Source: Halomonas salipaludis (GTDB lineage: Bacteria > Pseudomonadota > Gammaproteobacteria > Pseudomonadales > Halomonadaceae). Taken from it: 64,000 nt of DNA. Below are positions 1 through 64,000 of this stretch, one piece after another. The DNA is taken from the NCBI RefSeq assembly GCF_002286975.1, contig NZ_NSKB01000002.1:620001-684000 (forward strand), in the 5' to 3' direction. The notes under the pieces are model-generated. The model searched no databases. It was not told the DNA's origin and was given only the letters and a program-made list of their open reading frames with translations. Position 1 is the stretch's first letter. The number at the start of each line of letters is the position of its first letter. Both the position numbers and the translations under genes were made by a program.

Positions 1-1
1 C

Positions 2-397
2 GTCGCCTGCCTGCCCTTCTCGCTGCGCCACGCTTGGGCGATGACGGCCCTGCGCTCGGGGGATGAACACGCGCGCAGCTTCGGCATCGCGGTTGAGCGT
101 TTGCGGCTTATCTCACTGCTTAGAGTCAGCCTGCTCGCCGCTGCCGCGGTGGCGTTTGTGGGCACCATTGGCTTTATTGGGCTGGTTGGCCCGCATATGG
201 CCCGTCTGGCGCTGGGTGAAGATCACCGATTTTACCTACCGGGCAGCGCTCTGGCCGGGGCGCTGGTGCTGTCACTTGCTTCTATCGCCAGTAAAACGCT
301 GATCGACGGGTTGGTGTTGCCGGTAGGGCTGGTCACCTCGCTGGTGGGCATCCCCTTCTTTATGGCGTTGATCATGCTACAGGGGCGAGCACGATGA
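2..397 (+). CDS. FecCD-family iron-siderophore ABC permease, C-terminal part
   Basis: The reading frame is open from the first bases of the window, so this is the C-terminal part (about 130 residues) of a longer gene that starts upstream. It holds the last membrane helices of a FecCD-type permease, with the family sequence GLVGPHMAR followed by the GEDHRF stretch and the late ELPVG-like segment (here VLPVGLVTSLVGIPFF). FecCD permeases form the inner-membrane channel for ferric siderophores, haem or cobalamin. The stop overlaps the next start by 4 bases (ATGA), so it is co-transcribed with the ATPase, binding-protein and receptor genes that follow. Substrate cannot be told from this part; the receptor favours a siderophore. 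Confidence 0.9.
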   Translation, partial: VACLPFSLRHAWAMTALRSGDEHARSFGIAVERLRLISLLRVSLLAAAAVAFVGTIGFIGLVGPHMARLALGEDHRFYLPGSALAGALVLSLASIASKTLIDGLVLPVGLVTSLVGIPFFMALIMLQGRAR

Positions 398-1185
398 GTG
401 CAGGCTTTACGCTCAGCGATTTCACCACCGGCTATCGCAAACAGCGCGTCTTCGATCAGCTAAACCTGCCCACACTGACACCCGGTTCGCTGGTCGCGGT
501 GCTCGGCCCCAATGCGGTGGGGAAGTCGACCCTGCTCAAGGCCATCGCCGGGCTGCTACCCGCCAGCGGACGGCTGCAACTCAACGATATCGACCTCGCG
601 ACGCTCAGTGGCGCGGCACGCATGCGCCATGTGGGCTATTTACCGCAAACGCTCCCTCAGGCCACCACGTTAGTGGCCTACGAAGCAGTGCTAAGCGCCT
701 GCCGTGCCGTACGCCCCGACCTAAGCCGTACAGAAATAGACACATTAATCGAGCGCGTTTTCGATGCCCTGGCCATTCGTTCACTCGCCCTGCGCCCGTT
801 GAGCGAACTCTCCGGCGGCCAGCGCCAGATGATCGGCCTGGCCCAGGCGATTGCCCGCCGGCCCGCGCTGCTACTGCTGGACGAGCCCACTAGTGCGCTG
901 GATTTGCGTTGGCAGCTGGCGCTGATCGATACCGTGCACGCCGTAATAGCAGAGCGGCAGGCGGTCTGTCTGATGGCGATTCACGATATCAACCTGGCCC
1001 TGCGTTTCTGCGATCAGGTGCTGCTGTTTGGTAACGGCGGACTGCTGGCCGCAGGCGACCCACACGATGTGATTACCCCTGACGTGTTGCGCACCGCCTA
1101 TGGGGTCGAGTCACGGGTCGAACACTGCTCGCAGGGTCGGCCAATAGTCTTAAGTGATCGCGTCAGCGCTCTCTCTACGCATTAA
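394..1185 (+). CDS. Siderophore ABC transporter ATP-binding protein (FecE/FhuC type)
   Basis: A 263-residue cytoplasmic ATPase that would power ferric-siderophore import through the permease encoded just upstream. Visible motifs are Walker A GPNAVGKST (38-46), Q-loop Gln85, signature LSGGQ (139-143), Walker B LLLLDEP (159-165) and H-loop His197. Length and motif order fit the FecE/FhuC/BtuD group. The start overlaps the permease stop by 4 bases, and the binding-protein gene follows 15 bases downstream, so a single operon is clear. Confidence 0.93.
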   Translation: MSAGFTLSDFTTGYRKQRVFDQLNLPTLTPGSLVAVLGPNAVGKSTLLKAIAGLLPASGRLQLNDIDLATLSGAARMRHVGYLPQTLPQATTLVAYEAVLSACRAVRPDLSRTEIDTLIERVFDALAIRSLALRPLSELSGGQRQMIGLAQAIARRPALLLLDEPTSALDLRWQLALIDTVHAVIAERQAVCLMAIHDINLALRFCDQVLLFGNGGLLAAGDPHDVITPDVLRTAYGVESRVEHCSQGRPIVLSDRVSALSTH

Positions 1186-1200
1186 CCCCAGGATACCGAC

Positions 1201-2337
1201 ATGCGCCGCTTGGCTATTAATTTGCTGTGCTGGATGAGTTTGTTAAGCGCTGCCGCATGCCTGGCCGGTGAGCCTGCAGAGGGTTTCCCCAAACAAGTCA
1301 CCGATTTAGCAGGTCGCCAGGTGACCCTCTCAGCGCCACCGACTCGGCTGTTTCTAACTCAACCGCGCCAGCTGTATGCCTTGGCAACGCTACTGGATGA
1401 CCCGACACCGCGCTTAGCAGGCTGGGCTTATCCACTGGCTGTTTTTGATCCCACGATGGCCCAGCGCTTTATTCACCAGTGGCCTGCACTTGCCCAACTA
1501 CCCACCCTCTCCAGCGCGCCGACACCTCAGCTCAATAGCGAAGCGCTGCTGAATCTGGCTCCGGATCTGGTGCTGTTCGATCTCTCCCGTGTGGGTAGCA
1601 TAGAAGGCTCCCCGTTGGCACGGCTGCTGGATGAGTTGGGTATTGCCTATCTGTTTATCAACTTTAACCGTCATCCGCTGGAGAACACGCCCAAGAGCCT
1701 GGCCCTGCTGGGTGAAGCCCTGGATGCCACACCACGCGCCAATCAGCTGATCACCCTTATCGAGCAGCATCTGGCACGTATTGACCAGCGTTTGGCAGAG
1801 CAGCCCACCGACGCCCCCACCGTCCTGATCAATGTCGCCCCTGGGGTAAAAATCGACTGCTGCCGAACCAGTTTAAGCAACGGGCTTGCCGACCTAGTGG
1901 CCCGGGCAGGTGGCGATAATATTGCCGCTGCGTTACCCCCCGGCGCATCGGCAACGCTAAGCAACGAGTGGGTGCTGAGCCACCCGTCCGACATCATCAT
2001 CAACACCGCAGGGCAATGGAGAGCCGGTGATGGCATACGCGCCGGACTGGGTATTAGCGCCGGCGACATTAACCAGGACTTACGTCTCCTCAGCCAAACA
2101 CTGCCCGGCTGGACGCATCTTAACGCCGTTAAGGAGGGGCAGCTCTACGCCCTGTGGCACGGCTTTCACCAAGGCCCCTTCGCCATTGTCGCGCTGGAAC
2201 GCATTGCCCAATGGCTCTACCCCGAACGCTTCTATGATCTCGACCCGGCCGCCACCTTCGATGCTTTGCTGCCCACCCCGCCAGCGCTAAGCCGCGAAGG
2301 CTCTTTCTGGGGTTCGCTTCCTCCCTCAACCCATTGA
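1201..2337 (+). CDS. Periplasmic siderophore-binding protein of the ABC operon (FepB/FecB-like)
   Basis: A 378-residue protein with an N-terminal signal peptide (basic MRR, then a hydrophobic stretch to about residue 22) followed by a type III periplasmic-binding fold. It begins with the family opening VTDLAGRQVTLSAPPTR and has the typical middle LLNLAPDLVLFD. It would capture the iron complex in the periplasm and deliver it to the permease/ATPase pair. A Cys at the end of the hydrophobic stretch (SAAAC) is not a good lipobox, so a soluble protein is more likely than a lipoprotein. It lies between the ATPase and the TonB-dependent receptor, 25 bases from the latter. Confidence 0.87.
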   Translation: MRRLAINLLCWMSLLSAAACLAGEPAEGFPKQVTDLAGRQVTLSAPPTRLFLTQPRQLYALATLLDDPTPRLAGWAYPLAVFDPTMAQRFIHQWPALAQLPTLSSAPTPQLNSEALLNLAPDLVLFDLSRVGSIEGSPLARLLDELGIAYLFINFNRHPLENTPKSLALLGEALDATPRANQLITLIEQHLARIDQRLAEQPTDAPTVLINVAPGVKIDCCRTSLSNGLADLVARAGGDNIAAALPPGASATLSNEWVLSHPSDIIINTAGQWRAGDGIRAGLGISAGDINQDLRLLSQTLPGWTHLNAVKEGQLYALWHGFHQGPFAIVALERIAQWLYPERFYDLDPAATFDALLPTPPALSREGSFWGSLPPSTH

Positions 2338-2362
2338 CGACAAAAAGGATCTATACCCCCCC

Positions 2363-4483
2363 ATGCTCCGCTCCCGAACCATTGCGCTGTTCTCGCCGCT
2401 GCTACTGCTGAATCCGCTGCCCTATGCCTACGCGCAACAAACCAACGAGACCGCTTCAGAAACGGTTTCAGAAACAATGATCGTCACCTCGGATCGTCTA
2501 ACCGATGTGGCCCCGCAGAGCTATCGGGCCCAGCGCTCTAGTTTGGCCAGCAAACAGCCGGTGTCGTTTTTGGAAGAAGCCCGCACGGTGGAAACCATCA
2601 CTGCCCAGGTAATGGCCGATCATAATATAGACAGCCTCACTGAAGCGATGGCGATGGTCGCGGGGGTGACCGAAGGCAACACGATGGGCGGCACCGAAGA
2701 CGGCTTTATCAAACGCGGTTTCGGCAGCAACAGCGATGGTTCGATTCTAATCGACGGCATTCGCCAACCCCGCGGCACCTTCTCCATGGCGACAGTGGAT
2801 CATGTCGAAGTACTCAAGGGGCCAGCCTCACTCTTTCAAGGGCAGCAGGATCCGGGTGGGGTGATCAATCTGGTGACCAAACGCCCTGAGTACCAGTGGC
2901 GGCGCGAGATCAGCGCCGAAAACACCTCCTTGGGTGGCGGTAATGCAAGTATTGATGTCACTGGCCCGCTTGCCGATAGCGGCCTGGCGTTCCGCTTTAT
3001 CGTCCACCATGAAGATGAGGACTCCTTTCGTACTTTCGGTAATGACCGACGCACGATTGTTGCCCCTTCGCTGCGCTGGGAAGGCAACGACAGTCGTGCC
3101 CAGATCTCTTATGAGTATCGCGACTACGACCTGGATCTGGATCGTGGCACGGTGATTATCGACGGCGAGCCCGCCAAGGTGCCTAACGACCGCCGTTTCG
3201 ACGAACCCTGGTCACGGACATTCGGCCACGACGAAGCGGTCACCGCTTGGTGGGAGCAGGATATCAACGACGACTGGTCAACACGCTTGACCTACGGCTG
3301 GAACCGCCGCCAGTACAGCGGTGGCCAACCGCGGGTGCTGCGCGTGAACGATGCCAGCGGCGCACTAACCCGCCGGGCTGATGCCAACCACGGCATTGAC
3401 CGCCGTGTACAGTACACCGCCTGGGACACCACCGGCACTACCACCCTGGCAGGTATGCGCCACGACCTTACTATCGGTGTGGATCATGAACGCCAGCGAA
3501 ATTCTCTGGCGGAGGCGTATCGCGGCACGGCGGTCACCGACCAGAATATATACGACATTAGCTACGGCGGCCTGAACCTGGATCGCGACAGCCTTAACAC
3601 CTCGCGCAGCAACCGCATGGATGAGACCAATACCACCGGGCTCTATCTCAACGACCGCTGGCATCTCAACGAGCGCTGGATACTCGGCCTGGGGGGCCGC
3701 TACACCCACTATGATCAGTTTGCAGGCCGTGGTAAGGACTTCGTTACCGAAACCGATATCAGCGATGACATTTTCCTGCCATCCATCAGCCTGCTGCACC
3801 GCCTGAGCCCGGAGACATCGATTTACGCCAGCTACAGCGAAGCCTTTGTGCCCAATGGGGCCGACAGCGATACCGGCAAAGCGCTGGATCCCGAGCACAG
3901 CAAAGGCAGCGAAATCGGCGTCAAACACCTCTGGAATGACCAGTTCTCCTTAGCCGTTGCGCTGTTTGATATCCGTAAGGAGAATGTCGCCGTCTCCGAC
4001 AACAGCGTCACCCGCACGGTAGGCGAAGCGGGCTCCCAGGGTGTGGAGCTAACGGTTTCCGGCCAGTTGACCGATCAGCTCTCACTGCTAGGCGCTTACG
4101 CCTACAACGATACCGAAGTGCTCAAAGATACCGAAAGCACCCAAGGCAACGCGCTAACTAACGCCGCACGCCATACCGCCAGTCTCTACTTGGCGCACGA
4201 CCTGACCACCGCGCCTGAGCTGGGCAACTGGCGCCTGGGCGGCGGGGTTCGTTATGTGGGTGAGCGCGAAGGTAACGCAGACAACAGCTTCCAGTTAGAC
4301 GCCTACACCGTCGCCGATGCCTTTGTCAGCTGGGACACCCCCTGGCTGGGCAACAACCTGCACCTACAGCTCAACGCCAAAAACCTGTTCGATACCACGT
4401 ACTACCCTTCAAGCGGTGGCAGCACGCGGGTGGTCGTGGGGGATCCTCTGGAGGTCAGCCTGCAGGCATCGGTCAGGTTCTAG
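2363..4483 (+). CDS. TonB-dependent siderophore receptor
   Basis: A 706-residue outer-membrane receptor. The signal peptide ends near AYA-QQ (about residue 24). A TonB-box-like ETMIVTS follows, then a plug domain (about 60-190) with the conserved GGVINLVTKRP segment typical of ferric-siderophore receptors. A 22-strand barrel fills the rest, including a YASYSEAFVPN segment and the terminal LQASVRF ending in Phe, as expected for BAM recognition. It completes a full uptake route with the three upstream ABC genes: receptor, periplasmic binder, permease and ATPase. Regulation by Fur is likely for the family, but the operon promoter lies outside the window. The exact siderophore is unknown. Confidence 0.93.
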   Translation: MLRSRTIALFSPLLLLNPLPYAYAQQTNETASETVSETMIVTSDRLTDVAPQSYRAQRSSLASKQPVSFLEEARTVETITAQVMADHNIDSLTEAMAMVAGVTEGNTMGGTEDGFIKRGFGSNSDGSILIDGIRQPRGTFSMATVDHVEVLKGPASLFQGQQDPGGVINLVTKRPEYQWRREISAENTSLGGGNASIDVTGPLADSGLAFRFIVHHEDEDSFRTFGNDRRTIVAPSLRWEGNDSRAQISYEYRDYDLDLDRGTVIIDGEPAKVPNDRRFDEPWSRTFGHDEAVTAWWEQDINDDWSTRLTYGWNRRQYSGGQPRVLRVNDASGALTRRADANHGIDRRVQYTAWDTTGTTTLAGMRHDLTIGVDHERQRNSLAEAYRGTAVTDQNIYDISYGGLNLDRDSLNTSRSNRMDETNTTGLYLNDRWHLNERWILGLGGRYTHYDQFAGRGKDFVTETDISDDIFLPSISLLHRLSPETSIYASYSEAFVPNGADSDTGKALDPEHSKGSEIGVKHLWNDQFSLAVALFDIRKENVAVSDNSVTRTVGEAGSQGVELTVSGQLTDQLSLLGAYAYNDTEVLKDTESTQGNALTNAARHTASLYLAHDLTTAPELGNWRLGGGVRYVGEREGNADNSFQLDAYTVADAFVSWDTPWLGNNLHLQLNAKNLFDTTYYPSSGGSTRVVVGDPLEVSLQASVRF

Positions 4484-4518
4484 TTGGTGGAAAGGAGGCC
4501 ATAAGCTTGGCGTTCTCA

Positions 4519-4538
4519 ACTGCCGCTTACCCTATCCC
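4519..4538. repeat. 20-bp motif shared with 15332-15351
   Basis: The 20 bases here are identical to 15332-15351, and flanking bases are also partly alike (an AAGT...TGG stretch follows both). Read on the + strand, both copies give CRLPYP followed by similar residues and then ALW, a pattern that looks like a decayed coding fragment more than a random match. No parent gene is present in the window. Confidence 0.5.
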
Positions 4539-4577
4539 GAAGTCATCGCTCTATGGGGAGTTAGATAAGAGATTTCT

Positions 4578-4604
4578 CCAGCGGCAACCACACGCGCTCG
4601 TAGC
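4578..4604 (-). pseudogene. Decayed 3-prime tail of a LysE-like gene
   Basis: These 27 bases match 36984-37010, the 3-prime end of the intact LysE-type gene, with one mismatch. On the minus strand they read YERVWLPL, against YEHVWLPL in the intact protein. No other LysE-like sequence is visible next to it, so this is a relic of a lost paralogue. It sits in the 430-base gap between the TonB receptor and the ABM-domain gene. Confidence 0.6.
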
Positions 4605-4671
4605 TAAACGAGCGCGACCATGACGACACGGCGCGCCATGAGGAGTAGGTGTTTTGTACGTGATAGCGGCG

Positions 4672-4860
4672 CTACCCATGGCACGCACAGCCCGGTGGCT
4701 GTCGGCAGGTGTAGTTGCGGTTGATGCAGGAGTTTCCGCCGGCCTTGCCGGTACGGCACACACGGCAGCAGTTCTGTGCCAACAACAACCCATCCGGCTC
4801 GACGTGGGGCTCGCAGGATTCGTTCAGTGCATGGCCGCTGGTGGTTTCCAGCGCGGTCAT
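4672..4860 (-). CDS. Small cysteine-rich protein
   Basis: A 62-residue frame on the minus strand whose C-terminal half is rich in Cys: CCRVCRTGKAGGNSC, then C and CAC near the end. The pattern resembles a widespread but unnamed small Cys-rich motif (CRxGKACGxSCI...CxxxPGCAC), from memory of similar proteins. One Cys of that motif is Gly here. No convincing ribosome site precedes the ATG and there is no operon partner, so it may be a real small metal- or redox-binding protein or a degraded one. It lies in the gap between the receptor and the haem-monooxygenase candidate. Confidence 0.45.
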   Translation of the reverse strand: MTALETTSGHALNESCEPHVEPDGLLLAQNCCRVCRTGKAGGNSCINRNYTCRQPPGCACHG

Positions 4861-4914
4861 AAGCTGGCATCGTCACTCAACGATCATATGAACCACACCA
4901 CAAGGAGCCGCACC

Positions 4915-5247
4915 GTGTTTATCGCCATGAACCGTTTTCGGGTCAACCCCGAGAGAGTGCAGGAGTTCGAGCAGATCTGGCTGGAGCGGGAGACCCATCT
5001 GCAGGGCCTGCCCGGTTTCGTCGAGTTCCATATGCTGCGTGGCCCTGAGGAGGAGGATCATGTCCTCTACGCCTCCCACACCATCTGGAAGTCGCGCGAG
5101 GATTTCGAGGCCTGGACCCACTCCGAGGCGTTCCGCGCCGCCCACGCCAACGCCGGCCAGAGCCGCCGCGAGGGGCTCTACCTCGGCCCGCCGAAGTTCG
5201 AGGGTTTCGAGGTCATCCAGACGATCGGCGAAGCGGGCGAGGCTTAA
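4915..5247 (+). CDS. ABM-domain monooxygenase, IsdG/HmoA-like haem-degrading candidate
   Basis: A 110-residue single-domain protein with a dimeric ferredoxin-like ABM fold. The GTG start at 4915 follows the ribosome site AAGGAG by a good distance; the open frame extends further upstream, but that part has no support. Asn6, Trp67 and His77 occupy the same places as the Asn7/Trp67/His77 triad of staphylococcal IsdG, and the SREDFEAW and SEAFRAAHA segments match the HmoA/IsdG group. Such enzymes open haem and release iron in the cytoplasm. The location downstream of a complete siderophore uptake operon agrees with an iron role, though it is 430 bases away and may have its own promoter. An ABM protein of other function is the alternative. 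Confidence 0.75.
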   Translation: MFIAMNRFRVNPERVQEFEQIWLERETHLQGLPGFVEFHMLRGPEEEDHVLYASHTIWKSREDFEAWTHSEAFRAAHANAGQSRREGLYLGPPKFEGFEVIQTIGEAGEA

Positions 5248-5318
5248 TCCGGCCTGCATCTCCGCATGGCTAAACGTATACGCTTGCCCAAGCCGTTGGC
5301 GACAGCTCGGAGGTATCT

Positions 5319-6218
5319 ATGAGGAACCATGAGTATCACCTGCTCGATGTCTTCACTGATCGCGCCTTCACCGGCAATCCGCTCGCGGTGTTCCCTCGAG
5401 CGGAGGGCATGACTAGCGACACGATGCAGGCAATCGCCAACGAACTGAATCTCTCCGAAACCGTCTTCGTCGGTGAGCCTATCGCTCCCGGGCGCTACCC
5501 CATCCGCATTTTTACGCCCGCCAGGGAGTTGCCCTTTGCGGGCCATCCGACGGTAGGTACTGCCCACCTTCTGGCAGAGCTGGGCATGGTTAAGCGTGAT
5601 AGTCCTCTTACCCTGGAGGCTCGCATCGGCCCCTTGGTGGTCCGTTATGAAGATGATCTCGCCGAATTTACCACCGCGACACCGGTCGAGATTCGAGCCA
5701 GCACGCTTGACCCGCCCGCCGCTGTACAGCTGCTCGGCCTGGATACGTCGGAGGTTGTTGGCGAGCCGGTGCTTGCTTCCTGCGGGCTGCCATACCATCT
5801 GATCGAACTCGGTTCGCTCGAAGCGCTGAGGCGAGCGCAGCCCTCGGCCCATGTCTGGTCAGAGTGGATAACACCTAGTGGCTACGATCAGATCTACCTG
5901 TACGTGACGGTCGGCACCAACAGTGATGACAACGTCATACGAGCCCGGATGTTCTCAAGCAAAGGCGGCGGGCGTGAAGACCCCGCCACCGGCAGTGCCG
6001 CCTCGGCCCTGGCCGGCCACCTGGCCGGCAGCAGCGGAACAACCGGCGTGTACCGCTGGGAGATTCACCAGGGCGTCGAGATGGGGCGGCCTAGCCAGAT
6101 CTTCGCCAGCGCCGACGTCGATGGGAGTGACTGGGTGATTCGGATTGCTGGCAAAGCGGTGGTCGTTGGCACCGGCATGCTGAAAAGCGCGCCAGGCAAG
6201 AGCGACAATGCCCGCTAA
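5319..6218 (+). CDS. PhzF-family isomerase/epimerase-like protein
   Basis: A 299-residue protein of the PhzF/DapF fold. It shows the N-terminal DVFTDRAFTGNPLAVF, the catalytic Glu equivalent in NLSETVF (Glu47), PFAGHPTVGTAH (His76) and the late REDPATGSAASALAGHL loop. Family members catalyse proton shifts in small metabolites (phenazine synthesis in PhzF), but most bacterial homologues have no known substrate. A ribosome site CGGAGG precedes the ATG. It is not linked to phenazine genes. Its 3-prime end faces the Spy-like gene 19 bases away. A 42-bp piece of its middle is copied near 7243. Confidence 0.9.
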   Translation: MRNHEYHLLDVFTDRAFTGNPLAVFPRAEGMTSDTMQAIANELNLSETVFVGEPIAPGRYPIRIFTPARELPFAGHPTVGTAHLLAELGMVKRDSPLTLEARIGPLVVRYEDDLAEFTTATPVEIRASTLDPPAAVQLLGLDTSEVVGEPVLASCGLPYHLIELGSLEALRRAQPSAHVWSEWITPSGYDQIYLYVTVGTNSDDNVIRARMFSSKGGGREDPATGSAASALAGHLAGSSGTTGVYRWEIHQGVEMGRPSQIFASADVDGSDWVIRIAGKAVVVGTGMLKSAPGKSDNAR

Positions 6219-6237
6219 TGCTGAAGCGAGGCCAGCG

Positions 6238-6834
6238 TCAGTCGCAGCCCATGTGCTGCCGGTAGCGCTCGGGATCGTGGCCCTCGGGCACGCTGTCGCA
6301 GGGATCGTCCTGAGCGTTGGTGTAGCCACGCAGGTCGTTATATCGCGCCACCTGGTCATCATCGAGAATCGGCAGCGTGTCGAGGTGGGTGGCCAGATGC
6401 ACGTAGCGTAGCTCGGCCCGTGCCTCCTCGGCTTCAGCGAGCCGCTGGCGTAGTCCTTCCTCGTCCAGGCTGCGTTCGGCAAAGCCCTCCTCGATGGCGC
6501 GTTCGGCCTCTATCAGCCGCTCACCGGCGGGAATCGCTGCCTCGCGCATGCGCTCGAACAGCGCTTCGACTTCCGCCACCTGCTCCTCCTCGAGGGGAAT
6601 CTCGTCGCGTAGTTCGAGCAGATGCGCAGGCCCCGGCACGCCATTCAACTCGGCCGGCAGCGCCAGGCCCCAGCCGTCTCCGCGGCGCAGCTCTTCGATA
6701 TCGTCCTGCGACAGGGTCTTGATCTCACGATCCTCGAGGCCGGCATAGGATGAGTGATGTTGGTGCTGCTCAGACGCCAGCGCGGAACCGACAAGCAGCA
6801 GCGCGGGCAATGGAGCGAGTAAGCGTCGGGTCAT
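6238..6834 (-). CDS. Spy/CpxP-like periplasmic protein (heavy-metal/stress type)
   Basis: A 198-residue exported protein. ATG at 6834 is preferred over the in-frame GTG at 6843, because the ribosome site TGAGGTG sits at the right distance from it. After a signal peptide (to about SALAS) comes a His-rich stretch (EQHQHHSS). A long, highly charged helical region follows, with ELRDEIPLEEEQVAEVEALFERMR-like Spy repeats quoted here only in part (LRDEIPLEEEQ). Proteins of this class act as periplasmic chaperones or metal-responsive helpers. A conserved C-terminal stretch ends in Cys-Asp. A broken copy of the 3-prime end lies at 39490-39530. Confidence 0.72.
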   Translation of the reverse strand: MTRRLLAPLPALLLVGSALASEQHQHHSSYAGLEDREIKTLSQDDIEELRRGDGWGLALPAELNGVPGPAHLLELRDEIPLEEEQVAEVEALFERMREAAIPAGERLIEAERAIEEGFAERSLDEEGLRQRLAEAEEARAELRYVHLATHLDTLPILDDDQVARYNDLRGYTNAQDDPCDSVPEGHDPERYRQHMGCD

Positions 6835-6906
6835 GGCGTTCACCTCAGAGTGTGATGGGCGCGCAGTGCGGCGGACACGTGGCTGCTAGGCCAATGTCGA
6901 TTGCCA

Positions 6907-7221
6907 CTAGGCAGCATCGAGCGGTGTGATCCGCGCCACCTCGTCCTTTATGTCCGCGGCGGCCACCCAGAGGTCGACAGCGCGCTGGGCGTTCAGCCAA
7001 AATTCTGGCGCGTTACCGAACAGGCGGCCGAGCCTCAATGCCATCTCTGGACTAACGGCTCGCCGCTCGCGTAGCAGTTCATTGATGGACTGGCGCGACA
7101 CGCCCAGCGCTTCGGCAAGCCCCGCAACGGTGAGGCCATAATCCGGCAGGAAATCCTCGCGCAACATTTCACCGGGATGCGTGGGCCTGCGCTGCATGCC
7201 ACCCGTATTTTGAATGGCCAT
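6907..7221 (-). CDS. higA: HigA-family antitoxin / XRE regulator without an adjacent HigB
   Basis: A 104-residue protein with the HigA pattern: RPTHPGEMLREDFL, then a helix-turn-helix (LAEALGVSRQSINELLRERR, about residues 36-55), then RLGRLFGNAPEFWLNAQ. HigA proteins bind their own operator and neutralise the HigB RNase. A ribosome site GAGGAGTGG precedes the ATG. The toxin gene normally lies immediately upstream, but only 79 bases separate this start from the next gene. That gap holds a 42-bp copy of phzF sequence, so HigB is absent here. It may be an orphan antitoxin or a plain regulator. Confidence 0.85.
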   Translation of the reverse strand: MAIQNTGGMQRRPTHPGEMLREDFLPDYGLTVAGLAEALGVSRQSINELLRERRAVSPEMALRLGRLFGNAPEFWLNAQRAVDLWVAAADIKDEVARITPLDAA

Positions 7222-7242
7222 CTTCCACTCCTCACGATCAGT

Positions 7243-7284
7243 TCGAGATTCAAGCCAGCACGCTTGACCCGCCCGCCGCTGTAC
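7243..7284. repeat. 42-bp duplicate of internal phzF sequence
   Basis: The 42 bases match 5686-5727 inside the PhzF gene with a single mismatch, in the same orientation and about 1.55 kb away. The copy occupies the place where a higB toxin gene would be expected. It looks like the scar of a short duplication or a template-switch event. Confidence 0.8.
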
Positions 7285-7300
7285 GTACGCTTACGCTGGC

Positions 7301-7945
7301 TCAGGTGCCGGGCAGTGCCCTGGTAATGATCGCCTGGACCGCTGCTCGGCCCCAATTCGTGAGCGTTGGATCCCGATGCAGGGTCGCCAGGAAGTTGGCG
7401 AGTTCCAGGGGCGCCCAGAGTTCGAATGCGACTTGTCGTGGGTCCAATGCCGGCTCCAGCTCGTTACGTCGTTGGGCGGCGATGACCTGGTCCTCCATCA
7501 GCCCCAGCCAGGTCTGATGTCCACTGGCGACGGCGTCGTGGAGAGGGCCAGTTTGTGCGTCGAACTCTGCCAGCACCTGCGCAAGGAAACAGCCTCCAGG
7601 GAATACGCCACGCTCGACATACGAAAGGTAGGCATCACACAAGCTCTTGAGGCGGGCTAGCCCCTCGGGGGCATCCAGTCCCGGGCGGAGCACTTCACGC
7701 TGAAAAACTTCTTCGGCTGCCCGCAGTGTTTCTTCCTGGAGCCGCTGCTTCGACCGGAAATGCGCAAACACCCCGCTCTTGCTGATACAGAGTTCCCGTG
7801 CGAGGCGCCCGATTGTCAGGCTGCCCAGTCCCTCGATGGAAGCCAGACGCATGGCCGCATCGAGGATATGGGCGTGTGTCTGCTCGCCGTCCGAGCGTCG
7901 GTTCGGGCCATCGTCGCGATTACTATTCGTCATACTTGTCGTCAT
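7301..7945 (-). CDS. TetR-family repressor
   Basis: About 214 residues with an N-terminal TetR helix-turn-helix (ILDAAMRLASIEGLGSLTIG..., recognition part SKSGVFAHFRSK, about residues 20-65) and a ligand domain behind it. The start is uncertain: TTG at 7954 and ATGs at 7945 and 7933 are all in frame, and none has a clear ribosome site. It is divergent from the alpha/beta hydrolase gene, with a large palindrome in the shared promoter region. Control of the hydrolase and of itself is therefore the natural reading. The ligand is unknown. Confidence 0.88.
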   Translation of the reverse strand: MTTSMTNSNRDDGPNRRSDGEQTHAHILDAAMRLASIEGLGSLTIGRLARELCISKSGVFAHFRSKQRLQEETLRAAEEVFQREVLRPGLDAPEGLARLKSLCDAYLSYVERGVFPGGCFLAQVLAEFDAQTGPLHDAVASGHQTWLGLMEDQVIAAQRRNELEPALDPRQVAFELWAPLELANFLATLHRDPTLTNWGRAAVQAIITRALPGT

Positions 7946-7947
7946 AC

Positions 7948-7976
7948 TTGACAAGATAGCACACCCGTTCTATCTA
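7948..7976 (+). promoter_or_regulatory. Predicted promoter of the alpha/beta hydrolase gene
   Basis: A perfect -35 TTGACA (7948-7953) is followed after 17 bases by TATCTA (7971-7976) as a -10 element, reading toward the hydrolase gene. The -10 lies inside the left arm of the palindrome, so a repressor bound there would block it. Confidence 0.55.
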
Positions 7977-8005
7977 TTGGATATAGATAACACGGTCGTG
8001 CTATT
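7955..8005. promoter_or_regulatory. TetR-type operator palindrome
   Basis: Two 21-base arms (7955-7975 and 7985-8005) form a near-complete inverted repeat around a 9-base centre, with 16 of 21 positions paired. It lies between the divergent TetR and hydrolase genes and overlaps the predicted -10 element. Binding by two TetR dimers would fit its length. Confidence 0.7.
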
Positions 8006-8070
8006 TAAATATCGTCGTCAGCGATCCCAGCACTGAGAGCAACACTCGAGTTCTGAGGAGGGCGAGAAAA

Positions 8071-8895
8071 ATGGCAATGGCAACGGTGAATGGCGTTCGG
8101 CTGTTTTACGAGCTTGATGGGGTACCCGATGCAGTGCCTCTCGTCCTGGTGCATGGGTCATGGGATTCACATCGGGACTGGGATCCGGTCATGCCGGGCT
8201 TGGCGGAAGCATTTCAGGTGCTGAGATATGATCGGCGGGGACATAGCCAAAGCGAACGCCCCACCGGACAGGGCAGCGTTCGGGAAGACGTTGACGATCT
8301 CGCGGCATTGATCGAGTACCTGGAGCTCGCTCCAGTGTGGGTGGTCGGGAACTCCTTCGGTGCGTCGATCGCGCTACGGCTGGCCGGAGAGCATCCTGGC
8401 CTGCTGCGGGGGATCGTTGCGCACGAACCCCCTTTGTTCTCGTTGCTCGCCGGGGACCCCAGCTTCGAGCCAATGCTTGCGGATGCCCAGAGAAAGACCA
8501 GATCCGTCGCTGAACGCATTGCTGCCGGAGACCACGCAGGCGCGACAGAGCACTTCGTCGAGACTGTCGCCTTGGGTCCTGGCGGTTGGGAAATGGTGCC
8601 ACCTGACTATCAGCAGGTGATGATCGAGAATGCCCCAACTTTCCTGGACGAGGCGAGGGATCCAGATGCGTTTGCCTTCGATCGAGATTGGATCCGTAAC
8701 TTCTCGAAGCCGATCTTGCTCACGCTTGGCGATCAAAGCCCGCCAATCTTCGCGCTCGTGATAGCTCTGCTTTCTGAGGCACCTCACCGTGCGGAAGTCG
8801 TCACTTTTACCGATGCTGGCCACATTCCGCACATAAGCCATCCGGAGGACTACGCCGAAGCGATTGCCGCCTTCGTCCACCAGGGTATCGCTTGA
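8071..8895 (+). CDS. Alpha/beta hydrolase
   Basis: A 274-residue alpha/beta-fold hydrolase. It has the oxyanion HGSWDSHRDWDPVM segment, the nucleophile elbow GNSFGAS with Ser, an acidic residue in the late TLGDQSPP region, and the catalytic His in DAGHIPHISHPE. The ribosome site GAGGAGG supports ATG 8071; a second ATG lies two codons later. Substrate is unknown, but esterase, lactonase or haloperoxidase-like roles are typical. It is divergent from a TetR gene, whose operator overlaps its promoter, so induction by a small hydrophobic ligand is likely. Confidence 0.88.
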   Translation: MAMATVNGVRLFYELDGVPDAVPLVLVHGSWDSHRDWDPVMPGLAEAFQVLRYDRRGHSQSERPTGQGSVREDVDDLAALIEYLELAPVWVVGNSFGASIALRLAGEHPGLLRGIVAHEPPLFSLLAGDPSFEPMLADAQRKTRSVAERIAAGDHAGATEHFVETVALGPGGWEMVPPDYQQVMIENAPTFLDEARDPDAFAFDRDWIRNFSKPILLTLGDQSPPIFALVIALLSEAPHRAEVVTFTDAGHIPHISHPEDYAEAIAAFVHQGIA

Positions 8896-8933
8896 TTACG
8901 TTGTTTCCTGCCACCCACCCACCCGGCATTCGT

Positions 8934-9767
8934 TTACTTGCGCCGGCCGGTGATCAGCAGGTATTCCCTGCGGATATGGAGACCGGCGTCCGTGGCGTAT
9001 TTCCCATGGTAGTCGTCGATATCCTGCCGGAAGGCTTCCTGCTCGCTGGCGGACAGGTTATTCATCACCTGGCGGATGGGCCCGAAACCGCTGGCATACC
9101 ACTCCCAGGCATCTTTCACATTATCGAAATAGTGGTTGTTGATACCCGGCTCGAACCACAGCTCGAAATGCTCTCCCAACAGGGCCCTGGCGTGATCCGG
9201 GTCGCCCCAGGCCAGTGGCGAGGGTTCGGGAGCCGGGTCCCCACTGTGCTTGCCGATCACTCCGAAGAAATCCAGCACCGCACCCTCGGAAGCCCATACC
9301 GCCAGTGACAGGCGCCCGCCCGAGCGGCAGACCCGGGCCATTTCGCGGGCTGCCTGTGCCTGGTCGGCGGCGAACATCACCCCGAAGGTGGAGATCACGC
9401 CGTCGAAACTGCCATCTGGGAACGGCAGCTGCTCGGCATCCGCCTGCTGAAAGCGAATCGGTGGCTGCATGTGGGCGGATAAGTCTTCGGCCGCGTCCAG
9501 CAGCCCCGAGGCAATATCCACCCCGGTCACATGCGCTCCGTATCGGGCTGCGTTGCGTGCGCTCCAGCCCGTGCCGGTCGCGACATCCAGAATCTGCTGT
9601 CCGGGTTGCGGGTTGAGCCTCTGCGCCGCATGGGTGAGGGCATCCGACACGCCGAAGCTGATGTTGTCATAGTCCTGTCCACCAAGGTCCCAGGTACGGG
9701 CAGCGGCCTCGTGGTGGGGCTGGACCGCAACCCCGGCGTATTCGTTTGAGGAATGCATCTGTTTCAT
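8934..9767 (-). CDS. Class I SAM-dependent methyltransferase
   Basis: A 277-residue methyltransferase. The start is set at ATG 9767, which has the strong ribosome site GAGGAGG; the frame runs further upstream without support. Motif I is ILDVATGTGWSARNAA, followed by GVDIASGLLDAA (motif II) and LPFPDGSFDGVISTFGVMF (motif IV region), as in UbiE-type enzymes. Substrate is not predictable. It is divergent from a TetR gene across a 143-base region that holds a TetR-like site. Confidence 0.88.
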   Translation of the reverse strand: MKQMHSSNEYAGVAVQPHHEAAARTWDLGGQDYDNISFGVSDALTHAAQRLNPQPGQQILDVATGTGWSARNAARYGAHVTGVDIASGLLDAAEDLSAHMQPPIRFQQADAEQLPFPDGSFDGVISTFGVMFAADQAQAAREMARVCRSGGRLSLAVWASEGAVLDFFGVIGKHSGDPAPEPSPLAWGDPDHARALLGEHFELWFEPGINNHYFDNVKDAWEWYASGFGPIRQVMNNLSASEQEAFRQDIDDYHGKYATDAGLHIRREYLLITGRRK

Positions 9768-9860
9768 GGTGGCCTCCTCGTCTTGTCTCGTGCGAGCGGT
9801 GAGATGGCGCTGTCTCGGTGCCGCCGGACCTTTTGATGCCGGGACTAGACCGAGTATCAT

Positions 9861-9884
9861 ATTATATAGACCGGTCGTCATATT
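9861..9884. promoter_or_regulatory. Putative operator between methyltransferase and TetR genes
   Basis: A perfect 8-base palindrome GACCGGTC (9869-9876) is embedded in AT-rich flanks (TATA before, CATA after). It lies 35 bases upstream of the TetR start and within the promoter region of the divergent methyltransferase gene. GACCGGTC cores are common in TetR operators of the LmrA/YxaF type. Confidence 0.6.
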
Positions 9885-9910
9885 CCGTCAATGCTGCTAA
9901 AAGAACAGAT

Positions 9911-10489
9911 ATGGCCAAAACCACCAGAACCCGAATGATTGAAACGACCCTGCGCCTGATCCAGGCGAGGGGGCTCCATGGCGTCAGCCTCAACGATATC
10001 CTCAGCGAAAGCGGGGCTCCCCGTGGGTCACTGTATTTCCACTTTCCCGGCGGCAAGGAGACGCTGGTACTGGAAGCCATGCGAGCAGGAATTGACGAAG
10101 CCTCTCAGGCCCTGCGGGAGAGCCTGGCACAAGCCACGACCCCGGCGGAGGGTGTGCGCCTGTTCTTCCGGGCCGCCGCGGCGGAGATGACAGATTCCGA
10201 ATACCACTTTGGCTGCCCCGTCGCCCCCATCATTCTGGACGCGCCGGAGGTGTCCAGCGAACTGGCCGCAGTCTGCCGGGCCGCGCTGGAAGATTGGACA
10301 CGGATGTACCACGATGCCCTGCTGGCGGCGGGTCTGGCGCCAGCGCGGGCCGAGCGCCTTGCCCGGATGATCGTCGCCAGCCTGGAAGGGGCCCTGATCA
10401 TGGCGCGCAGCCAACAGGCCAGCAGCATCATCACCGAGGTGGGGGAAGAAGTAAGTGATCTGATCGCCACGGCCCTGGCCAGGGAGTAG
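9911..10489 (+). CDS. TetR-family regulator (LmrA/YxaF type)
   Basis: A 192-residue regulator starting at ATG 9911; an earlier in-frame extension would cross the operator and is rejected. The helix-turn-helix covers ARGLHGVSLNDILSESGAPRGSLYFHF (quoted in part: SGAPRGSLYFHFPGGKE, about residues 36-52). The C-terminal half has the GCPVAPIILDAPEVS region of LmrA/YxaF-like proteins. It probably represses itself and the divergent methyltransferase gene. Its 3-prime end faces the VanX-like gene across a terminator-like hairpin. Confidence 0.9.
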   Translation: MAKTTRTRMIETTLRLIQARGLHGVSLNDILSESGAPRGSLYFHFPGGKETLVLEAMRAGIDEASQALRESLAQATTPAEGVRLFFRAAAAEMTDSEYHFGCPVAPIILDAPEVSSELAAVCRAALEDWTRMYHDALLAAGLAPARAERLARMIVASLEGALIMARSQQASSIITEVGEEVSDLIATALARE

Positions 10490-10546
10490 CCCTGTTCCTG
10501 CAAATATGCTCTGTTCGAACCTGGCCTGCTAGAGTGTTAGGGCTTG

Positions 10547-10581
10547 TCGAACCCTCGCCTCAGCGGGGGCGAGGTATTCGA
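10547..10581. terminator. Hairpin between convergent genes
   Basis: CCTCGCC (10553-10559) pairs with GGCGAGG (10568-10574), and TCGAA/TTCGA extends the stem outward. It lies between the stops of two convergent genes. There is no long T run, so terminator function in both directions is inferred from position. Confidence 0.5.
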
Positions 10582-10602
10582 TGCCGTATTGCACATGCAG
10601 CC

Positions 10603-11400
10603 CTACCCATCTGCAAACTGCCGGCGCCAGCGACTTTCGATGGTGTCGAGCTCGGCCGGGCCGTAACGAGCGACACCGCGCCCGCTGTAGTGTGCCCAGA
10701 GCTGATCACCGTAATCGTAGTGCCACCACTCACTGGGCAGGTTGGTAAACCCCGCATCCTGCATCACCTGGTAAAGCAGGCGCCGATTATTTCGCGCCTG
10801 GCGCTGTGCCGCGCTCGGTGCTTTCAGCGTCTCGAAGTGATCGCTATGCGATGCCGGAATGGCTTCGTCGAATTGCGTGCCCATGTCGAGGGGCATGCCG
10901 TCGGCATCGCAGAGGGTGACATCCACCGCGCCCCCGGTTAGATGCGGGCTCGGTGCCAGCGGGTCGCGGCTCGGCAGCGACACGAACTCGCGCGTACGCA
11001 CCATGAGCTCGCCCTCGTCGAGGGACGGATGATGGTGGTGGATCGCTTCATGCAGCGTATCGAACAGATACTGCTGCACGCGCCATGGCCTCCAGCCATC
11101 GAGCACCACCATGCCGATCCCCTCGGGTAGCCGCCGGGCAGCCTGAAGCAGCGCCCGATAGACCCCTTCGCGTACGAAGCACTCGGGTACGGCACCGGGG
11201 ATGCCCAAGCGTGCATAGGCGGGGAACACCTTGATGGGTTCGGGCGCGAGGCTCATCGGCACGAGGCGTTCACCGCATTCGGTGATCGGCAGCGCCGACA
11301 CACGCTCCCACTCGGGAGCGTCCAGGCTGGGGACCCTGGGCAGTGAGGTGCCGTCGGCGGTTGGGGAACTTGAGGTCGGCATGGTCTTATCCAAGGACAT
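10603..11400 (-). CDS. D-alanyl-D-alanine dipeptidase (VanX/DdpX family)
   Basis: A 265-residue zinc dipeptidase of the VanX family. The ligand set is visible: His153 and Asp160 in SPHLTGGAVD, then Glu224 and His227 in EWWHYDYGD; Arg104 in DGWRPW fits the conserved substrate-side region. VanX-type enzymes split D-Ala-D-Ala. Outside vancomycin clusters they serve in peptidoglycan dipeptide use (DdpX). The start overlaps the end of the TRAP large-permease gene by 14 bases, so translation is coupled to a transporter. No signal peptide is seen, so it would act on imported or cytoplasmic dipeptide. No vanH/vanA genes are near. Confidence 0.87.
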   Translation of the reverse strand: MSLDKTMPTSSSPTADGTSLPRVPSLDAPEWERVSALPITECGERLVPMSLAPEPIKVFPAYARLGIPGAVPECFVREGVYRALLQAARRLPEGIGMVVLDGWRPWRVQQYLFDTLHEAIHHHHPSLDEGELMVRTREFVSLPSRDPLAPSPHLTGGAVDVTLCDADGMPLDMGTQFDEAIPASHSDHFETLKAPSAAQRQARNNRRLLYQVMQDAGFTNLPSEWWHYDYGDQLWAHYSGRGVARYGPAELDTIESRWRRQFADG

Positions 11401-12664
11401 GGGGCAGCCACAAGGTGAGCGGCGGGAACAGGATCAGCAGCAGTTGGACCGCGATGGCCGTCAGCACGAATGGCCAGATGGTCCGAAACAGCGAGACGAT
11501 CTCCAGCCGGCTGACTGCCGCTGCCACGAACACGCAGGCCCCCATGGGTGGCGTGATCAGGGCGATGGTAATGTTGAGCGTGATGACGATGCCCAGATGC
11601 ACGGGGTCGATCCCGGCCATCATGGCGACCGGCGCAAAGATCGGCGTGAGCAGCATCAGCGCCGAGACCTCTTCCATGAACATCCCGGTGATGAAGGTGA
11701 TGCCGCTGAGCATCAGCAGGATCAAGAAGGCGTTGTCGATATAGGGCGAGAGCAGCGTGACGAACTGCGCCGGCACCTGGGCGTAGGAGAGTAGCCAGCT
11801 GATGGTGGCCGATGCCGCCATGATCAGGAAGATCGCCGAGGTAAGACGCGAGGTATCGACGATCGCCTGCCAGAACTGCGGCAGCCGGAGCCCTCCCAGC
11901 ACGATGCCACACAGCGCGACATACAGGGCGGTCAAGGCACCCGACTCGGTCGGTGTGACAAAGCCCATGACGATGCCCGCGACGATGATGAATGGCGCCA
12001 CCAGCGCCGGCAGGGCGGCGACCGCTGCCAGACCCAGTTCCTTGGCCTTTGGCAACTGGCCGCGCTTCGGCAGGCCCTTGCGCCACGCATACCAGGCGTT
12101 CATTGCCATGAACGCCACCCCCAGCAGCAGGCCCGGGATCACCCCGGCCAGGAACAGGTCCCCCACCGAGGTGTTGGTCAGCGACGCGTAGAGAATCATG
12201 AAAATACTGGGAGGAATGATCGGCCCGATCAGCGAGCTGCCCGCCGTGAGACCAGCCGCGAAGGCGCGCGAGTAGCCTTCCCGCTCCATCGCCGGCACCA
12301 GCAGCGAGCCCAGCGCCGAGGTGTCGGCCACCGCGGACCCATTGACGCCGGCAAAGAACACGCTGGAGACGACGTTGACGTGGCCCATGCCCCCGCGGAA
12401 GTGCCCCACCAGCAGGCGGGCCAACCCCATCAGGCGCTCGGTCAGCCCGCTGACGTTCATCAGGTTACCCGCCAGGATGAAGAGTGGAATCGCCATCAGC
12501 GAGAAGACATTGATGCCCCCAAAAAACTGCTGAGGCATCATCCGCGGAATCATGCTCGGGTCGACGAAGAAGAAGCCGACCAGCGCCGTCGTGAGCAGTG
12601 CGATGAACAAGGGCAGGCCGAGCAGCACATGGCCCAGAAATACCGCCAGCATGGTCAGGATCAT
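11387..12664 (-). CDS. TRAP transporter large permease (DctM type)
   Basis: A 425-residue, very hydrophobic protein with about 12 membrane segments. It has family sequences such as FFAGVNGSAVADTSALG and IIPPSIFMILYA. Together with the small permease and the periplasmic binding protein it imports a carboxylate-type solute by sodium coupling. The start overlaps the small-permease stop by 4 bases (ATGA), and the end overlaps the VanX-like gene. Longer upstream frames are not supported. Confidence 0.93.
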   Translation of the reverse strand: MILTMLAVFLGHVLLGLPLFIALLTTALVGFFFVDPSMIPRMMPQQFFGGINVFSLMAIPLFILAGNLMNVSGLTERLMGLARLLVGHFRGGMGHVNVVSSVFFAGVNGSAVADTSALGSLLVPAMEREGYSRAFAAGLTAGSSLIGPIIPPSIFMILYASLTNTSVGDLFLAGVIPGLLLGVAFMAMNAWYAWRKGLPKRGQLPKAKELGLAAVAALPALVAPFIIVAGIVMGFVTPTESGALTALYVALCGIVLGGLRLPQFWQAIVDTSRLTSAIFLIMAASATISWLLSYAQVPAQFVTLLSPYIDNAFLILLMLSGITFITGMFMEEVSALMLLTPIFAPVAMMAGIDPVHLGIVITLNITIALITPPMGACVFVAAAVSRLEIVSLFRTIWPFVLTAIAVQLLLILFPPLTLWLPHVLG

Positions 12665-13155
12665 GATGCGGCGTCCTCCGTCGCGACCCGCAGGGGAGCG
12701 GGACCGTACCAGAGCACATGCCAGGCCAGCAGGGCAAAGCCGATGGGCAGCGACATAAGTGGAACCGTGCGGCTGACGCCCAGCCCCGAGGTGGTAAACA
12801 TGCTGACAGAGTGGGCGTAGCGGTAGCTGACCCAGGCGCCCCCCAGGGCAATGCCAAGGGTCAGCAGCCACTGGTAGACATTCAGCAGGCGGGTCAACGC
12901 AGGCGGCAGCAGTCGCTCGATCAGCGCGACACGCATATGACCGCCCTCTACCCAGACAGCACCGGCGGCGAGCATGACAGTGCCGATGATGAGAAACCGG
13001 GCGAGTTCATCGGTCCAGATCGGTGCGCCACCGGCGAAGTAGCGCATGAAGACGCCAAAGAGGATGACGCCCAGGTTGATCAGCAGCAGGCTGGCAGCGA
13101 TTGTCAGCGACAAAGGTCGGCTGACCGCCAGCACGCGATGGCGCAGTGACGACAT
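12661..13155 (-). CDS. TRAP transporter small permease (DctQ type)
   Basis: A 164-residue protein with four membrane helices and the family middle FGVFMRYFAGGAPIWTDELAR. ATG 13155 is preceded by AGGACG; the frame is open further upstream but without family sequence. It links the binding protein and large permease of this TRAP system. A hairpin lies in the 59 bases between it and the binding-protein gene. Confidence 0.9.
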   Translation of the reverse strand: MSSLRHRVLAVSRPLSLTIAASLLLINLGVILFGVFMRYFAGGAPIWTDELARFLIIGTVMLAAGAVWVEGGHMRVALIERLLPPALTRLLNVYQWLLTLGIALGGAWVSYRYAHSVSMFTTSGLGVSRTVPLMSLPIGFALLAWHVLWYGPAPLRVATEDAAS

Positions 13156-13176
13156 GGAAACGTCCTGTGGTGAAAA

Positions 13177-13196
13177 GGGGCCGAGTGCCCGGCCCC
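13177..13196 (-). other. Stem-loop after the TRAP binding-protein gene
   Basis: GGGGCCG (13177-13183) pairs with CGGCCCC (13190-13196). It sits just after the stop of the dctP-like gene inside the operon, where it could protect the upstream message or reduce read-through. Similar hairpins occur at 30833, 48257 and 63028. Confidence 0.55.
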
Positions 13197-13214
13197 GAAG
13201 GAATCCTGCTGGTA

Positions 13215-14252
13215 TCAGTCGACCAGGTCGCTCATGCCGGCGTCCTCGAGCGCCATGTCGATCCAGCGCTGCTCGATGCCACGATCCGACAACCACTCCA
13301 GGTAGGCCGGCTGGCCAATGTCACGGAAGGCTGCCAGGTCGTCCTCGGAGGGGCGGATCACCTCCATGCCCTGCTCTTCGAGGAAGGCGATACGCTCTTC
13401 CACCTGGGACTCGTTATGAACGCGGGCGTTATGGTTAGCCTCGGCAACGGCTTCCATGAAGGCATCACGCACGTCGTCGTCCCAGCCTTCGATCATCTGG
13501 CTGTTGCCGACCAGGAACTGGTTGGAGTACTGAATATTGGCCAGCGTCAGGTAATCCTGCACCTCGTAAAGGCTGCCCAGGATGATGTACATCGGCGGGT
13601 TCATCTGGCCGTCGGCGATGCCGGTGCGCAGCGACATGTACACTTCGGTCCAGGGAATCGGAGTGCCAGATGCCCCGAAGGATTCGTACAGGGCGACCTG
13701 GCTGGGATCCATGGCGCGGAAGCGCAGCCCCTCGAAATCATCGGGATGGGTAATCGGCCTCTCGTTATTGGTAAAGGCCAGGAAGCCCCCCTCCTCTACC
13801 ACCGCCAGCATATCGATACCGGCACGCTCCTTGAGCGTCGCCTCGACCTCACGCCAGTAGTCACCCTCATCGAAGAAGGCACGAGCGTCGTCGAAGTCAT
13901 CGAACAGGAACGGAATCGCACTGACGAAGATTTCATCGACCAGCGGTGAGACGCCTGCGAACGACGCCACGTTCAGCTTGGGCGTATTCATGGTCTGCTC
14001 CATGCGGTCCTCTTCTTCCCCCAGCATGCTGTTGGGATAGAGTTCCAGCTGGATTTCGCCACCGGTCTTGTCTGCCACCAGCTCCTTGAGGTTGGTGGCG
14101 AAGACGTGCACGGCGTTCTTGTCGGGATCGGGTGCGCCGTTGTAGCTCAGGTTGATGGTGGTCGCGGCCATGGCCTGGCCGGTGAGCAGCGCGCTGCCCA
14201 GCAGGCAGGCAGACGCCAGGGCAGTCAGCGGAAAAGGCTTCGAGACGGTCAT
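13215..14252 (-). CDS. TRAP transporter substrate-binding protein (DctP type)
   Basis: A 345-residue periplasmic protein with a clear signal peptide (cleavage near GQAMA-AT). It has the DctP fold signatures, including FEGLRFRAMDP, whose Arg normally grips a substrate carboxylate, and IADGQMNPPM. A good ribosome site AAGGAG precedes the ATG. It is the first gene of a four-gene operon (binder, small permease, large permease, VanX-like dipeptidase). The partner enzyme hints at a peptide or amino-acid derivative as cargo, which is inference only. The upstream LysR gene has the same orientation. Confidence 0.92.
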   Translation of the reverse strand: MTVSKPFPLTALASACLLGSALLTGQAMAATTINLSYNGAPDPDKNAVHVFATNLKELVADKTGGEIQLELYPNSMLGEEEDRMEQTMNTPKLNVASFAGVSPLVDEIFVSAIPFLFDDFDDARAFFDEGDYWREVEATLKERAGIDMLAVVEEGGFLAFTNNERPITHPDDFEGLRFRAMDPSQVALYESFGASGTPIPWTEVYMSLRTGIADGQMNPPMYIILGSLYEVQDYLTLANIQYSNQFLVGNSQMIEGWDDDVRDAFMEAVAEANHNARVHNESQVEERIAFLEEQGMEVIRPSEDDLAAFRDIGQPAYLEWLSDRGIEQRWIDMALEDAGMSDLVD

Positions 14253-14345
14253 TGGGTATCTCCTTGTTATTGGTAAGGACCTCAGCAGGGTATGGATTGA
14301 TCCGTTGACTATGCAATACCCAAAGCGTTGTTAAAAAAGCAACGA

Positions 14346-15281
14346 TCAGGCCTGCTCGGCCAACAGCCTTGGCGCATCGCCGCGGAAGAAGCGCATTCCC
14401 TGGCTAAGGTGGGTCAAGCAGGTTTGGGCGGCCACGCTCAGCTCGCGTCCGTCCAGGCTCACGATCTGGGCGCGCGCCTCGCTCATGATGGGATACGACA
14501 AGGGCAGGTGCCGAATCTCATCGCGCTGAATTTCATCCGCCACCGTCAGTTCCGGCATGAAGGTCACTCCGATGCCGGAGCGCACGAAGTTCTTCAGCAC
14601 CGCCACCGAATTGGTATGCAACCTGGCCTTGAGGTGCACACGCTCCTGATGAGCCACCATGTTGACCATCTGGCGCATCCCGAAGGGGTTGTCCATCAGG
14701 GCCAGTGGCCAGTTCGCCAAATCCCGTAACGTTAGAGGGCGCATCAGCTCCAGGAGGGGGTGGTCGGGGGGAACGATCAAGTCCAGGGGCTGGCGCGTCT
14801 CGATATGACAGTACAGCGATGGATCGACGGGCGGGGCATAAAGCAAGGCCAGGTCCACCTCGCTGTCCTTGAGCAGCGACATGGCCTCATTGACGCCGGC
14901 CATGCGGATTTCCACTTCGATACCGGGAAAAGCGTTCATGAAGGCATTCATCGGAGCGTCGATCAGGTCGGCAATAAAGCCTTCACCAACGGCAATCCGC
15001 ACCTCACCACGCGCCACGCCCTGAAGCGCGACCAACTGCGATAACACCGCCTCCTCCGCGGAGCGCTGAGCATGAAAATGCTGCACCAGCAGCTTGCCGG
15101 CTGCCGTGGTACGCATGCCGCCGCCATAGCGTTCGCATACCCGCACGCCCAGCTCTTCCTCGAGCTGCTTGAGCTGGCGACTGATGGCCGAGGGATCGAT
15201 GTTCAGATGAGCGGCAGCACGTCGCAACGAGCCGCGCCGAATCACTTCGTTCAGGTAGGCAAGCGCACGGGGATTCAGCAT
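14346..15281 (-). CDS. LysR-family regulator of the TRAP operon
   Basis: A 311-residue LysR protein with an N-terminal winged helix (ALAYLNEVIRRGSLRRAAAH, DPSAISRQLKQLEEELGVRV, about residues 7-55) and a C-terminal effector domain. It is encoded 93 bases upstream of, and in the same direction as, the TRAP binding-protein gene, and probably controls that operon. Ligand is unknown. Confidence 0.9.
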   Translation of the reverse strand: MLNPRALAYLNEVIRRGSLRRAAAHLNIDPSAISRQLKQLEEELGVRVCERYGGGMRTTAAGKLLVQHFHAQRSAEEAVLSQLVALQGVARGEVRIAVGEGFIADLIDAPMNAFMNAFPGIEVEIRMAGVNEAMSLLKDSEVDLALLYAPPVDPSLYCHIETRQPLDLIVPPDHPLLELMRPLTLRDLANWPLALMDNPFGMRQMVNMVAHQERVHLKARLHTNSVAVLKNFVRSGIGVTFMPELTVADEIQRDEIRHLPLSYPIMSEARAQIVSLDGRELSVAAQTCLTHLSQGMRFFRGDAPRLLAEQA

Positions 15282-15331
15282 ACGAGGAGCTTCCTGGCAA
15301 CGGTGTGAGGTTGAGCGCTCCGTTGCGCTCG

Positions 15332-15351
15332 ACTGCCGCTTACCCTATCCC
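15332..15351. repeat. 20-bp motif shared with 4519-4538
   Basis: This is identical over 20 bases to 4519-4538 and lies in the 220-base gap between the LysR and EamA genes. As at the other site, the + strand reads CRLPYP...ALW, suggesting a common decayed coding fragment or a dispersed small repeat. Confidence 0.5.
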
Positions 15352-15504
15352 AAGTTCCTCGCGCTGTGGCAACCATCGCCAGGGCGGCCATGCCACCGTT
15401 AAAGCCTCGGCGTGTCGTGACCACGCAGGCCGGGGACGTTTCCCGACCTGCGCTTATTTGGCCAGCGCCGAGACTAGCGGGACCACTGCTCAAGGAGATA
15501 CCCC

Positions 15505-16440
15505 ATGTGGCAAGGACTCCCGAGGCGCGCCCGTGGCTACCTGATCACCGGCGCCGGGGTGCTGTTGCTCTCCCCGGATGCCCTCTTCGTCAAGGACACT
15601 CAGGTCGAGGTGGAGGTCTTCGTGTTCTGGCGGGCACTGCTGTTGGGACTAGTGCTGGGCATGGTAGCCCTGGCCCGCTATGGCCGCGGGCTGCCCGGCG
15701 CAGTGCGCGCCTGTGGCCCGGCGGCAGTGTGGTGCCCGCTGGCCTTTGCCGGCAGTGCCTGGGGCTTCGTGGCCGCGGTACGCCTTACCGCCGCCGGCAA
15801 TGTGCTGGTGATCCAGAACCTGGCGCCCCTGGTGGCGGGGCTGCTGGGCCTGCTGCTGTTTGGTCAGCGCCTCAGAGTACAGACCTGGTTAGTGATCCTG
15901 CTCTGCGTGCTGGGGGCGGGACTGATGGCCGCCGGCGAGATGGGACAGGGCTCGCCGCTGGGGATGGTGGTGGCCCTGGCAATCCCGCTGACGATTGCCG
16001 TCAACATGACCGTGGCCAGCGCCCAGCGCGGCGTGGATACCACCGTGATCCTGCCCCTGGGCTGCCTGGTGATGCTGCTGCCGGCCCTGGCCCTGGGCGG
16101 CATGCAGCTACCTCCCATGCAGGATCTGCTGCGCCTGCTGCTGATGGGGCTGGTGTTCCTGCCGGCGGCTTACTACCTGATCCAGACCGGGCCACGCTAC
16201 CTGAGCGGCGCCGAGGCCAGCCTGGTGATGCTGCTGGAGACCCTGGTGGGAACCCTGCTGGTGTGGTGGTGGGTGGGCGAGGTGCCACCGCCGCTGGCCT
16301 TCGTTGGCGGTGGCCTGATCCTCGCCGCCCTGCTCGGCAGTGGCTTGCTGGACCTGCTGCGTCAGCGCCGCAAGGTAGCCGACGGTGCCCCAGACCCGCA
16401 GCAAATTCTCGACATGGTCGACCGAACACCCACCGATTGA
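15505..16440 (+). CDS. EamA/DMT-family membrane transporter
   Basis: A 311-residue protein with about ten membrane helices in two EamA repeats (roughly 10-140 and 160-295). It has the typical FVFWRALLLG region and a second-repeat QTGPRYLSGAEASLVMLLETLVG stretch (quoted in part: LSGAEASLVMLLE). DMT proteins usually export amino acids or metabolites. The ribosome site AAGGAGATACCCC fits ATG 15505. A long frame in another phase over the same region is a shadow. It is convergent with the OpuAC gene. Confidence 0.9.
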   Translation: MWQGLPRRARGYLITGAGVLLLSPDALFVKDTQVEVEVFVFWRALLLGLVLGMVALARYGRGLPGAVRACGPAAVWCPLAFAGSAWGFVAAVRLTAAGNVLVIQNLAPLVAGLLGLLLFGQRLRVQTWLVILLCVLGAGLMAAGEMGQGSPLGMVVALAIPLTIAVNMTVASAQRGVDTTVILPLGCLVMLLPALALGGMQLPPMQDLLRLLLMGLVFLPAAYYLIQTGPRYLSGAEASLVMLLETLVGTLLVWWWVGEVPPPLAFVGGGLILAALLGSGLLDLLRQRRKVADGAPDPQQILDMVDRTPTD

Positions 16441-16460
16441 GCAGTGGCTGGGCGCCTCGA

Positions 16461-17330
16461 CTAGTGCGCCTCGACTTCCACCGCCAGCCATTCATCGACC
16501 ATGTCCCGGTGGTTATCGATCCACTGCCGAGCACCCTCGACAGGGTCGCCCAGCTCCTCGATTACTGCCATCAGCCCACCAAGACTATCATCGTCCATAT
16601 GCCAGCCGTTGAGCACCTCGGTCAGCCAGGGGTCGTCGCTGGCGAAATCACCGCGTGAGAACCAATAAATCGTTTCATCTTCGCCGTAAATACCCTGAGG
16701 GTCCTCAAGGTACTTGAGGTCGTATTCGGCGAAAGCCCAGTGCGGACTCCACAGCGTCACGACGATGAATTCCTCATTCACATAGGCGCTGTCGAACGCA
16801 GCCATCATCGCAGCCTCGGAGCTGTTGACTTGCGATAGCGGTAGCTCGTAGTGCTCGATGGCATCATCGGTCAGACCGGCGATCGCGGAACCGCTGTCGA
16901 TGCCCAGGATGGCGGGGCGCCCCTGGTATTCGAACGCGTCAGCACGTTCTGTCAATTCCGGAATGGTGTCGATATCGACATAACTCGGAACGACGAGCCC
17001 CAGCCCAGTGCCATGGTACCAGGCGTCATGCACCGCAAGATCGTCCTCGTAGGGCTCGAGGAAGGGCTGGTCGGTGATCGGCAACCAGATCTCCATGGAG
17101 ATGTCGATATCGCCCTGGGCCATGGCCGTATATAGCGCATTCTTGCTGACATTGGAGAGCTCGATATCGTAGCCGTACTCCTCCTCCAGCAGAATCTTCC
17201 ACATATTGGCGACGGCGATATTCTCGGCCCAGTTGTTGGTACCAATTGTCAGATGCTTGTCCTGGGCTATGAGGGACTGGCTCGCCGGAATGAGGGCAAG
17301 GGCCAGTAGTGCGGATGACAGTTTCTTCAT
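16461..17330 (-). CDS. Glycine-betaine-type substrate-binding protein (OpuAC/ProX family)
   Basis: A 289-residue exported binding protein with a signal peptide to about residue 22. The mature part opens with LTIGTNNWAENIAVANMW, as in OpuAC proteins, with Trp34, Trp44 and Trp82 as candidates for the aromatic cage that holds quaternary ammonium or sulfonium groups. No ABC permease or ATPase gene is adjacent, so it is an orphan binder or serves a transporter elsewhere. It lies downstream of the DddP-like hydrolase and the 2-oxoglutarate oxygenase in the same direction, which suggests their substrate is betaine-like. Confidence 0.88.
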   Translation of the reverse strand: MKKLSSALLALALIPASQSLIAQDKHLTIGTNNWAENIAVANMWKILLEEEYGYDIELSNVSKNALYTAMAQGDIDISMEIWLPITDQPFLEPYEDDLAVHDAWYHGTGLGLVVPSYVDIDTIPELTERADAFEYQGRPAILGIDSGSAIAGLTDDAIEHYELPLSQVNSSEAAMMAAFDSAYVNEEFIVVTLWSPHWAFAEYDLKYLEDPQGIYGEDETIYWFSRGDFASDDPWLTEVLNGWHMDDDSLGGLMAVIEELGDPVEGARQWIDNHRDMVDEWLAVEVEAH

Positions 17331-17454
17331 TCGAAAAATCTCCCCGTTATCGCGTTGTATTGTTGGTGCTTGATAGTAGCAAGGTCTTCGCCACGCCCCT
17401 CCCTTGGATTGAGAATGCCTGCCATGAGAAAAGGGAATGGCGCCGCTGCTAGTG

Positions 17455-18702
17455 CTAGCCGATCAGCCTTGGATCGAAGGGATAATCCGACAGCAGCTCG
17501 ACCTGACCGTCCTCTCGGACGTACAGCTGTTCCTCGAGCTTGACGCCCTCGCCGCCGTCCTCGTGGCCAATGAAGCTTTCCACGCACAGCGTCATGCCCG
17601 GGGCGATGATGCCGTCGTAGCCCTTGTCGTCGATGTCTTCGCGGTGAACGATGTAGGGATATTCGCCGTTCATGCCCACCCCGTGCGCCAGGGCGAAATA
17701 GCGTCGTGCCCGGTAGGCGGGCGGAATGCGCCAGGCGCGTTCGGCGTACTCCTTGAAACTGACCCCAGGCTTGAGGTTTTCCATGTTGGTGCGGATCTGT
17801 TCGTAGGCCAGCTTGTAGAGGTCCCGCTGGGCCGGGCTCGCCTCGCCTTCGCCGCACAGGAAGGTGCGCGAGAAGTCGGCGTAGTAGCCGTACCGCCCCA
17901 CGACGTCGGTATCCAGGGCGACCAGCTCGCCGTCGCGGATGAGGCGATCCGAGCACTCCTGGAACCAGGGATTGGTACGCGGCCCCGAGTTCATTAGCCG
18001 CGTCTCGACGAAGTCGGCATCGGTAGCGATGATGTGCTCGTGCAGCTTGGCCCAGACGGCGTTCTCGCTGACGCCCGGCGCGATAGCGGCTTCCAGCTTG
18101 CGCACGCCGTCTTCCACGGCACGCAGCGATGAACGGATCATCTTGATCTCGTTTGGCACCTTATAGGCACGCGCCTGTTCAAGCGGCTCCTGAGCGTCCA
18201 GCACCCGGTAGCCGCGACGCTGCAACGCGAAGGCCGCTTCCGGCGTGGCGCTCTCGATGGCGATGCGCTCGCCGCCACCGCACTGGCGCACCAGCTCGAC
18301 GATCTCGTCGGCCCAGGCACGGGTCACCGCCTCGGTGTTGTTCTCGTTGAAGTAGTAGGAAATCGCCTTGGCCGGCCGGATCTCGTCCACCGTGGGCAGG
18401 TGGCTGGCCAGGTGCTCGCAGCCGGAGAACTCGAACAGCACCACTGGGCCCTCGGCGGGCACGAAGGCATAGCGCGCGGGGTTGCGCGAGCTGTAGACCT
18501 GCATGTTGCGCGAGCCGGTGGCATAGCGCACATGAGCGGGGTCGAACAGCACCGCGGCGGTAATGTCGCGCTTGGCCAGCTCGGCTCGCACCCGCCCGAG
18601 TCGGCCCCGCTGGATGCGCGGAATCTCGTCGGCGGAAGGCTCGCATTCCGCCGGTACCTGGGTGGGCGGCAGGATGCCCATGGACGCCAGGTCCATTCTC
18701 AT
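17455..18702 (-). CDS. M24-family metallohydrolase related to DMSP lyase DddP, catalytic Asp missing
   Basis: A 415-residue protein of the creatinase/prolidase (M24) fold whose sequence follows DddP closely, including SGPRTNPWFQEC, DTD...AD, LCVES, KLEEQ and the final YPFDPRLIG. The six metal-ligand positions are present with DddP spacing: Asp264, Asp266, Asp276, His340, Glu375, Glu390. The residue matching the proposed DddP base Asp377 is Gly346, in HGVGMNGEYP. True DMSP-lyase activity is therefore doubtful, and a hydrolase or lyase of a related betaine-like compound is more likely. ATG 18702 has GAGGAGA upstream. It lies 44 bases after the oxygenase gene and upstream of the OpuAC binder. 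DddP numbering is from memory. Confidence 0.82.
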   Translation of the reverse strand: MRMDLASMGILPPTQVPAECEPSADEIPRIQRGRLGRVRAELAKRDITAAVLFDPAHVRYATGSRNMQVYSSRNPARYAFVPAEGPVVLFEFSGCEHLASHLPTVDEIRPAKAISYYFNENNTEAVTRAWADEIVELVRQCGGGERIAIESATPEAAFALQRRGYRVLDAQEPLEQARAYKVPNEIKMIRSSLRAVEDGVRKLEAAIAPGVSENAVWAKLHEHIIATDADFVETRLMNSGPRTNPWFQECSDRLIRDGELVALDTDVVGRYGYYADFSRTFLCGEGEASPAQRDLYKLAYEQIRTNMENLKPGVSFKEYAERAWRIPPAYRARRYFALAHGVGMNGEYPYIVHREDIDDKGYDGIIAPGMTLCVESFIGHEDGGEGVKLEEQLYVREDGQVELLSDYPFDPRLIG

Positions 18703-18746
18703 CGGTGTCTCCTCGTCTTGGGGGCGGTCGTTCTCGTTGGGTCGGC

Positions 18747-19640
18747 TCAGTCGATCAAGCCGTCGGCGCGCGCCTCGCGGCGCTCCTCGGCCAGCATGTG
18801 CTGCTCCGAAACCCGGCCGTAGAGCTGACGGGTGCGCTCCAGACGCCCCACCACGTCCGGCGCCTGCGAATAGGCGAAGATTGCCGTCAGGCGCGGCGTG
18901 TCGCCCTCCACGCGCGTCACCCGATGCAGACTGAAGCGCCCCTTGAACAGCTGCAGATCACCCGGACGCAGGTCGAGCCGCTGGACGCGCTCCGTTCGCT
19001 CGCCGCGAATCACCGCAGCGACCTCGGCGTAGTTCTCGTCCTGGGGATTGCGGATGCTGGGACAGTATTCGAAGTCCCCGCCGCGCTCGGGCTGCTGGGT
19101 CATCATGGTGACGATGAATTCGTTGGTGTCGTAATGCCACGGCTGCTCAGTGCCGTCCGGCAGCACGTTGAGCACTAGCCCGGCGTAGGGGTCGGCATAC
19201 TCGTAGATGCGCGGCTCGCCCAGGCAGCGCTGCACCAGCGACTTCATGGCACGGGAGACATAGAGCCGGTGGATCAGGGTGTCGGCGGTGATCATGTCGC
19301 GGGTCACGAAGCCGCTGGTGCGGGTCATGAACAACCGCCGGGGATCATCCTCGGGCAGCTTGGGGTCGTCGGCGGTGAAGTAGGCGTTGACCTCGCGGGT
19401 GTTGTAGAAGCTCTTCTCGGCCATCCGCGCACTCTCCTCACGAACACGCTCGAGGCGGTCTTCGCGCAGAAAGCCGCGCAGCACGACGCAGCCCTCGCGA
19501 TCCAGGTAGGCGCGGGCCGTCTCGATGGTCTCGAGCAGTCCCGGGTCGTCGGGCCGGTGCAGGGGATACCGCGCGGTGTCGACGATATCGGAAAGGTCCC
19601 GAGCCTCGGCGTTGGCCAGGCCATGGTCGGTGGCGCTCAT
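18747..19640 (-). CDS. 2-oxoglutarate/Fe(II) oxygenase, phytanoyl-CoA-dioxygenase-like
   Basis: A 297-residue oxygenase starting at ATG 19640 with AGGAGG upstream. The facial triad is visible: His169 and Asp171 in PWHYDTNEF, and His239 in FSLHRVTRV, with Arg250 to bind 2-oxoglutarate. The intact HxD says hydroxylase rather than halogenase. Family members hydroxylate amino acids, ectoine or betaine-type molecules. It is the first gene of a likely operon with the DddP-like hydrolase and the OpuAC binder, and is divergent from a LysR gene 82 bases away. Oxidation followed by metal-dependent cleavage of an imported zwitterion is a reasonable guess. Confidence 0.85.
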   Translation of the reverse strand: MSATDHGLANAEARDLSDIVDTARYPLHRPDDPGLLETIETARAYLDREGCVVLRGFLREDRLERVREESARMAEKSFYNTREVNAYFTADDPKLPEDDPRRLFMTRTSGFVTRDMITADTLIHRLYVSRAMKSLVQRCLGEPRIYEYADPYAGLVLNVLPDGTEQPWHYDTNEFIVTMMTQQPERGGDFEYCPSIRNPQDENYAEVAAVIRGERTERVQRLDLRPGDLQLFKGRFSLHRVTRVEGDTPRLTAIFAYSQAPDVVGRLERTRQLYGRVSEQHMLAEERREARADGLID

Positions 19641-19722
19641 CAGTAGCCTCCTGGGGTGTCGGTTGCTCTTGCCTGGGCTTATGCTGAACGCTCCACAGCC
19701 ATTCGAAAAACGAGTCATTCCG

Positions 19723-20625
19723 ATGGATTCAATCGGCGATTCCGATCGATCGCGCCACCCCGCCCTGGACAGCGACCTGCTGCTGGCTTTCGTCACGGTG
19801 GCCGATAGCGGCGGCTTCACCGCGGCCGCGCGCTACCTGCACAGGACGCAGTCGACCATCAGCCTGCGGGTGAGCACACTGGAGGACCGCCTCGGCACCC
19901 GGCTGCTGAACCGCACCAGCCGCCACCTGGCGCTGACGCCGGATGGCCAGACCTTCCTGGTCTACGCGCGGCGCCTGCTGCAGCTCCAGCGTGAGGCGTT
20001 GGGGGCGCTGAACGTCTCGAACGAGCCGATCACCCTGCGCTTCGGGCTGCCCGAGGACTATGCCGGCACCTGGCTGCCCGCCCTACTCGAGCGTTTCTCG
20101 ACGATTCATCCGGAGGTGCGCGTGCATATCCACTGCCGCATGTCCACCGAGCTGCTCGAGCGGCTCGATGACGGCTCGCTGGATCTGGTGCTGGCGGTGC
20201 GCCACGCCGCCGACAGCGGCGGCGAAGTGGTCGGCGAGGAGGCCGTGGAGTGGGCTGCCCATCGCGATTTCTGCCTAGACCGTGAACGTCCACTGCCGCT
20301 GGCCCTGTTCCCCGAGCAGTGCGTCTATCGACGGCGCGCACTGCAGGCGCTGACCGAGCGGGGGCTGGCCTGGCAGGTCGACTCGACCAGCCAGAGCCCC
20401 AGCGGCCTGCGCGTCATCGTCGACCAGGGCCGCGCATTGACGCTCTGCGAGCGGCGCATGGTGCCCGGGCAATGGCGAGTGCTCGGCGAGGCCGAGGGTC
20501 TGCCGCCCCTGCCTGCCGCTGAACTGGAGATCCATCGCTCGCCCAGCCTGACGCATCCGGCCTTCGAGGCCTTCGTGCAACGGCTGCGCGAAGTGATGAC
20601 GGAGGCGTTGCCCACGACGCTATAA
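19723..20625 (+). CDS. LysR-family regulator, divergent from the oxygenase operon
   Basis: About 300 residues, with the winged helix near the N-terminus (LLAFVTVADSGGFTAAARYL, then QSTISLRVSTLEDRLGTRLL). ATG 19723 is used; an in-frame ATG at 19681 would add 14 residues. It faces away from the oxygenase/DddP-like/OpuAC genes across 82 bases, the classic layout of a LysR gene and its target. The 3-prime end overlaps the next, convergent LysR gene by 6 bases. Confidence 0.9.
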   Translation: MDSIGDSDRSRHPALDSDLLLAFVTVADSGGFTAAARYLHRTQSTISLRVSTLEDRLGTRLLNRTSRHLALTPDGQTFLVYARRLLQLQREALGALNVSNEPITLRFGLPEDYAGTWLPALLERFSTIHPEVRVHIHCRMSTELLERLDDGSLDLVLAVRHAADSGGEVVGEEAVEWAAHRDFCLDRERPLPLALFPEQCVYRRRALQALTERGLAWQVDSTSQSPSGLRVIVDQGRALTLCERRMVPGQWRVLGEAEGLPPLPAAELEIHRSPSLTHPAFEAFVQRLREVMTEALPTTL

Positions 20626-21531
20626 CGAGCGCTGCGAGGGGCCATCGCTGGCCACGGCGCCCTGCAACCAGTCGTACACCAGGGTCAGCATCGGCTCGTC
20701 GCCCTGCCCCGGGCGGGTGACGAACCAGTAGGATTGATGCCCCGGCATCGCCGCCGCCAGCGGTTGCACCAGCGCCCCCTTGGCCAGTTCCCGAGCGACC
20801 ATGGCGCGGTCGGCGATGGTGATACCCAACCCTTCCAGTGCGGCGCGAATCGCCAGGTCCAGCAGGTCGAACTCCAGCCCACCCTGGGTATCGACTCCCT
20901 CGATGCCCGCCGCATCCAGCCAGTGGCGCCAGGTCGGGAAGCGATCCTCGGTGGTGCGCATCACATGCAGTAGCGTCTGCTCGCGGAGGTCCAATGGTCG
21001 ACCGTCACGTAACAGGCGCGGCGCACAGACCGCAATGTGGTTCTCCTGCATCAGGAAATGCGGCTCGACGTCATTCCAGTCGCCGTCGCCGAAGCGGATG
21101 GCAGCATCCAGAGTGCTGTCGGCAGCCAGATCGTCGCTTTCGCGAGTGGTCAGGGTCAGCGAAAGCGTGGGATAGCGCCGCCGCAGATCGTCCAGGCGCG
21201 GCACCAACCAGCGGCTGGCCAGCGTCGGCGGCACGTTGAGGCGTAAGCGGGTGAGATCCGTAGGCGAAGCGAGATCGCGCACCGTCAAGGCGATGCGATC
21301 GAAAGAGGTACTCAAGGCCGGCAGCAAGCGCCGCCCCGCCTCGGTCAAACGCAGCTGTCCCGGCCGACGTTCGAACAGCACCACCCCCAACTGCTCCTCC
21401 AGATGACGCACCTGACGGCTGATTGCGCTCTGCGTTACGTGCAAGCGCTGCGCCGCCTGGGTGAAGTTCTGGCACTGCGCGGCGGCCTCGAAGGCCTTGA
21501 GGGCATTGAGCGGTGGCAGGTAGCGACTCAT
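20620..21531 (-). CDS. LysR-family regulator (GcvA/AmpR-like group), divergent from the ALDH operon
   Basis: A 303-residue LysR protein: LPPLNALKAFEAAAQCQNFT opening, helix-turn-helix part TQSAISRQVRHLEEQLG, then a DAAIRFGDGDW segment found in the GcvA/AmpR group. ATG 21531 has GAGGTG at good spacing; a GTG four codons earlier is less likely. It is divergent from the aldehyde dehydrogenase / alcohol dehydrogenase / enolase-superfamily operon and probably controls it. Confidence 0.9.
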   Translation of the reverse strand: MSRYLPPLNALKAFEAAAQCQNFTQAAQRLHVTQSAISRQVRHLEEQLGVVLFERRPGQLRLTEAGRRLLPALSTSFDRIALTVRDLASPTDLTRLRLNVPPTLASRWLVPRLDDLRRRYPTLSLTLTTRESDDLAADSTLDAAIRFGDGDWNDVEPHFLMQENHIAVCAPRLLRDGRPLDLREQTLLHVMRTTEDRFPTWRHWLDAAGIEGVDTQGGLEFDLLDLAIRAALEGLGITIADRAMVARELAKGALVQPLAAAMPGHQSYWFVTRPGQGDEPMLTLVYDWLQGAVASDGPSQRSL

Positions 21532-21707
21532 GGCCGGCGGCACCTCATGCGTTTTTATCGGGATATGACGTCCTAGAGCTCGAATTCCCTCGACTCGCCA
21601 TGCGTTTTACTCATGACCAGGGTACCAAATCCTCGTTTGTCGCCCTAACCGACACTGCCCAGACTGACCATCGGATCCTCAACATTCAGCTCTGGAAACC
21701 GATTACC

Positions 21708-23234
21708 ATGGCCGACGATAGCGAGACGCTGACGCCCCGAACGCGCGACCTGGAAGGCTGGCGCGAGCTGGCCGCACGGGTGCCGCTGCCCAACCGCGCC
21801 TACCTCGACGGAGAGTGGCGCGACGCTGCCTCGGGCCGCACCTTCACCGCCCGCAACCCGGCCACCGGCAAGCCCCTGGCCGAGGTGGCCGCCTGCGACA
21901 GCGTTGATGTCGACAGGGCGGTGGCGATCGCGCGCCGCACCTTCGAGAACGGCGAGTGGCGCGACCTGCCCCCCACCGAGCGCAAGGCGCGCATGCTCGC
22001 CTGGGCCGATGCCATCGTCGCCCACGCCGACGAAATCGCCCTGCTCGAAACCCTGGAGACCGGCAAGCCGATCGGCCAGACCACCAGCGTGGACGTGCCC
22101 GGCCTGGTTGGCGGGCTGCGCTGGTACGCCGAAGCGCTCGACAAGCTATACGGCGAGACCGCGCCCAACGGCGCCTCCAGCGTCTGCCTGGTCGAGCGCG
22201 AGCCGATCGGTGTGGTCGCTGCGGTAGTGCCCTGGAACTATCCGTTGATCATCGCCGGCTGGAAGCTCGGCCCGGCGCTGGGCGCCGGCAACTCGGTGAT
22301 CCTCAAGCCCGCCGAGCAGTCGACGCTGGGCACCCTGCGCGTTGCCGAACTGGCGCGGGACGCCGGCATCCCAACCGGCGCGCTTCAGGTGATCACCGGC
22401 CTGGGCCACGAGGCTGGCCAGGCATTGGGTCTGCACGATGACGTCGACGCCATCGGCTTTACCGGCTCCACCGAGATCGGCAAGAAATTCCTGGAGTACT
22501 CGGCACGCTCCAACATGAAGCGCATCGGCCTGGAGTGTGGCGGCAAGAGCCCGCACATCGTCACCCGCGACGTCGACGACCTCGAGCGCATCGCCATGTA
22601 TGTCGCCTACGGCGTCTGGTACAACCAGGGCGAAACCTGCCACGCAGGCACCCGGCTGATCGTCGACCGCACCATCAAGGATGCGTTGCTGGACAAGGTG
22701 CGCCAATGGGCTGACAAGCTCCAGCCCGGCGACCCTCTCGATCCGGACACCCAGATGGGCGCGATGATCGAGCCCGAACACGCCGATAAGGTCATGGGCT
22801 ATCTCCAGCAGGGACGCGACGAAGGGGCTCGGCTGCTGTTCGGTGGCGAGCGCGTGCGCCAGGACAGCGGTGGCGTTTTCATCACGCCGGCGATCTTCGA
22901 CGAGGTCACCAACGACATGCGCATCGCCCGCGAGGAGATCTTCGGGCCAGTGCTGGTGGTGATCGGCGTCGATGGCCTCGACGAGGCCCTGGCAGTCGCC
23001 AACGATACCGACTACGGCCTCGGCGCAGCGATCTGGACCAACCGCCTGAGCGACGGCCACCGCGCCGCCCGTGCCCTGCGCGCCGGCACCGTCTGGGTCA
23101 ACTGCTACGACCACACCTCCATCAACGCGCCCTTCGGCGGCTTCAAGCAGTCTGGCCAGGGCCGCGACAAGTCGCTGCACGCCTTCGACAAGTACACCGA
23201 ACTCAAGACCACCTGGATCGAACTGGATGCCTGA
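21708..23234 (+). CDS. NAD(P)-dependent aldehyde dehydrogenase
   Basis: A 508-residue ALDH. Catalytic and cofactor residues are visible: Asn177 in PWNYP, Lys200 in LKPAEQS, Glu276 in LECGGKSP and the nucleophile Cys311 in QGETCHAGTR. It resembles PuuC/betaine-aldehyde types more than CoA-acylating enzymes. Start at ATG 21708; the frame is open about 195 bases further upstream but lacks family sequence. First gene of a three-gene operon with an iron alcohol dehydrogenase and an enolase-superfamily enzyme. It would oxidise the aldehyde made by the next enzyme. Confidence 0.92.
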   Translation: MADDSETLTPRTRDLEGWRELAARVPLPNRAYLDGEWRDAASGRTFTARNPATGKPLAEVAACDSVDVDRAVAIARRTFENGEWRDLPPTERKARMLAWADAIVAHADEIALLETLETGKPIGQTTSVDVPGLVGGLRWYAEALDKLYGETAPNGASSVCLVEREPIGVVAAVVPWNYPLIIAGWKLGPALGAGNSVILKPAEQSTLGTLRVAELARDAGIPTGALQVITGLGHEAGQALGLHDDVDAIGFTGSTEIGKKFLEYSARSNMKRIGLECGGKSPHIVTRDVDDLERIAMYVAYGVWYNQGETCHAGTRLIVDRTIKDALLDKVRQWADKLQPGDPLDPDTQMGAMIEPEHADKVMGYLQQGRDEGARLLFGGERVRQDSGGVFITPAIFDEVTNDMRIAREEIFGPVLVVIGVDGLDEALAVANDTDYGLGAAIWTNRLSDGHRAARALRAGTVWVNCYDHTSINAPFGGFKQSGQGRDKSLHAFDKYTELKTTWIELDA

Positions 23235-23235
23235 C

Positions 23236-24426
23236 ATGCCGATGAACTTCACCACCGGCCGACAGGTGCCCCTGATGGTCGGCGCCGGCGCGCTATCGCA
23301 ACTGCCCGGACTATGTCGAACCTACAAGGCCAGCAGCGCGCTGATCGTCGCCGACGCCGGCATCGCCGCCACCGGCCTGGTCGACCAGGTGACCTCACTG
23401 CTGGACGACGACCTGCAGGTAGCGCGTTTCATCGCGCCCGCCGGTGAGCCGACCCTGGCCACGGTCGACGCCGGCGCCGACGCCGCACGCAAGCTCGAGG
23501 CGCCGCTGGTGATCGGCGTGGGCGGCGGCTCCTCGCTGGACATCGCCAAGCTGGTGGCCGCCCTGGTGATGAGTCCCGGCCCGATGGCCGATTACCTGCT
23601 CGCCCGCACGCCCTGGTTAGGGCGCGCCCCCCTGGTGATGATTCCCACCACCTCGGGAACTGGCTCGGAGGTCACCCGCACCTCGATCGTTGCCGACGCC
23701 CAAGGACACAAGCAGTGGGCCTGGGGCGACGAACTGCTGCCCGAGGCGGTCCTGCTCGATCCCGAGCTGACGCGCACTCTGCCGGCGCCGTTGACCGCCG
23801 CCACTGGCCTGGACGCCTTCGTGCACGCCCTCGAGGCGACCAGCGGCCAGGGGCGCCACGTCTTTATCGAGGCCAGCGCGCTGCAGGCGATGCGCCTGAT
23901 CGGGCAGGCACTGCCGCGTACGGTGGCCGCCCCCGACGACCTCGAGGCGCGCCAGAAGATGCAGGTCGCCGCCTGTCTTGCGGGCCAGGCGATCGACAAC
24001 GGCGGCACGGGCTTGGGGCACAATATCGGTCATGCCCTCGGCTCGCTCTACCACCTGCCGCATGGCGTCGCCGTGACGCTCGGTGTAGAGGCCACCCTGG
24101 CCTGGACGATCAAAGGGCGCGAGGCCGTCTTCGCCCCGGCGGCCAATGCGCTGGCCAGTGGCACGGCAGCGCGAGACCTGCCCGCGCGCTTCAGTGCCCT
24201 GGTCGATGCCGCCTGCTTCAACGAGGCGCTGGCGCCCTTCGCCGACCTCGAGATGGATGTCGAGGCGCTCGCCGCGGCCATGCAAGCCGCGGAGAATGCC
24301 CCCATGGCCGACAACGCCGCGCGTCGGCCCGGCGCCGACGACTGGCGTGCGCTCGCCGAAGCCACGATATCGCTGTTCGAGCGCCGCCTGACCTTCCTGA
24401 AAGCCGCCCAGGAGCAGCCCGCATGA
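23236..24426 (+). CDS. Iron-containing alcohol dehydrogenase
   Basis: A group III alcohol dehydrogenase of about 396 residues. It has the nucleotide loop [12 protein letters not shown] (94-105), [11 protein letters not shown] (138-147) and metal ligands Asp193 and His197 ([11 protein letters not shown]), His262 and His276 (HG). Start codons at 23227, 23236 and 23242 are all in frame; 23227 would overlap the ALDH gene. It is followed by a 4-base ATGA overlap with the enolase-superfamily gene. Likely oxidises an alcohol to the aldehyde used by the upstream ALDH. DddB of DMSP pathways is of this class, though the match is only at family level. Confidence 0.92.
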
Positions 24427-25565
24427 GCGTCATCGAACGCATCGACATCAGCCATCACCAGCAATTGCTCGAGCCGCCTTTCCCTGCGGCCTGGGACAGC
24501 CAGCCGCGCCGGCTGTTTCCGGCGACCCTGGTCCGCGTGATCGACAGCGAAGGGCGCGAAGGCGTCGGCTCCGGCGATGCGATGTACGGCTTCGAGGACT
24601 TTCGCTCGCTGTTCATCGGCCGCGATCCACTGGACCTGGAACGCCACAGCGGAGTGATCGACAACATCGGCTTTCATGCCGGGAGATGCTGGCCGCTGGA
24701 GGTCGCGCTCTGGGACCTCGCCGGCAAGATCCGCGGCGAGCCGGTGTGGCGCATGCTCGGCGGCACATCAAATCGCCTGCGCGCCTATGCCTCAAGCGGC
24801 ACCCACCGCCCGCTCGAGCAATTGGTGGCCCTGGCCGAGCAGGTGCGCGACGCCGGCTTTGCGGCCATGAAGCTGCGCTTCGGCCGCCCCCGACTCGACG
24901 ACGACCTGGCGGCCCTGGCGGCGGTGCGCCGAGCGCTTGGCGAGACATTCACTCTGATGGTGGACTGCAACCAGGGCTGGCGCATGCCCTGGGACGTGCA
25001 GGCTCCCTGGGACCTGGCCAAGGCCAGCGAGGTGGCCGAGGAGCTGATCCGTCACGACGTGCTGTGGATGGAGGAGCCGCTCTACCGGGGCGACTATCCC
25101 GGCATGGCGGCGCTCAACGCGCATACCGGCGACCGGCTGAAGATCGCCGGCGGCGAGATGACCCGCGAGCCCTACGAGTTCCATGAGATGCTGCGGCGCG
25201 ACTGCCTGGACGTTTACCAGCCCGACGCCGTCTGCTCGATCGGCATGCTGGGGCTGGCCCGATTGGCGCGGGAGGTGACCGCGCACGGCAAGTGGTTCAC
25301 CCCGCACACCTGGGGCAACGGCATCGGCCTGATCGCCAACCTGCACCTGACCGCCGGCAGCGTGGGCCCGAAGGGCTGCCCATACCTGGAATTCCCCTTC
25401 GACCCGCCGGAGTGGACGCCCGAAGCCCGCGACTATCCGCTCCTCGCCCCGCTGACCACCGACGACGCCGGCTGGCTGTCCCTTTCCGAGGCCCCGGGCT
25501 TGGGCATTGCCCTCGACGAGCAGCGCCTGCGCGACACTCGCGCCGACCAGGCCACCTATACCTGA
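24423..25565 (+). CDS. Mandelate racemase/muconate lactonizing enzyme family protein (enolase superfamily)
   Basis: A 380-residue enolase-superfamily enzyme starting in the ATGA overlap with the alcohol dehydrogenase gene. Metal ligands are Asp181 (MVDCNQGW), Glu217 (MEEPLYRGD) and Glu245 (AGGE). Base candidates are Lys150 in KLRFG on one face and His295 in HTWGNG on the other, the layout of acid-sugar dehydratases and racemases. Substrate is not clear, but a dehydratase or racemase for a hydroxy acid would link to the two dehydrogenases upstream. A longer frame upstream in the same phase is a shadow over the alcohol dehydrogenase. Confidence 0.9.
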
Positions 25566-25618
25566 AGCTGTGCATCGTCGAGGTCTTGGCGGTCGTAACG
25601 CGACTGACGGGGAAAGTA

Positions 25619-26512
25619 TCATCTTGGCCTGAGTACTTCGGCATGGCGACGAAAGTTCTTTGCCGCGACAAAGAAGGCCCTGATGACAGGATCCTGAGAC
25701 TCGACCAGCCGAAACACCGACTCCGGGCACGGTGGGCCCATGCCCGTCACGGCAATGCGGTGAATGGCGTCGGTGCGCCCTGTGCCATGGCGCCACATAA
25801 AGCCAACCCCCAAGCGGTTGGCCACTGCCTCGTAGACGCCATCACGTGTATCCAGCACTAGCCTGGCGCGCGGCTTGAGCCCGGCTTTGCGGAAAGCCGT
25901 ATCGACGAGCGCTTGTGTCGATGAACCACGGCTGCGAAAGATCAATGGGACCTGCATCAATTGCTCGCAATCAAGGCGGGAGAATCGCGAGACCGGGTCG
26001 TCGGGGTGGGCAATAGCCACCACTTCCTGATGAATCAGAGTTTCGCGAACGAAGCGTTCATCCGGTGGGACGTTCGGCAATACACCAATATCCAGTTGTC
26101 CCTCCACCACACCTTGGATGATGTGAGCGAAGTCACTGAGCGTCACTGATAGATTCACCTGTGGGTATTCACGCTGAAACGCCGCGATCAATGCCATCCC
26201 CGGCATCGAGTTGCCCAAGCCAACCCGCAGCTGTCCCGTGTGGATGGAGTGGCGACGCTCTAGCAGTCGCGCGGCCTGCTCCTCCAGGGCATCGATTTTC
26301 TCGGTGAGGACAATGAGCTCCTCGCAGAAGGAGGTGGGAGCCAGATAACCGTCCCTCCGTTCGAAGAGCGCTGCGCCGCAATGCTGCTCCAGGCTCTTTA
26401 TCTGCTGCGCTATCGCCGGTTGGCTCACACCAGCATGGCGAGCAGCAGCAGCGTAGGAGCCGCTGATCAAGACGGCATGGAGGGCGCGACGAGCAGAGCT
26501 GGAAAGTTTCAT
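25619..26512 (-). CDS. LysR-family regulator, divergent from the ABC/phosphatase operon
   Basis: A 297-residue LysR protein starting at ATG 26512 (AGGGGTA upstream). The helix-turn-helix is SGSYAAAARHAGVSQPAIAQ (about 17-36). The effector domain has the usual VGLGNSMPGMALIAAF opening. It lies back-to-back with the HAD/ABC/phosphoesterase operon, 115 bases apart, and is the likely regulator of that operon. Confidence 0.9.
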   Translation of the reverse strand: MKLSSSARRALHAVLISGSYAAAARHAGVSQPAIAQQIKSLEQHCGAALFERRDGYLAPTSFCEELIVLTEKIDALEEQAARLLERRHSIHTGQLRVGLGNSMPGMALIAAFQREYPQVNLSVTLSDFAHIIQGVVEGQLDIGVLPNVPPDERFVRETLIHQEVVAIAHPDDPVSRFSRLDCEQLMQVPLIFRSRGSSTQALVDTAFRKAGLKPRARLVLDTRDGVYEAVANRLGVGFMWRHGTGRTDAIHRIAVTGMGPPCPESVFRLVESQDPVIRAFFVAAKNFRRHAEVLRPR

Positions 26513-26627
26513 GGGGGTACCCCTAACAGAAGTTCTGCTCACCACAAGAACAGCTTTTGTTTGCAACAATATTGTCAAAGCTTGACTTCAACCTGCCTGG
26601 GTAAGCCCAACGACTGGAGCGCAACTC

Positions 26628-27410
26628 TTGCAGGCGAATGTTTCCCCCTCGGCAGCAGATACGCGGCCTTCTCAACACCCTGATGTCACGGATCCGCGCT
26701 GGCAGGCGATTCTTTGTGACCTTGATGGCTGCCTTATCAGCGGCGAACTGCCGCTGCCCGGGACACAGGCACTCTTTCAGCGACTGGGCGACCGCCTCTG
26801 GATCGTCTCCAACAACTCCACTGATACAGCCGCAAGCCTGGGGGCCAGACTGCGCGGTATGGGGCTGGCCATCGCTGATGAGAGACTGATATTGGCCGGT
26901 GTGGCAGCCATCGACGATCTTGCCCGGCACAAACCTGGCTCCCGCGTCGCGCTGTTTGCCAGCCAGGCCCTGGTCGCCCATGCCGAGTCCCAAGGGCTGA
27001 AGATTACGCAATGCTGCCCGCAAACGGTGCTGCTCTGCCGTGACACCGGCTTCGACTATGCCGCCCTGAGAAGGATCATTGGCTACCTCGAAGGGGGCGC
27101 CGAGCTACTGGTAGCCAATCCTGATGTCAGCCATCCCAGCCTGGATGGCCCCCCTGTCCCTGAGACCGGTGCGCTGCTGTCTGCGATCTGCAGCGTCCTG
27201 CCGCGGCAAGACTTTCGAGTGATCGGCAAGCCGGAGCGACACCTGTTCGACGTAGCGCTTGCCCGCGCTGGCGTGCATGCCGGTCAGGCAATGATGGTCG
27301 GTGACAACGTCATGACCGACGGAGCCGGCGCCCAGGCACTCGATATCGCCTTTCTCGAGGTCATGCCAAATGCCGGGCTCGGGCCAATATTGGGAGGTGC
27401 ATCGTGCTGA
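26628..27410 (+). CDS. HAD-IIA hydrolase (NagD-like phosphatase)
   Basis: About 260 residues with HAD motif I DLDGCLISG (Asp31, Asp33), motif II SNNST (61-65), a C2 cap, motif III Lys in VIGKPE and motif IV GDNVMTDGAGA. This is the NagD/AraL/phosphoglycolate-phosphatase group, which removes phosphate from small sugars and nucleotides. The first in-frame start is TTG 26628, and no ATG lies before motif I, so the exact start is uncertain. It overlaps the first permease gene by 7 bases and opens an operon with a peptide-type ABC transporter and a metallophosphoesterase. It therefore probably acts on an imported phosphorylated compound. Confidence 0.87.
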   Translation: MQANVSPSAADTRPSQHPDVTDPRWQAILCDLDGCLISGELPLPGTQALFQRLGDRLWIVSNNSTDTAASLGARLRGMGLAIADERLILAGVAAIDDLARHKPGSRVALFASQALVAHAESQGLKITQCCPQTVLLCRDTGFDYAALRRIIGYLEGGAELLVANPDVSHPSLDGPPVPETGALLSAICSVLPRQDFRVIGKPERHLFDVALARAGVHAGQAMMVGDNVMTDGAGAQALDIAFLEVMPNAGLGPILGGASC

Positions 27411-28336
27411 GATTCTTGATCCTGCGCATCGTAAAGATGGCCATCACCCTGTTCGTGGTCGTGACGGTGGTGTTCTTTGCCACTCGATTGTCGGGCAACG
27501 CCATCGACTTTATCGCTGGCGAAGGGCTGGATGCCCAGAGCCGCTCGGAACTGATCGCCTACTATGGCCTGCGCGAGGATGTTCTCACACAGTACTGGCG
27601 CTACCTGAGGGGCATGACCGAGGGAGAGTTCGGACTCTCCTTCACTGAGCGACGCCCGGTTACACAGGTGTTCTGGGAACGCGTCGGCCCTACGCTGCAA
27701 CTTATCGGCGGCGCCATTCTGATGACCCTGGTCGTCGCCATTCCTGCCGGGGTCTTTGCCGCCGTGAGGCGCCGCAGCACGTCTGCCCAGAGCGTGATGA
27801 CGCTGGCATTCCTCGGCTATGCCACGCCGAATTTCGTGTTGGCCACGCTGATGTTGCTGGTCTTCTCCTATTGGCTGCAGATCCTACCCAGTGCCGGCAA
27901 CAGCACCTGGGCGCACTACTTGATGCCGGTCACGGCACTGTCGCTGACCTATATCGCCGCACTGATTCGCTATACCCGCAACGCCACGCTGGACGTGCTG
28001 GGGCAGGACTATCTGCGCACGGCGCGCGCCAAGGGCATGTCGGAGCGTGAAGTGATCGTGCGCCATGTCTTGCGCAACACCCTGATCACGGTGCTGTCGG
28101 TGTTCGGCCTGATGGTCACCGCCCTGGTCTCCTCCGGCGCTGTGGTCATCGAGAGCATCTTTTCCTGGCGAGGGATCGGCGACCTCCTGGTGCGCGCAGC
28201 GATCCGTCGTGACTACCCGGTATTGCAGTTCGGTGTGCTGGCGGTGGCGGCCGCCGTGGTGGTGATCAACACCCTCATCGATATCGCCTATGCGCTGGTT
28301 GATCCCCGCGTGCGCCTGGGAGCGCGAGTCTCATGA
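27404..28336 (+). CDS. Peptide/opine-type ABC permease (DppB family)
   Basis: A 310-residue inner-membrane permease with six helices, starting at GTG 27404 inside the end of the HAD gene. It has the DppB-type N-terminus (FLILRIVKMAITLFVVVTVV), PIPAG-like VAIPAGVFAA and the EAA loop region YLRTARAKGMSEREVIVRHVLRN (quoted here in part: TARAKGMSEREVI). It pairs with the DppC-like protein, whose start overlaps its stop by 4 bases. Confidence 0.92.
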   Translation: MLRFLILRIVKMAITLFVVVTVVFFATRLSGNAIDFIAGEGLDAQSRSELIAYYGLREDVLTQYWRYLRGMTEGEFGLSFTERRPVTQVFWERVGPTLQLIGGAILMTLVVAIPAGVFAAVRRRSTSAQSVMTLAFLGYATPNFVLATLMLLVFSYWLQILPSAGNSTWAHYLMPVTALSLTYIAALIRYTRNATLDVLGQDYLRTARAKGMSEREVIVRHVLRNTLITVLSVFGLMVTALVSSGAVVIESIFSWRGIGDLLVRAAIRRDYPVLQFGVLAVAAAVVVINTLIDIAYALVDPRVRLGARVS

Positions 28337-29208
28337 AGCGAATCGCCAAGTATTTTTTTCACGCACGAACTTTTTGGTCCGATGCCACACCGCTGGTACG
28401 TCTGGCCATTGTCGTCGGCCTACTGTTGCTAGGGGCCACGGCCTTGGCCCCCTGGCTGGCTCCCTTCGATCCGAACCAGCAAACGCTTCTCGCTAGGTTA
28501 AGCCCCCCCGTGGGCTTCGAGGGTGCCGCAATGGGCCATTGGCTAGGCACCGATGAGTTAGGGCGCGACATCTTCTCGCGTGGACTGCACGCACTGCGCA
28601 TCACCCTGGGCATCGGCTTGGGTGGGGCTTCGCTCGGGATGCTGCTGGGGCTGGCACTGGGATTGGTTGCTGGCCTCAAGGGCGGCTTGATCGACGACCT
28701 TGTTGCCGGTGCCATCGATATCCAGATCGCCGTGCCCTTCACCCTGCTGGCCCTGTTGGCAGTGGCAATCTTCGGCGGCGATCTGCTGGTGCTGATCATC
28801 GTATTAGGTATCGCCGGTTGGGAAACCTTCGCAAGGGTGGTGCGCGGTGAAGTCATCAAGCTACGCAACCAGCCGTTCATCGAGTCAGCCCTGGCCGCCG
28901 GCGCGTCTCCCTGGCGTATCGCCACCCGTCACCTGCTGCCCAACCTGGTATCACCACTGGTGGTGATGTTCGCACTCAGTTTTTCGCAGATCGTGCTTCT
29001 CGAATCGACGCTCTCCTTCCTCGGTTTGGGAGTTCGTCCGCCCACCGCCACGCTCGGCAGCATGGTAGGCCAGGGGCGCGACTACATGCCAAGTGCTCCC
29101 TGGCTGGTGATAGTCCCTTCGCTGCTCATCCTGCTCGTCACCCTGGTCGTGCAGCTGATCGGCGATTTCCTGCGTGACCGCGCCGATATTCGGCTGCGCC
29201 AGCGCTGA
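28333..29208 (+). CDS. Peptide/opine-type ABC permease (DppC family)
   Basis: A 291-residue permease with an N-terminal helix, the conserved HWLGTDELGRDIFSRGLHA segment and the EAA loop IESALAAGASPWRIATRH. Co-transcribed with the DppB-like gene (ATGA overlap) and followed after 55 bases by the binding-protein gene. Confidence 0.92.
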   Translation: MKRIAKYFFHARTFWSDATPLVRLAIVVGLLLLGATALAPWLAPFDPNQQTLLARLSPPVGFEGAAMGHWLGTDELGRDIFSRGLHALRITLGIGLGGASLGMLLGLALGLVAGLKGGLIDDLVAGAIDIQIAVPFTLLALLAVAIFGGDLLVLIIVLGIAGWETFARVVRGEVIKLRNQPFIESALAAGASPWRIATRHLLPNLVSPLVVMFALSFSQIVLLESTLSFLGLGVRPPTATLGSMVGQGRDYMPSAPWLVIVPSLLILLVTLVVQLIGDFLRDRADIRLRQR

Positions 29209-29263
29209 ATCAACTGCAAGTGCCGTCTGACACATTCAGCTCAAGTCGTCCCAAGAGGTCATC

Positions 29264-30817
29264 ATGAAGAAAGTACTGATAGGTACCATCGCCGCCGCCA
29301 CCTTGGCGGCTCAGCCCGCCCTGGCGCAGGAGCTGCGCGTCGGCGTTCAAAACATGAATAACTACCTCGATCCTGGCAGCGATCACTCCAATGCCGGCTC
29401 GCAATACTACTACAACAGCTTCGACACCCTGATTGACAGAGACCACGACGGTTCGGGTGACTTCGCCCCCGGCCTGGCTACCGACTGGGAAATCGTCTCT
29501 CCACAGATGATCGAGTTCACGCTGCGTGAAGGGGTCAAGTTCCATGACGGCTCGGAGATGACGCCAGAGGACGTGGTGTTTTCCCTGAACCGCATGTTTT
29601 CACCAACCTATCCACCTTACCTGGTACGCAAGCGCGACCGCCTTGGCAATTTTACCCGCGCCGAGGCCACCGAAGAGGGCAAGGTACGTGTCTACACGGC
29701 CAAGCCGGAGCCGATCTTCGAGACGCTGCTGTCGATGCAGCAGACCATGATCGTGCCCAAGGATTACCTGAGGGGCCTCACCGGTCACCCCGAGGTCGAT
29801 GAAGTGTCGGACTACGAGGCGTTCGGTCTCGCACCGGTGGGAACCGGCCCCTACCGGATCGCCGAATTCGTACCGGGAGAGCGTATCGTCTACGAACGCT
29901 TCGACGACTTCTGGGGCGAGCCGGCCCCCTATGAGCGGGTGATCGCTTCGCGTATTCCCGAAACGGTCAGCCGGGTGACCGCGCTGCGCTCGGGTGAAGT
30001 GGACATGATCACCAACCTGGCACCCGACCAGTTGGACTTGGTCGACGACGACCCCAGCCTGAAGACAGCTGGCTCAGTGACACCGCTGTTCCATGTCATG
30101 ATCATGAACGTCAACCACCCCGAGCTGGAAGACCCGCGCATTCGTCGAGCGCTAAGCCTGGCCATCGACCGCGACCTGCTCAATGAGTCGCTATGGGGAG
30201 GCATGGCCGACGTGCCCTCGACGCACACCATGCAGGAATTTGGCGAGCTCTACATGCCGGAACTCGAGACCTTCCGACATGACCCCGAGGAGGCACGCCG
30301 CCTGCTCGACGAAGCTGGCTACGACGGTACCACCATCACCTACGACACTCACTCCGCCTACTACACCAATGGCCTGATGGCCGCTCAGGCGATCATGGAG
30401 ATGTGGGATGCCGTGGGCGTCAATGGCGAGATCAACGTGATCGAATCGTGGACGGGTTGCACGCCGGAGTTGATGACCCGTAACTGGTCAAACCCCATGT
30501 ACTTTGCCGACCCGTTTGGCTCCTTCGGCGTGATGTGGGGGCCGGATGGGCCTTCGGAGAGCTGTGATCGCTTCAATACCGATGAGGCTTACCAGGAGAC
30601 CTGGGAACGCTTCCGTTTTTCAGACTCCGTGGAAGAGCGCCGCAGCGCCTATGCCGAGCTGATGGAGCGTATCGAGCAGGATCCGCCGGTGCTGCCGCTC
30701 TATCGGCCCTATGAGGCATGGGGCATGCGTGAGGGCATCGATTGGCAGCCACTGCCGAGCCATATCCCCTACGTGCTGGACTTCCGGGCTGGCCGAATCA
30801 CCCCGGCCTCGAACTGA
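29264..30817 (+). CDS. Peptide/opine-type ABC substrate-binding protein (SBP_bac_5 family)
   Basis: A 517-residue periplasmic protein with a signal peptide (cleavage near ALAQ-E) and the family pattern GLATDWEIVSPQMIEFTLREG followed by KFHDGSEMTPEDVVFSLNR. It delivers its ligand to the DppB/DppC-type permeases encoded upstream. The class binds peptides, opines, nickel or oligosaccharides. The two phosphatases in the operon suggest a phosphorylated ligand here. A strong hairpin follows the stop. Confidence 0.92.
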   Translation: MKKVLIGTIAAATLAAQPALAQELRVGVQNMNNYLDPGSDHSNAGSQYYYNSFDTLIDRDHDGSGDFAPGLATDWEIVSPQMIEFTLREGVKFHDGSEMTPEDVVFSLNRMFSPTYPPYLVRKRDRLGNFTRAEATEEGKVRVYTAKPEPIFETLLSMQQTMIVPKDYLRGLTGHPEVDEVSDYEAFGLAPVGTGPYRIAEFVPGERIVYERFDDFWGEPAPYERVIASRIPETVSRVTALRSGEVDMITNLAPDQLDLVDDDPSLKTAGSVTPLFHVMIMNVNHPELEDPRIRRALSLAIDRDLLNESLWGGMADVPSTHTMQEFGELYMPELETFRHDPEEARRLLDEAGYDGTTITYDTHSAYYTNGLMAAQAIMEMWDAVGVNGEINVIESWTGCTPELMTRNWSNPMYFADPFGSFGVMWGPDGPSESCDRFNTDEAYQETWERFRFSDSVEERRSAYAELMERIEQDPPVLPLYRPYEAWGMREGIDWQPLPSHIPYVLDFRAGRITPASN

Positions 30818-30832
30818 ACCCCCAAGTTGAAT

Positions 30833-30859
30833 GGCGCGCCGTCCTGAAGGCGGCGCGCC
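30833..30859 (+). other. Stem-loop after the ABC binding-protein gene
   Basis: GGCGCGCCG (30833-30841) pairs perfectly with CGGCGCGCC (30851-30859). It lies between the binding-protein stop and the phosphoesterase start, with no T run, so an mRNA-stabilising or attenuating role inside the operon is more likely than full termination. Confidence 0.6.
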
Positions 30860-30875
30860 TCATAGGAGACCCATC

Positions 30876-31730
30876 ATGGCTCTGCGACTGGCCGTCGTCA
30901 CCGATATTCATCATGGTCCCGACACGCGTACCAAGTGCGGAAATGCGGCGCTTGGCCTCACACGCGACTTCGTCGAGGCAGTCAACGCCCTGCAGCCGGA
31001 TGCCGTCGTCGAACTCGGCGACCGTATCTCGGATGTCGATCCCGAAACCGACCGCCGCCTGGCCAATGAAATTGCCGAGGTACTGACGGAGATTCGCTGC
31101 CCACGTTTCCATGTCAACGGTAATCACGATCTGGAGAACCTATCGGTTGCTGACAATGCCGAGATTCTCGGCCAGGCACTGGACCATCAAGTCGTCGCAC
31201 TGGGCGAGTGGGACTTGGTGCTATGGCGTGCCGATCCGCGTCTACATTCGGGTGGGAAGAGACATCTGGCCCTGCCCGATGGGGATATCGAGTGGCTAGC
31301 CGAGACGTTGCAGCGAGCTCAACGGCCGCAGCTTGTCGTCAGCCATATCCCCATTGCACCAAACCCGCCGGTAGGAAACTACTATTTCGAACGCGCACCT
31401 CACCTGAGCGCCTACCCGGAGTCAGCCCAAGTGCGTGACATTATGGCCTGTGCCCAGGTACCCATCGTGCACCTCTCGGGTCACGTGCACTGGAATGCCG
31501 TCACTCAGGCGGGGGGTGTCTTCTATCTCGCCCAGCAGTCGCTTACTGAAAGCTTTACGACCCTGGGCAAGCCTGCTGGCGCCTGGGGGTGCCTTGAGCT
31601 TGGCGACAGCGTGAGCTGGCAGGTATATGGCGAAGACCCGTTGAGCGTGACGTTCACGCCACCTGCAAGTCGCTGGTTCAAGCCGCTACAGCCCGAATCC
31701 CATTGGTCTTCAGCGCAGGCGGTATCATGA
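30876..31730 (+). CDS. Metallophosphoesterase (calcineurin-like)
   Basis: A 284-residue enzyme with all metallophosphoesterase motifs: DIH (Asp10, His12), GDR (Asp49), GNHD (His84), a lone His in VVSHIPI and GHVHW near residue 205. It resembles class III phosphodiesterases (CpdA/GpdQ-like). ATG 30876 has TAGGAGA upstream. It sits between the binding-protein gene and the fused ATPase gene of the ABC transporter, overlapping the latter by 4 bases. A phosphodiesterase here plus the NagD-like monoesterase could strip an imported phosphodiester in two steps. Confidence 0.88.
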   Translation: MALRLAVVTDIHHGPDTRTKCGNAALGLTRDFVEAVNALQPDAVVELGDRISDVDPETDRRLANEIAEVLTEIRCPRFHVNGNHDLENLSVADNAEILGQALDHQVVALGEWDLVLWRADPRLHSGGKRHLALPDGDIEWLAETLQRAQRPQLVVSHIPIAPNPPVGNYYFERAPHLSAYPESAQVRDIMACAQVPIVHLSGHVHWNAVTQAGGVFYLAQQSLTESFTTLGKPAGAWGCLELGDSVSWQVYGEDPLSVTFTPPASRWFKPLQPESHWSSAQAVS

Positions 31731-33373
31731 AAGCCCCGCTACTTGACGTCTCGAACCTGCATGTCTGCTTCGGTGAACATAAAGCGGTAAAAGGGCTCGA
31801 TTTCACCCTGCATCGCCATGAGACCCTGGCATTGGTCGGCGAGTCGGGGTCGGGGAAGTCGGCCACTGCTCTGGCGATCCTGCGGCTGATCGAGCATGAG
31901 GGCGGCAGCATTACCCAGGGACGCATCAGATTGTTCGGCGATGAGACACATGATCTCACTGCACTCACCGACAAGCAGATGCAAGCTATCCGCGGGCGAC
32001 TGGTGTCCATGGTCTTCCAGGAGCCAATGACTGCGCTCAACCCGGTCATGACCATCGGCCAGCAGCTATTCGAGGCACTAGGAAAAGAACAAGCGATTAC
32101 CCACAGGGCATTGCAGCGCCTTGCCATCGAGTCACTTGAGCGCGTAAAGGTGCCCCACGCCGCCCATCGGCTTCGCCAGTACCCCCATGAGCTCTCGGGC
32201 GGGCAGCGTCAACGCGTACTGATTGCCATGGCACTCGCCGCCAAGCCGAACTTACTGATCGCCGACGAGCCCTCCACCGCCCTGGACGTTACCACCCAAG
32301 CCGAGATTCTTGCGCTGCTGCGCCAGCTCCAGGAGGAGACCGGCATGAGTGTGCTTTTCATCACCCATGATATGGGCGTTGTGTCGGAGATAGCAGACCG
32401 TGTGGTGGTGCTCAAGGATGGCCACAAAATCGAGGAGGCCTCGGTTTCTGCGCTATTCGACACGCCGCGCGAGCCTTACACACGCCTGCTGATGGAAGCC
32501 GCGCCACGCCTTGGCGCCGGGTCGCCAGCCCCACCGAAAGCGTCAGCGCCGGTACTGGACGTTAGTGATTTGGTGACGATCTATCCGGGCCGACGTCCCC
32601 ACCCTTTCGCGCCACGTCAAGAGGTGCGTGCCGTCGATGGCGTCAGCCTGCATATCGGCCACGCTGAGACCTTGGGCTTGGTAGGTGAGTCGGGGTGCGG
32701 AAAGTCCAGCTTGGCGCGCTCGATCCTGCGTCTTACGCCGATACATGCAGGTGCCATTCGACTCGATGGTCGCGATGTCTCGCTTCTGAAGGGGCGCCAT
32801 CTGCTGCCGATGCGTCGGGCAGTGCAGATGATCTTCCAGGACCCTTTTGCTGCCCTCAATCCCCGCTTACCGGCCTGGAACCTGGTGACCGAACCCGCGC
32901 TGATCCATGGCCTGGTGAAAGAGCGCGAACGCCGAGACCTGGCAGTGACACTGCTGGAAGAGGTGGCGCTGGGTAGCGAACACCTCGAACGCTACCCGCA
33001 TCAATTTTCAGGGGGGCAGCGCCAGCGTCTATGCATTGCCCGAGCACTCTCCGTCCGGCCACGGTTGATCATTGCCGATGAGCCGGTGTCAGCGCTGGAT
33101 GTATCGATTGCCAAGCAGGTCACCGAGCTTCTGCAGGAGCTTCAGCAGCGCCTGGGGTTATCGCTGCTCTTCATCACACATGACGTGGCGGTCGTTGAAC
33201 GAGTAAGCCACCGCCTCGCCGTGATGCTTGGCGGCCGTATCGTCGAGACTGGCTCAACGAGTCAAGTGCTGGCGTCCCCGCAACACGACTATACCCGGCA
33301 ACTGATCGAGGCAGTTCCTCATGTTGAGCCTCGCCGACAGGCTCCTCGTAGCCCAATGCTCTCGGCCTTGTGA
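31727..33373 (+). CDS. Peptide/opine ABC transporter, fused double ATPase (DppD-DppF type)
   Basis: A 548-residue protein carrying two complete ABC ATPase domains. The first (about 1-265) has GESGSGKS and LSGGQRQR; the second (about 285-540) has GESGCGKS and FSGGQRQR, each with its own Walker B (ADEP). Such DppD-DppF fusions are common in peptide, opine and microcin uptake systems. The start overlaps the phosphoesterase stop. It is the last gene of the operon and completes the transporter. Confidence 0.93.
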
Positions 33374-33430
33374 CCAGCGCATCCTACTCTCGCTGCCCTG
33401 CCGGGAGCTTGGAGGTTGTTGCGGAAATGG

Positions 33431-34363
33431 CTAACGGCCATCGGAGAGCTGAGCCCTACGCATGCTGGCCTGGGTGTCCGGCGCCTTCATCAGGTCGATG
33501 AAGGCGCGCAGCGCCGCGGGCACGTGGCGATGCCCAGGATAGTAGAGCATCAAGCCGGGGTACGGCGGGCTCCATGCTTCCAACACCGCAACGAGCTGGC
33601 CCGTGGCGAGCCGGTCGCGGGCCGCAACCTCAGGAACGAAGGCGATACCCAGGCCATCGGCCGCCGCATCGACCATGAGGCCGATATCGTCGAGCGTCAG
33701 GGTGCCGGGCACATCGATGGCGACCTCCTGCCCTCGGCGTTCGAACTCCCAGCGGTATCGCTTGCCGCTGGGCAGCCGTTGGCGGATGCAGTGATGCTTG
33801 TGTAGATCGTCGGGCACCTTGGGCGTGCCGAAGCGGTGCAGGTAGTCCGGCGAGGCCACGGCGAGGAATCGCAAGTCATCGCCCAGCTTCACCGCAATCA
33901 TGTCCTGGGGCACCGCCTCCCCCAGCCGGACCCCGGCATCGAACCCCTGCTCGACGATATCGACGAGCCGCCCTTCGCTGACGAGGTCGAGCTCTACCGC
34001 GGGGTATTGGCGCAGGTAGGCGGGAACGACATGGGCTAGCAGCAGCCGGACCGCCTCCTTGCCGGCATTGATGCGCAGCTGACCGCTGGGTTCGCCGCGG
34101 TCGTCGGCGAGCGTATCCAGCGTGGCATCCAGCTCCCTCAAGGTCGGCGTTATGCGCGCCAGAAACCGACTGCCGGCATCGGTCAGGGTGACACTCCGGG
34201 TGGTGCGGTGTAACAACCTGACGCCCAGCTGCTCTTCCAGATGTCTCATTCGGTGGCTCAATGCCGAGCGCGAGACACCGATGAGATCGGCCGCGCGGCG
34301 AAAGCTCCGCTCGGCGGCTACCACCGCAAAGGCATCGAGGTCGGCCAGTGTCGGCTTGGTCAT
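33431..34363 (-). CDS. LysR-family regulator, divergent from an SDR gene
   Basis: A 310-residue LysR protein: ADLDAFAVVAAERSFRRAAD opening, SRSALSHRMRHLEEQLGVRL recognition region, and the DAGVRLGEAVPQDMIAV effector-domain sequence typical of LysR genes that sit next to a short-chain dehydrogenase. It is back-to-back with that SDR gene across 106 bases and likely controls it. Confidence 0.9.
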   Translation of the reverse strand: MTKPTLADLDAFAVVAAERSFRRAADLIGVSRSALSHRMRHLEEQLGVRLLHRTTRSVTLTDAGSRFLARITPTLRELDATLDTLADDRGEPSGQLRINAGKEAVRLLLAHVVPAYLRQYPAVELDLVSEGRLVDIVEQGFDAGVRLGEAVPQDMIAVKLGDDLRFLAVASPDYLHRFGTPKVPDDLHKHHCIRQRLPSGKRYRWEFERRGQEVAIDVPGTLTLDDIGLMVDAAADGLGIAFVPEVAARDRLATGQLVAVLEAWSPPYPGLMLYYPGHRHVPAALRAFIDLMKAPDTQASMRRAQLSDGR

Positions 34364-34469
34364 TGGTGAATTCCTCTCACGATATCATCCCATACTAGAC
34401 GACTTCTGCTTTCCAATCGGGAGTACCACCATGAACTGGCCAACCCACCCGTTAGGAAGGAACAGAACG

Positions 34470-35297
34470 ATGAGCAAAACATGGTTGATTACCGGAGCCT
34501 CATCAGGTCTCGGCCGACTGATGACCGAACGGCTACTGGCACGCGGCGATCGCGTGGTCGCCACGCTGCGCCGGGAGGGCGTGCTCGACGCGCTGCAGCA
34601 GGCACATGGCGAACGCCTGTTGGTGCTGACACTCGACCTGACCGATGTACCACGGATCCGCGAGGTTACCCACCAAGCCTTCGAGCGTATGGGCAGGATC
34701 GATGTGGTGGTATCCAACGCCGGCTATGGCCTCTTCGGCGCCGCCGAAGAGCTCAGCGACGAGCAGATAGACCACCAGATCACCACCAATCTCACCGGCT
34801 CGATCCAATTGATCCGGGCGGTACTACCCCACCTGCGCGCCCAGGGCGGCGGGCGCATCGTACAGGTCTCCTCGGAAGGCGGCCAGAAAGCCTATCCCAA
34901 CTTCTCGCTCTACCACGCCACCAAGTGGGGCATCGAGGGTTTCGTCGAATCGACGGCCCAAGACGTGGCGCCGCTCGGGATCGATTTCCTGATTGTCGAA
35001 CCTGGCCCCACCGCGACCGACTTCGCCACCGGGCTTGTGCACGGAACGCCGATGGAGGCCTATGAGGCAACGCCGGCGGGCGACGTCAGGCGTGCCGTGG
35101 CGGATGGCAGCTTCGAGATAAAGGGTGATGCCGCCAGGACGGTAGACGCCATGATCGCCGCCGCCGACGAGCCGAATCCACCCTTGCGGCTGGCGCTAGG
35201 CAGCTCGGCGTATACCGGCATCAAGCAGGCGCTGGAAGAACGGCTCCAGGCGCTTGAGGCCCAACGTGCAGTGGCGTTTTCGGCTGACACCGATTGA
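34470..35297 (+). CDS. Short-chain dehydrogenase/reductase
   Basis: A 275-residue classical SDR with cofactor motif TGASSGLG (about 8-15), NAGYG, catalytic Ser in VSSEGG and the YHATK pair. The PGPTATDF segment follows. ATG 34470 is preferred because AGGAAGGA lies just upstream; an in-frame ATG at 34431 is possible. The C-terminal extension is of the kind seen in SDRs acting on small ketones. Substrate is unknown, and expression is probably under the divergent LysR. Confidence 0.9.
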   Translation: MSKTWLITGASSGLGRLMTERLLARGDRVVATLRREGVLDALQQAHGERLLVLTLDLTDVPRIREVTHQAFERMGRIDVVVSNAGYGLFGAAEELSDEQIDHQITTNLTGSIQLIRAVLPHLRAQGGGRIVQVSSEGGQKAYPNFSLYHATKWGIEGFVESTAQDVAPLGIDFLIVEPGPTATDFATGLVHGTPMEAYEATPAGDVRRAVADGSFEIKGDAARTVDAMIAAADEPNPPLRLALGSSAYTGIKQALEERLQALEAQRAVAFSADTD

Positions 35298-35362
35298 ATC
35301 CGGCGTCGCTGGAGCCAACGGACCGGCTGCCAGGCTCAACAGCGATGCTGGCACTAGCAGAG

Positions 35363-36529
35363 TCATGTTTGAGAGCCATCCTGGAGCCCCCCGAGTACGG
35401 CCCAGCCCCGCGCCGTCAGCGCGAGCTGGCGGTGGGGCCACTCCTGATGGGTGGCGCTGATGGCAAGCAGCGGCTCTGGTGCATCGATCAGCGGTTGCAG
35501 CAGCCACCAGAACATCAGGTCGCCTAGGTAGGGCAGCGGCTCGTACTCGCGCATCAGATAGGAGAACGCCCTGCCCACCGGCAGCGGGCCGTGGTCGCGT
35601 ACGATCTCGAGCGTCAGTCGTTCCGTCAGGCCTAGGCCAGTGTCTGCGGCGGGCCGCTCCTGCAGGTGCCGGGCCAGCGCGCGGCCCATCATCGGTAGGG
35701 CCGGCGTGCCGGTGGCGACCAGTGCCTGTAGCGCTTCGGGGCTTTCGGCAGTGAGTGCCTGCCACGCCCGAGTGCCCAACTCGAGCAATGGCGTCTCAAC
35801 GGGGCGGCGCTGCCGCCACAGCCAGGCGAGCAGATCCGGGGCGAGCTGGCCGATGCCGATAAAGCGTTCCACGCCGGGCACTGACTCCACCGCCACCAGC
35901 TCGATTCTGGCCTTCGGTGGGTCCGCATGCAGCCGGTGCAGCAGGTAGGCGAGGATCAACTGGTCGTAGCTATCGTGCTCGAACCACAGCACCAACCGCT
36001 CATAGCGCCTGAGTTGGTCCAATGCCTCGTAGCCTTTGCGCAGCCGGGCCAGTGCATCACGCTCAGCCATGCCGGAAACCTCCGCCAAAAAGCTGGCACG
36101 CAAGCGCATCAGCGCCTCGGGCGAAAGATCCTGCAGCGGGCCGATGCAGAACGGATCGGAAAACTCGAGGAAGTCACCCTCGAAGCCGGCGGTGCGCAGG
36201 GTGTGCTCGATATCCGAGCCGCAGCGAATGTGTAGCGTGGCCATGTCGCGGTCGCCGCATTCATTCAATAACCGCCGCGAGACGTCGAGCGATTCGATAT
36301 GCGCCTTGAGCATCGGCCAGCTAGGGAAGCCGCATTCACGGGCAATGACAAACTGAGCATCCGCAAGCTTCAGCGGCGTTTCGCGCGGGGGGATATGCTG
36401 AAGCAAGCGTGCCAGGGCGGCAGGCTCGTCGGCACGTGCCGCCTTGAGCAGCTCCTTGGCACGCTTGCGCTGCTGTTCGAGATTGAAACGACCGTGTGAC
36501 GTGGCATCACGCCGGGGGAGCGTGGACAT
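35363..36529 (-). CDS. DUF1835-domain protein
   Basis: A 388-residue cytoplasmic protein starting at ATG 36529 (GGAGGG upstream). After an N-terminal helical part (RAKELLKAARADEPAALARL, about 19-38) a DUF1835 region begins at LHIRCGSDIEHTLRTAGF (about 98). It continues with FSDPFCIGPL and WFEHDSYDQL. The function of DUF1835 proteins is not established. Relics of a second copy of its 3-prime end lie at 43074-43233 and probably at 40098-40127. On the minus strand it follows an EamA relic and an intact LysE gene. Confidence 0.83.
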   Translation of the reverse strand: MSTLPRRDATSHGRFNLEQQRKRAKELLKAARADEPAALARLLQHIPPRETPLKLADAQFVIARECGFPSWPMLKAHIESLDVSRRLLNECGDRDMATLHIRCGSDIEHTLRTAGFEGDFLEFSDPFCIGPLQDLSPEALMRLRASFLAEVSGMAERDALARLRKGYEALDQLRRYERLVLWFEHDSYDQLILAYLLHRLHADPPKARIELVAVESVPGVERFIGIGQLAPDLLAWLWRQRRPVETPLLELGTRAWQALTAESPEALQALVATGTPALPMMGRALARHLQERPAADTGLGLTERLTLEIVRDHGPLPVGRAFSYLMREYEPLPYLGDLMFWWLLQPLIDAPEPLLAISATHQEWPHRQLALTARGWAVLGGLQDGSQT

Positions 36530-36698
36530 ACGATTCCCTCCATGCGCCTGTGTCCGCCGGACAGGCCGGGAGTCGTATGGAATCCGTGATGTGAAGCGAT
36601 GGGCGCAGCCCTTTCCGCGGACGGGGACGCCTTGCGGCGCTGCCCTTAGCCTCTCCGAAAAACACAGGAGCGTCAATCCAGCCTGGTTTGAAAGGCCG

Positions 36699-36839
36699 CT
36701 ATGGCTTATAGCGTGTCAGCGCGATACCGCAGGCGATCAGCCCGGAGGAAATGAACCGCCAAACGCCAAAGCCCTCCTTCAAGATAAAGGTGGAGATCAG
36801 CGCAGCCAGTAAGACGACCAGGGTGATTTCCAGGCTCAT
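36699..36839 (-). pseudogene. EamA/DMT transporter reduced to a 46-residue in-frame remnant
   Basis: A 46-codon frame with its own ATG and stop. The first 14 residues (MSLEITLVVLLAAL) are the same as the start of the decayed EamA gene at 43738. The rest (STFILKEGFGVWRF..., ending LTRYKP) looks like the last helix and tail of an EamA protein. An internal in-frame deletion of most of the gene explains this. It could still yield a two-helix peptide, but a relic is the safer reading. It lies between LysE and DUF1835 on the same strand. Confidence 0.7.
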
Positions 36840-36966
36840 TCGTTAACTCTCTAGGAATTGGAGAGAGGCTTCGCGTCTATTGGCCCAACCTCTCTTCGGC
36901 GACGCCATTCATCGCGATTAAGCGTAGCGCAATATACATTTTCCAGCTTCTGCAGATAAAAGAGCA

Positions 36967-37581
36967 TCAAAGTCCACCCGACACCAGCGGCAACCACACG
37001 TGCTCGTAGCCGATGGTGATCGCGACCCACACCAGTAGGGCCGCCATGGCGAGGCTGAAGCCCTTGAAGATAGTGGGGTTCTCGATGCGCTGCCCGACCA
37101 CGGCGCCCACCAGCGCGTAACTACTGGGGGCACCGAAGGCCATCGCCGCCAGGCCAAGCGACCAGAGCACCAGACTCATGTCATGGATGCCGGCCGCGGG
37201 GAACTGGATGGTGGCAATCGGCAAGGTCACGATCATGGCCTTGGGATTACACAGCTGCATGATCAGGCCATCGCGAAAGCTCAGCACGCGAGAGGCCTGA
37301 CGCACGGCACTCAGGTTGATGCTGGAGCGAGCCACCTTGATGGCCAGATAGAGGATATAGCCACAGCCCAGCGCCCCCACCAAGGCAAGCATATCGCCGC
37401 GTAGCCAGGCCGCGCCGGCCCAGCCGAACACCAGCAAGAGAATCAGCATGGCCAGCCCCACCCCGACGAAGAAACCGAGGGATGTTCTGACCTGGCCGTT
37501 GAGGCCCGCATTGAGGCCGAGCAGATTCACGGGCCCAGGCGTGTACATGACGCCCAGGGCATAGGCGACGATCTCGATCAT
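36967..37581 (-). CDS. LysE/RhtB-family amino-acid exporter
   Basis: A 204-residue membrane protein with about six helices. It shows the LysE-family opening (YALGVMYTPGPVNLLGLNAG) and the FRDGLIMQLCNPKAMIV segment. Such proteins export amino acids such as lysine, threonine or homoserine lactone. Its tail sequence is found again as relics at 4578-4604 and 43782-43841. An AraC-type regulator is encoded 52 bases upstream on the same strand. CGGGAG precedes the ATG. Confidence 0.9.
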   Translation of the reverse strand: MIEIVAYALGVMYTPGPVNLLGLNAGLNGQVRTSLGFFVGVGLAMLILLLVFGWAGAAWLRGDMLALVGALGCGYILYLAIKVARSSINLSAVRQASRVLSFRDGLIMQLCNPKAMIVTLPIATIQFPAAGIHDMSLVLWSLGLAAMAFGAPSSYALVGAVVGQRIENPTIFKGFSLAMAALLVWVAITIGYEHVWLPLVSGGL

Positions 37582-37633
37582 TGGGTTAACTCCCGTTGGG
37601 GTAGCGCGTTACGACTCGCCGAGTGGCTTGCGC

Positions 37634-38473
37634 TCAGTGGGGCGCAGTGACACTGCGCTGGTACTGATGGGGTGTCTTGCCATAGATGCGCTTGAAGCGC
37701 CGGTTGAAGTGGCTTAGGTCGGTAAAGCCGTAGCGGAAGGCCACATCGTTGGGTGGTGCGCCTGCCGACAAGTCATTGCGCGCGGCATTGACCCGGCAGC
37801 TGAGCACGTACTGGTGCGGCGTAATGCCGAACTGCTGCCGGAACAGGCGCAGGAAGTGGTACTTCGAAAGATGGGCAGCCTGGCTGATGTCGTCCAGCGA
37901 GACGTCGTCTTCGAGATGCGCCAGGATGTACTCTTTGGCGCGGATAAGCAGCGCATCGGGCCGACTCACCTTGCCGTCTACCTGGAACGTGCCGCTACGC
38001 TGCACCAGGCGAGTGGCGATCCGATAAAGGGCGTGCTCCTGCTCGATGCACGTGCCCGCTTGCTGCGTGACCAGGTGGGAGAGGTCCAGGATGGAACGGC
38101 GCAGTACGGGATCCGAGATCAGCGTTTCCCTGCTCATGAATCGCCCGGCGTCTTCTCGCCCCACTGCCTCGGCAAACATTGATTCCATCTGACGAGGAGC
38201 CACATAAGCCATGACATAGCCCAGCATACTGTCGTCGCCCGGGTGTCCATCATGGACTTCCTCGGGATTGAGTAGAACGACATTGCCAGGCGTACTGCGG
38301 TGGAACTCCCCGTTGCTGAAGAAATCCTGCTGCCCGGCGAGGGTCACACCTAAAGCGTACTCCTCGTGGGCATGGCGGTCGTAGCTGAAATCGCTTAGCG
38401 CCGCCCGTAGCACCGTAAGCTCGGGAATATGCTGACTCTTGTAGTAGTCGAACTGGCTGGATTGTTTCGCCAT
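37634..38473 (-). CDS. AraC-family regulator, likely for the LysE gene
   Basis: A 279-residue protein with an N-terminal cupin-like AraC ligand domain (HAHEEYALGVTLAGQQ, about 38-53) and two C-terminal helix-turn-helices (SLDDISQAAHLSKYHFLRLF and PNDVAFRYGFTDLSHFNRRF). ATG 38473 has GGGAGGTG upstream. AraC genes of this type commonly sit beside LysE exporters. The orientation is the same and only 52 bases separate them, so co-transcription or control of LysE is likely. Confidence 0.9.
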   Translation of the reverse strand: MAKQSSQFDYYKSQHIPELTVLRAALSDFSYDRHAHEEYALGVTLAGQQDFFSNGEFHRSTPGNVVLLNPEEVHDGHPGDDSMLGYVMAYVAPRQMESMFAEAVGREDAGRFMSRETLISDPVLRRSILDLSHLVTQQAGTCIEQEHALYRIATRLVQRSGTFQVDGKVSRPDALLIRAKEYILAHLEDDVSLDDISQAAHLSKYHFLRLFRQQFGITPHQYVLSCRVNAARNDLSAGAPPNDVAFRYGFTDLSHFNRRFKRIYGKTPHQYQRSVTAPH

Positions 38474-38609
38474 GTCACACCTCCCTGACACCACTACGGC
38501 ACAGCATAGGCCCGGCTCGGTCGCGTGGCTTGGACATTATTGCGGAAAGTGGTGGCTCTGCCTTCGAGAGGCTCCGCGTGTAAGGCGCAAGGAAGCCATG
38601 GCTAGATCT

Positions 38610-38897
38610 TTACTGCCGAGGAGTTCTATGCCTTGCAACAAAATAAAATGTAGATGACAGGAAAAACATCAGTGACGCAAGATAATCGTAGGTAGAATAT
38701 TTATAAGAAGACCCAACTTCATTTATCGCCAAGCCAAATTTTTCATCGTCGAGAACAACAAAATCGAACACTCCAACAATCTCGAACAAAAGAAAGGCAA
38801 CATAAGGCCAGAGCAACCCATGACTACGCAATGTTACGACCAGAAGAAAGGCCAGGAAAAGCATGCCGAAGGATATCTGCATCATCTCCTGGCTCAT
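38610..38897 (-). CDS. Small membrane protein of unknown function
   Basis: About 95 residues with two or three hydrophobic segments (ISFGMLFLAFLLVVTLRSHG; LLWPYVAFLLFEIVGVFDFV; YLASLMFFLSSTFYFVARH). I do not recognise a family. The start is not clear: ATG 38897 lacks a good ribosome site, and the frame is open further upstream. It follows the TM2 gene by 40 bases on the same strand. The DNA here is clearly richer in A and T than its surroundings, which suggests foreign origin. Confidence 0.55.
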   Translation of the reverse strand: MSQEMMQISFGMLFLAFLLVVTLRSHGLLWPYVAFLLFEIVGVFDFVVLDDEKFGLAINEVGSSYKYSTYDYLASLMFFLSSTFYFVARHRTPRQ

Positions 38898-38937
38898 CAC
38901 CTTGTCAGCCACTTCGGCGTGCGTCCGCCGGGTTACT

Positions 38938-39240
38938 TCACTTGAACCAGTCGCGCTCAAAGCGACCGTTCTTGAATTTATACATTGAGAGCCCATACTT
39001 CAGCTCATTTCCTGATGCATCTTTGATAATGCCCTTCTCTTTCCCCAGAGAATGAAAAAAAGCATCCAAGAGCAGAAGCGCGCCGTCGATGAACCACCAG
39101 AACAGCAGTCCTCCAAACGTTACCCCTTTTAGAATTCCCGTTTTCCACTTACCCAGGTAGAACCGATCAATGCCAAAAAAGCCGAGAAACATGGCGAGCG
39201 TCAGGGCGATGAGTCGGTTCTTTCGTTTTGGCTTGTTCAT
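38938..39240 (-). CDS. TM2-domain membrane protein
   Basis: A 100-residue protein with a basic N-terminus (MNKPKRKNRL) and a TM2 domain: two helices joined by a short turn, with the family feature FLGFFGIDRFYLGKWKTGI and a second helix LLFWWFIDGALLLLD. TM2 proteins are widespread with no firm bacterial function. The charged C-terminal third may be cytoplasmic. It lies in an AT-rich segment with another small membrane protein gene downstream. Confidence 0.82.
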   Translation of the reverse strand: MNKPKRKNRLIALTLAMFLGFFGIDRFYLGKWKTGILKGVTFGGLLFWWFIDGALLLLDAFFHSLGKEKGIIKDASGNELKYGLSMYKFKNGRFERDWFK

Positions 39241-39671
39241 CCAACATCCTTGTCTAATAAAAACGAGAACGTCCGGCTGCTTTCACGCGCCAAGGGCGTT
39301 CTCAGGGTTGCTAACTGAGTGCTAAGGGGAGAGTGGACAGCCCTATTGCATCCATGCAAGGACATTAGTATATCAGCCTACATCACAGGTGTCATGAGTC
39401 CACTTTCCAGGAAAGACGAACTCTTAAGGACTACTTACCAAGCGTGGTAACCGCATATGCTGTTAGCCGATGGAGATAAAGCGACATAGGCGTCAATCGC
39501 AGCCCATGTGCTGGGCCCTCAGGCACGCTGGCGCCTGCCATTGAGTCTACGCCTCTTATCGATAGTCACAGGTGTGTTCGGCATGGCGGGCCCTGTCGAA
39601 ATCGCGGAGGGCCAACCGACTAGTAGGGGTAAGCGACGGATCCTGTTACATCACCCGGAAGGAGCCCCATC
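39241..39671. other. 430-base stretch without an intact gene
   Basis: The left part is the AT-rich upstream region of the TM2 gene, with an inverted repeat GAGAACG (39265-39271) / CGTTCTC (39297-39303). The right part holds the relic of a Spy-like gene end. No frame in between has coding support. A ribosome site AAGGAG precedes the VOC gene. Confidence 0.6.
39490..39530 (-). pseudogene. Fragment of a Spy/CpxP-like gene 3-prime end
   Basis: The first 24 bases match 6235-6258 with one mismatch, and the next 17 match 6279-6295 with one mismatch; the intervening 20 bases are deleted. These are the last codons of the periplasmic Spy-like gene at 6238. Nothing else of that gene is seen, so this is the tail of a lost paralogue. 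Confidence 0.65.
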
Positions 39672-40085
39672 ATGTCGCACAAGATATTCATCAACCTGCC
39701 TGTTGCCGATCTGGAGACGTCCATGGCGTTCTATCAAGCACTCGGCTTTACCAACAACCCGCACTTCACCGACCAGACGGCGGCCTGCATGGAATTGAGC
39801 GAGTCGATAAAGATCATGCTGCTCACTCATGCCAAGTGGCGCGTCTTCACCGACCGGCCGATCCCGACGAGCGATGCCAGCGAGGTCATGCTGGCCGTCT
39901 CGTGCGAGAGCCGTACAGCAGTCGATGCCATATGCGAGGCTGCCGCCGCCAACGGCGGCATCGCGGATATTAACGCCGCGCAGGAGCATGGTTTCATGTA
40001 TAGCCGCGCATTGGCAGACCCCGACGGCCATGTATGGGAGCCATTCTGGATGGACCCGGCAGCCATACCGTCGGACGCGGACTGA
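39672..40085 (+). CDS. VOC-family protein (glyoxalase/dioxygenase fold)
   Basis: A 137-residue protein of the vicinal-oxygen-chelate fold. It starts KIFINLPVADLETSMAFYQALGF and ends with the metal-side DPDGHVWEPFW (Glu ligand). The middle KIMLLTHAKWRVFT is typical of a PhnB/extradiol-like subgroup found in many proteobacteria. Ligand or substrate is unknown. AAGGAG lies before the ATG. It is convergent with the D-tartrate dehydratase gene across a hairpin. Confidence 0.87.
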   Translation: MSHKIFINLPVADLETSMAFYQALGFTNNPHFTDQTAACMELSESIKIMLLTHAKWRVFTDRPIPTSDASEVMLAVSCESRTAVDAICEAAAANGGIADINAAQEHGFMYSRALADPDGHVWEPFWMDPAAIPSDAD

Positions 40086-40097
40086 TGTGGCAGTGCA

Positions 40098-40116
40098 GCT
40101 CGCCCTCAGGGCGAGC
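40098..40116. terminator. Perfect hairpin between convergent genes, possibly from a DUF1835 relic
   Basis: GCTCGCCCT (40098-40106) pairs with AGGGCGAGC (40108-40116) around one base, between two convergent stops. It may end transcription from both sides, though no T run follows. Bases 40101-40130 match 35411-35440, the DUF1835 gene tail, at 26 of 30 positions, so the hairpin may have arisen from another decayed DUF1835 fragment (minus strand HRQLAL). Confidence 0.55.
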
Positions 40117-40139
40117 TGGCGGTGAGGCTAGAGCTGCGG

Positions 40140-41306
40140 TCAGGCCGATAGATCCTGCATGACGCGATAGAGGTCAGCCTTGCCCTCGAAGCCGATACCC
40201 GGAAGGTCGGGCATGGTCACGAAGCCGTTCTCCACGCGTACGCCATCGGGGAAGCCGCCGAAGGGCTGGAACAGGTCAGGGTAGGACTCGTTGCCGCCGA
40301 GGCCCAGGCCGGCGGCGATGTTGAGCGACATCTGGTGGCCGCCGTGGGGAATGCAGCGGCTCGCCGACCAGCCGTGCTCCTTGAGCATGTCGAGGGTGCG
40401 CAGGTACTCGACCAGGCCGTAGCTCAGCGCGCAGTCGAACTGCAGCCAGTCGCGATCGGGGCGCATGCCGCCGTAGCGGATCAGGTTGCGTGCGTCCTGC
40501 ATCGAGAAAAGGTTCTCGCCGGTGGCCATGGGGTTGGTGTAGAAGCTGCGCAGGGTCGCCTGCAGCTCGAAGTCGAGCGGGTCGCCGGGCTCTTCGTACC
40601 AGAACAGGTCGTACTGCGAGAGCGCCTTGGCGTAGGCGATTGCGGTCTCCAGGTCGAAGCGGCCGTTGGCATCCACGCACAGCTTCTGGCCATCCTGCAG
40701 CACCTCCATGATGGCGTCGATGCGGCGCAGGTCCTCCTCCAGGGAGGCGCCACCGATCTTCTTCTTGACCACGTTATAGCCGCGATCGAGATAGCTGCGC
40801 ATCTCATCCTGCAGCTTGCGATAATCCTGGCCGGGGTAGTAATAGCCGCCGGCCGCGTAGACGAAGACATCGCGGTTGGGCTGGCCGTCGCCATAGCGCT
40901 CGGCCAGCAGCTGGAACAGCGGTTTCTCCTCGATCTTGGCCACGGCGTCCCACACCGCCATGTCGATGGTGCCCATGGCAACCGAGCGCTCGCCGTGCCC
41001 GCCGGGCTTCTCGTTGATGAACATGGCGTCCCAGATCTTGTGCGGATCGAGATTGCGCCCGCTGGCGTCGAGCAGGTCATCCGGGTTCGCGTCCATCACC
41101 CGGGGGATGAAGCGCTCGCGCATCAGGGTACCCTGGCCGTAGCGCCCGTTGGAGTTGAAGCCGTAGCCCACCACCGGCTTGCCGTCGCGCACTACATCGG
41201 TGATAACGGCCACTAGGCTCAACGTCATCTTGCTGAAGTCGATGTAGGCATTACGGATGGAGGAGCTGATGGGCAGGGTCTTCTCGCGAATCTCGACGAT
41301 CTTCAT
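40140..41306 (-). CDS. tarD: D(-)-tartrate dehydratase (enolase superfamily)
   Basis: A 388-residue enolase-superfamily protein that, from memory, is very close to the Bradyrhizobium D-tartrate dehydratase along its whole length (PIRNAYIDFSKM-like start, here SSIRNAYIDFSKMTLSLVAV). Metal ligands Asp212, Glu238 and Glu264, base Lys183 (in VVKKKIGG) and His321 (IPHGGHQ) fall one residue before the reference positions. It would convert D-tartrate to oxaloacetate in the cytoplasm. No tartrate transporter is adjacent; a divergent LysR gene starts 102 bases away. Confidence 0.88.
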   Translation of the reverse strand: MKIVEIREKTLPISSSIRNAYIDFSKMTLSLVAVITDVVRDGKPVVGYGFNSNGRYGQGTLMRERFIPRVMDANPDDLLDASGRNLDPHKIWDAMFINEKPGGHGERSVAMGTIDMAVWDAVAKIEEKPLFQLLAERYGDGQPNRDVFVYAAGGYYYPGQDYRKLQDEMRSYLDRGYNVVKKKIGGASLEEDLRRIDAIMEVLQDGQKLCVDANGRFDLETAIAYAKALSQYDLFWYEEPGDPLDFELQATLRSFYTNPMATGENLFSMQDARNLIRYGGMRPDRDWLQFDCALSYGLVEYLRTLDMLKEHGWSASRCIPHGGHQMSLNIAAGLGLGGNESYPDLFQPFGGFPDGVRVENGFVTMPDLPGIGFEGKADLYRVMQDLSA

Positions 41307-41408
41307 ACTGGGTCTCCATGGGTAACGATGTCAGGCCATGATCGACTCATCCAGGGGCTGGCGGCCAATGCTCAATTTCACTGATGTCATGCACGGGACG
41401 AATCGGTA

Positions 41409-42314
41409 GTGAACCTCATTTGGCTCGAAGATTTTCTGGCCCTGGCGCCAACCGGCAACTTTTCCCGCGCGGCCGAGGAACGGCACAGCTCCCAGCCCGC
41501 GTTCAGCCGTCGCATTCGTGCGCTGGAGGCGTGGGTCGGTGCCGAACTGTTCGACCGCAGCACCCAGCCCGCCAGGCTGACGGACGTTGGTAAGTGGTTT
41601 CTCGGCGTGGCACAGGATCTACTGGCACGGGTCTCACGGGTACCGGGGGATGCCCAGCGAGTGGCCGAGGCCAGCTCGGTGACACTGCGCCTGGCCTCTA
41701 CCCACGCACTCTCCTTCACCTTTCTGCCACGCTGGCTGCGCGGCCTGGAAGCCACGGCCGCGCTCGAGTCGGTACAGCTGATGTCGGATGTGCTGCAGCG
41801 CTGCGAGGCGCTGATGCGGGAGGGCAAGGCCCAGTTCGTGCTGAGCCATGCCCACGCGCAGGCGCCGGGGGCGCTGGATGCGGATGCCTACCTCGCCATT
41901 CAGGTCGGCGACGACGAGCTGATCCCCGTCTGTTCACCCAACGAGCAAGGCGAAGCCCGCCACCTACTGGGCACCGGAGCGGGCGTGCCGCTGTTGCACT
42001 ACAGCGAGGAGTCGGGCCTGGGACGCATCATTCGCTCGGTATTCGACCGACGCCTGGCGGCTGCGAATACCGTCTTCACCGCCCATGCCGCCTCGGTGCT
42101 GCGTACCATGGCCCTCGATGGCCGCGGCGTCGCCTGGCTGCCGCACACCCTGGTGGTGGAGGACCTCGACGCCGGCAGCTTGGTTGCGGCCGGCGGCGAG
42201 GAGTGGAGCCTGCCCGTTGCCATCAAGCTCTACCGCGAGCGGGAGCTCAGCGGCAGGGCTGCGGAGGCGCTCTGGCAAGCCGTGACGATGCAGGAAGCCA
42301 GGGCGATAGATTGA
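41409..42314 (+). CDS. LysR-family regulator, divergent from tartrate dehydratase
   Basis: A 301-residue LysR protein beginning at GTG 41409: LIWLEDFLALAPTGNFSRAA, then SSQPAFSRRIRALEAWVGAE, a variant of the LysR winged helix resembling the HypT/QseD-type group. The effector domain has the HALSFTFLPRWLRGLE opening. It is back-to-back with the tartrate dehydratase gene and probably controls it. A 293-residue frame over the same DNA in another phase is a shadow. Confidence 0.88.
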   Translation: MNLIWLEDFLALAPTGNFSRAAEERHSSQPAFSRRIRALEAWVGAELFDRSTQPARLTDVGKWFLGVAQDLLARVSRVPGDAQRVAEASSVTLRLASTHALSFTFLPRWLRGLEATAALESVQLMSDVLQRCEALMREGKAQFVLSHAHAQAPGALDADAYLAIQVGDDELIPVCSPNEQGEARHLLGTGAGVPLLHYSEESGLGRIIRSVFDRRLAAANTVFTAHAASVLRTMALDGRGVAWLPHTLVVEDLDAGSLVAAGGEEWSLPVAIKLYRERELSGRAAEALWQAVTMQEARAID

Positions 42315-42406
42315 CTCCATTCGCTCAAGAAGAGCGCTGGCACGCTGGAAACCGAATGCAAATCGCACGCGAAATTAATATCAAGACACTGAATTTAAAG
42401 GAAAAA

Positions 42407-42435
42407 TTGACCACTACCGTGTTTCCTTCTAGGAT
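42407..42435 (+). promoter_or_regulatory. Predicted bacterioferritin promoter
   Basis: TTGACC (42407-42412), 17 bases, then TAGGAT (42430-42435), in a notably AT-rich stretch just upstream of the bacterioferritin gene. It fits a sigma-70 promoter. Confidence 0.55.
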
Positions 42436-42471
42436 ACCTTACCTATACATCGCACTAATAAAGGTAACCCC

Positions 42472-42939
42472 ATGAAAGGCAAGCAGAACATTATCGACGC
42501 CTTGAACGGCCTGCTGGCGGCAGAGCTCGCCGCCATGGACCAGTATTTCATCCATTCCGAAATGTATGCCGACTGGGGCTTCACCAAGCTCTACGAGCGC
42601 ATCGCCCATGAGTTCGACGATGAAAAAGGCCACGCCAAGCAGTTGATCGAGCGAATCCTGTTCCTCGAGGGCAAGCCCGACATGCACACCCGCACCCCGG
42701 TGCGTGTGGGTCAGGATGTGGAGGAGATGCTCGGCAACGACCTGCAGCTCGAGTACGAGGTGGGCGACGCCCTCAAGGACGCCATCGCGCTGTGCGAGAA
42801 AGAGAGTGACTTCCAGACCCGCAGCGTGCTGCTAGGGCTGCTGGCCGACACCGAAGAGGACCACGCCTACTGGCTGGAGCAGCAGCTTAGGCTGATCAAG
42901 ATGCTGGGCAGAGAGAATTATCTCCAGGCACAGATGTAA
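42472..42939 (+). CDS. bfr: Bacterioferritin lacking the haem-ligand Met52
   Basis: A 155-residue ferritin-fold subunit. The di-iron ligands are present: Glu18, Glu51, His54, Glu94, Glu128 and His131, with Tyr25. The last pair is shifted by one residue against E. coli Bfr. The haem-binding Met52 is replaced by Lys52 (sequence DDEKGHA instead of DEMKHA). Subunits without Met52 are known as partners in two-subunit bacterioferritins, so this one may store iron without haem or need a second Bfr subunit, which is not seen in the window. AAAGG precedes the ATG, and a hairpin follows the stop. Confidence 0.92.
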   Translation: MKGKQNIIDALNGLLAAELAAMDQYFIHSEMYADWGFTKLYERIAHEFDDEKGHAKQLIERILFLEGKPDMHTRTPVRVGQDVEEMLGNDLQLEYEVGDALKDAIALCEKESDFQTRSVLLGLLADTEEDHAYWLEQQLRLIKMLGRENYLQAQM

Positions 42940-42942
42940 GCC

Positions 42943-42963
42943 AGGGCGCCCGGCGGGCGCCCT
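42943..42963 (+). terminator. Hairpin after bacterioferritin gene
   Basis: AGGGCGCCC (42943-42951) pairs perfectly with GGGCGCCCT (42955-42963) around a 3-base loop, starting 4 bases after the stop. There is no clear T run, so it is a strong RNA end-structure rather than a textbook terminator. Confidence 0.65.
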
Positions 42964-43073
42964 CGCAACATATTGGCGAGCCCCAGGGCTCAGCCATCAC
43001 CCCCTTGTGGGCGAATACGCATCCCGCCTACCCACCGCTCGCCGCTTGCATGGTCCAACCAGTGGCGCTACCC

Positions 43074-43233
43074 CTAGAGCACGGCCTGCCCCAATCCCGT
43101 GAGCGCAAGCTGGCGGTGCCGCCACTTTTCATGGGTATCGCCAACCTCGAGTAGCGGCCGCGGCTCGGCAATCAACGGCTGCAGCAACCACCAGAACATC
43201 AAGTCGCCCAGATAGGGCAATGGCTCGTACGCG
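43074..43233 (-). pseudogene. DUF1835 gene 3-prime fragment
   Basis: The minus strand reads YEPLPYLGDLMFWWLLQPLI and continues to HRQLAL and a stop, nearly the same as the end of the intact DUF1835 protein at 35363. It has no start or N-terminal part. Upstream it runs directly into the EamA relic, so a deletion joined the two. Confidence 0.8.
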
Positions 43234-43738
43234 CGCCCGCCTGCCGTGCGCCAAGGCCGCCTACCAGTGTGTAGGACGCGATTAATGCGCCCGTGCCAAG
43301 GACTAACAGAATCGCTCGGGGATTCTTGGTGAGGCCCGTTCGAGTATCAAGTGACAAGGACATCACACCGACCGTCAGGAAGAGCACCCCAAGCATTGGC
43401 AGAAAGCCCAGGAGCTCTCCCGCAAACACCGCGGCACCGAGAGTCACGAGCAAGGGTGCCGATCCGCGGGCGATGGGATAGACCTGGCCAAAATCACCAT
43501 GCTGATAGGCCATGGGTAAAGTGATAGGCCATGTGTATCAAGATGGCCAAAGTGAGAAGTGGCCAACTAGCGGGATCCGGGAGCGGTACGAAGGGCAGCG
43601 CGAACACCGAGATGAGACTGCCGAATAGCGTGACCACCGCCAGACGGCAACCCTGTCGCCACCCACTCTGACGATCACACTCCAACTTGCATTGAACAGC
43701 GCAGCCAGTAAGACGACCAGGGTGATTTCCAGGCTCAT
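43234..43738 (-). pseudogene. Frameshifted and truncated EamA/DMT transporter gene
   Basis: From ATG 43738 the frame starts MSLEITLVVLLAALFNASW. EamA sequence then continues in a second phase (TLFGSLISVFALPFVPLPDP) and in a third (MAYQHGDFGQVYPIARGSAP to TGALIASYTLVGGLGA). At least two frameshifts are needed, one near a repeated GATAGGCCATG at about 43500-43530. The C-terminal part is missing, and the gene is fused to the DUF1835 fragment. The first 14 residues equal those of the remnant at 36839. Confidence 0.8.
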
Positions 43739-43781
43739 TTATTAACCCTCTTGGGATAGCTCCGGCCGATGTCAGCCGCAA

Positions 43782-43841
43782 CTACCAGTGCTCGTAGCCG
43801 ATGATCAACGCTTTTAGGTTGCATAGTCACATGACAAGACC
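43782..43841 (-). pseudogene. LysE-like relic with internal deletion
   Basis: The 20 codons read GLVM, a stop, LCNLKALIIGYEHW and a stop. They match GLIMQLCNPKAMI and the late IGYEHVW of the intact LysE protein at 36967, with the middle deleted and a nonsense codon. It lies just upstream of the EamA relic on the minus strand, as LysE does at the intact locus. Confidence 0.7.
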
Positions 43842-43936
43842 ACTGCAAAAGCCTAGCACATACGACACGTTATGCACCTTGCCCAAGCCTATGGCGTAAA
43901 CCTGGTGACAGAGGAAAGCTTGGAGCTTATTGGATA

Positions 43937-44707
43937 CTATAACCTCGACAGTTGTCTTGACGTAGCGATCAGCAAATCCGAGAGGTTCTGCTCCACTTCC
44001 TCGGGCATGCTCCGCACCCGGGACATCGAGATGCTGACAGCCGCTCGCGGTCGGTTATGCCTATCAAGTACCGGTACCGCAATGGAGATGTCGGAGAGAA
44101 AATATTCCTCGACCGACAGTGCGTATCCCTGGCGCCGGAATCGAGCCAAGCGCTCCATAATCGAAGGCACTTCATACACGGTATTCGGTGTGTAGGCCTT
44201 GCGTTGTGTGCGTTCCAGAATCTCCACTGCCTCTTGCTCTGGCAGCTGAGACAACATCGCCAGCCCAGGCGCCGTACAGAATGCCGGAAGGCGCGATCCG
44301 ATGGTGATGTCGGTATCGAGCATATTGCGGCTGAGCAAGCGTGAGAGATACACCACGTCTTGCCCGTCCAGAATCGTCAGGCTGACCGACCCTTCCGTTT
44401 CCTTGCTCAGGTTCAGCAGGTAGGGGCGTACCTTGTCGACCAGTGGGTGCGCATGGAGGTAGTGCGCGGCGATATCCAGCGTGCGCACGCTGGGCTCGAT
44501 CAACTGCGTCTCCTCGTTGCGCTGCAGGTAGCCTAGCTGCGTCAGGGTGTGTACGAAGCGCTGCGCCGCGCTCCGGTCCATGTCACAGCGTTCCGCCAGC
44601 TGCTTGACGCTCATCGCCGGGTGCTCGGCATCGAAGACCTCGAGGATCCGAAACGCCTTCACCACGCTCTTGACCATCAAGCGGTCCACTTTTTCTTTTT
44701 CGCTCAA
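43937..44707 (-). CDS. IclR-family regulator of the acyl-CoA/TRAP cluster
   Basis: A 256-residue IclR protein with an N-terminal winged helix (VVKAFRILEVFDAEHPAMSV, QLAERCDMDRSAAQRFVHTL) and a C-terminal effector domain (YLHAHPLVDKVRPYLLNLSK; YALSVEEYFLSDISIAVPV). TTG 44707 is proposed because a strong GGGAGGGG lies upstream; in-frame codons further up lack one. It is divergent from the crotonase/acyl-CoA ligase/TRAP genes and most likely regulates them. Confidence 0.87.
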   Translation of the reverse strand: MSEKEKVDRLMVKSVVKAFRILEVFDAEHPAMSVKQLAERCDMDRSAAQRFVHTLTQLGYLQRNEETQLIEPSVRTLDIAAHYLHAHPLVDKVRPYLLNLSKETEGSVSLTILDGQDVVYLSRLLSRNMLDTDITIGSRLPAFCTAPGLAMLSQLPEQEAVEILERTQRKAYTPNTVYEVPSIMERLARFRRQGYALSVEEYFLSDISIAVPVLDRHNRPRAAVSISMSRVRSMPEEVEQNLSDLLIATSRQLSRL

Positions 44708-44863
44708 AACCTTACCCCTCCCTAGCCTGATCTTTTCGAAGTAAAAACCCTTCTTGTGTCGATTTTGGGTTTCACAATGCGCGCTATTCAACTACATTGA
44801 TTAAATGTAGATCATCAGTGATCGCATTGCAATCACAAAGACACAAACAACCGAGAAGCCATC

Positions 44864-45625
44864 ATGTCCGAACACATCCTCACCAACAAGCAAGGCCGTG
44901 TAGGCGTCATCACCCTGAACCGCCCCGAAGTGCTCAACGCTTGGCACAGCGAGATGCGTCAGCAGCTCATCGCCGCGCTCGAGGAGTTCTCCAACGACGA
45001 TTCGCTCGGCGCCATCGTGCTAACCGGTGCCGGCGAACGAGCCTTCAGTGCCGGTCAGGATCTCAACGAGACCCGGTCCTTCGACGCCGAGCGAGCCAAA
45101 CGCTGGGTGGGCGAGTGGGAGACGCTCTACGACAAGCTGCGCAGCAGCCCCAGGCCCATCATTGCCGCCCTGAACGGCGTCGCGGCTGGGTCGGCCTTCC
45201 AGGTAGCACTACTGTGTGATTTTCGCATCGCCCATGCCGACGTCCGCATGGGCCAGCCCGAAATCAACTCGGGGATCGCCAGCACGACAGGCCCTTGGAT
45301 CATGCGCGAACATCTGGGACTCGCTCGTACCATCGACCTGACCCTGAGTGGCCGTCTGATGAATGCCGAAGAGTCACACGCCCTTGGCTTGATCAACCGC
45401 CTGGTTGCAGCCGACCAGGTTATGCCGGAAGCCTTGGCACTGGGCGAAGCGCTCGCCGACAAACCGCCCGTGGCAATGCGCCTGGATCGTCAGCGCTTCA
45501 AAGAAATCACCGAACCCGGCTTCCGTGACTGCCTCGAGGCGGGGGTTCGCATCCAGGGTGAGGCCTACGCCTCGGGTGAACCGGCACGCATGATGGAGCT
45601 CTTCCTCGAGCGCCGAAACGGTTGA
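44864..45625 (+). CDS. Crotonase-superfamily enzyme (enoyl-CoA hydratase/isomerase)
   Basis: A 253-residue crotonase with the oxyanion segments FSAGQDLNE (61-69) and ALNGVAAGSAF (102-112). Of the two catalytic glutamates of classic hydratases, the first is Gln113 here (FQVALLCD) and the second, Glu133 in GQPEINSGI, is kept. This single-Glu pattern is found in crotonases with reactions other than simple hydration. It overlaps or nearly touches the CoA ligase gene. It probably acts on the CoA ester of an acid imported by the TRAP system encoded downstream. Confidence 0.88.
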   Translation: MSEHILTNKQGRVGVITLNRPEVLNAWHSEMRQQLIAALEEFSNDDSLGAIVLTGAGERAFSAGQDLNETRSFDAERAKRWVGEWETLYDKLRSSPRPIIAALNGVAAGSAFQVALLCDFRIAHADVRMGQPEINSGIASTTGPWIMREHLGLARTIDLTLSGRLMNAEESHALGLINRLVAADQVMPEALALGEALADKPPVAMRLDRQRFKEITEPGFRDCLEAGVRIQGEAYASGEPARMMELFLERRNG

Positions 45626-45642
45626 ATCGAGATCTGACGACT

Positions 45643-47181
45643 ATGACTTTCAACCTCAACGATCCCAGTTTCATTCTCGGGCTGCGCGATATCGCCACGC
45701 GCGAGCCGGAACGCTTATTTGGGAATTTCGATCAACGCCCCCTGACGTTCGGCGAGCTCGACCGTCAGGCTGAGGCACTGGCCACTTATCTATGCCGTGA
45801 ATTGGGCATGCGACCGGGTGAGCGTGCCGCGGTCATGATGAAGAATGGCCCCGAGGCTATCGCCATCCTATTCGCCCTGGCCAAGGCGGGTATCGTCTGG
45901 GTCCCGGTCAATGCTCGCCAGCGTGGCAATGGTTTGAAGTACATTCTGAAGCATTGCGACCCCACGGTTCTGTTCACCGATGACGACCTGTTGACGGTCA
46001 TCGCCGCCAGTGGAGCGGTCTTCACGGGCAAGACGCTGGTGCTGGGAGGCTCAGAAGATACGATCTCCGAACATCTGGAGGGCCGGGAAAGGCTGGACGC
46101 ACCGGCGCCGTCCATGTCGGAGCTGTATGCCTTGATGTACACCTCCGGTACAACGGGCAAGCCAAAGGGGGTGCGCGTCACGCATGCAATGATGGCGTAT
46201 GCCCTGAAGAGCGTCGAACTACTCTGCTCGATCAAGCCAGGCGACATATTCTTCCAGTGGGAGCCCTTCTATCACATTGGTGGCGCCCAGATGCTGCTGT
46301 TGCCGCTGTTCTTCGATGTGCGTCTCAGCCTGACCGAGCGCTTCAGCGCCAGTCGTTTCTGGGAGCAAGTCCATGCTAGCGGTGCAACTCACATCCACTA
46401 CCTGGGCGGCGTCCTGCAGATCCTCCTTAAGCAGCAACCCAGCAAACTGGAAACCGCGCACAACGTACGCATTGCCTGGGGTGGGGGCTGTCCGAGCGAC
46501 ATCTGGACGACCCTGCAGGATCGCTTCGGCTTCGAGATCCGCGAGTGCTACGGAATGACGGAAGCCTCGAGCTTGACCACCTTCAATGCCCAAGGAAAAC
46601 CTGGATCGGTGGGCCGTCCCGTACCCTGGCTGGATGTTGCCATTGAGGACGACCAAGGTTGCCCCGTCGCCGCAGGCGAACCGGGGCAGGTGGTAGTCCG
46701 CGAAGCACAGCCCGGCGTGCTGTTCGATGGGTATTTCCGCAACGCCGAGGCCACGCAGAAGACACTGACGAACGGCGTACTGCATACCGGAGACCGCGGC
46801 TGGCTAGATGCGGATGGCTTTCTCTACTTCCTCGGGCGCATCACCGACAGCGTGCGCTGCCGGGGTGAGAACGTCTCAGCCTGGGAGGTGGAGTCGGTCA
46901 CCCAGCAGCACCCCGATGTCGAGGAGTGCGCCATGATCGGTGTCGCCGCCGACATAGGCGAGCAAGAGATCAAGCTTTTCCTGAAACCGAAGGCTGGTCG
47001 CAGCATCGAGCCTCGTGAGCTTTACCATTGGCTTAAGGAACGCCTCGCCTCCTACCAGTGCCCACGCTATATCGCCGTGGTGAAGGAGTTCGAGCGAACA
47101 CCCAGCCACCGCATCGTCAAGCACTGCCTTCCCAAGACCCTAGACGAAGCATGGGATAGCCAACAACTCAACATAACGTAA
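45643..47181 (+). CDS. Acyl-CoA ligase (AMP-binding, CaiC-like)
   Basis: A 512-residue ANL-family enzyme with the P-loop MYTSGTTGKPKGV, ECYGMTEAS, HTGDRGWLDADGF and the hinge region ITDSVRCRGENVS. The late lysine motif usually seen as GK is SHR here (RTPSHRIVKH), as in some carnitine/crotonobetaine-CoA ligase relatives. It would activate a carboxylic acid to its CoA ester. ATG 45643 is used; TTG 45622 is in frame and would overlap the crotonase stop. TRAP uptake, ligase and crotonase together suggest import and first steps of degradation of one organic acid. Confidence 0.88.
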   Translation: MTFNLNDPSFILGLRDIATREPERLFGNFDQRPLTFGELDRQAEALATYLCRELGMRPGERAAVMMKNGPEAIAILFALAKAGIVWVPVNARQRGNGLKYILKHCDPTVLFTDDDLLTVIAASGAVFTGKTLVLGGSEDTISEHLEGRERLDAPAPSMSELYALMYTSGTTGKPKGVRVTHAMMAYALKSVELLCSIKPGDIFFQWEPFYHIGGAQMLLLPLFFDVRLSLTERFSASRFWEQVHASGATHIHYLGGVLQILLKQQPSKLETAHNVRIAWGGGCPSDIWTTLQDRFGFEIRECYGMTEASSLTTFNAQGKPGSVGRPVPWLDVAIEDDQGCPVAAGEPGQVVVREAQPGVLFDGYFRNAEATQKTLTNGVLHTGDRGWLDADGFLYFLGRITDSVRCRGENVSAWEVESVTQQHPDVEECAMIGVAADIGEQEIKLFLKPKAGRSIEPRELYHWLKERLASYQCPRYIAVVKEFERTPSHRIVKHCLPKTLDEAWDSQQLNIT

Positions 47182-47262
47182 GACAGAGGCAACATGAATA
47201 ATAACGACAAGACCAACAACTCAACCATCGCTGCAACAATTAGAAAAAAGGAGACCCATACA

Positions 47263-48243
47263 ATGGTCAATCTACTGAAACAAAGTGTCGCCATTACGGC
47301 GGCTATCCTGGCAACAAACAGCATTGCCTATGCTGATGTATGGGACTTCCCCTCCCCCCAACCATCAGACAACTACATCACCGAGAATGTGAGCTGGTTC
47401 GCCGAGCAGGTTCGAGATGCCACCAATGGTGAGTTGGACATACGCGTTCACCCAAGCGGATCGCTGTTCCCTGGCGATCAGATCAAACGTGCCGTACAGC
47501 GTGACCAGGCACAGATTGGAGTTCATGTCCTTTCCGCCCATCAGAACGAGAGCGTCCTCTATGGGATCGACTCAGTGCCTTTTCTGGCGGACTCCTTCGA
47601 AGAGTCTGCACAGCTCTGGGAAGTAACCAAACCAGCACTGGATGAACTGATGGCCGAGCAGAACCTGCAACTGCTCTACCACATTCCCTGGCCTCCGCAA
47701 GGCGTCTTCTTCGATCGCGAGATCACATCAGCCGAGGATGCCGAGGGACTCAAGTTCCGGGCCTATAATACGGCAACGGCTCGCTTTGCCGAACTGATGG
47801 GCATGACGCCAACCCTGATCGAGGAGGCAGAGCTTTCCCAGGCGGCAGCCACCGGCATGGTGCAGTCGCTGATCTCCTCCGGCGACCCCGTCTACAATCA
47901 CCAGCTATGGGATTACCTCCCCTACTTCTACGATGCCAAGGCATGGCTGGTCCTCAGTCACGTCTTCGTCAACAAGGAGCGCTGGGAAGCACTCGACGAA
48001 GAAACGCGGCAGGAGGTCATGGCCATTGCCGCAGAAGCCGAGCAGCGCGGCGAGGAACAGGCCAGGGAGCTTACCGATGAACTCAAGAACCGCCTGAGCG
48101 AAAAAGGCGTTGCAATCAACCAGCCCAACGAGGAACTCCAAGCAGAGTTCAAGCGTATCGGTGAAGCAATGCAAGCGGAGTGGCTAGAGAAGGCCGGCCC
48201 ACAAGGCCAGCAGCTGGTCGAAGAATATCGCACCATGCAGTGA
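47263..48243 (+). CDS. TRAP transporter substrate-binding protein (DctP type)
   Basis: A 326-residue periplasmic binder starting at ATG 47263 with AAAGGAGA upstream; an earlier ATG at 47194 lacks one. Signal peptide to about SIAYA-D. It has the DctP Arg in EGLKFRAYNT and a VQSLISSGDPV region. It lies in one operon with crotonase and CoA ligase genes upstream and the two permeases downstream. The cargo is probably the acid activated by the ligase. Confidence 0.9.
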   Translation: MVNLLKQSVAITAAILATNSIAYADVWDFPSPQPSDNYITENVSWFAEQVRDATNGELDIRVHPSGSLFPGDQIKRAVQRDQAQIGVHVLSAHQNESVLYGIDSVPFLADSFEESAQLWEVTKPALDELMAEQNLQLLYHIPWPPQGVFFDREITSAEDAEGLKFRAYNTATARFAELMGMTPTLIEEAELSQAAATGMVQSLISSGDPVYNHQLWDYLPYFYDAKAWLVLSHVFVNKERWEALDEETRQEVMAIAAEAEQRGEEQARELTDELKNRLSEKGVAINQPNEELQAEFKRIGEAMQAEWLEKAGPQGQQLVEEYRTMQ

Positions 48244-48256
48244 CGGCAAGATTCAC

Positions 48257-48280
48257 GTCCCCATTCCTCGGAATGGGGAC
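48257..48280 (+). other. Stem-loop after the TRAP binding-protein gene
   Basis: GTCCCCATTCC (48257-48267) pairs perfectly with GGAATGGGGAC (48270-48280), 13 bases after the binding-protein stop. It lies inside the operon and has no T run. It fits a structure that raises the level of binding protein over permease. Confidence 0.65.
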
Positions 48281-48312
48281 ACTGCTTAACTGGTTGAACT
48301 CGGGGTCACTCA

Positions 48313-48852
48313 ATGAACACCTTCTCTTCTCGTGCAGCCAGATGCCTGGAAACGCTCTATCGCATCTTCGGATATCTAGCCGCGCTATGCATTTTCATTA
48401 TGCTGGTAGTGATCGTCGCCCAGGTGGTGCTGCGCTGGAGCGGCACAACCCTGCCTGGTGCCACCAACTACGCCGGCTACCTGATGGGCGCCAGCACCTT
48501 CCTTGCTGCAGCCTACACCTTTCATGAAGGCGGACATATACGGGTTGGCCTCCTGGTGGAACGGCTCGGACGCTTTCGCCCCATCGGTGAGCTATGGTGC
48601 CTACTCATCGCCAGCGGAATTGCCGGTTTCATCACGTGGCACGCTTATGATGCAGCCTATTGGTCCTATCGGTTTGGCGACGTTTCATCCGGGCAGGATG
48701 CCACGGCGCTCTGGATACCACAGTCGCTTCTCGCGCTCGGCTCTACAACCTTCACGCTTTCGATCGTAGACCATTTCGTGCGCACCCTGGCAGCACTGTT
48801 TCGTTCTGCTCGTGCCAATCACCACGAAAGCCATCCCGTGAGGAGTCTCTGA
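48313..48852 (+). CDS. TRAP transporter small permease (DctQ type)
   Basis: A 179-residue protein with four membrane helices and the family middle ATNYAGYLMGASTFLAAAYTFHEGGHIRVG (quoted in part: FHEGGHIRVGLLVERL). It bridges the binder and the large permease of this TRAP system. Its stop shares one base with the start of the large-permease gene (TGATG). Confidence 0.9.
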   Translation: MNTFSSRAARCLETLYRIFGYLAALCIFIMLVVIVAQVVLRWSGTTLPGATNYAGYLMGASTFLAAAYTFHEGGHIRVGLLVERLGRFRPIGELWCLLIASGIAGFITWHAYDAAYWSYRFGDVSSGQDATALWIPQSLLALGSTTFTLSIVDHFVRTLAALFRSARANHHESHPVRSL

Positions 48853-50159
48853 TGGATTTCACCGAACTGGCCATTGCGCTGCTGCTCATCCTCTTTCTGC
48901 TGCTGGGCTCCGGTGTCTGGGTGGCACTGTCCCTGGTCGGGGTAGCAATGGTGTGCATCGCCCTCTTCACTGGACGGCCCATCGGCGCGTCGATGTACAG
49001 CACGCTGTGGACATCGTCGACGAGCTGGACGCTCACGGCACTTCCTCTGTTCATCTGGATGGGGGAAATCCTCTATCGCACGCGGCTCTCCGAAAGTCTC
49101 TTCCGGGGGTTGAGCCCTTGGCTCAGCTGGCTGCCGGGGCGGCTGATGCACACCAACGTCATCGGCTGCACCTTGTTCGCCGCAGTCTCCGGCTCTTCGG
49201 CTGCCACGCTGACCACCGTGGGCAAGATGTCCATGCCTGAACTCAAGAAGCGCGGCTATTCCGATTTCATGAGCGTGGGCACCTTGGCCGGCGCCTCGAC
49301 ACTTGGCCTGATGATTCCTCCCTCGCTGACCATGATCGTCTATGGCGTGATCACCAATCAGTCCATACCCCAACTTTTTATCGCAGGGATACTCCCTGGG
49401 CTGATATTAGCCGCACTTTTCATGGGTTATGTCGTTGCCTGGGGCATACTGAAAAAGCCTAAAATCGACAAAGAGCCGGCCATGACAATGAAGCAACGCC
49501 TGTATGAATCGCGCCTACTGATTCCTGTTGCGTTGTTGATACTCACCGTAATTGGCTCGATGTACTCCGGCCTCGCAACCGCGACCGAAGCCGCCGCCCT
49601 CGGCGTCGTTGGTGCCCTACTGCTCGCCGCAATTCAGCGTAGCCTGACCTTCCCTTCGTTGGTGGAAAGCCTGTTGGGAGCAGCAAAGACATCCTGCATG
49701 ATCGCCCTGATACTCGCAGGCGCCTCGTTTCTGACGCTGGCGATGGGGTTCACCGGGCTGCCACGCGGCCTTGCTGAATGGGTAGGCTCCTTCGACCTGT
49801 CCCCCATCATGCTGCTGATAGCGCTGATGTTCGTCTATATCGTGCTAGGCTGTTTTCTGGATGGCATCTCGGCGGTGGTACTCACCATGGCTGTCGTCAC
49901 ACCAATGCTCAATCAAGCGGGTATCGATCTTATCTGGTTCGGCATTTTCGTGCTTGTCATGGTGGAGATGGCGCAGATAACGCCCCCCGTAGGCTTTAAC
50001 CTCTTCGTCATGAAAGGGCTGACCAATCATAGCCTTGGCTTTATTGCCAAAGCGGCGGCGCCACTCTTCCTGATCATGGCTTTCATGGCGCTATTGCTGA
50101 TTGCCTTCCCAGGCTTGGTCACCTTCCTGCCAAGCTATATGAATGAGGCCAGGATGTGA
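48852..50159 (+). CDS. TRAP transporter large permease (DctM type)
   Basis: A 435-residue membrane protein with about 12 helices and DctM signatures: GCTLFAAVSGSSAATLTTVG, MIPPSLTMIVYGVITNQS and ITPPVGFNLFVMKG. ATG 48852 overlaps the small-permease stop; upstream in-frame sequence is not real. It is the last gene of the crotonase/ligase/TRAP operon. Confidence 0.92.
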   Translation: MDFTELAIALLLILFLLLGSGVWVALSLVGVAMVCIALFTGRPIGASMYSTLWTSSTSWTLTALPLFIWMGEILYRTRLSESLFRGLSPWLSWLPGRLMHTNVIGCTLFAAVSGSSAATLTTVGKMSMPELKKRGYSDFMSVGTLAGASTLGLMIPPSLTMIVYGVITNQSIPQLFIAGILPGLILAALFMGYVVAWGILKKPKIDKEPAMTMKQRLYESRLLIPVALLILTVIGSMYSGLATATEAAALGVVGALLLAAIQRSLTFPSLVESLLGAAKTSCMIALILAGASFLTLAMGFTGLPRGLAEWVGSFDLSPIMLLIALMFVYIVLGCFLDGISAVVLTMAVVTPMLNQAGIDLIWFGIFVLVMVEMAQITPPVGFNLFVMKGLTNHSLGFIAKAAAPLFLIMAFMALLLIAFPGLVTFLPSYMNEARM

Positions 50160-50185
50160 CCTCACTCATGGCTGTTAGCGTCACG

Positions 50186-51085
50186 CTACCCGCCACCCGA
50201 CTCTGAACGGCAGGTATCACTAGCCGCCACTTGGCGCAGGGTGTCGACGAAGCGCGCCAGCGCCGGAGTCCAGGTGGCCGGCTGAGCGGCGGCGAAGTAG
50301 GTGTCGACCTGCGCAATGGGAGCTGGCAGTACCAGGCAGTGAATCCCGAAGCGGTGTTGATGGGCCTCCACCGTGGTCCTTGGCAGCACGGTGTAGCCCA
50401 TGCCGGCAGCGACGCACCCGAGCATGGCGTCCAGCGAGCCAAGGTCGAAGATCCTCGCCGCGCTGACGCCGCAGTAAGCCAGCAGCAGCTCGATACGCTG
50501 GCGATAGCTGCAGCCCTGACGGAAAGCGAGAAAGGTCGCGGTCAACAACTCTTCGGTGCTGGGCATGGCCAGCATGGGGGTGGAGCTCACCAGCACCAGC
50601 TCTTCGCTGAATACCTTCTCGAGGTGGTAGTGAGGGTGATCGAGACGCCCCGCCACGAATACGCAGTCGACCAAGCCTTCCGTGAGCCGCTCGACCAGCG
50701 ACGCCGTTGGGCCGGTCTGCAGCTGCAGATCGACCTCCGGATAGGCGCCATGGAAGGCGGCCAGGATGGGCGGCAGACGCAGCGCCGTGGTGGTTTCCAT
50801 GGCGCCGATGCGTAGCCGGCTGCCGGCCACCTTGTCGCCCTTGAACAGCGATACCGCTTCATCGTGGGCGCTCAGCATGCGCTCGGCATACTCAGCCAGT
50901 GCCATCCCGGCCGTGGTCAGCCGGACGTGCCCGCTACGGTTCACCAGCTGCACGCCCAGTTCATCTTCGAGCTTCTTGATATGCGCCGTGACGTTGGACT
51001 GCACCGTATGCAGCCGCTGAGCGGTCGCAACGAAACTACCGGTTTCCGCCACGCCCATTAACAGGCGCAGAGACTTGAGCTGCAT
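50186..51085 (-). CDS. LysR-family regulator, divergent from MFS/GST genes
   Basis: A 299-residue LysR protein with winged helix LKSLRLLMGVAETGSFVATAQ and TVQSNVTAHIKKLEDELGVQL. ATG 51085 has the strong AGGAGGT upstream. The effector domain opens RLRIGAMETTTALRLPPIL. It lies back-to-back with the YbfB-type MFS gene, 126 bases apart, and is likely its regulator. Confidence 0.9.
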   Translation of the reverse strand: MQLKSLRLLMGVAETGSFVATAQRLHTVQSNVTAHIKKLEDELGVQLVNRSGHVRLTTAGMALAEYAERMLSAHDEAVSLFKGDKVAGSRLRIGAMETTTALRLPPILAAFHGAYPEVDLQLQTGPTASLVERLTEGLVDCVFVAGRLDHPHYHLEKVFSEELVLVSSTPMLAMPSTEELLTATFLAFRQGCSYRQRIELLLAYCGVSAARIFDLGSLDAMLGCVAAGMGYTVLPRTTVEAHQHRFGIHCLVLPAPIAQVDTYFAAAQPATWTPALARFVDTLRQVAASDTCRSESGGG

Positions 51086-51211
51086 GCGGCACCTCCTGCC
51101 GACACCCCTTGATCACATAACAAGATAGCTTACATCACGACAAATCATTATCCATGAACATTCGCCGCCACGTACTCTTGGGGTACTGCCGCTGATTCAG
51201 GACCGCCCTGC

Positions 51212-52417
51212 ATGGTCGATAAGCGAGATATTTCCGCCCTGCTCACGGGCATCATGGCCACCCTCGTCGGGATCGGCCTCGCTCGCTTTGCCTACACGCC
51301 GCTCCTGCCGGCGCTGGTCGAGGCGCAGTGGTTCAGCGCCAGCGCTGCGGCCTATCTCGGGGCAGCCAACCTGCTCGGCTACCTGATCGGCGCACTCTCC
51401 GGTCACGTCCTGTCCGAACGCTACCCACCGCGGGCGCTGCTCGGCGTCTGTTTTGCGGCCATCGCCCTGAGTTTTGTGCTGTGTGCATGGCCTGCCAGCT
51501 TCGCCTGGTTCTTCGTCTGGCGGCTGGTCTCAGGCATCGCCGGGGCGATCCTGATGGTGGTCGGCCCGTCCCTGGCACTGACGGCCACACCGACAGACCG
51601 GCGCGCCCATGTCGGTGGCCTGGTGTTTACCGGCATCGGCCTGGGGGTGCTGCTCTCGGCCTGGGTAGTGCCGCTGCTGCTCGAGACCAGCCTGATGGCG
51701 ACCTGGATGGCCCTCGGTGTGCTAACCCTTGTCGCGGGGTTACTCGGTGACCGCGGCCTGGCGCGCCTGGCTATACCCGCGCCCGCTTCGCCCGAGCAAG
51801 CAGGCATGCGCCGGGCACACCCCGGGGTGGCCATCGCCGTGCTGCTGGTGATAGGCGCCTATGCCCTGGATGGCGCGGGTTTCGTGCCGCACACGGTGTT
51901 CTGGGTCGACTACCTGGCCAGGGAAAACGCCCTCGGCCACTCCCCCGCCGCCCTACAGTGGGGCCTATTCGGGGTCGGGGCGGTGTGCGGCCCGCTGCTG
52001 GCCGGCGCCGTTGCCCGGCGGCTAGGCTGGCACCTTGGGCTGGCCCTGGCGTTCCTGGCAAAGGCCGCCGCGATTGCCCTGCCGCTGCTGTCGCTGGATC
52101 TGCTCAGCCGCTCGGCCTCCTCCTTCGTGGTCGGTGCCATGATCCCCGGCATCGTGGCGCTGACTTCCGGCCGGCTCGCCGAGCTGGCCGGCCCGGCGGC
52201 TCACAAGCGACTCTGGGGGCGCGCCACCGCGGCGTTCGCCGCGGCACAGGCGGCTTCGGGTTACGGCATGTCCGCCCTCTACGATGGGTGGGGCAGCTAT
52301 ACGCCACTCTTCGCCATCGGCAGCGTAATGCTGGCCGGCGGCTTCGCTCTGGTACTCCTCAGCCGTGGCCTGCAGGCACGCCATGGCGCTCTTTCCACCC
52401 CACCCAGGAGACACTGA
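51212..52417 (+). CDS. MFS transporter of the YbfB/YjiJ type
   Basis: A 401-residue protein with 12 membrane helices and the YbfB-type start ALLTGIMATLVGIGLARFAYTPLLPAL (quoted in part: GIGLARFAYTPLLPALVEA). Such MFS proteins are sugar- or drug-efflux-like with unknown substrates. The stop shares one base with the start of a GST gene, so the two are translated together. The divergent LysR probably controls both. Confidence 0.9.
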   Translation: MVDKRDISALLTGIMATLVGIGLARFAYTPLLPALVEAQWFSASAAAYLGAANLLGYLIGALSGHVLSERYPPRALLGVCFAAIALSFVLCAWPASFAWFFVWRLVSGIAGAILMVVGPSLALTATPTDRRAHVGGLVFTGIGLGVLLSAWVVPLLLETSLMATWMALGVLTLVAGLLGDRGLARLAIPAPASPEQAGMRRAHPGVAIAVLLVIGAYALDGAGFVPHTVFWVDYLARENALGHSPAALQWGLFGVGAVCGPLLAGAVARRLGWHLGLALAFLAKAAAIALPLLSLDLLSRSASSFVVGAMIPGIVALTSGRLAELAGPAAHKRLWGRATAAFAAAQAASGYGMSALYDGWGSYTPLFAIGSVMLAGGFALVLLSRGLQARHGALSTPPRRH

Positions 52418-53019
52418 TGGAACTCTTTCTCAACGCGACCTCACCCTATGCCCGCATGGTGCGTATCACAGTGATGGAGAAAGGCCTGGCCGAAGCGGTG
52501 ACGCTGCGCTGGTGCGATCCCTGGGCCGACGATGCCGCGCTGCTGGAGGCCAACCCCACCGGGCGCATTCCGGCGCTGATAACGGCGGACGGCACCGCGC
52601 TGAGCGAGTCGCTACTGATCGCCTTCTACCTCGAGGCACAAGGCCCCGGAGAGCGGCTGATTCCGCCAGCACGCTCGAGCGAGGTGCTGCATCTTGTCGG
52701 CCTCGGCCAAGGGCTGATGGATGCCGCTTTCGCGACGGTGATCGCGCGCAAGCATCAGGGCAGCGAGGCCGACGACAGCGTGCTGGGGCAGCGCCGCCAG
52801 CGGGCCTTTCAGCGCATCCTGGACCAGTTGGAGCAGGAGCTCGACGAGGCCCAGGTGGCGTCGCCCATGACCTTGGCCGATATCGCCGTCGGCGTCGCGC
52901 TGGACTACCTGACGTTCCGGCTGCCCGAAGTGGCCTGGGCCGAGGGCCGTCCCAGGCTCGCGGCCTGGCACCGCCAGATCGTGCGTCGCGAGAGCTTCAG
53001 CCAGACGGCGTTTGGGTGA
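52417..53019 (+). CDS. Glutathione S-transferase
   Basis: A 200-residue GST starting at ATG 52417 in a TGATG junction with the MFS gene. It has an N-terminal thioredoxin-like domain (LFLNATSPYARMVRITVMEK, with Ser9 or Tyr11 near the active site; NPTGRIPAL with the cis-Pro) and a helical C-terminal domain (about 85-200). The pairing with an efflux-type MFS suggests conjugation and export of a toxic compound, which is an inference from context. Confidence 0.9.
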   Translation: MELFLNATSPYARMVRITVMEKGLAEAVTLRWCDPWADDAALLEANPTGRIPALITADGTALSESLLIAFYLEAQGPGERLIPPARSSEVLHLVGLGQGLMDAAFATVIARKHQGSEADDSVLGQRRQRAFQRILDQLEQELDEAQVASPMTLADIAVGVALDYLTFRLPEVAWAEGRPRLAAWHRQIVRRESFSQTAFG

Positions 53020-53032
53020 CACCGGATAGCCT

Positions 53033-53830
53033 TTAAGGTAGCGCCTCCAGGCCACGCAGGGCCTCGCGCACGATGGCTTCGCGCTTGGGAATATCCTCCA
53101 TCCGGTTGGGGGTATCGATGTTGAGGGCGAAGAACACCGGCCCGCTGGGCCACTCGACCCAGCCCGTCCACCAGCCGTACTCGCCGGACCAGCCGGTCTT
53201 GGCGCGCAGGATCCAGTCGCGACCGGCTTCACCGATCATCAGGTCCTTGACCAGCCGCTGGTCGGCCTCGTCGAACGGCAGCTCATTGCGATAGAGCTGC
53301 TGCAGGAAGCCGACCTGCTCCTCGGCGGAGATCTCCAGGTGGCCAGGGGCCAGCCAGAAGTTCTCGAGGTCGTCGCCTATCTCGGCGTTGCCATAGTCGA
53401 TCGCCTCCAGGTAGCGGCGCTCACTCTCCTCGCCCAGCTCCCGGGCGAAATATTGGAAGAGCCACACCGTCGAGTTACGCATCCCCGAGCGCAGGTCCTG
53501 ATCGGCATTCCATGCGGGGAATCCGCGCTCAATACCATCCCAGTCAAACACCTGGAACTCGTCGTCCACCACGCCGGCATCCAGCGCAAACAGGGTGTGG
53601 GGCACCTTGAAGGTGGAGGCGGGCACGAAGCGCTGGCGGGCACGCTCGGCGTCATGTACCCAGGTGACTTGGGCATCCCGGCGCTGATCCACCACCAGCA
53701 GGGTGCCTTCGGCATCATGTTCCTGAAACAGCACCGCCCAGTCGTCCCGTTCCTGCCAGGTGTCGGCCATCGCGCCTAGTGGGGCCAGGCCCAGCGCCAG
53801 GGCACCGGCCAGTAAAAATTTTAGGGTCAT
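53033..53830 (-). CDS. Class D beta-lactamase, OXA-2-like
   Basis: A 265-residue serine beta-lactamase with a signal peptide to about GAMA-D (residue 22). All class D motifs are intact: STFK (72-75), SxV as Ser120-Thr-Val122, YGN (146-148), KTG (211-213) and the following WWTGWVEW. The sequence follows OXA-2 closely, from memory of that protein (TLFALDAG, then RNSTVW, LVKDLMI, ILRAKTGW, FFALNIDTPNRM). It would hydrolyse penicillins and perhaps oxacillin in the periplasm. It is divergent from an AmpR-type regulator, an unusual partner for class D. There is no integron or transposon trace nearby. Confidence 0.93.
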   Translation of the reverse strand: MTLKFLLAGALALGLAPLGAMADTWQERDDWAVLFQEHDAEGTLLVVDQRRDAQVTWVHDAERARQRFVPASTFKVPHTLFALDAGVVDDEFQVFDWDGIERGFPAWNADQDLRSGMRNSTVWLFQYFARELGEESERRYLEAIDYGNAEIGDDLENFWLAPGHLEISAEEQVGFLQQLYRNELPFDEADQRLVKDLMIGEAGRDWILRAKTGWSGEYGWWTGWVEWPSGPVFFALNIDTPNRMEDIPKREAIVREALRGLEALP

Positions 53831-53958
53831 GGTTCCCTCTCGTTGTCGTGGTTTCGATCCAAGAGCAGGCAGTGCGCTGCCGAAAAGCAGATTAGTCGAT
53901 CACGAAACGCGCCCACAAACTATGTTAACTTGCATCAGCCATAAACTGGATTTGGGCT
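53831..53958. promoter_or_regulatory. Shared promoter region of the beta-lactamase and ampR-like genes
   Basis: A 128-base divergent region, the place where AmpR would bind. It holds a partly symmetric GCAGGCAGTGCGCTGC (about 53873-53888) and AT-rich patches near the regulator start. I cannot fix an exact AmpR site by eye. Confidence 0.5.
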
Positions 53959-54852
53959 ATGACGAGACCTTACCTGCCGCTCAATGCCCTGCGCGCCTTC
54001 GAGGCTTCCGCCCGCCTGCGAAGCTTCACCCGCGCGGGTGACGAGCTGAACGTGACCCAGGCTGCCGTCAGCCATCAGGTCAAGCTACTGGAACAGCGGC
54101 TAGGCGTGGTGCTGTTCAAACGCCTACCGCGAGGCCTGATGATCACCGCCGAAGGCGAGGCGCTGCTGCCGGTACTGGGCGATGCCTTCGACCGCATGGC
54201 CGAGATGCTGGGGCGCCTGGAGGGCGGCCAGGTCAGGGAGATCATGATGGTTGGCGCAGTGGGTACCTTTGCGGTGGGCTGGCTGCTGCCGCGGCTGGCC
54301 GAGTTCCAGGCGCGCCACCCGCTTATCGACATCCGCCTCTCGACCCACAACAATCGGGTCGACATGGCCGCCGAGGGGTTGGATTTCGCCATTCGTTTCG
54401 GCGACGGCGCCTGGTATGGCTGCGAGGCCGAGCCGCTATTCGAGGCGCCGCTATCGCCCCTCTGCACACCGAGAGTCGCGGCAACGCTGAGCACCCCTGC
54501 GGACCTGATGCAGCATACGCTGCTGCGCTCCTACCGCGAGAACGAGTGGCCCAGCTGGTTTGCCGCCGCGGGCATCCCCCACCCACCACCGCTGGTGAGA
54601 GGCATCACCTTCGACTCCTCCCTGGCGATGATGGAGGCGGCCACCCAAGGCGCGGGTGTGGCACTGGCACCGCCGCGGATGTTCGAGCGCCAACTGGCAA
54701 CGGGCAACATCGTTCAGCCATTTGCGACCACCACTTCACTGGGCCGCTACTGGCTGACACGTCAGATATCCCGCGCCCCCAGCGCGGCAATGGCGACCTT
54801 CCGAGACTGGCTTCAGGATGTCGTGCATCAGGCTTATGGTGAGGCGGCCTGA
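53959..54852 (+). CDS. ampR: AmpR-type LysR regulator of beta-lactamase
   Basis: A 297-residue LysR protein that matches enterobacterial AmpR along its length without obvious gaps up to residue 264. It has the YLPLNALRAFEASARLRSFT opening. The effector-site residues Gly102, Thr103, Asp135 and Tyr264 are at the same numbers as in AmpR. Ser35 in the recognition helix is Ala35 here. AmpR represses or activates the divergent beta-lactamase gene according to muropeptide and UDP-MurNAc-pentapeptide levels. The divergent gene here codes for a class D enzyme. Confidence 0.9.
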   Translation: MTRPYLPLNALRAFEASARLRSFTRAGDELNVTQAAVSHQVKLLEQRLGVVLFKRLPRGLMITAEGEALLPVLGDAFDRMAEMLGRLEGGQVREIMMVGAVGTFAVGWLLPRLAEFQARHPLIDIRLSTHNNRVDMAAEGLDFAIRFGDGAWYGCEAEPLFEAPLSPLCTPRVAATLSTPADLMQHTLLRSYRENEWPSWFAAAGIPHPPPLVRGITFDSSLAMMEAATQGAGVALAPPRMFERQLATGNIVQPFATTTSLGRYWLTRQISRAPSAAMATFRDWLQDVVHQAYGEAA

Positions 54853-54879
54853 TCTTCGCTCGCCGACTTTTCGTAATAC

Positions 54880-55218
54880 CTAGCCCGCCAACACCTGCGC
54901 CAGCTCGTGCCGATAGGCGGCTGCGTGCTGGGCCGGGTCGGTGGGAAAACGGCCAAGCGCTACCGCCAGCTCGAAGAACCCCTGCCGCGGCAAATCGCCT
55001 CGGCGGCTGACCACCAGTGCCGCGATCAGCGGGCGACCGGCTGCCACGTCCTCGCGCATCAGGGCCTCCAGCGCCAGAGCAACACGCTGGATGGTACCCG
55101 GCGGCGTCAATCCCAGGGCCTCGGCGGCCTGCTGGTAGGTGATCGGCACGGCCTCGCTCGGCAGCTGGGTAAGCAGCTCGCGCAGGCGCGGCGCCAGCGT
55201 GGCTTCCTCGGTAGACAT
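54880..55218 (-). CDS. Conserved hypothetical protein with winged-helix-like N-terminus
   Basis: A 112-residue protein. Its N-terminal half (LRELLTQLPSEAVPITYQQA, EALGLTPPGTIQRVALALEA) looks like a small winged helix, with a conserved RPLIAALVVSRRGDLPRQGFF segment after it. Similar unnamed proteins occur in other proteobacteria, from memory. It lies upstream of the YfcE-like phosphoesterase gene in the opposite sense of position (same strand, 47 bases apart). Function unknown. Confidence 0.72.
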   Translation of the reverse strand: MSTEEATLAPRLRELLTQLPSEAVPITYQQAAEALGLTPPGTIQRVALALEALMREDVAAGRPLIAALVVSRRGDLPRQGFFELAVALGRFPTDPAQHAAAYRHELAQVLAG

Positions 55219-55265
55219 GATTGTCTCGGCTCCAGGTCACGACAGAGTGGTCACCGCCGCTTGTC

Positions 55266-55748
55266 TCACAGCGGCAGATGCAGGATAGCGCCGCGCAGGC
55301 CGCGCTCATCGGCCCATAGTTTGCCCAGGGTGATGGGCAGGCGGAAGCGGCGCTTGCCGGCGGCACCGGGGTTGAACAGCAGCCGGCCATCCTGCCACTG
55401 GTTGCGCGGTTTATGGGAGTGGCCATGGAGCACGGCGTCGCAGGGCGTGGCGGGGTCGAACGCCTCGAGGATATGCACCAGATGCAGGCGCCAGCCGTTG
55501 ACGCTGAGGTCGCAGGTCATCGGCAAGGCCTCGGCCCAGGGTGCGGTGTCGATATTGCCGCGCACCGTGGCCAGCGGGGCGAGCTCCCGCAGTCGTTCGA
55601 GGATGGTGGCATCTTGCTCCCGGTTTCCCACGTCGCCGAGGTGCAGAATCACGCCGCAGTCATCGAGCATCGCAAGTGCCTCGGGGCGTAACAAGCCGTG
55701 GGTGTCGCTGATCACCCCGATGGGCCGTGCGCTGCTGATGGCCTGCAT
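55266..55748 (-). CDS. YfcE-like metallophosphoesterase
   Basis: A 160-residue small calcineurin-like phosphoesterase: GVISDTHG (Asp, His), HLGDVGN, RGNID and the C-terminal GHSHKP with LFNPGAAG, as in the YfcE/MJ0936 group. ATG 55748 is chosen because AAGGAGG lies at correct spacing; the ATG at 55763 overlaps that site. These enzymes hydrolyse small phosphodiesters in the cytoplasm. Native substrate unknown. Confidence 0.9.
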   Translation of the reverse strand: MQAISSARPIGVISDTHGLLRPEALAMLDDCGVILHLGDVGNREQDATILERLRELAPLATVRGNIDTAPWAEALPMTCDLSVNGWRLHLVHILEAFDPATPCDAVLHGHSHKPRNQWQDGRLLFNPGAAGKRRFRLPITLGKLWADERGLRGAILHLPL

Positions 55749-56132
55749 GGCCGCCTCCTTCATACCCTTCCGGTAGCCCCGCTACCTGTCCAGTGGTGCA
55801 ATGCACAATATGTCGTTTTACTACAACGAGGCGTGCGTCTAATGGCGCTTTGTGCAGTGCATGATCCTGGCCCATAGTGAAATCACGGTTCAGGACAGGG
55901 TATCGCTACCTCGATCCACTGACCTGACCCCAGCTACCAACTGAGCGCCATGCCTTATTTGATCCAGGCGCCAGAGCGAAGGTCTTGGAACGCTTGTGAC
56001 CCTGTCGCAGTTGCAGCATTGGGCGCTTACCCGGCCCGGCATGAGTAGCTAAGGCACCAGAACGCCATCGTCGATGGCAACCCCAAGACGGGATGCTCCC
56101 GGGGGATGATGACCTTACACGAGGATTTAACC
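55749..56132. other. Gene-free stretch with an inverted repeat
   Basis: I see no credible gene in these 380 bases. TGCAATGCACAA (55798-55809) and TTGTGCAGTGCA (55850-55861) form an imperfect inverted repeat around 40 bases, about 50 bases upstream of the phosphoesterase start. Its role is unclear. A weak ribosome site GAGG precedes the small gene at 56133. Confidence 0.5.
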
Positions 56133-56357
56133 ATGAACTGCACCCAACTGACCCAGCAAGCCGACGCCATTGCCAACACCTTCAGCAAGCTGGACCTTGC
56201 CAAGCTGGTGGTTGCCCTGAAGGGCAACGGCGAGTCCCTGCAGCATGCCGTCGAGGTGCTCGACACCATCGACGCCTGCCAGGGCTACACCCTCGACCAG
56301 GCCTGGGATGAAGTCCGCACCGGCGAGGCCCCACTACTGGCAGCCAGCGACGACTGA
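56133..56357 (+). CDS. Small protein of unknown function
   Basis: A 74-residue acidic protein (MNCTQLTQQADAIANTFSKL start) with two amphipathic helix-like parts and no membrane segment or known motif. The ATG follows ACGAGGA, and a good rho-independent terminator stands 35 bases after the stop. Together they support a real, single-gene transcript. I do not recognise a family. Confidence 0.65.
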   Translation: MNCTQLTQQADAIANTFSKLDLAKLVVALKGNGESLQHAVEVLDTIDACQGYTLDQAWDEVRTGEAPLLAASDD

Positions 56358-56391
56358 CACTCCCTTACCGAGTCTCTCTTAGCATCAGTCT

Positions 56392-56416
56392 GCCCCCTCC
56401 TGGGAGGGGGCTTTTT
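56392..56416 (+). terminator. Rho-independent terminator after the small gene
   Basis: GCCCCCTCC (56392-56400) pairs with GGAGGGGGC (56403-56411) and is followed directly by TTTTT (56412-56416). It ends the transcript of the 74-residue protein and stands before the convergent deaminase gene. Confidence 0.9.
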
Positions 56417-56429
56417 GCTATCTCCACCG

Positions 56430-56999
56430 TCACTTCCTGCCGCCCAGCCCCTGCCAGTCTTCAAAATCCAACTCGGGTTTCTCGGCGCGGAAGCGCGCAT
56501 ACAGCTCGATACCACGAGCGTCTTCCAGCACCTCCACCTCTACGCCCTTGCTGCGCAGCAAGGCTTCGGTGCCCGAGGCATTGGTGACATCGCCCACCAC
56601 CACCCGGGCAAAGCCTCGCATATGCACCAGGGTTGCGCAGATCTCGCAGGGGCTAAGCGACGTGAATAGCGTGGTGCAGCTGAAGTCGATGCGGCCGGCA
56701 TCGCGGATCGCCGAGGTCTCGCCGTGGTGGTAGGGGTGGTTCTCCTGCACCAGGGTGTTATGGCCCTTGCCGAGAATCCGCCGCGTGGCGTTGTCGATGA
56801 TCACGGCACCGATGGGGCAGCCGCCCTCGTCGTAGCTCTTCTGCGCCAGCAGCACCGCGATACGCATCATGTCGGCATCGCTCAGCCGCTTGGCGAAAGA
56901 GTCATCCATCAACGCCGGCAGGCTGGCCGTTGGCATATGCGCCATGGCGCTGAGTGCGGCTTCCGAGACCTCCGCGTTTGCGTTGAGTAGCGTTTCCAT
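56430..56999 (-). CDS. Cytosine-deaminase-like nucleobase deaminase (fungal Fcy1 type)
   Basis: A 189-residue zinc deaminase starting at ATG 56999 (GGGAGATG upstream). It has the motif His92-Gly93-Glu94 (HGETSAI) and Cys118/Cys121 (SLSPCEICATL). The run of similarity with yeast cytosine deaminase (from memory) includes DEGGCPIGAVIIDN, GKGHNTLVQ, AGRIDFS, TTLFTSLSPC, VVVGDVT and the final FEDW region. Most bacterial cytosine deaminases (CodA) have another fold, so this is the less usual type. About 30 extra residues precede the domain. It is likely to deaminate cytosine or a related base. Confidence 0.85.
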   Translation of the reverse strand: METLLNANAEVSEAALSAMAHMPTASLPALMDDSFAKRLSDADMMRIAVLLAQKSYDEGGCPIGAVIIDNATRRILGKGHNTLVQENHPYHHGETSAIRDAGRIDFSCTTLFTSLSPCEICATLVHMRGFARVVVGDVTNASGTEALLRSKGVEVEVLEDARGIELYARFRAEKPELDFEDWQGLGGRK

Positions 57000-57232
57000 C
57001 ACATCTCCCAATAATCGAATAGCCACCCCGCCCGCGGGCCTGGGTGCCTATCAGGCTACTACATGCGCGGAGACGCGGCATGCGGCAGCCATTTCTCCCT
57101 GAAGGGAAAAACATGTCGTCCCATCGCGCTTTCCTTGCAATATGTCCCTATTGGGAAAATCATCGTTGATCGTGTGATTGCACGAACCGCCCAACGCAGC
57201 GCCACTCCGCCTGCCCCAGCCAAGAGACCTCC

Positions 57233-58096
57233 ATGCGCAAGATTCTGCTCGTCGACAACGGCTCACTGCGTCCCCAGGCCACACTCAACCTGCGTCGCCT
57301 GGCCGATGCACTCAGTCAGGCCCGCGGCGAGGCCGTCGAGGCCGCCTCGCTGCTGCACTCCTACAAGATCCCCCCCGAGCAGCTTGACGGCCGCAAGGCG
57401 GTATCGCTGGGCCCGCTGGCCGAGCAGGCCGCCGCCCAGGGCATCACCGAACTGGTGATCGTGCCGTTCTTCTTCGGCCCCAGCCAGGCATTGACCCGCT
57501 ACCTGCCAGAGCGCCTGGCCGAGGTACAGGCCAGCCACCCCCAACTGAGCATCAAGGTGGCGCTGCCGCTGGTCGACACCCTGGCGCCGCTGGACCTACG
57601 GCTGGCCCAGCTGCTGGCCGACAACGTGCGCGAGCGCATGCCGGGCCTGGCGCGACCCAAGGTGGTACTGGTCGATCACGGCAGCCCGATCCCCGAGGTC
57701 ACGGCGGTGCGCAACTACCTCGCCGGTCAGCTCAGCGTGCTGCTCGCCGGGGAGGTCGACTGCGTCACCTTTGCCTCCATGGAGCGCCGCGACGGCGACG
57801 CCTACCGCTTCAACGAGCCGCTCCTGGAAGACCTGCTGGCCGCTCCCACCATGACCCAGGGCGATGTGATCCTGGCCATGCTGTTTCTCTCACCAGGGCG
57901 ACACGCCGGCGAGGGCGGGGATATTGCCGAGATCTGCGAGCGGGCGATGGCCAAAACCTCCGGCCTCAATGTCACCACCACGCGCTTGGTGGGTGAGCAC
58001 GACGGCATCATGGAGATCCTCGCTACCCGTCTGCAGCAGGGCCTGGCAGGCGAGCCGCTGCTGTTGGAAATGCCAGCATCAGGCGCTCCTACCTGA
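57233..58096 (+). CDS. CbiX/SirB-like two-domain protein
   Basis: A 287-residue protein built of two CbiX-type chelatase domains. The second half has the expected metal-binding His149 in VDHGSPIP and His224 in FLSPGRHAGEGGDI. In the first half the matching residue is Asn9 (VDNGSLRP), and the second His is lost (FFFGPSQALTRYLP). Only one half can therefore act as a sirohydrochlorin cobalt/iron chelatase. No other cobalamin or sirohaem gene is nearby. The start is supported by family opening; intergenic DNA of about 230 bases precedes it. Confidence 0.8.
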   Translation: MRKILLVDNGSLRPQATLNLRRLADALSQARGEAVEAASLLHSYKIPPEQLDGRKAVSLGPLAEQAAAQGITELVIVPFFFGPSQALTRYLPERLAEVQASHPQLSIKVALPLVDTLAPLDLRLAQLLADNVRERMPGLARPKVVLVDHGSPIPEVTAVRNYLAGQLSVLLAGEVDCVTFASMERRDGDAYRFNEPLLEDLLAAPTMTQGDVILAMLFLSPGRHAGEGGDIAEICERAMAKTSGLNVTTTRLVGEHDGIMEILATRLQQGLAGEPLLLEMPASGAPT

Positions 58097-58118
58097 GCCC
58101 TAACTGACGAGCGCCGTG

Positions 58119-59060
58119 TCAGGCGGCGCCGAGCGAGCCGGCATTGGCGACGCCAGCTGCTGCCGGCACGCTGCGCCGGATAGAGGCAATATCCTTGCGC
58201 GGCGGCGCCCCGAACATCCGCGAGTACTCGCGGCTGAACTGCGATGGGCTCTGGTAGCCCACCGTGAAGCCGACGCTTGCCGCATCAGCCTGCTGGGTCA
58301 GCAGTAAGCGCCGCGCTTCCTGTAGACGAATCTGCTTCTGGTACTGCAGCGGACTCATCGCCGTGACCGACTTGAAATGACGGTGAAGCGATGACGGGCT
58401 CATATTGGCCACCTTGGCCACGGCATCGATACGCAACGGGTCGGTGTAGTGGCCACGAATCCAGGTGATCGCCTTGCTGACCTGGGTCAGATGACTCTCA
58501 CCCAGGGCGATCTGACGCAGTGCCTCGCCCTGCTCGCTGCGCAGCAGCAGATAGAGAATTTCGCGCTCGATCAGCGGCGCCAGGATGGCAATATCCTGCG
58601 GACGCTCGAGCAGGCGTAGCAGCCGGGTCAGGGCATCCAGCAGTTGCGGCGATAGTTGGCACATCGCCATGCCCGAGCAGGGGCGATTCGAGACGGGCTG
58701 CTCCGGCATGGCGAGCAACAGTTCGGCCAGTTTCGTCGTATCGAGCCGCAGGGCACAGGCCAGGTAGGGCTGCTCGGGACTCGCCTCGATGACTTCGCCA
58801 CTGATGGTCAGATCCACCGAGGCAATCAGATAGTCCCCTGCGCCATACTCGAAGCAGCGATCACCGAGCATGGTGCGTTTGCGGCCCTGCACGATAAAGC
58901 ACAGCATCGGCTCGAAGATCGCCGGCATGGCCGCGGTCGGCGCATCCGTACGATACAGCATCATCCCGGGTATCGGCGTCGTATCGCACCCATCACTATG
59001 CGGGCAGAACCGTTCTATCAGACGACTGACTTCTGCAAAGGGTGGTGTGTCCATTGCCAT
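58119..59060 (-). CDS. AraC-family regulator
   Basis: A 313-residue AraC protein with an AraC_N-type domain (MLCFIVQGRKRTMLGDRCFEYGAGDYLIAS, quoted in part: VQGRKRTMLGDRCFEYGAGD) and two C-terminal helix-turn-helices (DAVAKVANMSPSSLHRHFKS; SVGFTVGYQSPSQFSREYSR). ATG 59060 has AGGAGCACG upstream. Genes of this group often regulate a nearby oxidoreductase; here the NfsA-like gene is downstream on the same strand side, 121 bases away. Confidence 0.9.
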   Translation of the reverse strand: MAMDTPPFAEVSRLIERFCPHSDGCDTTPIPGMMLYRTDAPTAAMPAIFEPMLCFIVQGRKRTMLGDRCFEYGAGDYLIASVDLTISGEVIEASPEQPYLACALRLDTTKLAELLLAMPEQPVSNRPCSGMAMCQLSPQLLDALTRLLRLLERPQDIAILAPLIEREILYLLLRSEQGEALRQIALGESHLTQVSKAITWIRGHYTDPLRIDAVAKVANMSPSSLHRHFKSVTAMSPLQYQKQIRLQEARRLLLTQQADAASVGFTVGYQSPSQFSREYSRMFGAPPRKDIASIRRSVPAAAGVANAGSLGAA

Positions 59061-59181
59061 CGCCGTGCTCCTGTATCCATAGGGGTATCAAGCTACCCCC
59101 AGGCAGTGCCTCGCACAATCTCCCGCCCTGCATATTGAGAGGATCGTGCAAGGATCGCGGAGAATCTTCACAGCCGAGGCG

Positions 59182-59913
59182 TCACTTCATCTCGAAGCCG
59201 CGCTTGACCAGGAAGTCGCGCATATGCGGGCGCAGCTTGGTATCGAACAGCGGCTGCAGGTTGCGCGACCAGTCGGTGTCCTTGTTGCCCCCGCTGCGCT
59301 CGCTGTAATAGCGGTGCATGGTGGCATCGAAATCGGCGACTGGGGCAAGATCCTCGCGGTAGGTGTTCTCCATCAGCACCGCCTCCACCGGCAGGCGCGG
59401 CTTGACGTCCGGGTCGTGGGCCGGGTAGCCGAGGCACAGCCCGAACACCGGATAGACGTGATCCGGCAGCGCGAGCAGGTCGCTGATCTGCTGGGGGTTG
59501 TTGCGAATACCGCCGATATAGCAGATACCCAGCCCCTCGGACTCGGCAGCCACCACCACGTTCTGGGCCATGAGGGCGGCATCCACGCTGGCCACCAGCA
59601 GCTGCTCGGTCATGCCGCGCACGACCTTGGCGCCGGTGCGCTCGGAAGCCTCGGTGGGACGCTTCATGTCAGCGCAGAACACCAGGAAATCGGAGCAGCT
59701 GGCGATATAGCCCTGGCCACCGGCCAGCTCGGCGATCATCTCGCGCTTGGCCGGATCGGTGACATGGATGACGCTGTAGGCCTGGATATGGCTCGACGTC
59801 GCCGCTGCCTGACCGGCACGGACCAGCTCCAGCAGCAGCTCGCGGGGAATCTTCTGGTCAGTGAACTTGCGAATCGAGCGGTGGGATTTCAACAGTTCGA
59901 TGGTCGGGTTCAT
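59182..59913 (-). CDS. Oxygen-insensitive NADPH nitroreductase (NfsA family)
   Basis: A 243-residue flavoprotein with the NfsA pattern: SHRSIRKFTDQKIPRELL at the start, ATSSHIQAYSVI and IGGIRNNPQQISDLL. It binds FMN and reduces nitroaromatics, flavin or chromate with NADPH in two-electron steps. NfsA proteins are about 240 residues. It lies between AraC and LysR genes and is probably a single-gene unit. Confidence 0.9.
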   Translation of the reverse strand: MNPTIELLKSHRSIRKFTDQKIPRELLLELVRAGQAAATSSHIQAYSVIHVTDPAKREMIAELAGGQGYIASCSDFLVFCADMKRPTEASERTGAKVVRGMTEQLLVASVDAALMAQNVVVAAESEGLGICYIGGIRNNPQQISDLLALPDHVYPVFGLCLGYPAHDPDVKPRLPVEAVLMENTYREDLAPVADFDATMHRYYSERSGGNKDTDWSRNLQPLFDTKLRPHMRDFLVKRGFEMK

Positions 59914-60074
59914 GGGGCCTCGCTAAATGTTGCATTGCTAAGGATCAAGCCGATAGCCACCAAGATACCACCCACACCCACACTCTGGCATGCTCCCAGT
60001 GCCGGCCTCGGCGCCAGGCACGCCTCGCTGCGGTGTCGTCATGTGCTGGCAATGCAACCCGTTTCAGGAGCTGG

Positions 60075-60971
60075 ATGCCGATGAATATTCGCACGCTGGA
60101 AACCTTTGTCTGGATTGCCCGGCTGGGCAGTTTCCGGGCGGCAGCCAAGCGCTTGTATGCTTCCCAGCCGTCGGTATCGGCACGCATTGCGGGGCTCGAG
60201 GATCAGTTGGGCGTAGCGCTGTTCGACCGCATAGGCAGGCATGTGAGATTGACAGCCAAGGGCCGCGAGCTGCTGGTATATGCCGAGAAGATGCTGAACC
60301 TGCACAGCGAAATGCTCCAGGTGGTGGCCACGCCAACGGCCATCCACGGCACCATTCGCCTGGGTGTCTCGGAAACCATCGCGCATACCTGGCTACCGCA
60401 GATGATAGAGCGCGTCAGCGAGGCCTACCCGGCGATCAACCTGGAGCTTGATGTCGACATCTCCGTCAATCTGGCCGACAAGGTGGCGAATCACGATATC
60501 GATATCGCCTTCCTGATGGGCAAGGTCAATCAGCCCGGCATGATCAACCGACGCCTGTGCCGCTACTCGCTGGTATGGGTGGCGAGCCCGCGCCTGGCGA
60601 TCCCCGACACGCCCTTGTCACCGGCCGATCTGGCCAAGTGGCCGATCATCACCTATCCGCGCAAGAGCGAACCCTATACCAACATTCGCTCATTGGTGGA
60701 TCCCATGAATCACTCGACCCAGATCCATTCGAGCTCGTCACTCTCCACCATCATCCGCATGACGGTCGACGGCATCGGCATCAGCGCCCTGCCCCGCGAG
60801 ATCATTCAGCAGGAACTGGCGTCGGGGCGACTCAAGCAGTTCGACGTGGAGGTGTCGATTCCAGACCTGGTCTTCAATGCGGCCTACGGCGCGGCACCAG
60901 GCGGCAATGTCGTGCACGCCGTGGCCGAGCTCTCTTTTCACACCGTATCCGAATGCAACGTCGATACCTGA
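60075..60971 (+). CDS. LysR-family regulator of the DUF1445/TRAP operon
   Basis: About 298 residues with winged helix NIRTLETFVWIARLGSFRAA and ASQPSVSARIAGLEDQLGVA. AGGAG stands before two in-frame ATGs (60075 and 60081). The effector domain starts GTIRLGVSETIAHTWLP. It precedes the DUF1445/TRAP genes in the same direction, separated by an AT-rich region with three direct repeats that may be its binding sites. Confidence 0.9.
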   Translation: MPMNIRTLETFVWIARLGSFRAAAKRLYASQPSVSARIAGLEDQLGVALFDRIGRHVRLTAKGRELLVYAEKMLNLHSEMLQVVATPTAIHGTIRLGVSETIAHTWLPQMIERVSEAYPAINLELDVDISVNLADKVANHDIDIAFLMGKVNQPGMINRRLCRYSLVWVASPRLAIPDTPLSPADLAKWPIITYPRKSEPYTNIRSLVDPMNHSTQIHSSSSLSTIIRMTVDGIGISALPREIIQQELASGRLKQFDVEVSIPDLVFNAAYGAAPGGNVVHAVAELSFHTVSECNVDT

Positions 60972-60990
60972 CGCCGCCAGGCGTGCCCAC

Positions 60991-61023
60991 TGATCCAAGC
61001 TACTGATCCAAATTATTGATCAA
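60991..61023. promoter_or_regulatory. Three TGATC direct repeats spaced 13 bases
   Basis: TGATCCAA at 60991, TGATCCAA at 61004 and TGATCAA at 61017 are spaced exactly 13 bases apart, followed by a very AT-rich stretch. They sit between the LysR gene and the DUF1445/TRAP operon, a good place for a regulator-binding array. Confidence 0.6.
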
Positions 61024-61102
61024 TACTGATATTAATTTTCGAATTGTATAAATCATTGTTTCTGCCTTAACTGTAATGACGTGCATTCAGAGGCAGATCT
61101 CC

Positions 61103-61906
61103 ATGTCGTCCGCTAGCTCACTAGATGCTTATTCGACCCCACTGGCCGTTCGCCTCTCCGCCAGAGAGGGGGCACTGACAGGGCCTACCGCAGGCCTGGC
61201 CAATGGCTTCGTGCAGGTCAATCTGGTGATCCTCCCCGAGGCCCAGGCCAACGGCTTTCTGCGCTTTTGCCAGGCCAATCCCAAGCCGTGTCCGGTACTC
61301 GCAGTCAGTGAGCCAGGAGCGAGAGGCTGTGAGGCGCTCGGCGATGACATCGATATTGCCCGAGATGTGCCGGCCTATCGGATTTATCGCAACGGCCAGG
61401 CCAGCGACAGTGTCGCTGAGGTGGCCGACGTGTGGCGCGATGACCTGGTGACCATTGCACTGGGCTGCTCGTTTACCTTCGAGCATGCCTTGCAGCTCGA
61501 CGGGCTCGGGGTGCGGCATATCGAGCAAGGCCGCAACGTGCCGATGTTCAACACCACGCTACCCCTGACCACCGCGGGAGGATTCGGCGGCAACCTGGTG
61601 GTGTCGATGCGCCCCTATTCGGCGGCAGAGGCCATTCGTGCCATCCAGATCACCACCCGCTACCCCCAGGCCCACGGTGCACCGGTACACCTTGGCGATC
61701 CCACCCTGATAGGCATCACCGACATCGATTCCCCCGACTACGGGGATAGCGTGTCAGTGGCTGATGACGAGCTGCCGCTCTTCTGGGCCTGCGGCGTGAC
61801 CCCGCAGCAGGTGTTAATCGATGCGGGTATCGCGTTCGCTATCACCCATAGCCCAGGGCATATGCTGCTCACCGATATTCCTGATAGCCACCTGTCCCTG
61901 TTGTAG
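61103..61906 (+). CDS. DUF1445 putative hydro-lyase (YcsI/D-glutamate cyclase-like)
   Basis: A 267-residue protein of the DUF1445 family: ALTGPTAGLANGFVQVNLVI, FLRFCQANPKPCPVLAVSE, DIDIARDVPAYRIYRNG and VWRDDLVTIALGCSFTFEHA. Family members are called putative hydro-lyases; a eukaryotic relative is linked to D-glutamate cyclase. ATG 61103 gives the usual length; ATG 61076 adds nine residues. It leads an operon with a TRAP transporter and probably acts on the imported hydroxy or cyclic acid. The substrate is unknown. Confidence 0.88.
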   Translation: MSSASSLDAYSTPLAVRLSAREGALTGPTAGLANGFVQVNLVILPEAQANGFLRFCQANPKPCPVLAVSEPGARGCEALGDDIDIARDVPAYRIYRNGQASDSVAEVADVWRDDLVTIALGCSFTFEHALQLDGLGVRHIEQGRNVPMFNTTLPLTTAGGFGGNLVVSMRPYSAAEAIRAIQITTRYPQAHGAPVHLGDPTLIGITDIDSPDYGDSVSVADDELPLFWACGVTPQQVLIDAGIAFAITHSPGHMLLTDIPDSHLSLL

Positions 61907-61940
61907 CGTTACACAAACCCAAGAAAGTGAGGAAAATTCG

Positions 61941-63005
61941 ATGATTACAAGAAACTCCCTCGTCTCCGCTGCTGCCGTCACCCTGGCAGTCGCAGGCTCC
62001 CATGCCGTGGCCCAGGAGATCGACGAAACCAGCCTTTCCTATGTCGGCAGCTGGAGCAGCCTGTCGCTGTATCAGAACTTCGAGCGCCCCTTCTGGGAGA
62101 ACCATATACCGGAAGCCTCCGGTGAGCGTATCTCGACGGACGTTACCACCTTCGACCAGATGGGCCTTAGTGGTGGCGAGGTCTATCGCCTGATGGGGCG
62201 CGACGTGGTGGAGATCGCCTCTACCGTGATCAACTACGCCGTGCAGGATGCCCCGGAGCTGGAAGGCCTGGACATGCCGATGCTGGCGCCGGATGTGGCA
62301 ACCGCCAGGGAAGTCGCGGACGCTTTCCGCCCAGTACTGGCCGATGCTTTCGCCAAGCGTTATGAGGATGCGCAACTGCTGGCGGTGGTGCCCTACCCCT
62401 CGCAGATGGTGTTCTGCAACGTCGAGATCGATGGCCTCTCTGACCTGGCGGGCAAGAAGGTACGCGCCAGCGGGCGCACCACCGCCGAGTTCCTCGAAGC
62501 GCTGGGTGCCGAAGGCATCACGCTCAACTTCAGCGAAGTGCCTGGCGCCCTTCAGCGCGGCGTCGTCGACTGCGCCGTGACCGGCTCACTGTCGGGCTTC
62601 AGCTCTGGCTGGCACGAGGTTTCTACGCACCTCTATCCACTGCCGGTGGGCGGCTGGGATCACGTCGTCACGGCCATGAACGGCAACAAGTGGGCGTCGC
62701 TCTCCAGCGCGACCCAGGAGTGGCTGATGAGCGAGATCCGCGACAACTACGAGAACCCGGTGTGGGAGTCTGCCATCGAGGAGACCCGCGAGGGGATTGC
62801 CTGCCTGACCGGCGAAGGCGAGTGCACGCGAGGCGATGCCGGCAGCATGGTCCTGGTCGAGGCAACGGATGAGGACTACGCCGAGGCCACTCGTCACCTC
62901 GAGGAAACCCTGCTGCCGAACTGGGCGAACCGCGTTGACCAGGAGTGGGTCGATCGCTGGAACGAGACTATTGGTTCAGTGACCGGCCTGACAGCGGCCA
63001 AGTAA
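61941..63005 (+). CDS. TRAP transporter substrate-binding protein (DctP type)
   Basis: A 354-residue periplasmic binder starting at ATG 61941 (GAGGAAAA upstream). Signal peptide to about HAVAQ. It has the conserved AGKKVRASGRTTAEFLEALG segment with the substrate-binding Arg, and a pair of Cys residues (ACLTGEGEC). It lies 34 bases after the DUF1445 gene and before the permeases, so one operon is likely. Confidence 0.9.
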   Translation: MITRNSLVSAAAVTLAVAGSHAVAQEIDETSLSYVGSWSSLSLYQNFERPFWENHIPEASGERISTDVTTFDQMGLSGGEVYRLMGRDVVEIASTVINYAVQDAPELEGLDMPMLAPDVATAREVADAFRPVLADAFAKRYEDAQLLAVVPYPSQMVFCNVEIDGLSDLAGKKVRASGRTTAEFLEALGAEGITLNFSEVPGALQRGVVDCAVTGSLSGFSSGWHEVSTHLYPLPVGGWDHVVTAMNGNKWASLSSATQEWLMSEIRDNYENPVWESAIEETREGIACLTGEGECTRGDAGSMVLVEATDEDYAEATRHLEETLLPNWANRVDQEWVDRWNETIGSVTGLTAAK

Positions 63006-63027
63006 TCGCACTGGATCATTGTCGACG

Positions 63028-63050
63028 ACCGGGCTGCCAGCCAGCCCGGT
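63028..63050 (+). other. Stem-loop after the TRAP binding-protein gene
   Basis: ACCGGGCTG (63028-63036) pairs perfectly with CAGCCCGGT (63042-63050), followed by TTCGTT. It stands between the binder and small-permease genes, as in the other transport operons of the window. Confidence 0.6.
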
Positions 63051-63068
63051 TTCGTTCTGGAGAGAGAC

Positions 63069-63665
63069 ATGTTCGCACGGGTCAACACTACCCTCGACAA
63101 GCTGCTGGATGTGGTACAGATCGGCTCGCTGTGGTTGGCGCGCGCCGGTGGCGTGCTGATCCTCGTGACCGTCGCCATGGTGACCATAGAAGTCCTGTCG
63201 CGGCGCTTCATGGGACGCTCTGCCGTGCATGCCACCGAGCTCACGGGCTATATCATGGCGATCAGCGCCAGCTGGTCCTTCGCCTACACCCTGATGCGCA
63301 AGGCACATATCCGCATCGATGCCTTGTACCTGAATTTCCCCGCCAAGGTACGCGGCCTGCTGGACCTGGTCGCGCTGCTGGCCATGGCACTGTTCTGCAT
63401 CCTGGTGGTGGGTGCGGCCTTCGAGATCACCAGCGACTCCTATACCGGCGGCGCCACCGCCAACACGCCCCTCGGCACCCCCATCTGGATGCCTCAAGCG
63501 CTATGGCTGCTCGGCCTGACCTGGTTCAGCGTTGCGGTGGGCCTGGTCACCCTGCGCGTGCTGTTTGGCCTGCTGGGAGGAGACATCGACGGTGTTCAAC
63601 GGATCGCCGGTAGCCCGACGCTCGATGAGCAGTTGAGTGAAGAAAACAAGGAACCCCTGTCATGA
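63069..63665 (+). CDS. TRAP transporter small permease (DctQ type)
   Basis: A 198-residue protein with four membrane helices and the family stretch EVLSRRFMGRSAVHATELTG followed by RKAHIRIDALYLNFP. GGAGAGAG precedes the ATG. The last codons overlap the large-permease start by 4 bases (ATGA). It has a longer hydrophilic C-terminus than the other two DctQ proteins here. Confidence 0.9.
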   Translation: MFARVNTTLDKLLDVVQIGSLWLARAGGVLILVTVAMVTIEVLSRRFMGRSAVHATELTGYIMAISASWSFAYTLMRKAHIRIDALYLNFPAKVRGLLDLVALLAMALFCILVVGAAFEITSDSYTGGATANTPLGTPIWMPQALWLLGLTWFSVAVGLVTLRVLFGLLGGDIDGVQRIAGSPTLDEQLSEENKEPLS

Positions 63666-64000
63666 TCCTGCTCGCACTGCTGGTTCTCCTTGTCCTCTTG
63701 CTGATCAGCGTACCGGTCGCGGCAACGCTCATTGCACTGGGGCTGTTCCTGGATGAGTTCTTTTCCCCCTTTCCGCTGGTCAGAGCCATGGGCGACGTGC
63801 TGTGGTCGGCCTCGGACAGCTTCCTGCTGATCGCCATTCCGCTGTTCATTCTGCTCGGCGAGATCCTGGTGCGTACCGGCATCGCCAAGGGCACCTATCG
63901 CGCCCTCGAGAGCTGGCTGTCGTGGCTGCCGGGCGGCTTGCTGCATGCCAATATCGGCACCGCCACGCTGTTTTCCGCCACCTCGGGCTCCAGCGTGGCC
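63662..64000 (+). CDS. TRAP transporter large permease (DctM type), N-terminal part
   Basis: The first 113 codons of a DctM-type permease; the gene continues past the right edge. The start lies in the ATGA overlap with the small-permease stop. The DctM signs LIAIPLFILLGEILVRTGIA and ATLFSATSGSSVA are present. With the binder and small permease it completes the third TRAP system of the window. Confidence 0.9.
   Translation, partial: MILLALLVLLVLLLISVPVAATLIALGLFLDEFFSPFPLVRAMGDVLWSASDSFLLIAIPLFILLGEILVRTGIAKGTYRALESWLSWLPGGLLHANIGTATLFSATSGSSVA

Follow-up and report, generated by a model that had tools for sequence, protein, structure and literature searches.

A conserved gene pair of salt-loving and soil bacteria, often close to a betaine importer, that looks like an undescribed route for the breakdown of a betaine-like nutrient

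Gene content of the locus

The window (the whole 64,000-nucleotide stretch of Halomonas salipaludis DNA that was analysed) contains a run of three genes encoding a dioxygenase, an M24 metalloenzyme and an OpuAC-type binder, all on the minus strand and placed as in the first-pass annotation (Table 1). Judging by their shared strand and spacing, the three probably form an operon. No sigma-70-like promoter was found in a scan of the locus, and a terminator scan returned one match, on the opposite strand and not above the level of shuffled sequence. ABC permease and ATPase genes are absent from the run, so the binder would need borrowed transporter parts.

Table 1. Genes of the three-gene run and its flanks in the window
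Feature	Position	Strand	Basis
OpuAC-type substrate-binding protein, 289 aa	16461..17330	-	PF04069; PDB relatives 3tmg, 2b4l, 7ahc; Trp positions
M24 pita-bread metalloenzyme, Gly/Arg type, DddP-related, 415 aa	17455..18702	-	G346, R73, six metal ligands
BesD/HalD-type Fe(II)/2-oxoglutarate hydroxylase, predicted, 297 aa	18747..19640	-	Pfam HalD PF23169, AF2 model, fold matches
LysR-type regulator, divergent	19723..20625	+	Profile match and locus comparison
Second LysR, GcvA-like	20620..21543	-	Homologue also close to the pair in Pseudomonas loci
Aldehyde dehydrogenase, start uncertain	21702..23234	+	Conserved neighbour in Halomonas/Vreelandella/Onishia, 8/8 loci (L005-L012)
Iron-containing alcohol dehydrogenase ORF	23071..24426	+	Same conserved block as aldehyde dehydrogenase
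Enolase-superfamily protein	24423..25565	+	Same block; top models are acid dehydratases, scores below cut-offs

The real start of the alcohol dehydrogenase frame probably lies more 3' than the position listed.

The binder scores 210.1 bits with its Pfam model (cut-off 21.2) and shares with the OpuAC/ProX glycine-betaine binders the residues W57, W164 and W168 of the L. lactis OpuAC stretch, which are Trp in 32 of 32 aligned rows. It differs from them at index 215, where L. lactis OpuAC, Borrelia ProX and L130 of the H. salipaludis genome carry a Trp, which we take to be the third Trp of the OpuAC ligand cage, while the H. salipaludis binder has Met; among M24-linked binders this position is Met in 28 of 30 and Leu in the other 2. 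These binders have gained Trp at indices 44 and 104 (30/30 each), 243 (28/30) and 223 (26/30). Relative to the earlier description of an OpuAC-type binder with Trp residues for a cationic group, the protein belongs to a subfamily in which Met stands in for one conserved OpuAC Trp.

An M24 protein related to DddP

The nearest characterised relative found for the M24 protein is DddP. Residues 26-415 align with DddP 4b28 (E 1.5e-78), and the best solved relatives are DddP structures (4b28, 4rzy, 4s00 and 4s01), at 32-34% identity. Structure prediction and overlay on DddP, proposed as a check in the first-pass annotation, gave a DddP fold with the ligands kept (TM 0.90 and rmsd 1.8 A between the predicted model and 4b28), with creatinase and Xaa-Pro peptidases ranking next. 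The metal ligands of DddP are D295, D297, D307, H371, E406 and E421 (available part of PMC4108388); their counterparts D264, D266, D276, H340, E375 and E390 show no variation across the 109 aligned rows, in agreement with the earlier claim that all six positions are kept. Also common to both proteins are Tyr366 (Y335 here, 109/109) and the Glu after Asp377. In the same part of that source Tyr366 and Asp377 are reported as invariant among DddP lyases, and Asp377 is the favoured but unproven catalytic base, a proviso to be added to its earlier designation as the proposed base. Alignment of the DddP stretch HGVGLCDEWP with HGVGMNGEYP of the M24 protein sets Asp377 opposite Gly346, so of the invariant pair the Tyr is kept and the Asp replaced.

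A further difference from DddP lies at His98, which is Arg73 here. Gly346 goes with Arg73, and Asp with His, in 107 of 107 aligned M24 rows (the two DddP references aside), rows that are not independent because one gene, the second copy in the H. salipaludis genome, enters twice (L002 and L086) and other loci may repeat species already included. The reference 4s01, a D377N mutant, was scored as Asp. Alignments A1, A2 and A3 (22, 34 and 30 rows, respectively) were hand-picked among the fetched loci, and a further comparison of M24 rows used the 15 Gly and 18 Asp rows left by an 80% filter. In a tree of 46 of the 109 rows, after an 86% identity filter, the Gly-type rows form a single clade (24 rows, support 100/96) that is explained by one change and stands apart from both DddP rows, which fall with the Asp-type rows. 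The replacement of the catalytic Asp by Gly noted in the first-pass annotation is therefore present, but as half of a clade-wide switch from Asp/His to Gly/Arg rather than as a lone loss. A decayed or inactive DddP was rejected, since all ligands are kept and Gly/Arg is conserved across one clade.

A DMSP or DMSOP lyase that accepts Gly at position 377, encoded in a DMSP cluster to which the dioxygenase is unrelated, is a very unlikely identity for the M24 protein. Such a lyase would fit the DddP fold and the best NCBIfam model, which is DddP (NF043017), and betaine importers can transport DMSP. The score with that model, however, is 328.8 bits against a cut-off of 600, while the Asp-group locus L083 reaches 609.6; Asp at the 377 position is missing from 77 of 77 Gly-clade rows; the DddP rows sit on the other side of the tree; and close relatives are found in two genera known mainly from soil and plants, Paraburkholderia and Pseudomonas. 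On this comparison of sequences and scores the Gly-type M24 protein is related to, but distinct from, DddP. Ocean surveys tally DddP genes as DMSP lyases (e.g., available part of PMC10686828); the alternative Asp/His or Gly/Arg is a sequence-readable switch marking a separate clade, and the Gly/Arg clade should probably stay out of such counts.

The protein also scores far under the cut-offs of the Xaa-Pro peptidase, methionyl aminopeptidase and ectoine hydrolase models. The ectoine hydrolase DoeA has the M24 fold and serves compatible-solute catabolism in Halomonas (available part of PMC3187862). That identity was rejected, the curated DoeA/EutD models giving scores of 43.1 and 24.3 bits against cut-offs of 575 and 613, respectively. 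DoeA-like genes, also below cut-off, lie elsewhere in the H. salipaludis genome (L003, L004).

The dioxygenase, its pairing with M24 and nearby importers

The dioxygenase scores 53.1 bits with the HalD model (cut-off 26), and 9 of 9 other dioxygenases scanned exceed the same cut-off. The complete HxD...H/R set reported earlier was borne out: H169, D171 and H239 are each conserved in 76 of 76 aligned rows and R250 in 75. The AF2 model (pLDDT 87) is closest in fold to HalB, HalD, BesD and a lysine hydroxylase, and Foldseek ranks 1-41 are all HalA, HalB, HalD, BesD or a hydroxylase homologue of these. Fold, Pfam family and Fe/2-oxoglutarate residues are thus common to the dioxygenase and the lysine and ornithine halogenases BesD, HalA, HalB and HalD. 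Halogenases have Gly where D171 of the HxD motif is Asp in 76 of 76 rows, on which ground a halogenase was rejected; the intact motif points to a hydroxylase, and the lysine hydroxylase 7jsd likewise has Asp. Identity to the BesD/HalD group and 7jsd is just 15-20%. In BesD, D143 and E123 are two of the acids that bind the lysine ammonium (available part of PMC13244439); by HMMER alignments among remote relatives they face T172 and Y152 of the dioxygenase, and an acid occurs at either site in 0 of 76 rows. The BesD residue terms had no match in PMC10187165.

Across 121 genomes of the host family an M24 gene lies directly downstream on the same strand, after a gap of 41-332 bases, at 91 of 97 dioxygenase matches; 91 of 101 M24 matches are paired, and the pair is found in 57 of the genomes. 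It also occurs in 41 of the best 80 loci, among at least 584, of a wider search, where its hosts are Halomonas, Vreelandella, Chromohalobacter, Salinicola, Onishia, Paraburkholderia, Burkholderia, Caballeronia, Pseudomonas, Marinomonas and Amphritea. Dioxygenase and M24 protein co-diverge (r 0.96 over the 20 pairs that a filter left of 58; 0 of 2000 permutations) through three paralogous lineages, A, B and C. Homologues of the divergent LysR regulator adjoin the pair at most loci of lineages A and C, and members of another LysR cluster do so in lineage B. Pairing fades beyond the close group: a search of 321 genomes of the class gave 16 dioxygenase matches, which, sorted by eye, comprise 3 with M24 as the adjacent gene in the same orientation (the window's among them), 1 divergent case and 12 in which the genes lie apart.

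Unlike DddP, the Gly clade mostly has a HalD-type dioxygenase gene as its immediate upstream neighbour (60 of 77 rows), a count in which pairing was set by hand for L011 and L025 (from tblastn places) and L121 (from G022 coordinates), and L105, whose two genes adjoin but diverge, is scored unpaired. The other 17 rows, from Bacilli, Sinorhizobium, the second H. salipaludis copy and others, have no adjoining dioxygenase, so hydroxylation is not always coupled to the M24 step. Some of these M24 genes, such as that second copy, adjoin OpuAC; in H. salipaludis OpuAC lies directly 3' of both Gly-type M24 genes, in a genome of 5.48 Mb with 10 OpuAC matches.

Of the fetched loci, 37 of 59 paired Gly-type ones and 2 of 29 unpaired Asp-type ones have a gene for an importer of betaine type (OpuAC, ProX, OsmF or BCCT) no more than 6 kb away, a contrast favoured by the search seeds, which came from the study loci and mostly from Gly-type ones, so that other importer kinds beside Asp-type genes could escape. 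Importers close to various pair members are of OpuAC, ProX, BCCT, Dpp, Liv or AGCS type; most loci of lineages A and B have OpuAC, ProX or BCCT, those of Paraburkholderia mostly ProX. Within 6 kb no betaine-type importer was found at 8 of 10 lineage C loci or at 11 of 17 unpaired Gly-type rows. As to the operon partners and co-occurrence proposed in the first-pass annotation, the dioxygenase is tightly paired with M24, but the binder is no obligatory third member; because it varies between loci, a three-gene unit was rejected as the functional module. The refuting condition named in that annotation, a lack of co-occurrence of the three genes elsewhere, is not borne out for dioxygenase and M24 and gives a mixed picture for the binder.

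A proposed catabolic step

The dioxygenase-M24 pair has roughly an even chance of being a catabolic module of two enzymes that degrades an amino-acid solute of the betaine (quaternary ammonium) type, with a substrate that is probably neither DMSP nor glycine betaine. We infer its substrate class, order of steps and bond broken as follows. The OpuAC-type protein would bind the solute outside the cell, and the BesD/HalD-type enzyme would hydroxylate an unactivated carbon with O2 and 2-oxoglutarate. The two-metal centre of the Gly/Arg M24 enzyme would then hold the hydroxylated solute through its carboxylate and new hydroxyl and break the bond adjoining that hydroxyl, giving an aldehyde or acid for the dehydrogenases encoded nearby, along with an amine or a smaller betaine. 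Since the substrate would supply its own metal-activated hydroxyl, a base of the DddP Asp type may be unneeded. Arg73, whose stretch has pLDDT 73-75 in the single-chain model, would come from the partner subunit and hold a carboxylate. Uptake, hydroxylation and metal-dependent cleavage, as first proposed, is thus the best reading for a betaine-like solute, given the conserved pair and nearby importers, but the sulfonium alternative drew no independent support. The same two-step logic is known from TmpA-TmpB and PhnY*-PhnZ, in which a 2-oxoglutarate enzyme hydroxylates and a two-metal enzyme cleaves beside the hydroxyl, TmpB releasing glycine betaine; there, however, the second enzyme has another fold and the substrates are phosphonates.

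It is possible, if rather doubtful, that the M24 protein instead carries out ordinary hydrolysis of an amide or peptide bond, in a dipeptide or opine-like compound bearing a hydroxyl or N-methyl group, with the dioxygenase modifying the imported compound before or after this step. M24 enzymes are mostly hydrolases (exopeptidases and amidohydrolases), and creatinase and Xaa-Pro peptidases are the next-best folds behind DddP. Dpp-type importers lie within 6 kb in 10 Pseudomonas loci (directly after M24 in L028), a four-gene, Dpp-like ABC importer adjoins a dioxygenase homologue of Rhodobacteraceae M382, and in Sinorhizobium the Gly-type M24 gene is followed by one for an isochorismatase-family hydrolase. 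Against a hydrolase stand the betaine-type importers of most lineage A and B loci, the peptidase and ectoine hydrolase scores given above, and the small sulfonium acid used by DddP.

Quite unlikely is a biosynthetic or osmolyte-editing module making a hydroxylated compatible solute or secondary metabolite. Characterised BesD/HalD relatives, including those named in the titles of the fold matches, are biosynthetic amino-acid halogenases and hydroxylases, osmolytes can be tuned by hydroxylation (hydroxyectoine), and many hosts are halophiles; yet the divergent LysR regulators, nearby importers, adjoining aldehyde and alcohol dehydrogenases and patchy presence of the pair look catabolic. So does a methylmalonate-semialdehyde dehydrogenase (MMSDH) in one lineage C locus. 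Among the 10 lineage C loci fetched (L107-L116), 6 have an aldehyde dehydrogenase gene immediately downstream of the pair; the one scored is this MMSDH (643.4 bits, cut-off 448.5), a name that rests on this single protein as the 'MMSDH' search seed matches any aldehyde dehydrogenase; its position suggests an aldehyde product.

The catabolic reading can be taken further, to an unlikely but specific form in which M24 acts on beta-hydroxy betaines as a PLP-free two-metal lyase of the aldolase type. Here the dioxygenase would hydroxylate C-beta of an alpha-trimethylammonio acid and M24 would split C-alpha from C-beta, yielding glycine betaine and an aldehyde; in lineage C, glutamate betaine would give malonate semialdehyde for the adjacent MMSDH. 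If true, this would be a new reaction of the pita-bread fold, evolved beside the DMSP lyase through the Asp/His to Gly/Arg change, and would give halophiles food and osmoprotectant out of one exotic betaine.

The dioxygenase-M24 pair was not found named in the open-licence literature, as covered by titles and abstract beginnings of the best-ranked papers, and M24 or phytanoyl terms are absent from the available part of a root-exudate paper (PMC8079746). With a dedicated hydroxylase beside most of its members, the Gly/Arg clade points to an undescribed betaine-type catabolic step in halophiles, Paraburkholderia and Pseudomonas, and the pairs and their relatives are ready material for experiments on changes of chemistry in an M24 active site. 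Wider homologues neighbour trimethylamine-methyltransferase-family, glycine betaine ABC or Rieske genes.

The M24 protein and its residue switch

The gene run lies on contig C12 of a 5.48-Mb genome, and the closest locus among the named genomes searched is that of Halomonas faecis, whose M24 protein is 96% identical.

Genes of the run and the adjacent regulator gene
Gene	Length	Coordinates	Strand	Position
Fe/2OG enzyme	297 aa	18747-19640	minus	first in run
M24 protein	415 aa	17455-18702	minus	second in run
OpuAC protein	289 aa	16461-17330	minus	third in run
LysR gene				82 bases from run, opposite direction

Over 390 residues the M24 protein aligns with the DMSP lyase DddP (E 1.5e-78). The alignment confirmed the first-pass annotation that all six DddP metal ligands are kept and that Gly replaces Asp377, the residue thought to abstract the alpha proton in DddP. 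The motif HGVGMNGEYP stands opposite HGVGLCDEWP of DddP, placing Gly346 at the Asp377 position; the equivalent of Tyr366 is also shared, whereas Arg73 stands in place of His. Gly346 is one half of a two-residue switch, Arg73 being the other. In an alignment of 107 M24 rows (the window's protein among them, one gene twice) with two DddP chains, 77 rows have Gly at position 346 and 31 have Asp; the single Asn belongs to the D377N mutant structure 4s01. Arg is found at position 73 in all Gly rows and His in all Asp rows (107/107). Under an 80% identity filter (15 Gly vs 18 Asp rows), 346 and 73 are the only positions fully conserved within the groups and fully different between them. The state of the switch changes once on a maximum-likelihood tree of 46 rows, where a branch (support 100/96) separates all 24 Gly rows from the Asp side, which holds both DddP rows. 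Judging by the domain in which it lies, Arg73 probably faces the active site of the partner subunit. Against a cut-off of 600 bits, the curated DddP model gave 328.8 for the window protein, 301.5-376.2 for five other Gly-type proteins, and 609.6 for one Asp-side protein (L083).

The dioxygenase and its pairing with M24

The Fe/2OG enzyme has the full HxD...H/R set read from its sequence in the first pass, at H169-x-D171, H239 and R250 by the present analysis, and the residues of both metal active sites were directly observed to be intact. It matches Pfam HalD (53.1 bits); a PDB search with its AF2 model (pLDDT 87) returned HalB, HalD, BesD, HalA and the lysine hydroxylase 7jsd at ranks 1-41, and a sequence search with the family profile retrieved proteins of these kinds too. 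At a metal-site position that is Gly in the halogenase HalB and Asp in the lysine hydroxylase, all 76 dioxygenase rows carry Asp (D171); the dioxygenase is a BesD-type hydroxylase. In BesD, D239, D143 and E123 grip the lysine ammonium (PMC13244439). A remote alignment sets D143 and E123 opposite T172 and Y152 of the window enzyme (D239 has no placed counterpart), and neither position holds an acid in any of the 76 rows. Their absence fits a substrate that has no free ammonium group, for instance a betaine, although the alignment is remote.

The dioxygenase and M24 genes form one unit, strictly paired in a close group and more thinly across the class; no account of the pair was found among the best-ranked open-licence papers of the literature searches. 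Across 121 genomes of the host's family (E up to 1e-20 for the dioxygenase, 1e-60 for M24) there were 97 dioxygenase and 101 M24 matches. An M24 gene lies next to 91 of these dioxygenase genes, in 57 genomes, on the same strand with a gap of 41-332 bases; six dioxygenases (five of them just 34-35% identical) and ten M24 matches are unpaired. The expected co-occurrence of all three genes held for the dioxygenase and M24 (91/97 family matches) and was mixed for the binder; the importer gene differs by lineage. Among the best 80 of at least 584 M24-based loci from named genomes, the dioxygenase is directly upstream in 41 and absent from the locus in 39. Pairwise distances of the two proteins correlate with r 0.96 (20 of 58 paired loci kept by a 90% filter), a value reached in 0/2000 permutations, and the dioxygenase tree has the same groups A, B and C as the M24 tree. 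Class-wide, the dioxygenase was matched in 10 of 321 genomes and M24 in 17; of the 16 dioxygenase matches, inspection by eye showed three to be paired with M24 on the same strand (the window's included), one to be divergent and 12 to lie apart. Gly-type M24 without dioxygenase accounts for 17 of the 77 Gly rows, including Bacilli, Sinorhizobium and the host's second copy.

An Asp-type M24 lies beside a HalD-type dioxygenase in two loci, paired on the same strand in a Pseudomonas sp. MPC6 plasmid (L087 7953-10190) and divergent in L105; both M24 proteins branch next to the Gly clade. Plasmids of Pantoea, Klebsiella and Enterobacter (H47, H49-H70; L088) carry a HalD-type dioxygenase homologue, named arpA in H63 and H69, and in most listed records the match touches a DUF2817 or M14-family metallopeptidase gene, again a dioxygenase beside a peptidase fold.

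Importers and the OpuAC binder

Betaine-type importer genes are frequent: of the 59 paired Gly-type loci fetched, 37 have one within 6 kb (Dpp in 10, neither in 12). They also occur near 6/17 unpaired Gly-type and 2/29 unpaired Asp-type rows, in a set of partly redundant loci with search seeds mostly from Gly-type loci. Within lineage A, Halomonas has OpuAC, Chromohalobacter has OpuAC together with BCCT transporters and what by eye is a second, dioxygenase-like gene, most Paraburkholderia loci have an ABC importer of the ProX type, and Pseudomonas has one of the Dpp type. Lineage B has OpuAC or BCCT, and some of its Chromohalobacter loci add a regulator of the GlxA type and a gene resembling gamma-butyrobetaine dioxygenase (311.4 bits vs cut-off 414.75). 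Lineage C has AGCS, Liv-type or OsmF/ProX-type importers, and none of these in 4/10 loci; among annotated plasmids, a lineage C M24 occurs with a glycine betaine ABC importer. Trimethylamine-methyltransferase and dimethylglycine-dehydrogenase-like genes lie near 14/29 unpaired Asp-type rows. On annotated plasmids, dioxygenase homologues accompany trimethylamine methyltransferase genes; one such plasmid adds a Rieske-type gene, another a Dpp-like importer. In two Sinorhizobium loci (L090, L129) the lineage C M24 is accompanied by genes for an isochorismatase-family hydrolase, a glycine betaine ABC importer and members of the enolase superfamily and the Ldh family; L090 also has a trimethylamine methyltransferase family gene.

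In thirty OpuAC proteins of these loci, W57, W164 and W168 of the Lactococcus lactis OpuAC stretch are retained, whereas at index 215 its Trp is replaced by Met in 28 and by Leu in two. We take this residue to be the third of the Trp residues that cage the betaine. The host's own OpuA-type protein (L130) retains it. The substitution suggests a betaine-like ligand other than glycine betaine. The host genome has ten OpuAC matches, one directly downstream of each of its two Gly-type M24 genes. The second such M24 (G000:C1:659317-660477; L086 9306-10565) is 54% identical and has its own OpuAC and no dioxygenase. In a related genome (L124) an M24 locus of this type adjoins a dioxygenase-M24-OpuAC run, as if both acted on one solute, hydroxylated beforehand in one case and not in the other. 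Elsewhere in the host (L004 1-3461, contig C30) is a DoeA/EutD-like M24 gene (334.5 of 613 bits), adjoined by transporter-like and M20-peptidase-like ORFs (by eye).

A possible route and the flanking genes

The solute would be a betaine-type amino acid, which the dioxygenase would hydroxylate and the M24 enzyme cleave beside the new hydroxyl. Without the Asp base, the substrate's own metal-bound hydroxyl could start cleavage, with a carboxylate held by Arg73. An aldehyde product would account for the dehydrogenase genes next to lineage A and C loci, although these may belong to other pathways. In lineage C an aldehyde dehydrogenase is directly downstream in 6/10 loci, and the one scored is a methylmalonate-semialdehyde dehydrogenase (643.4 vs 448.5 bits). 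The boldest form of the mechanism, an aldol-type split by M24 to glycine betaine and an aldehyde, is improbable; lineage C would fit such a split, in which glutamate betaine would yield malonate semialdehyde.

A block of genes for an aldehyde dehydrogenase, an iron alcohol dehydrogenase and a protein of the enolase superfamily (window 21702-25565) is kept beside the pair in 8/8 Halomonas, Vreelandella and Onishia loci and is possibly a separate acid pathway. At window 10603-14252, a VanX/DdpX-type D-Ala-D-Ala dipeptidase-like protein (by eye) is an odd partner to TRAP-transporter-like genes and a LysR gene.
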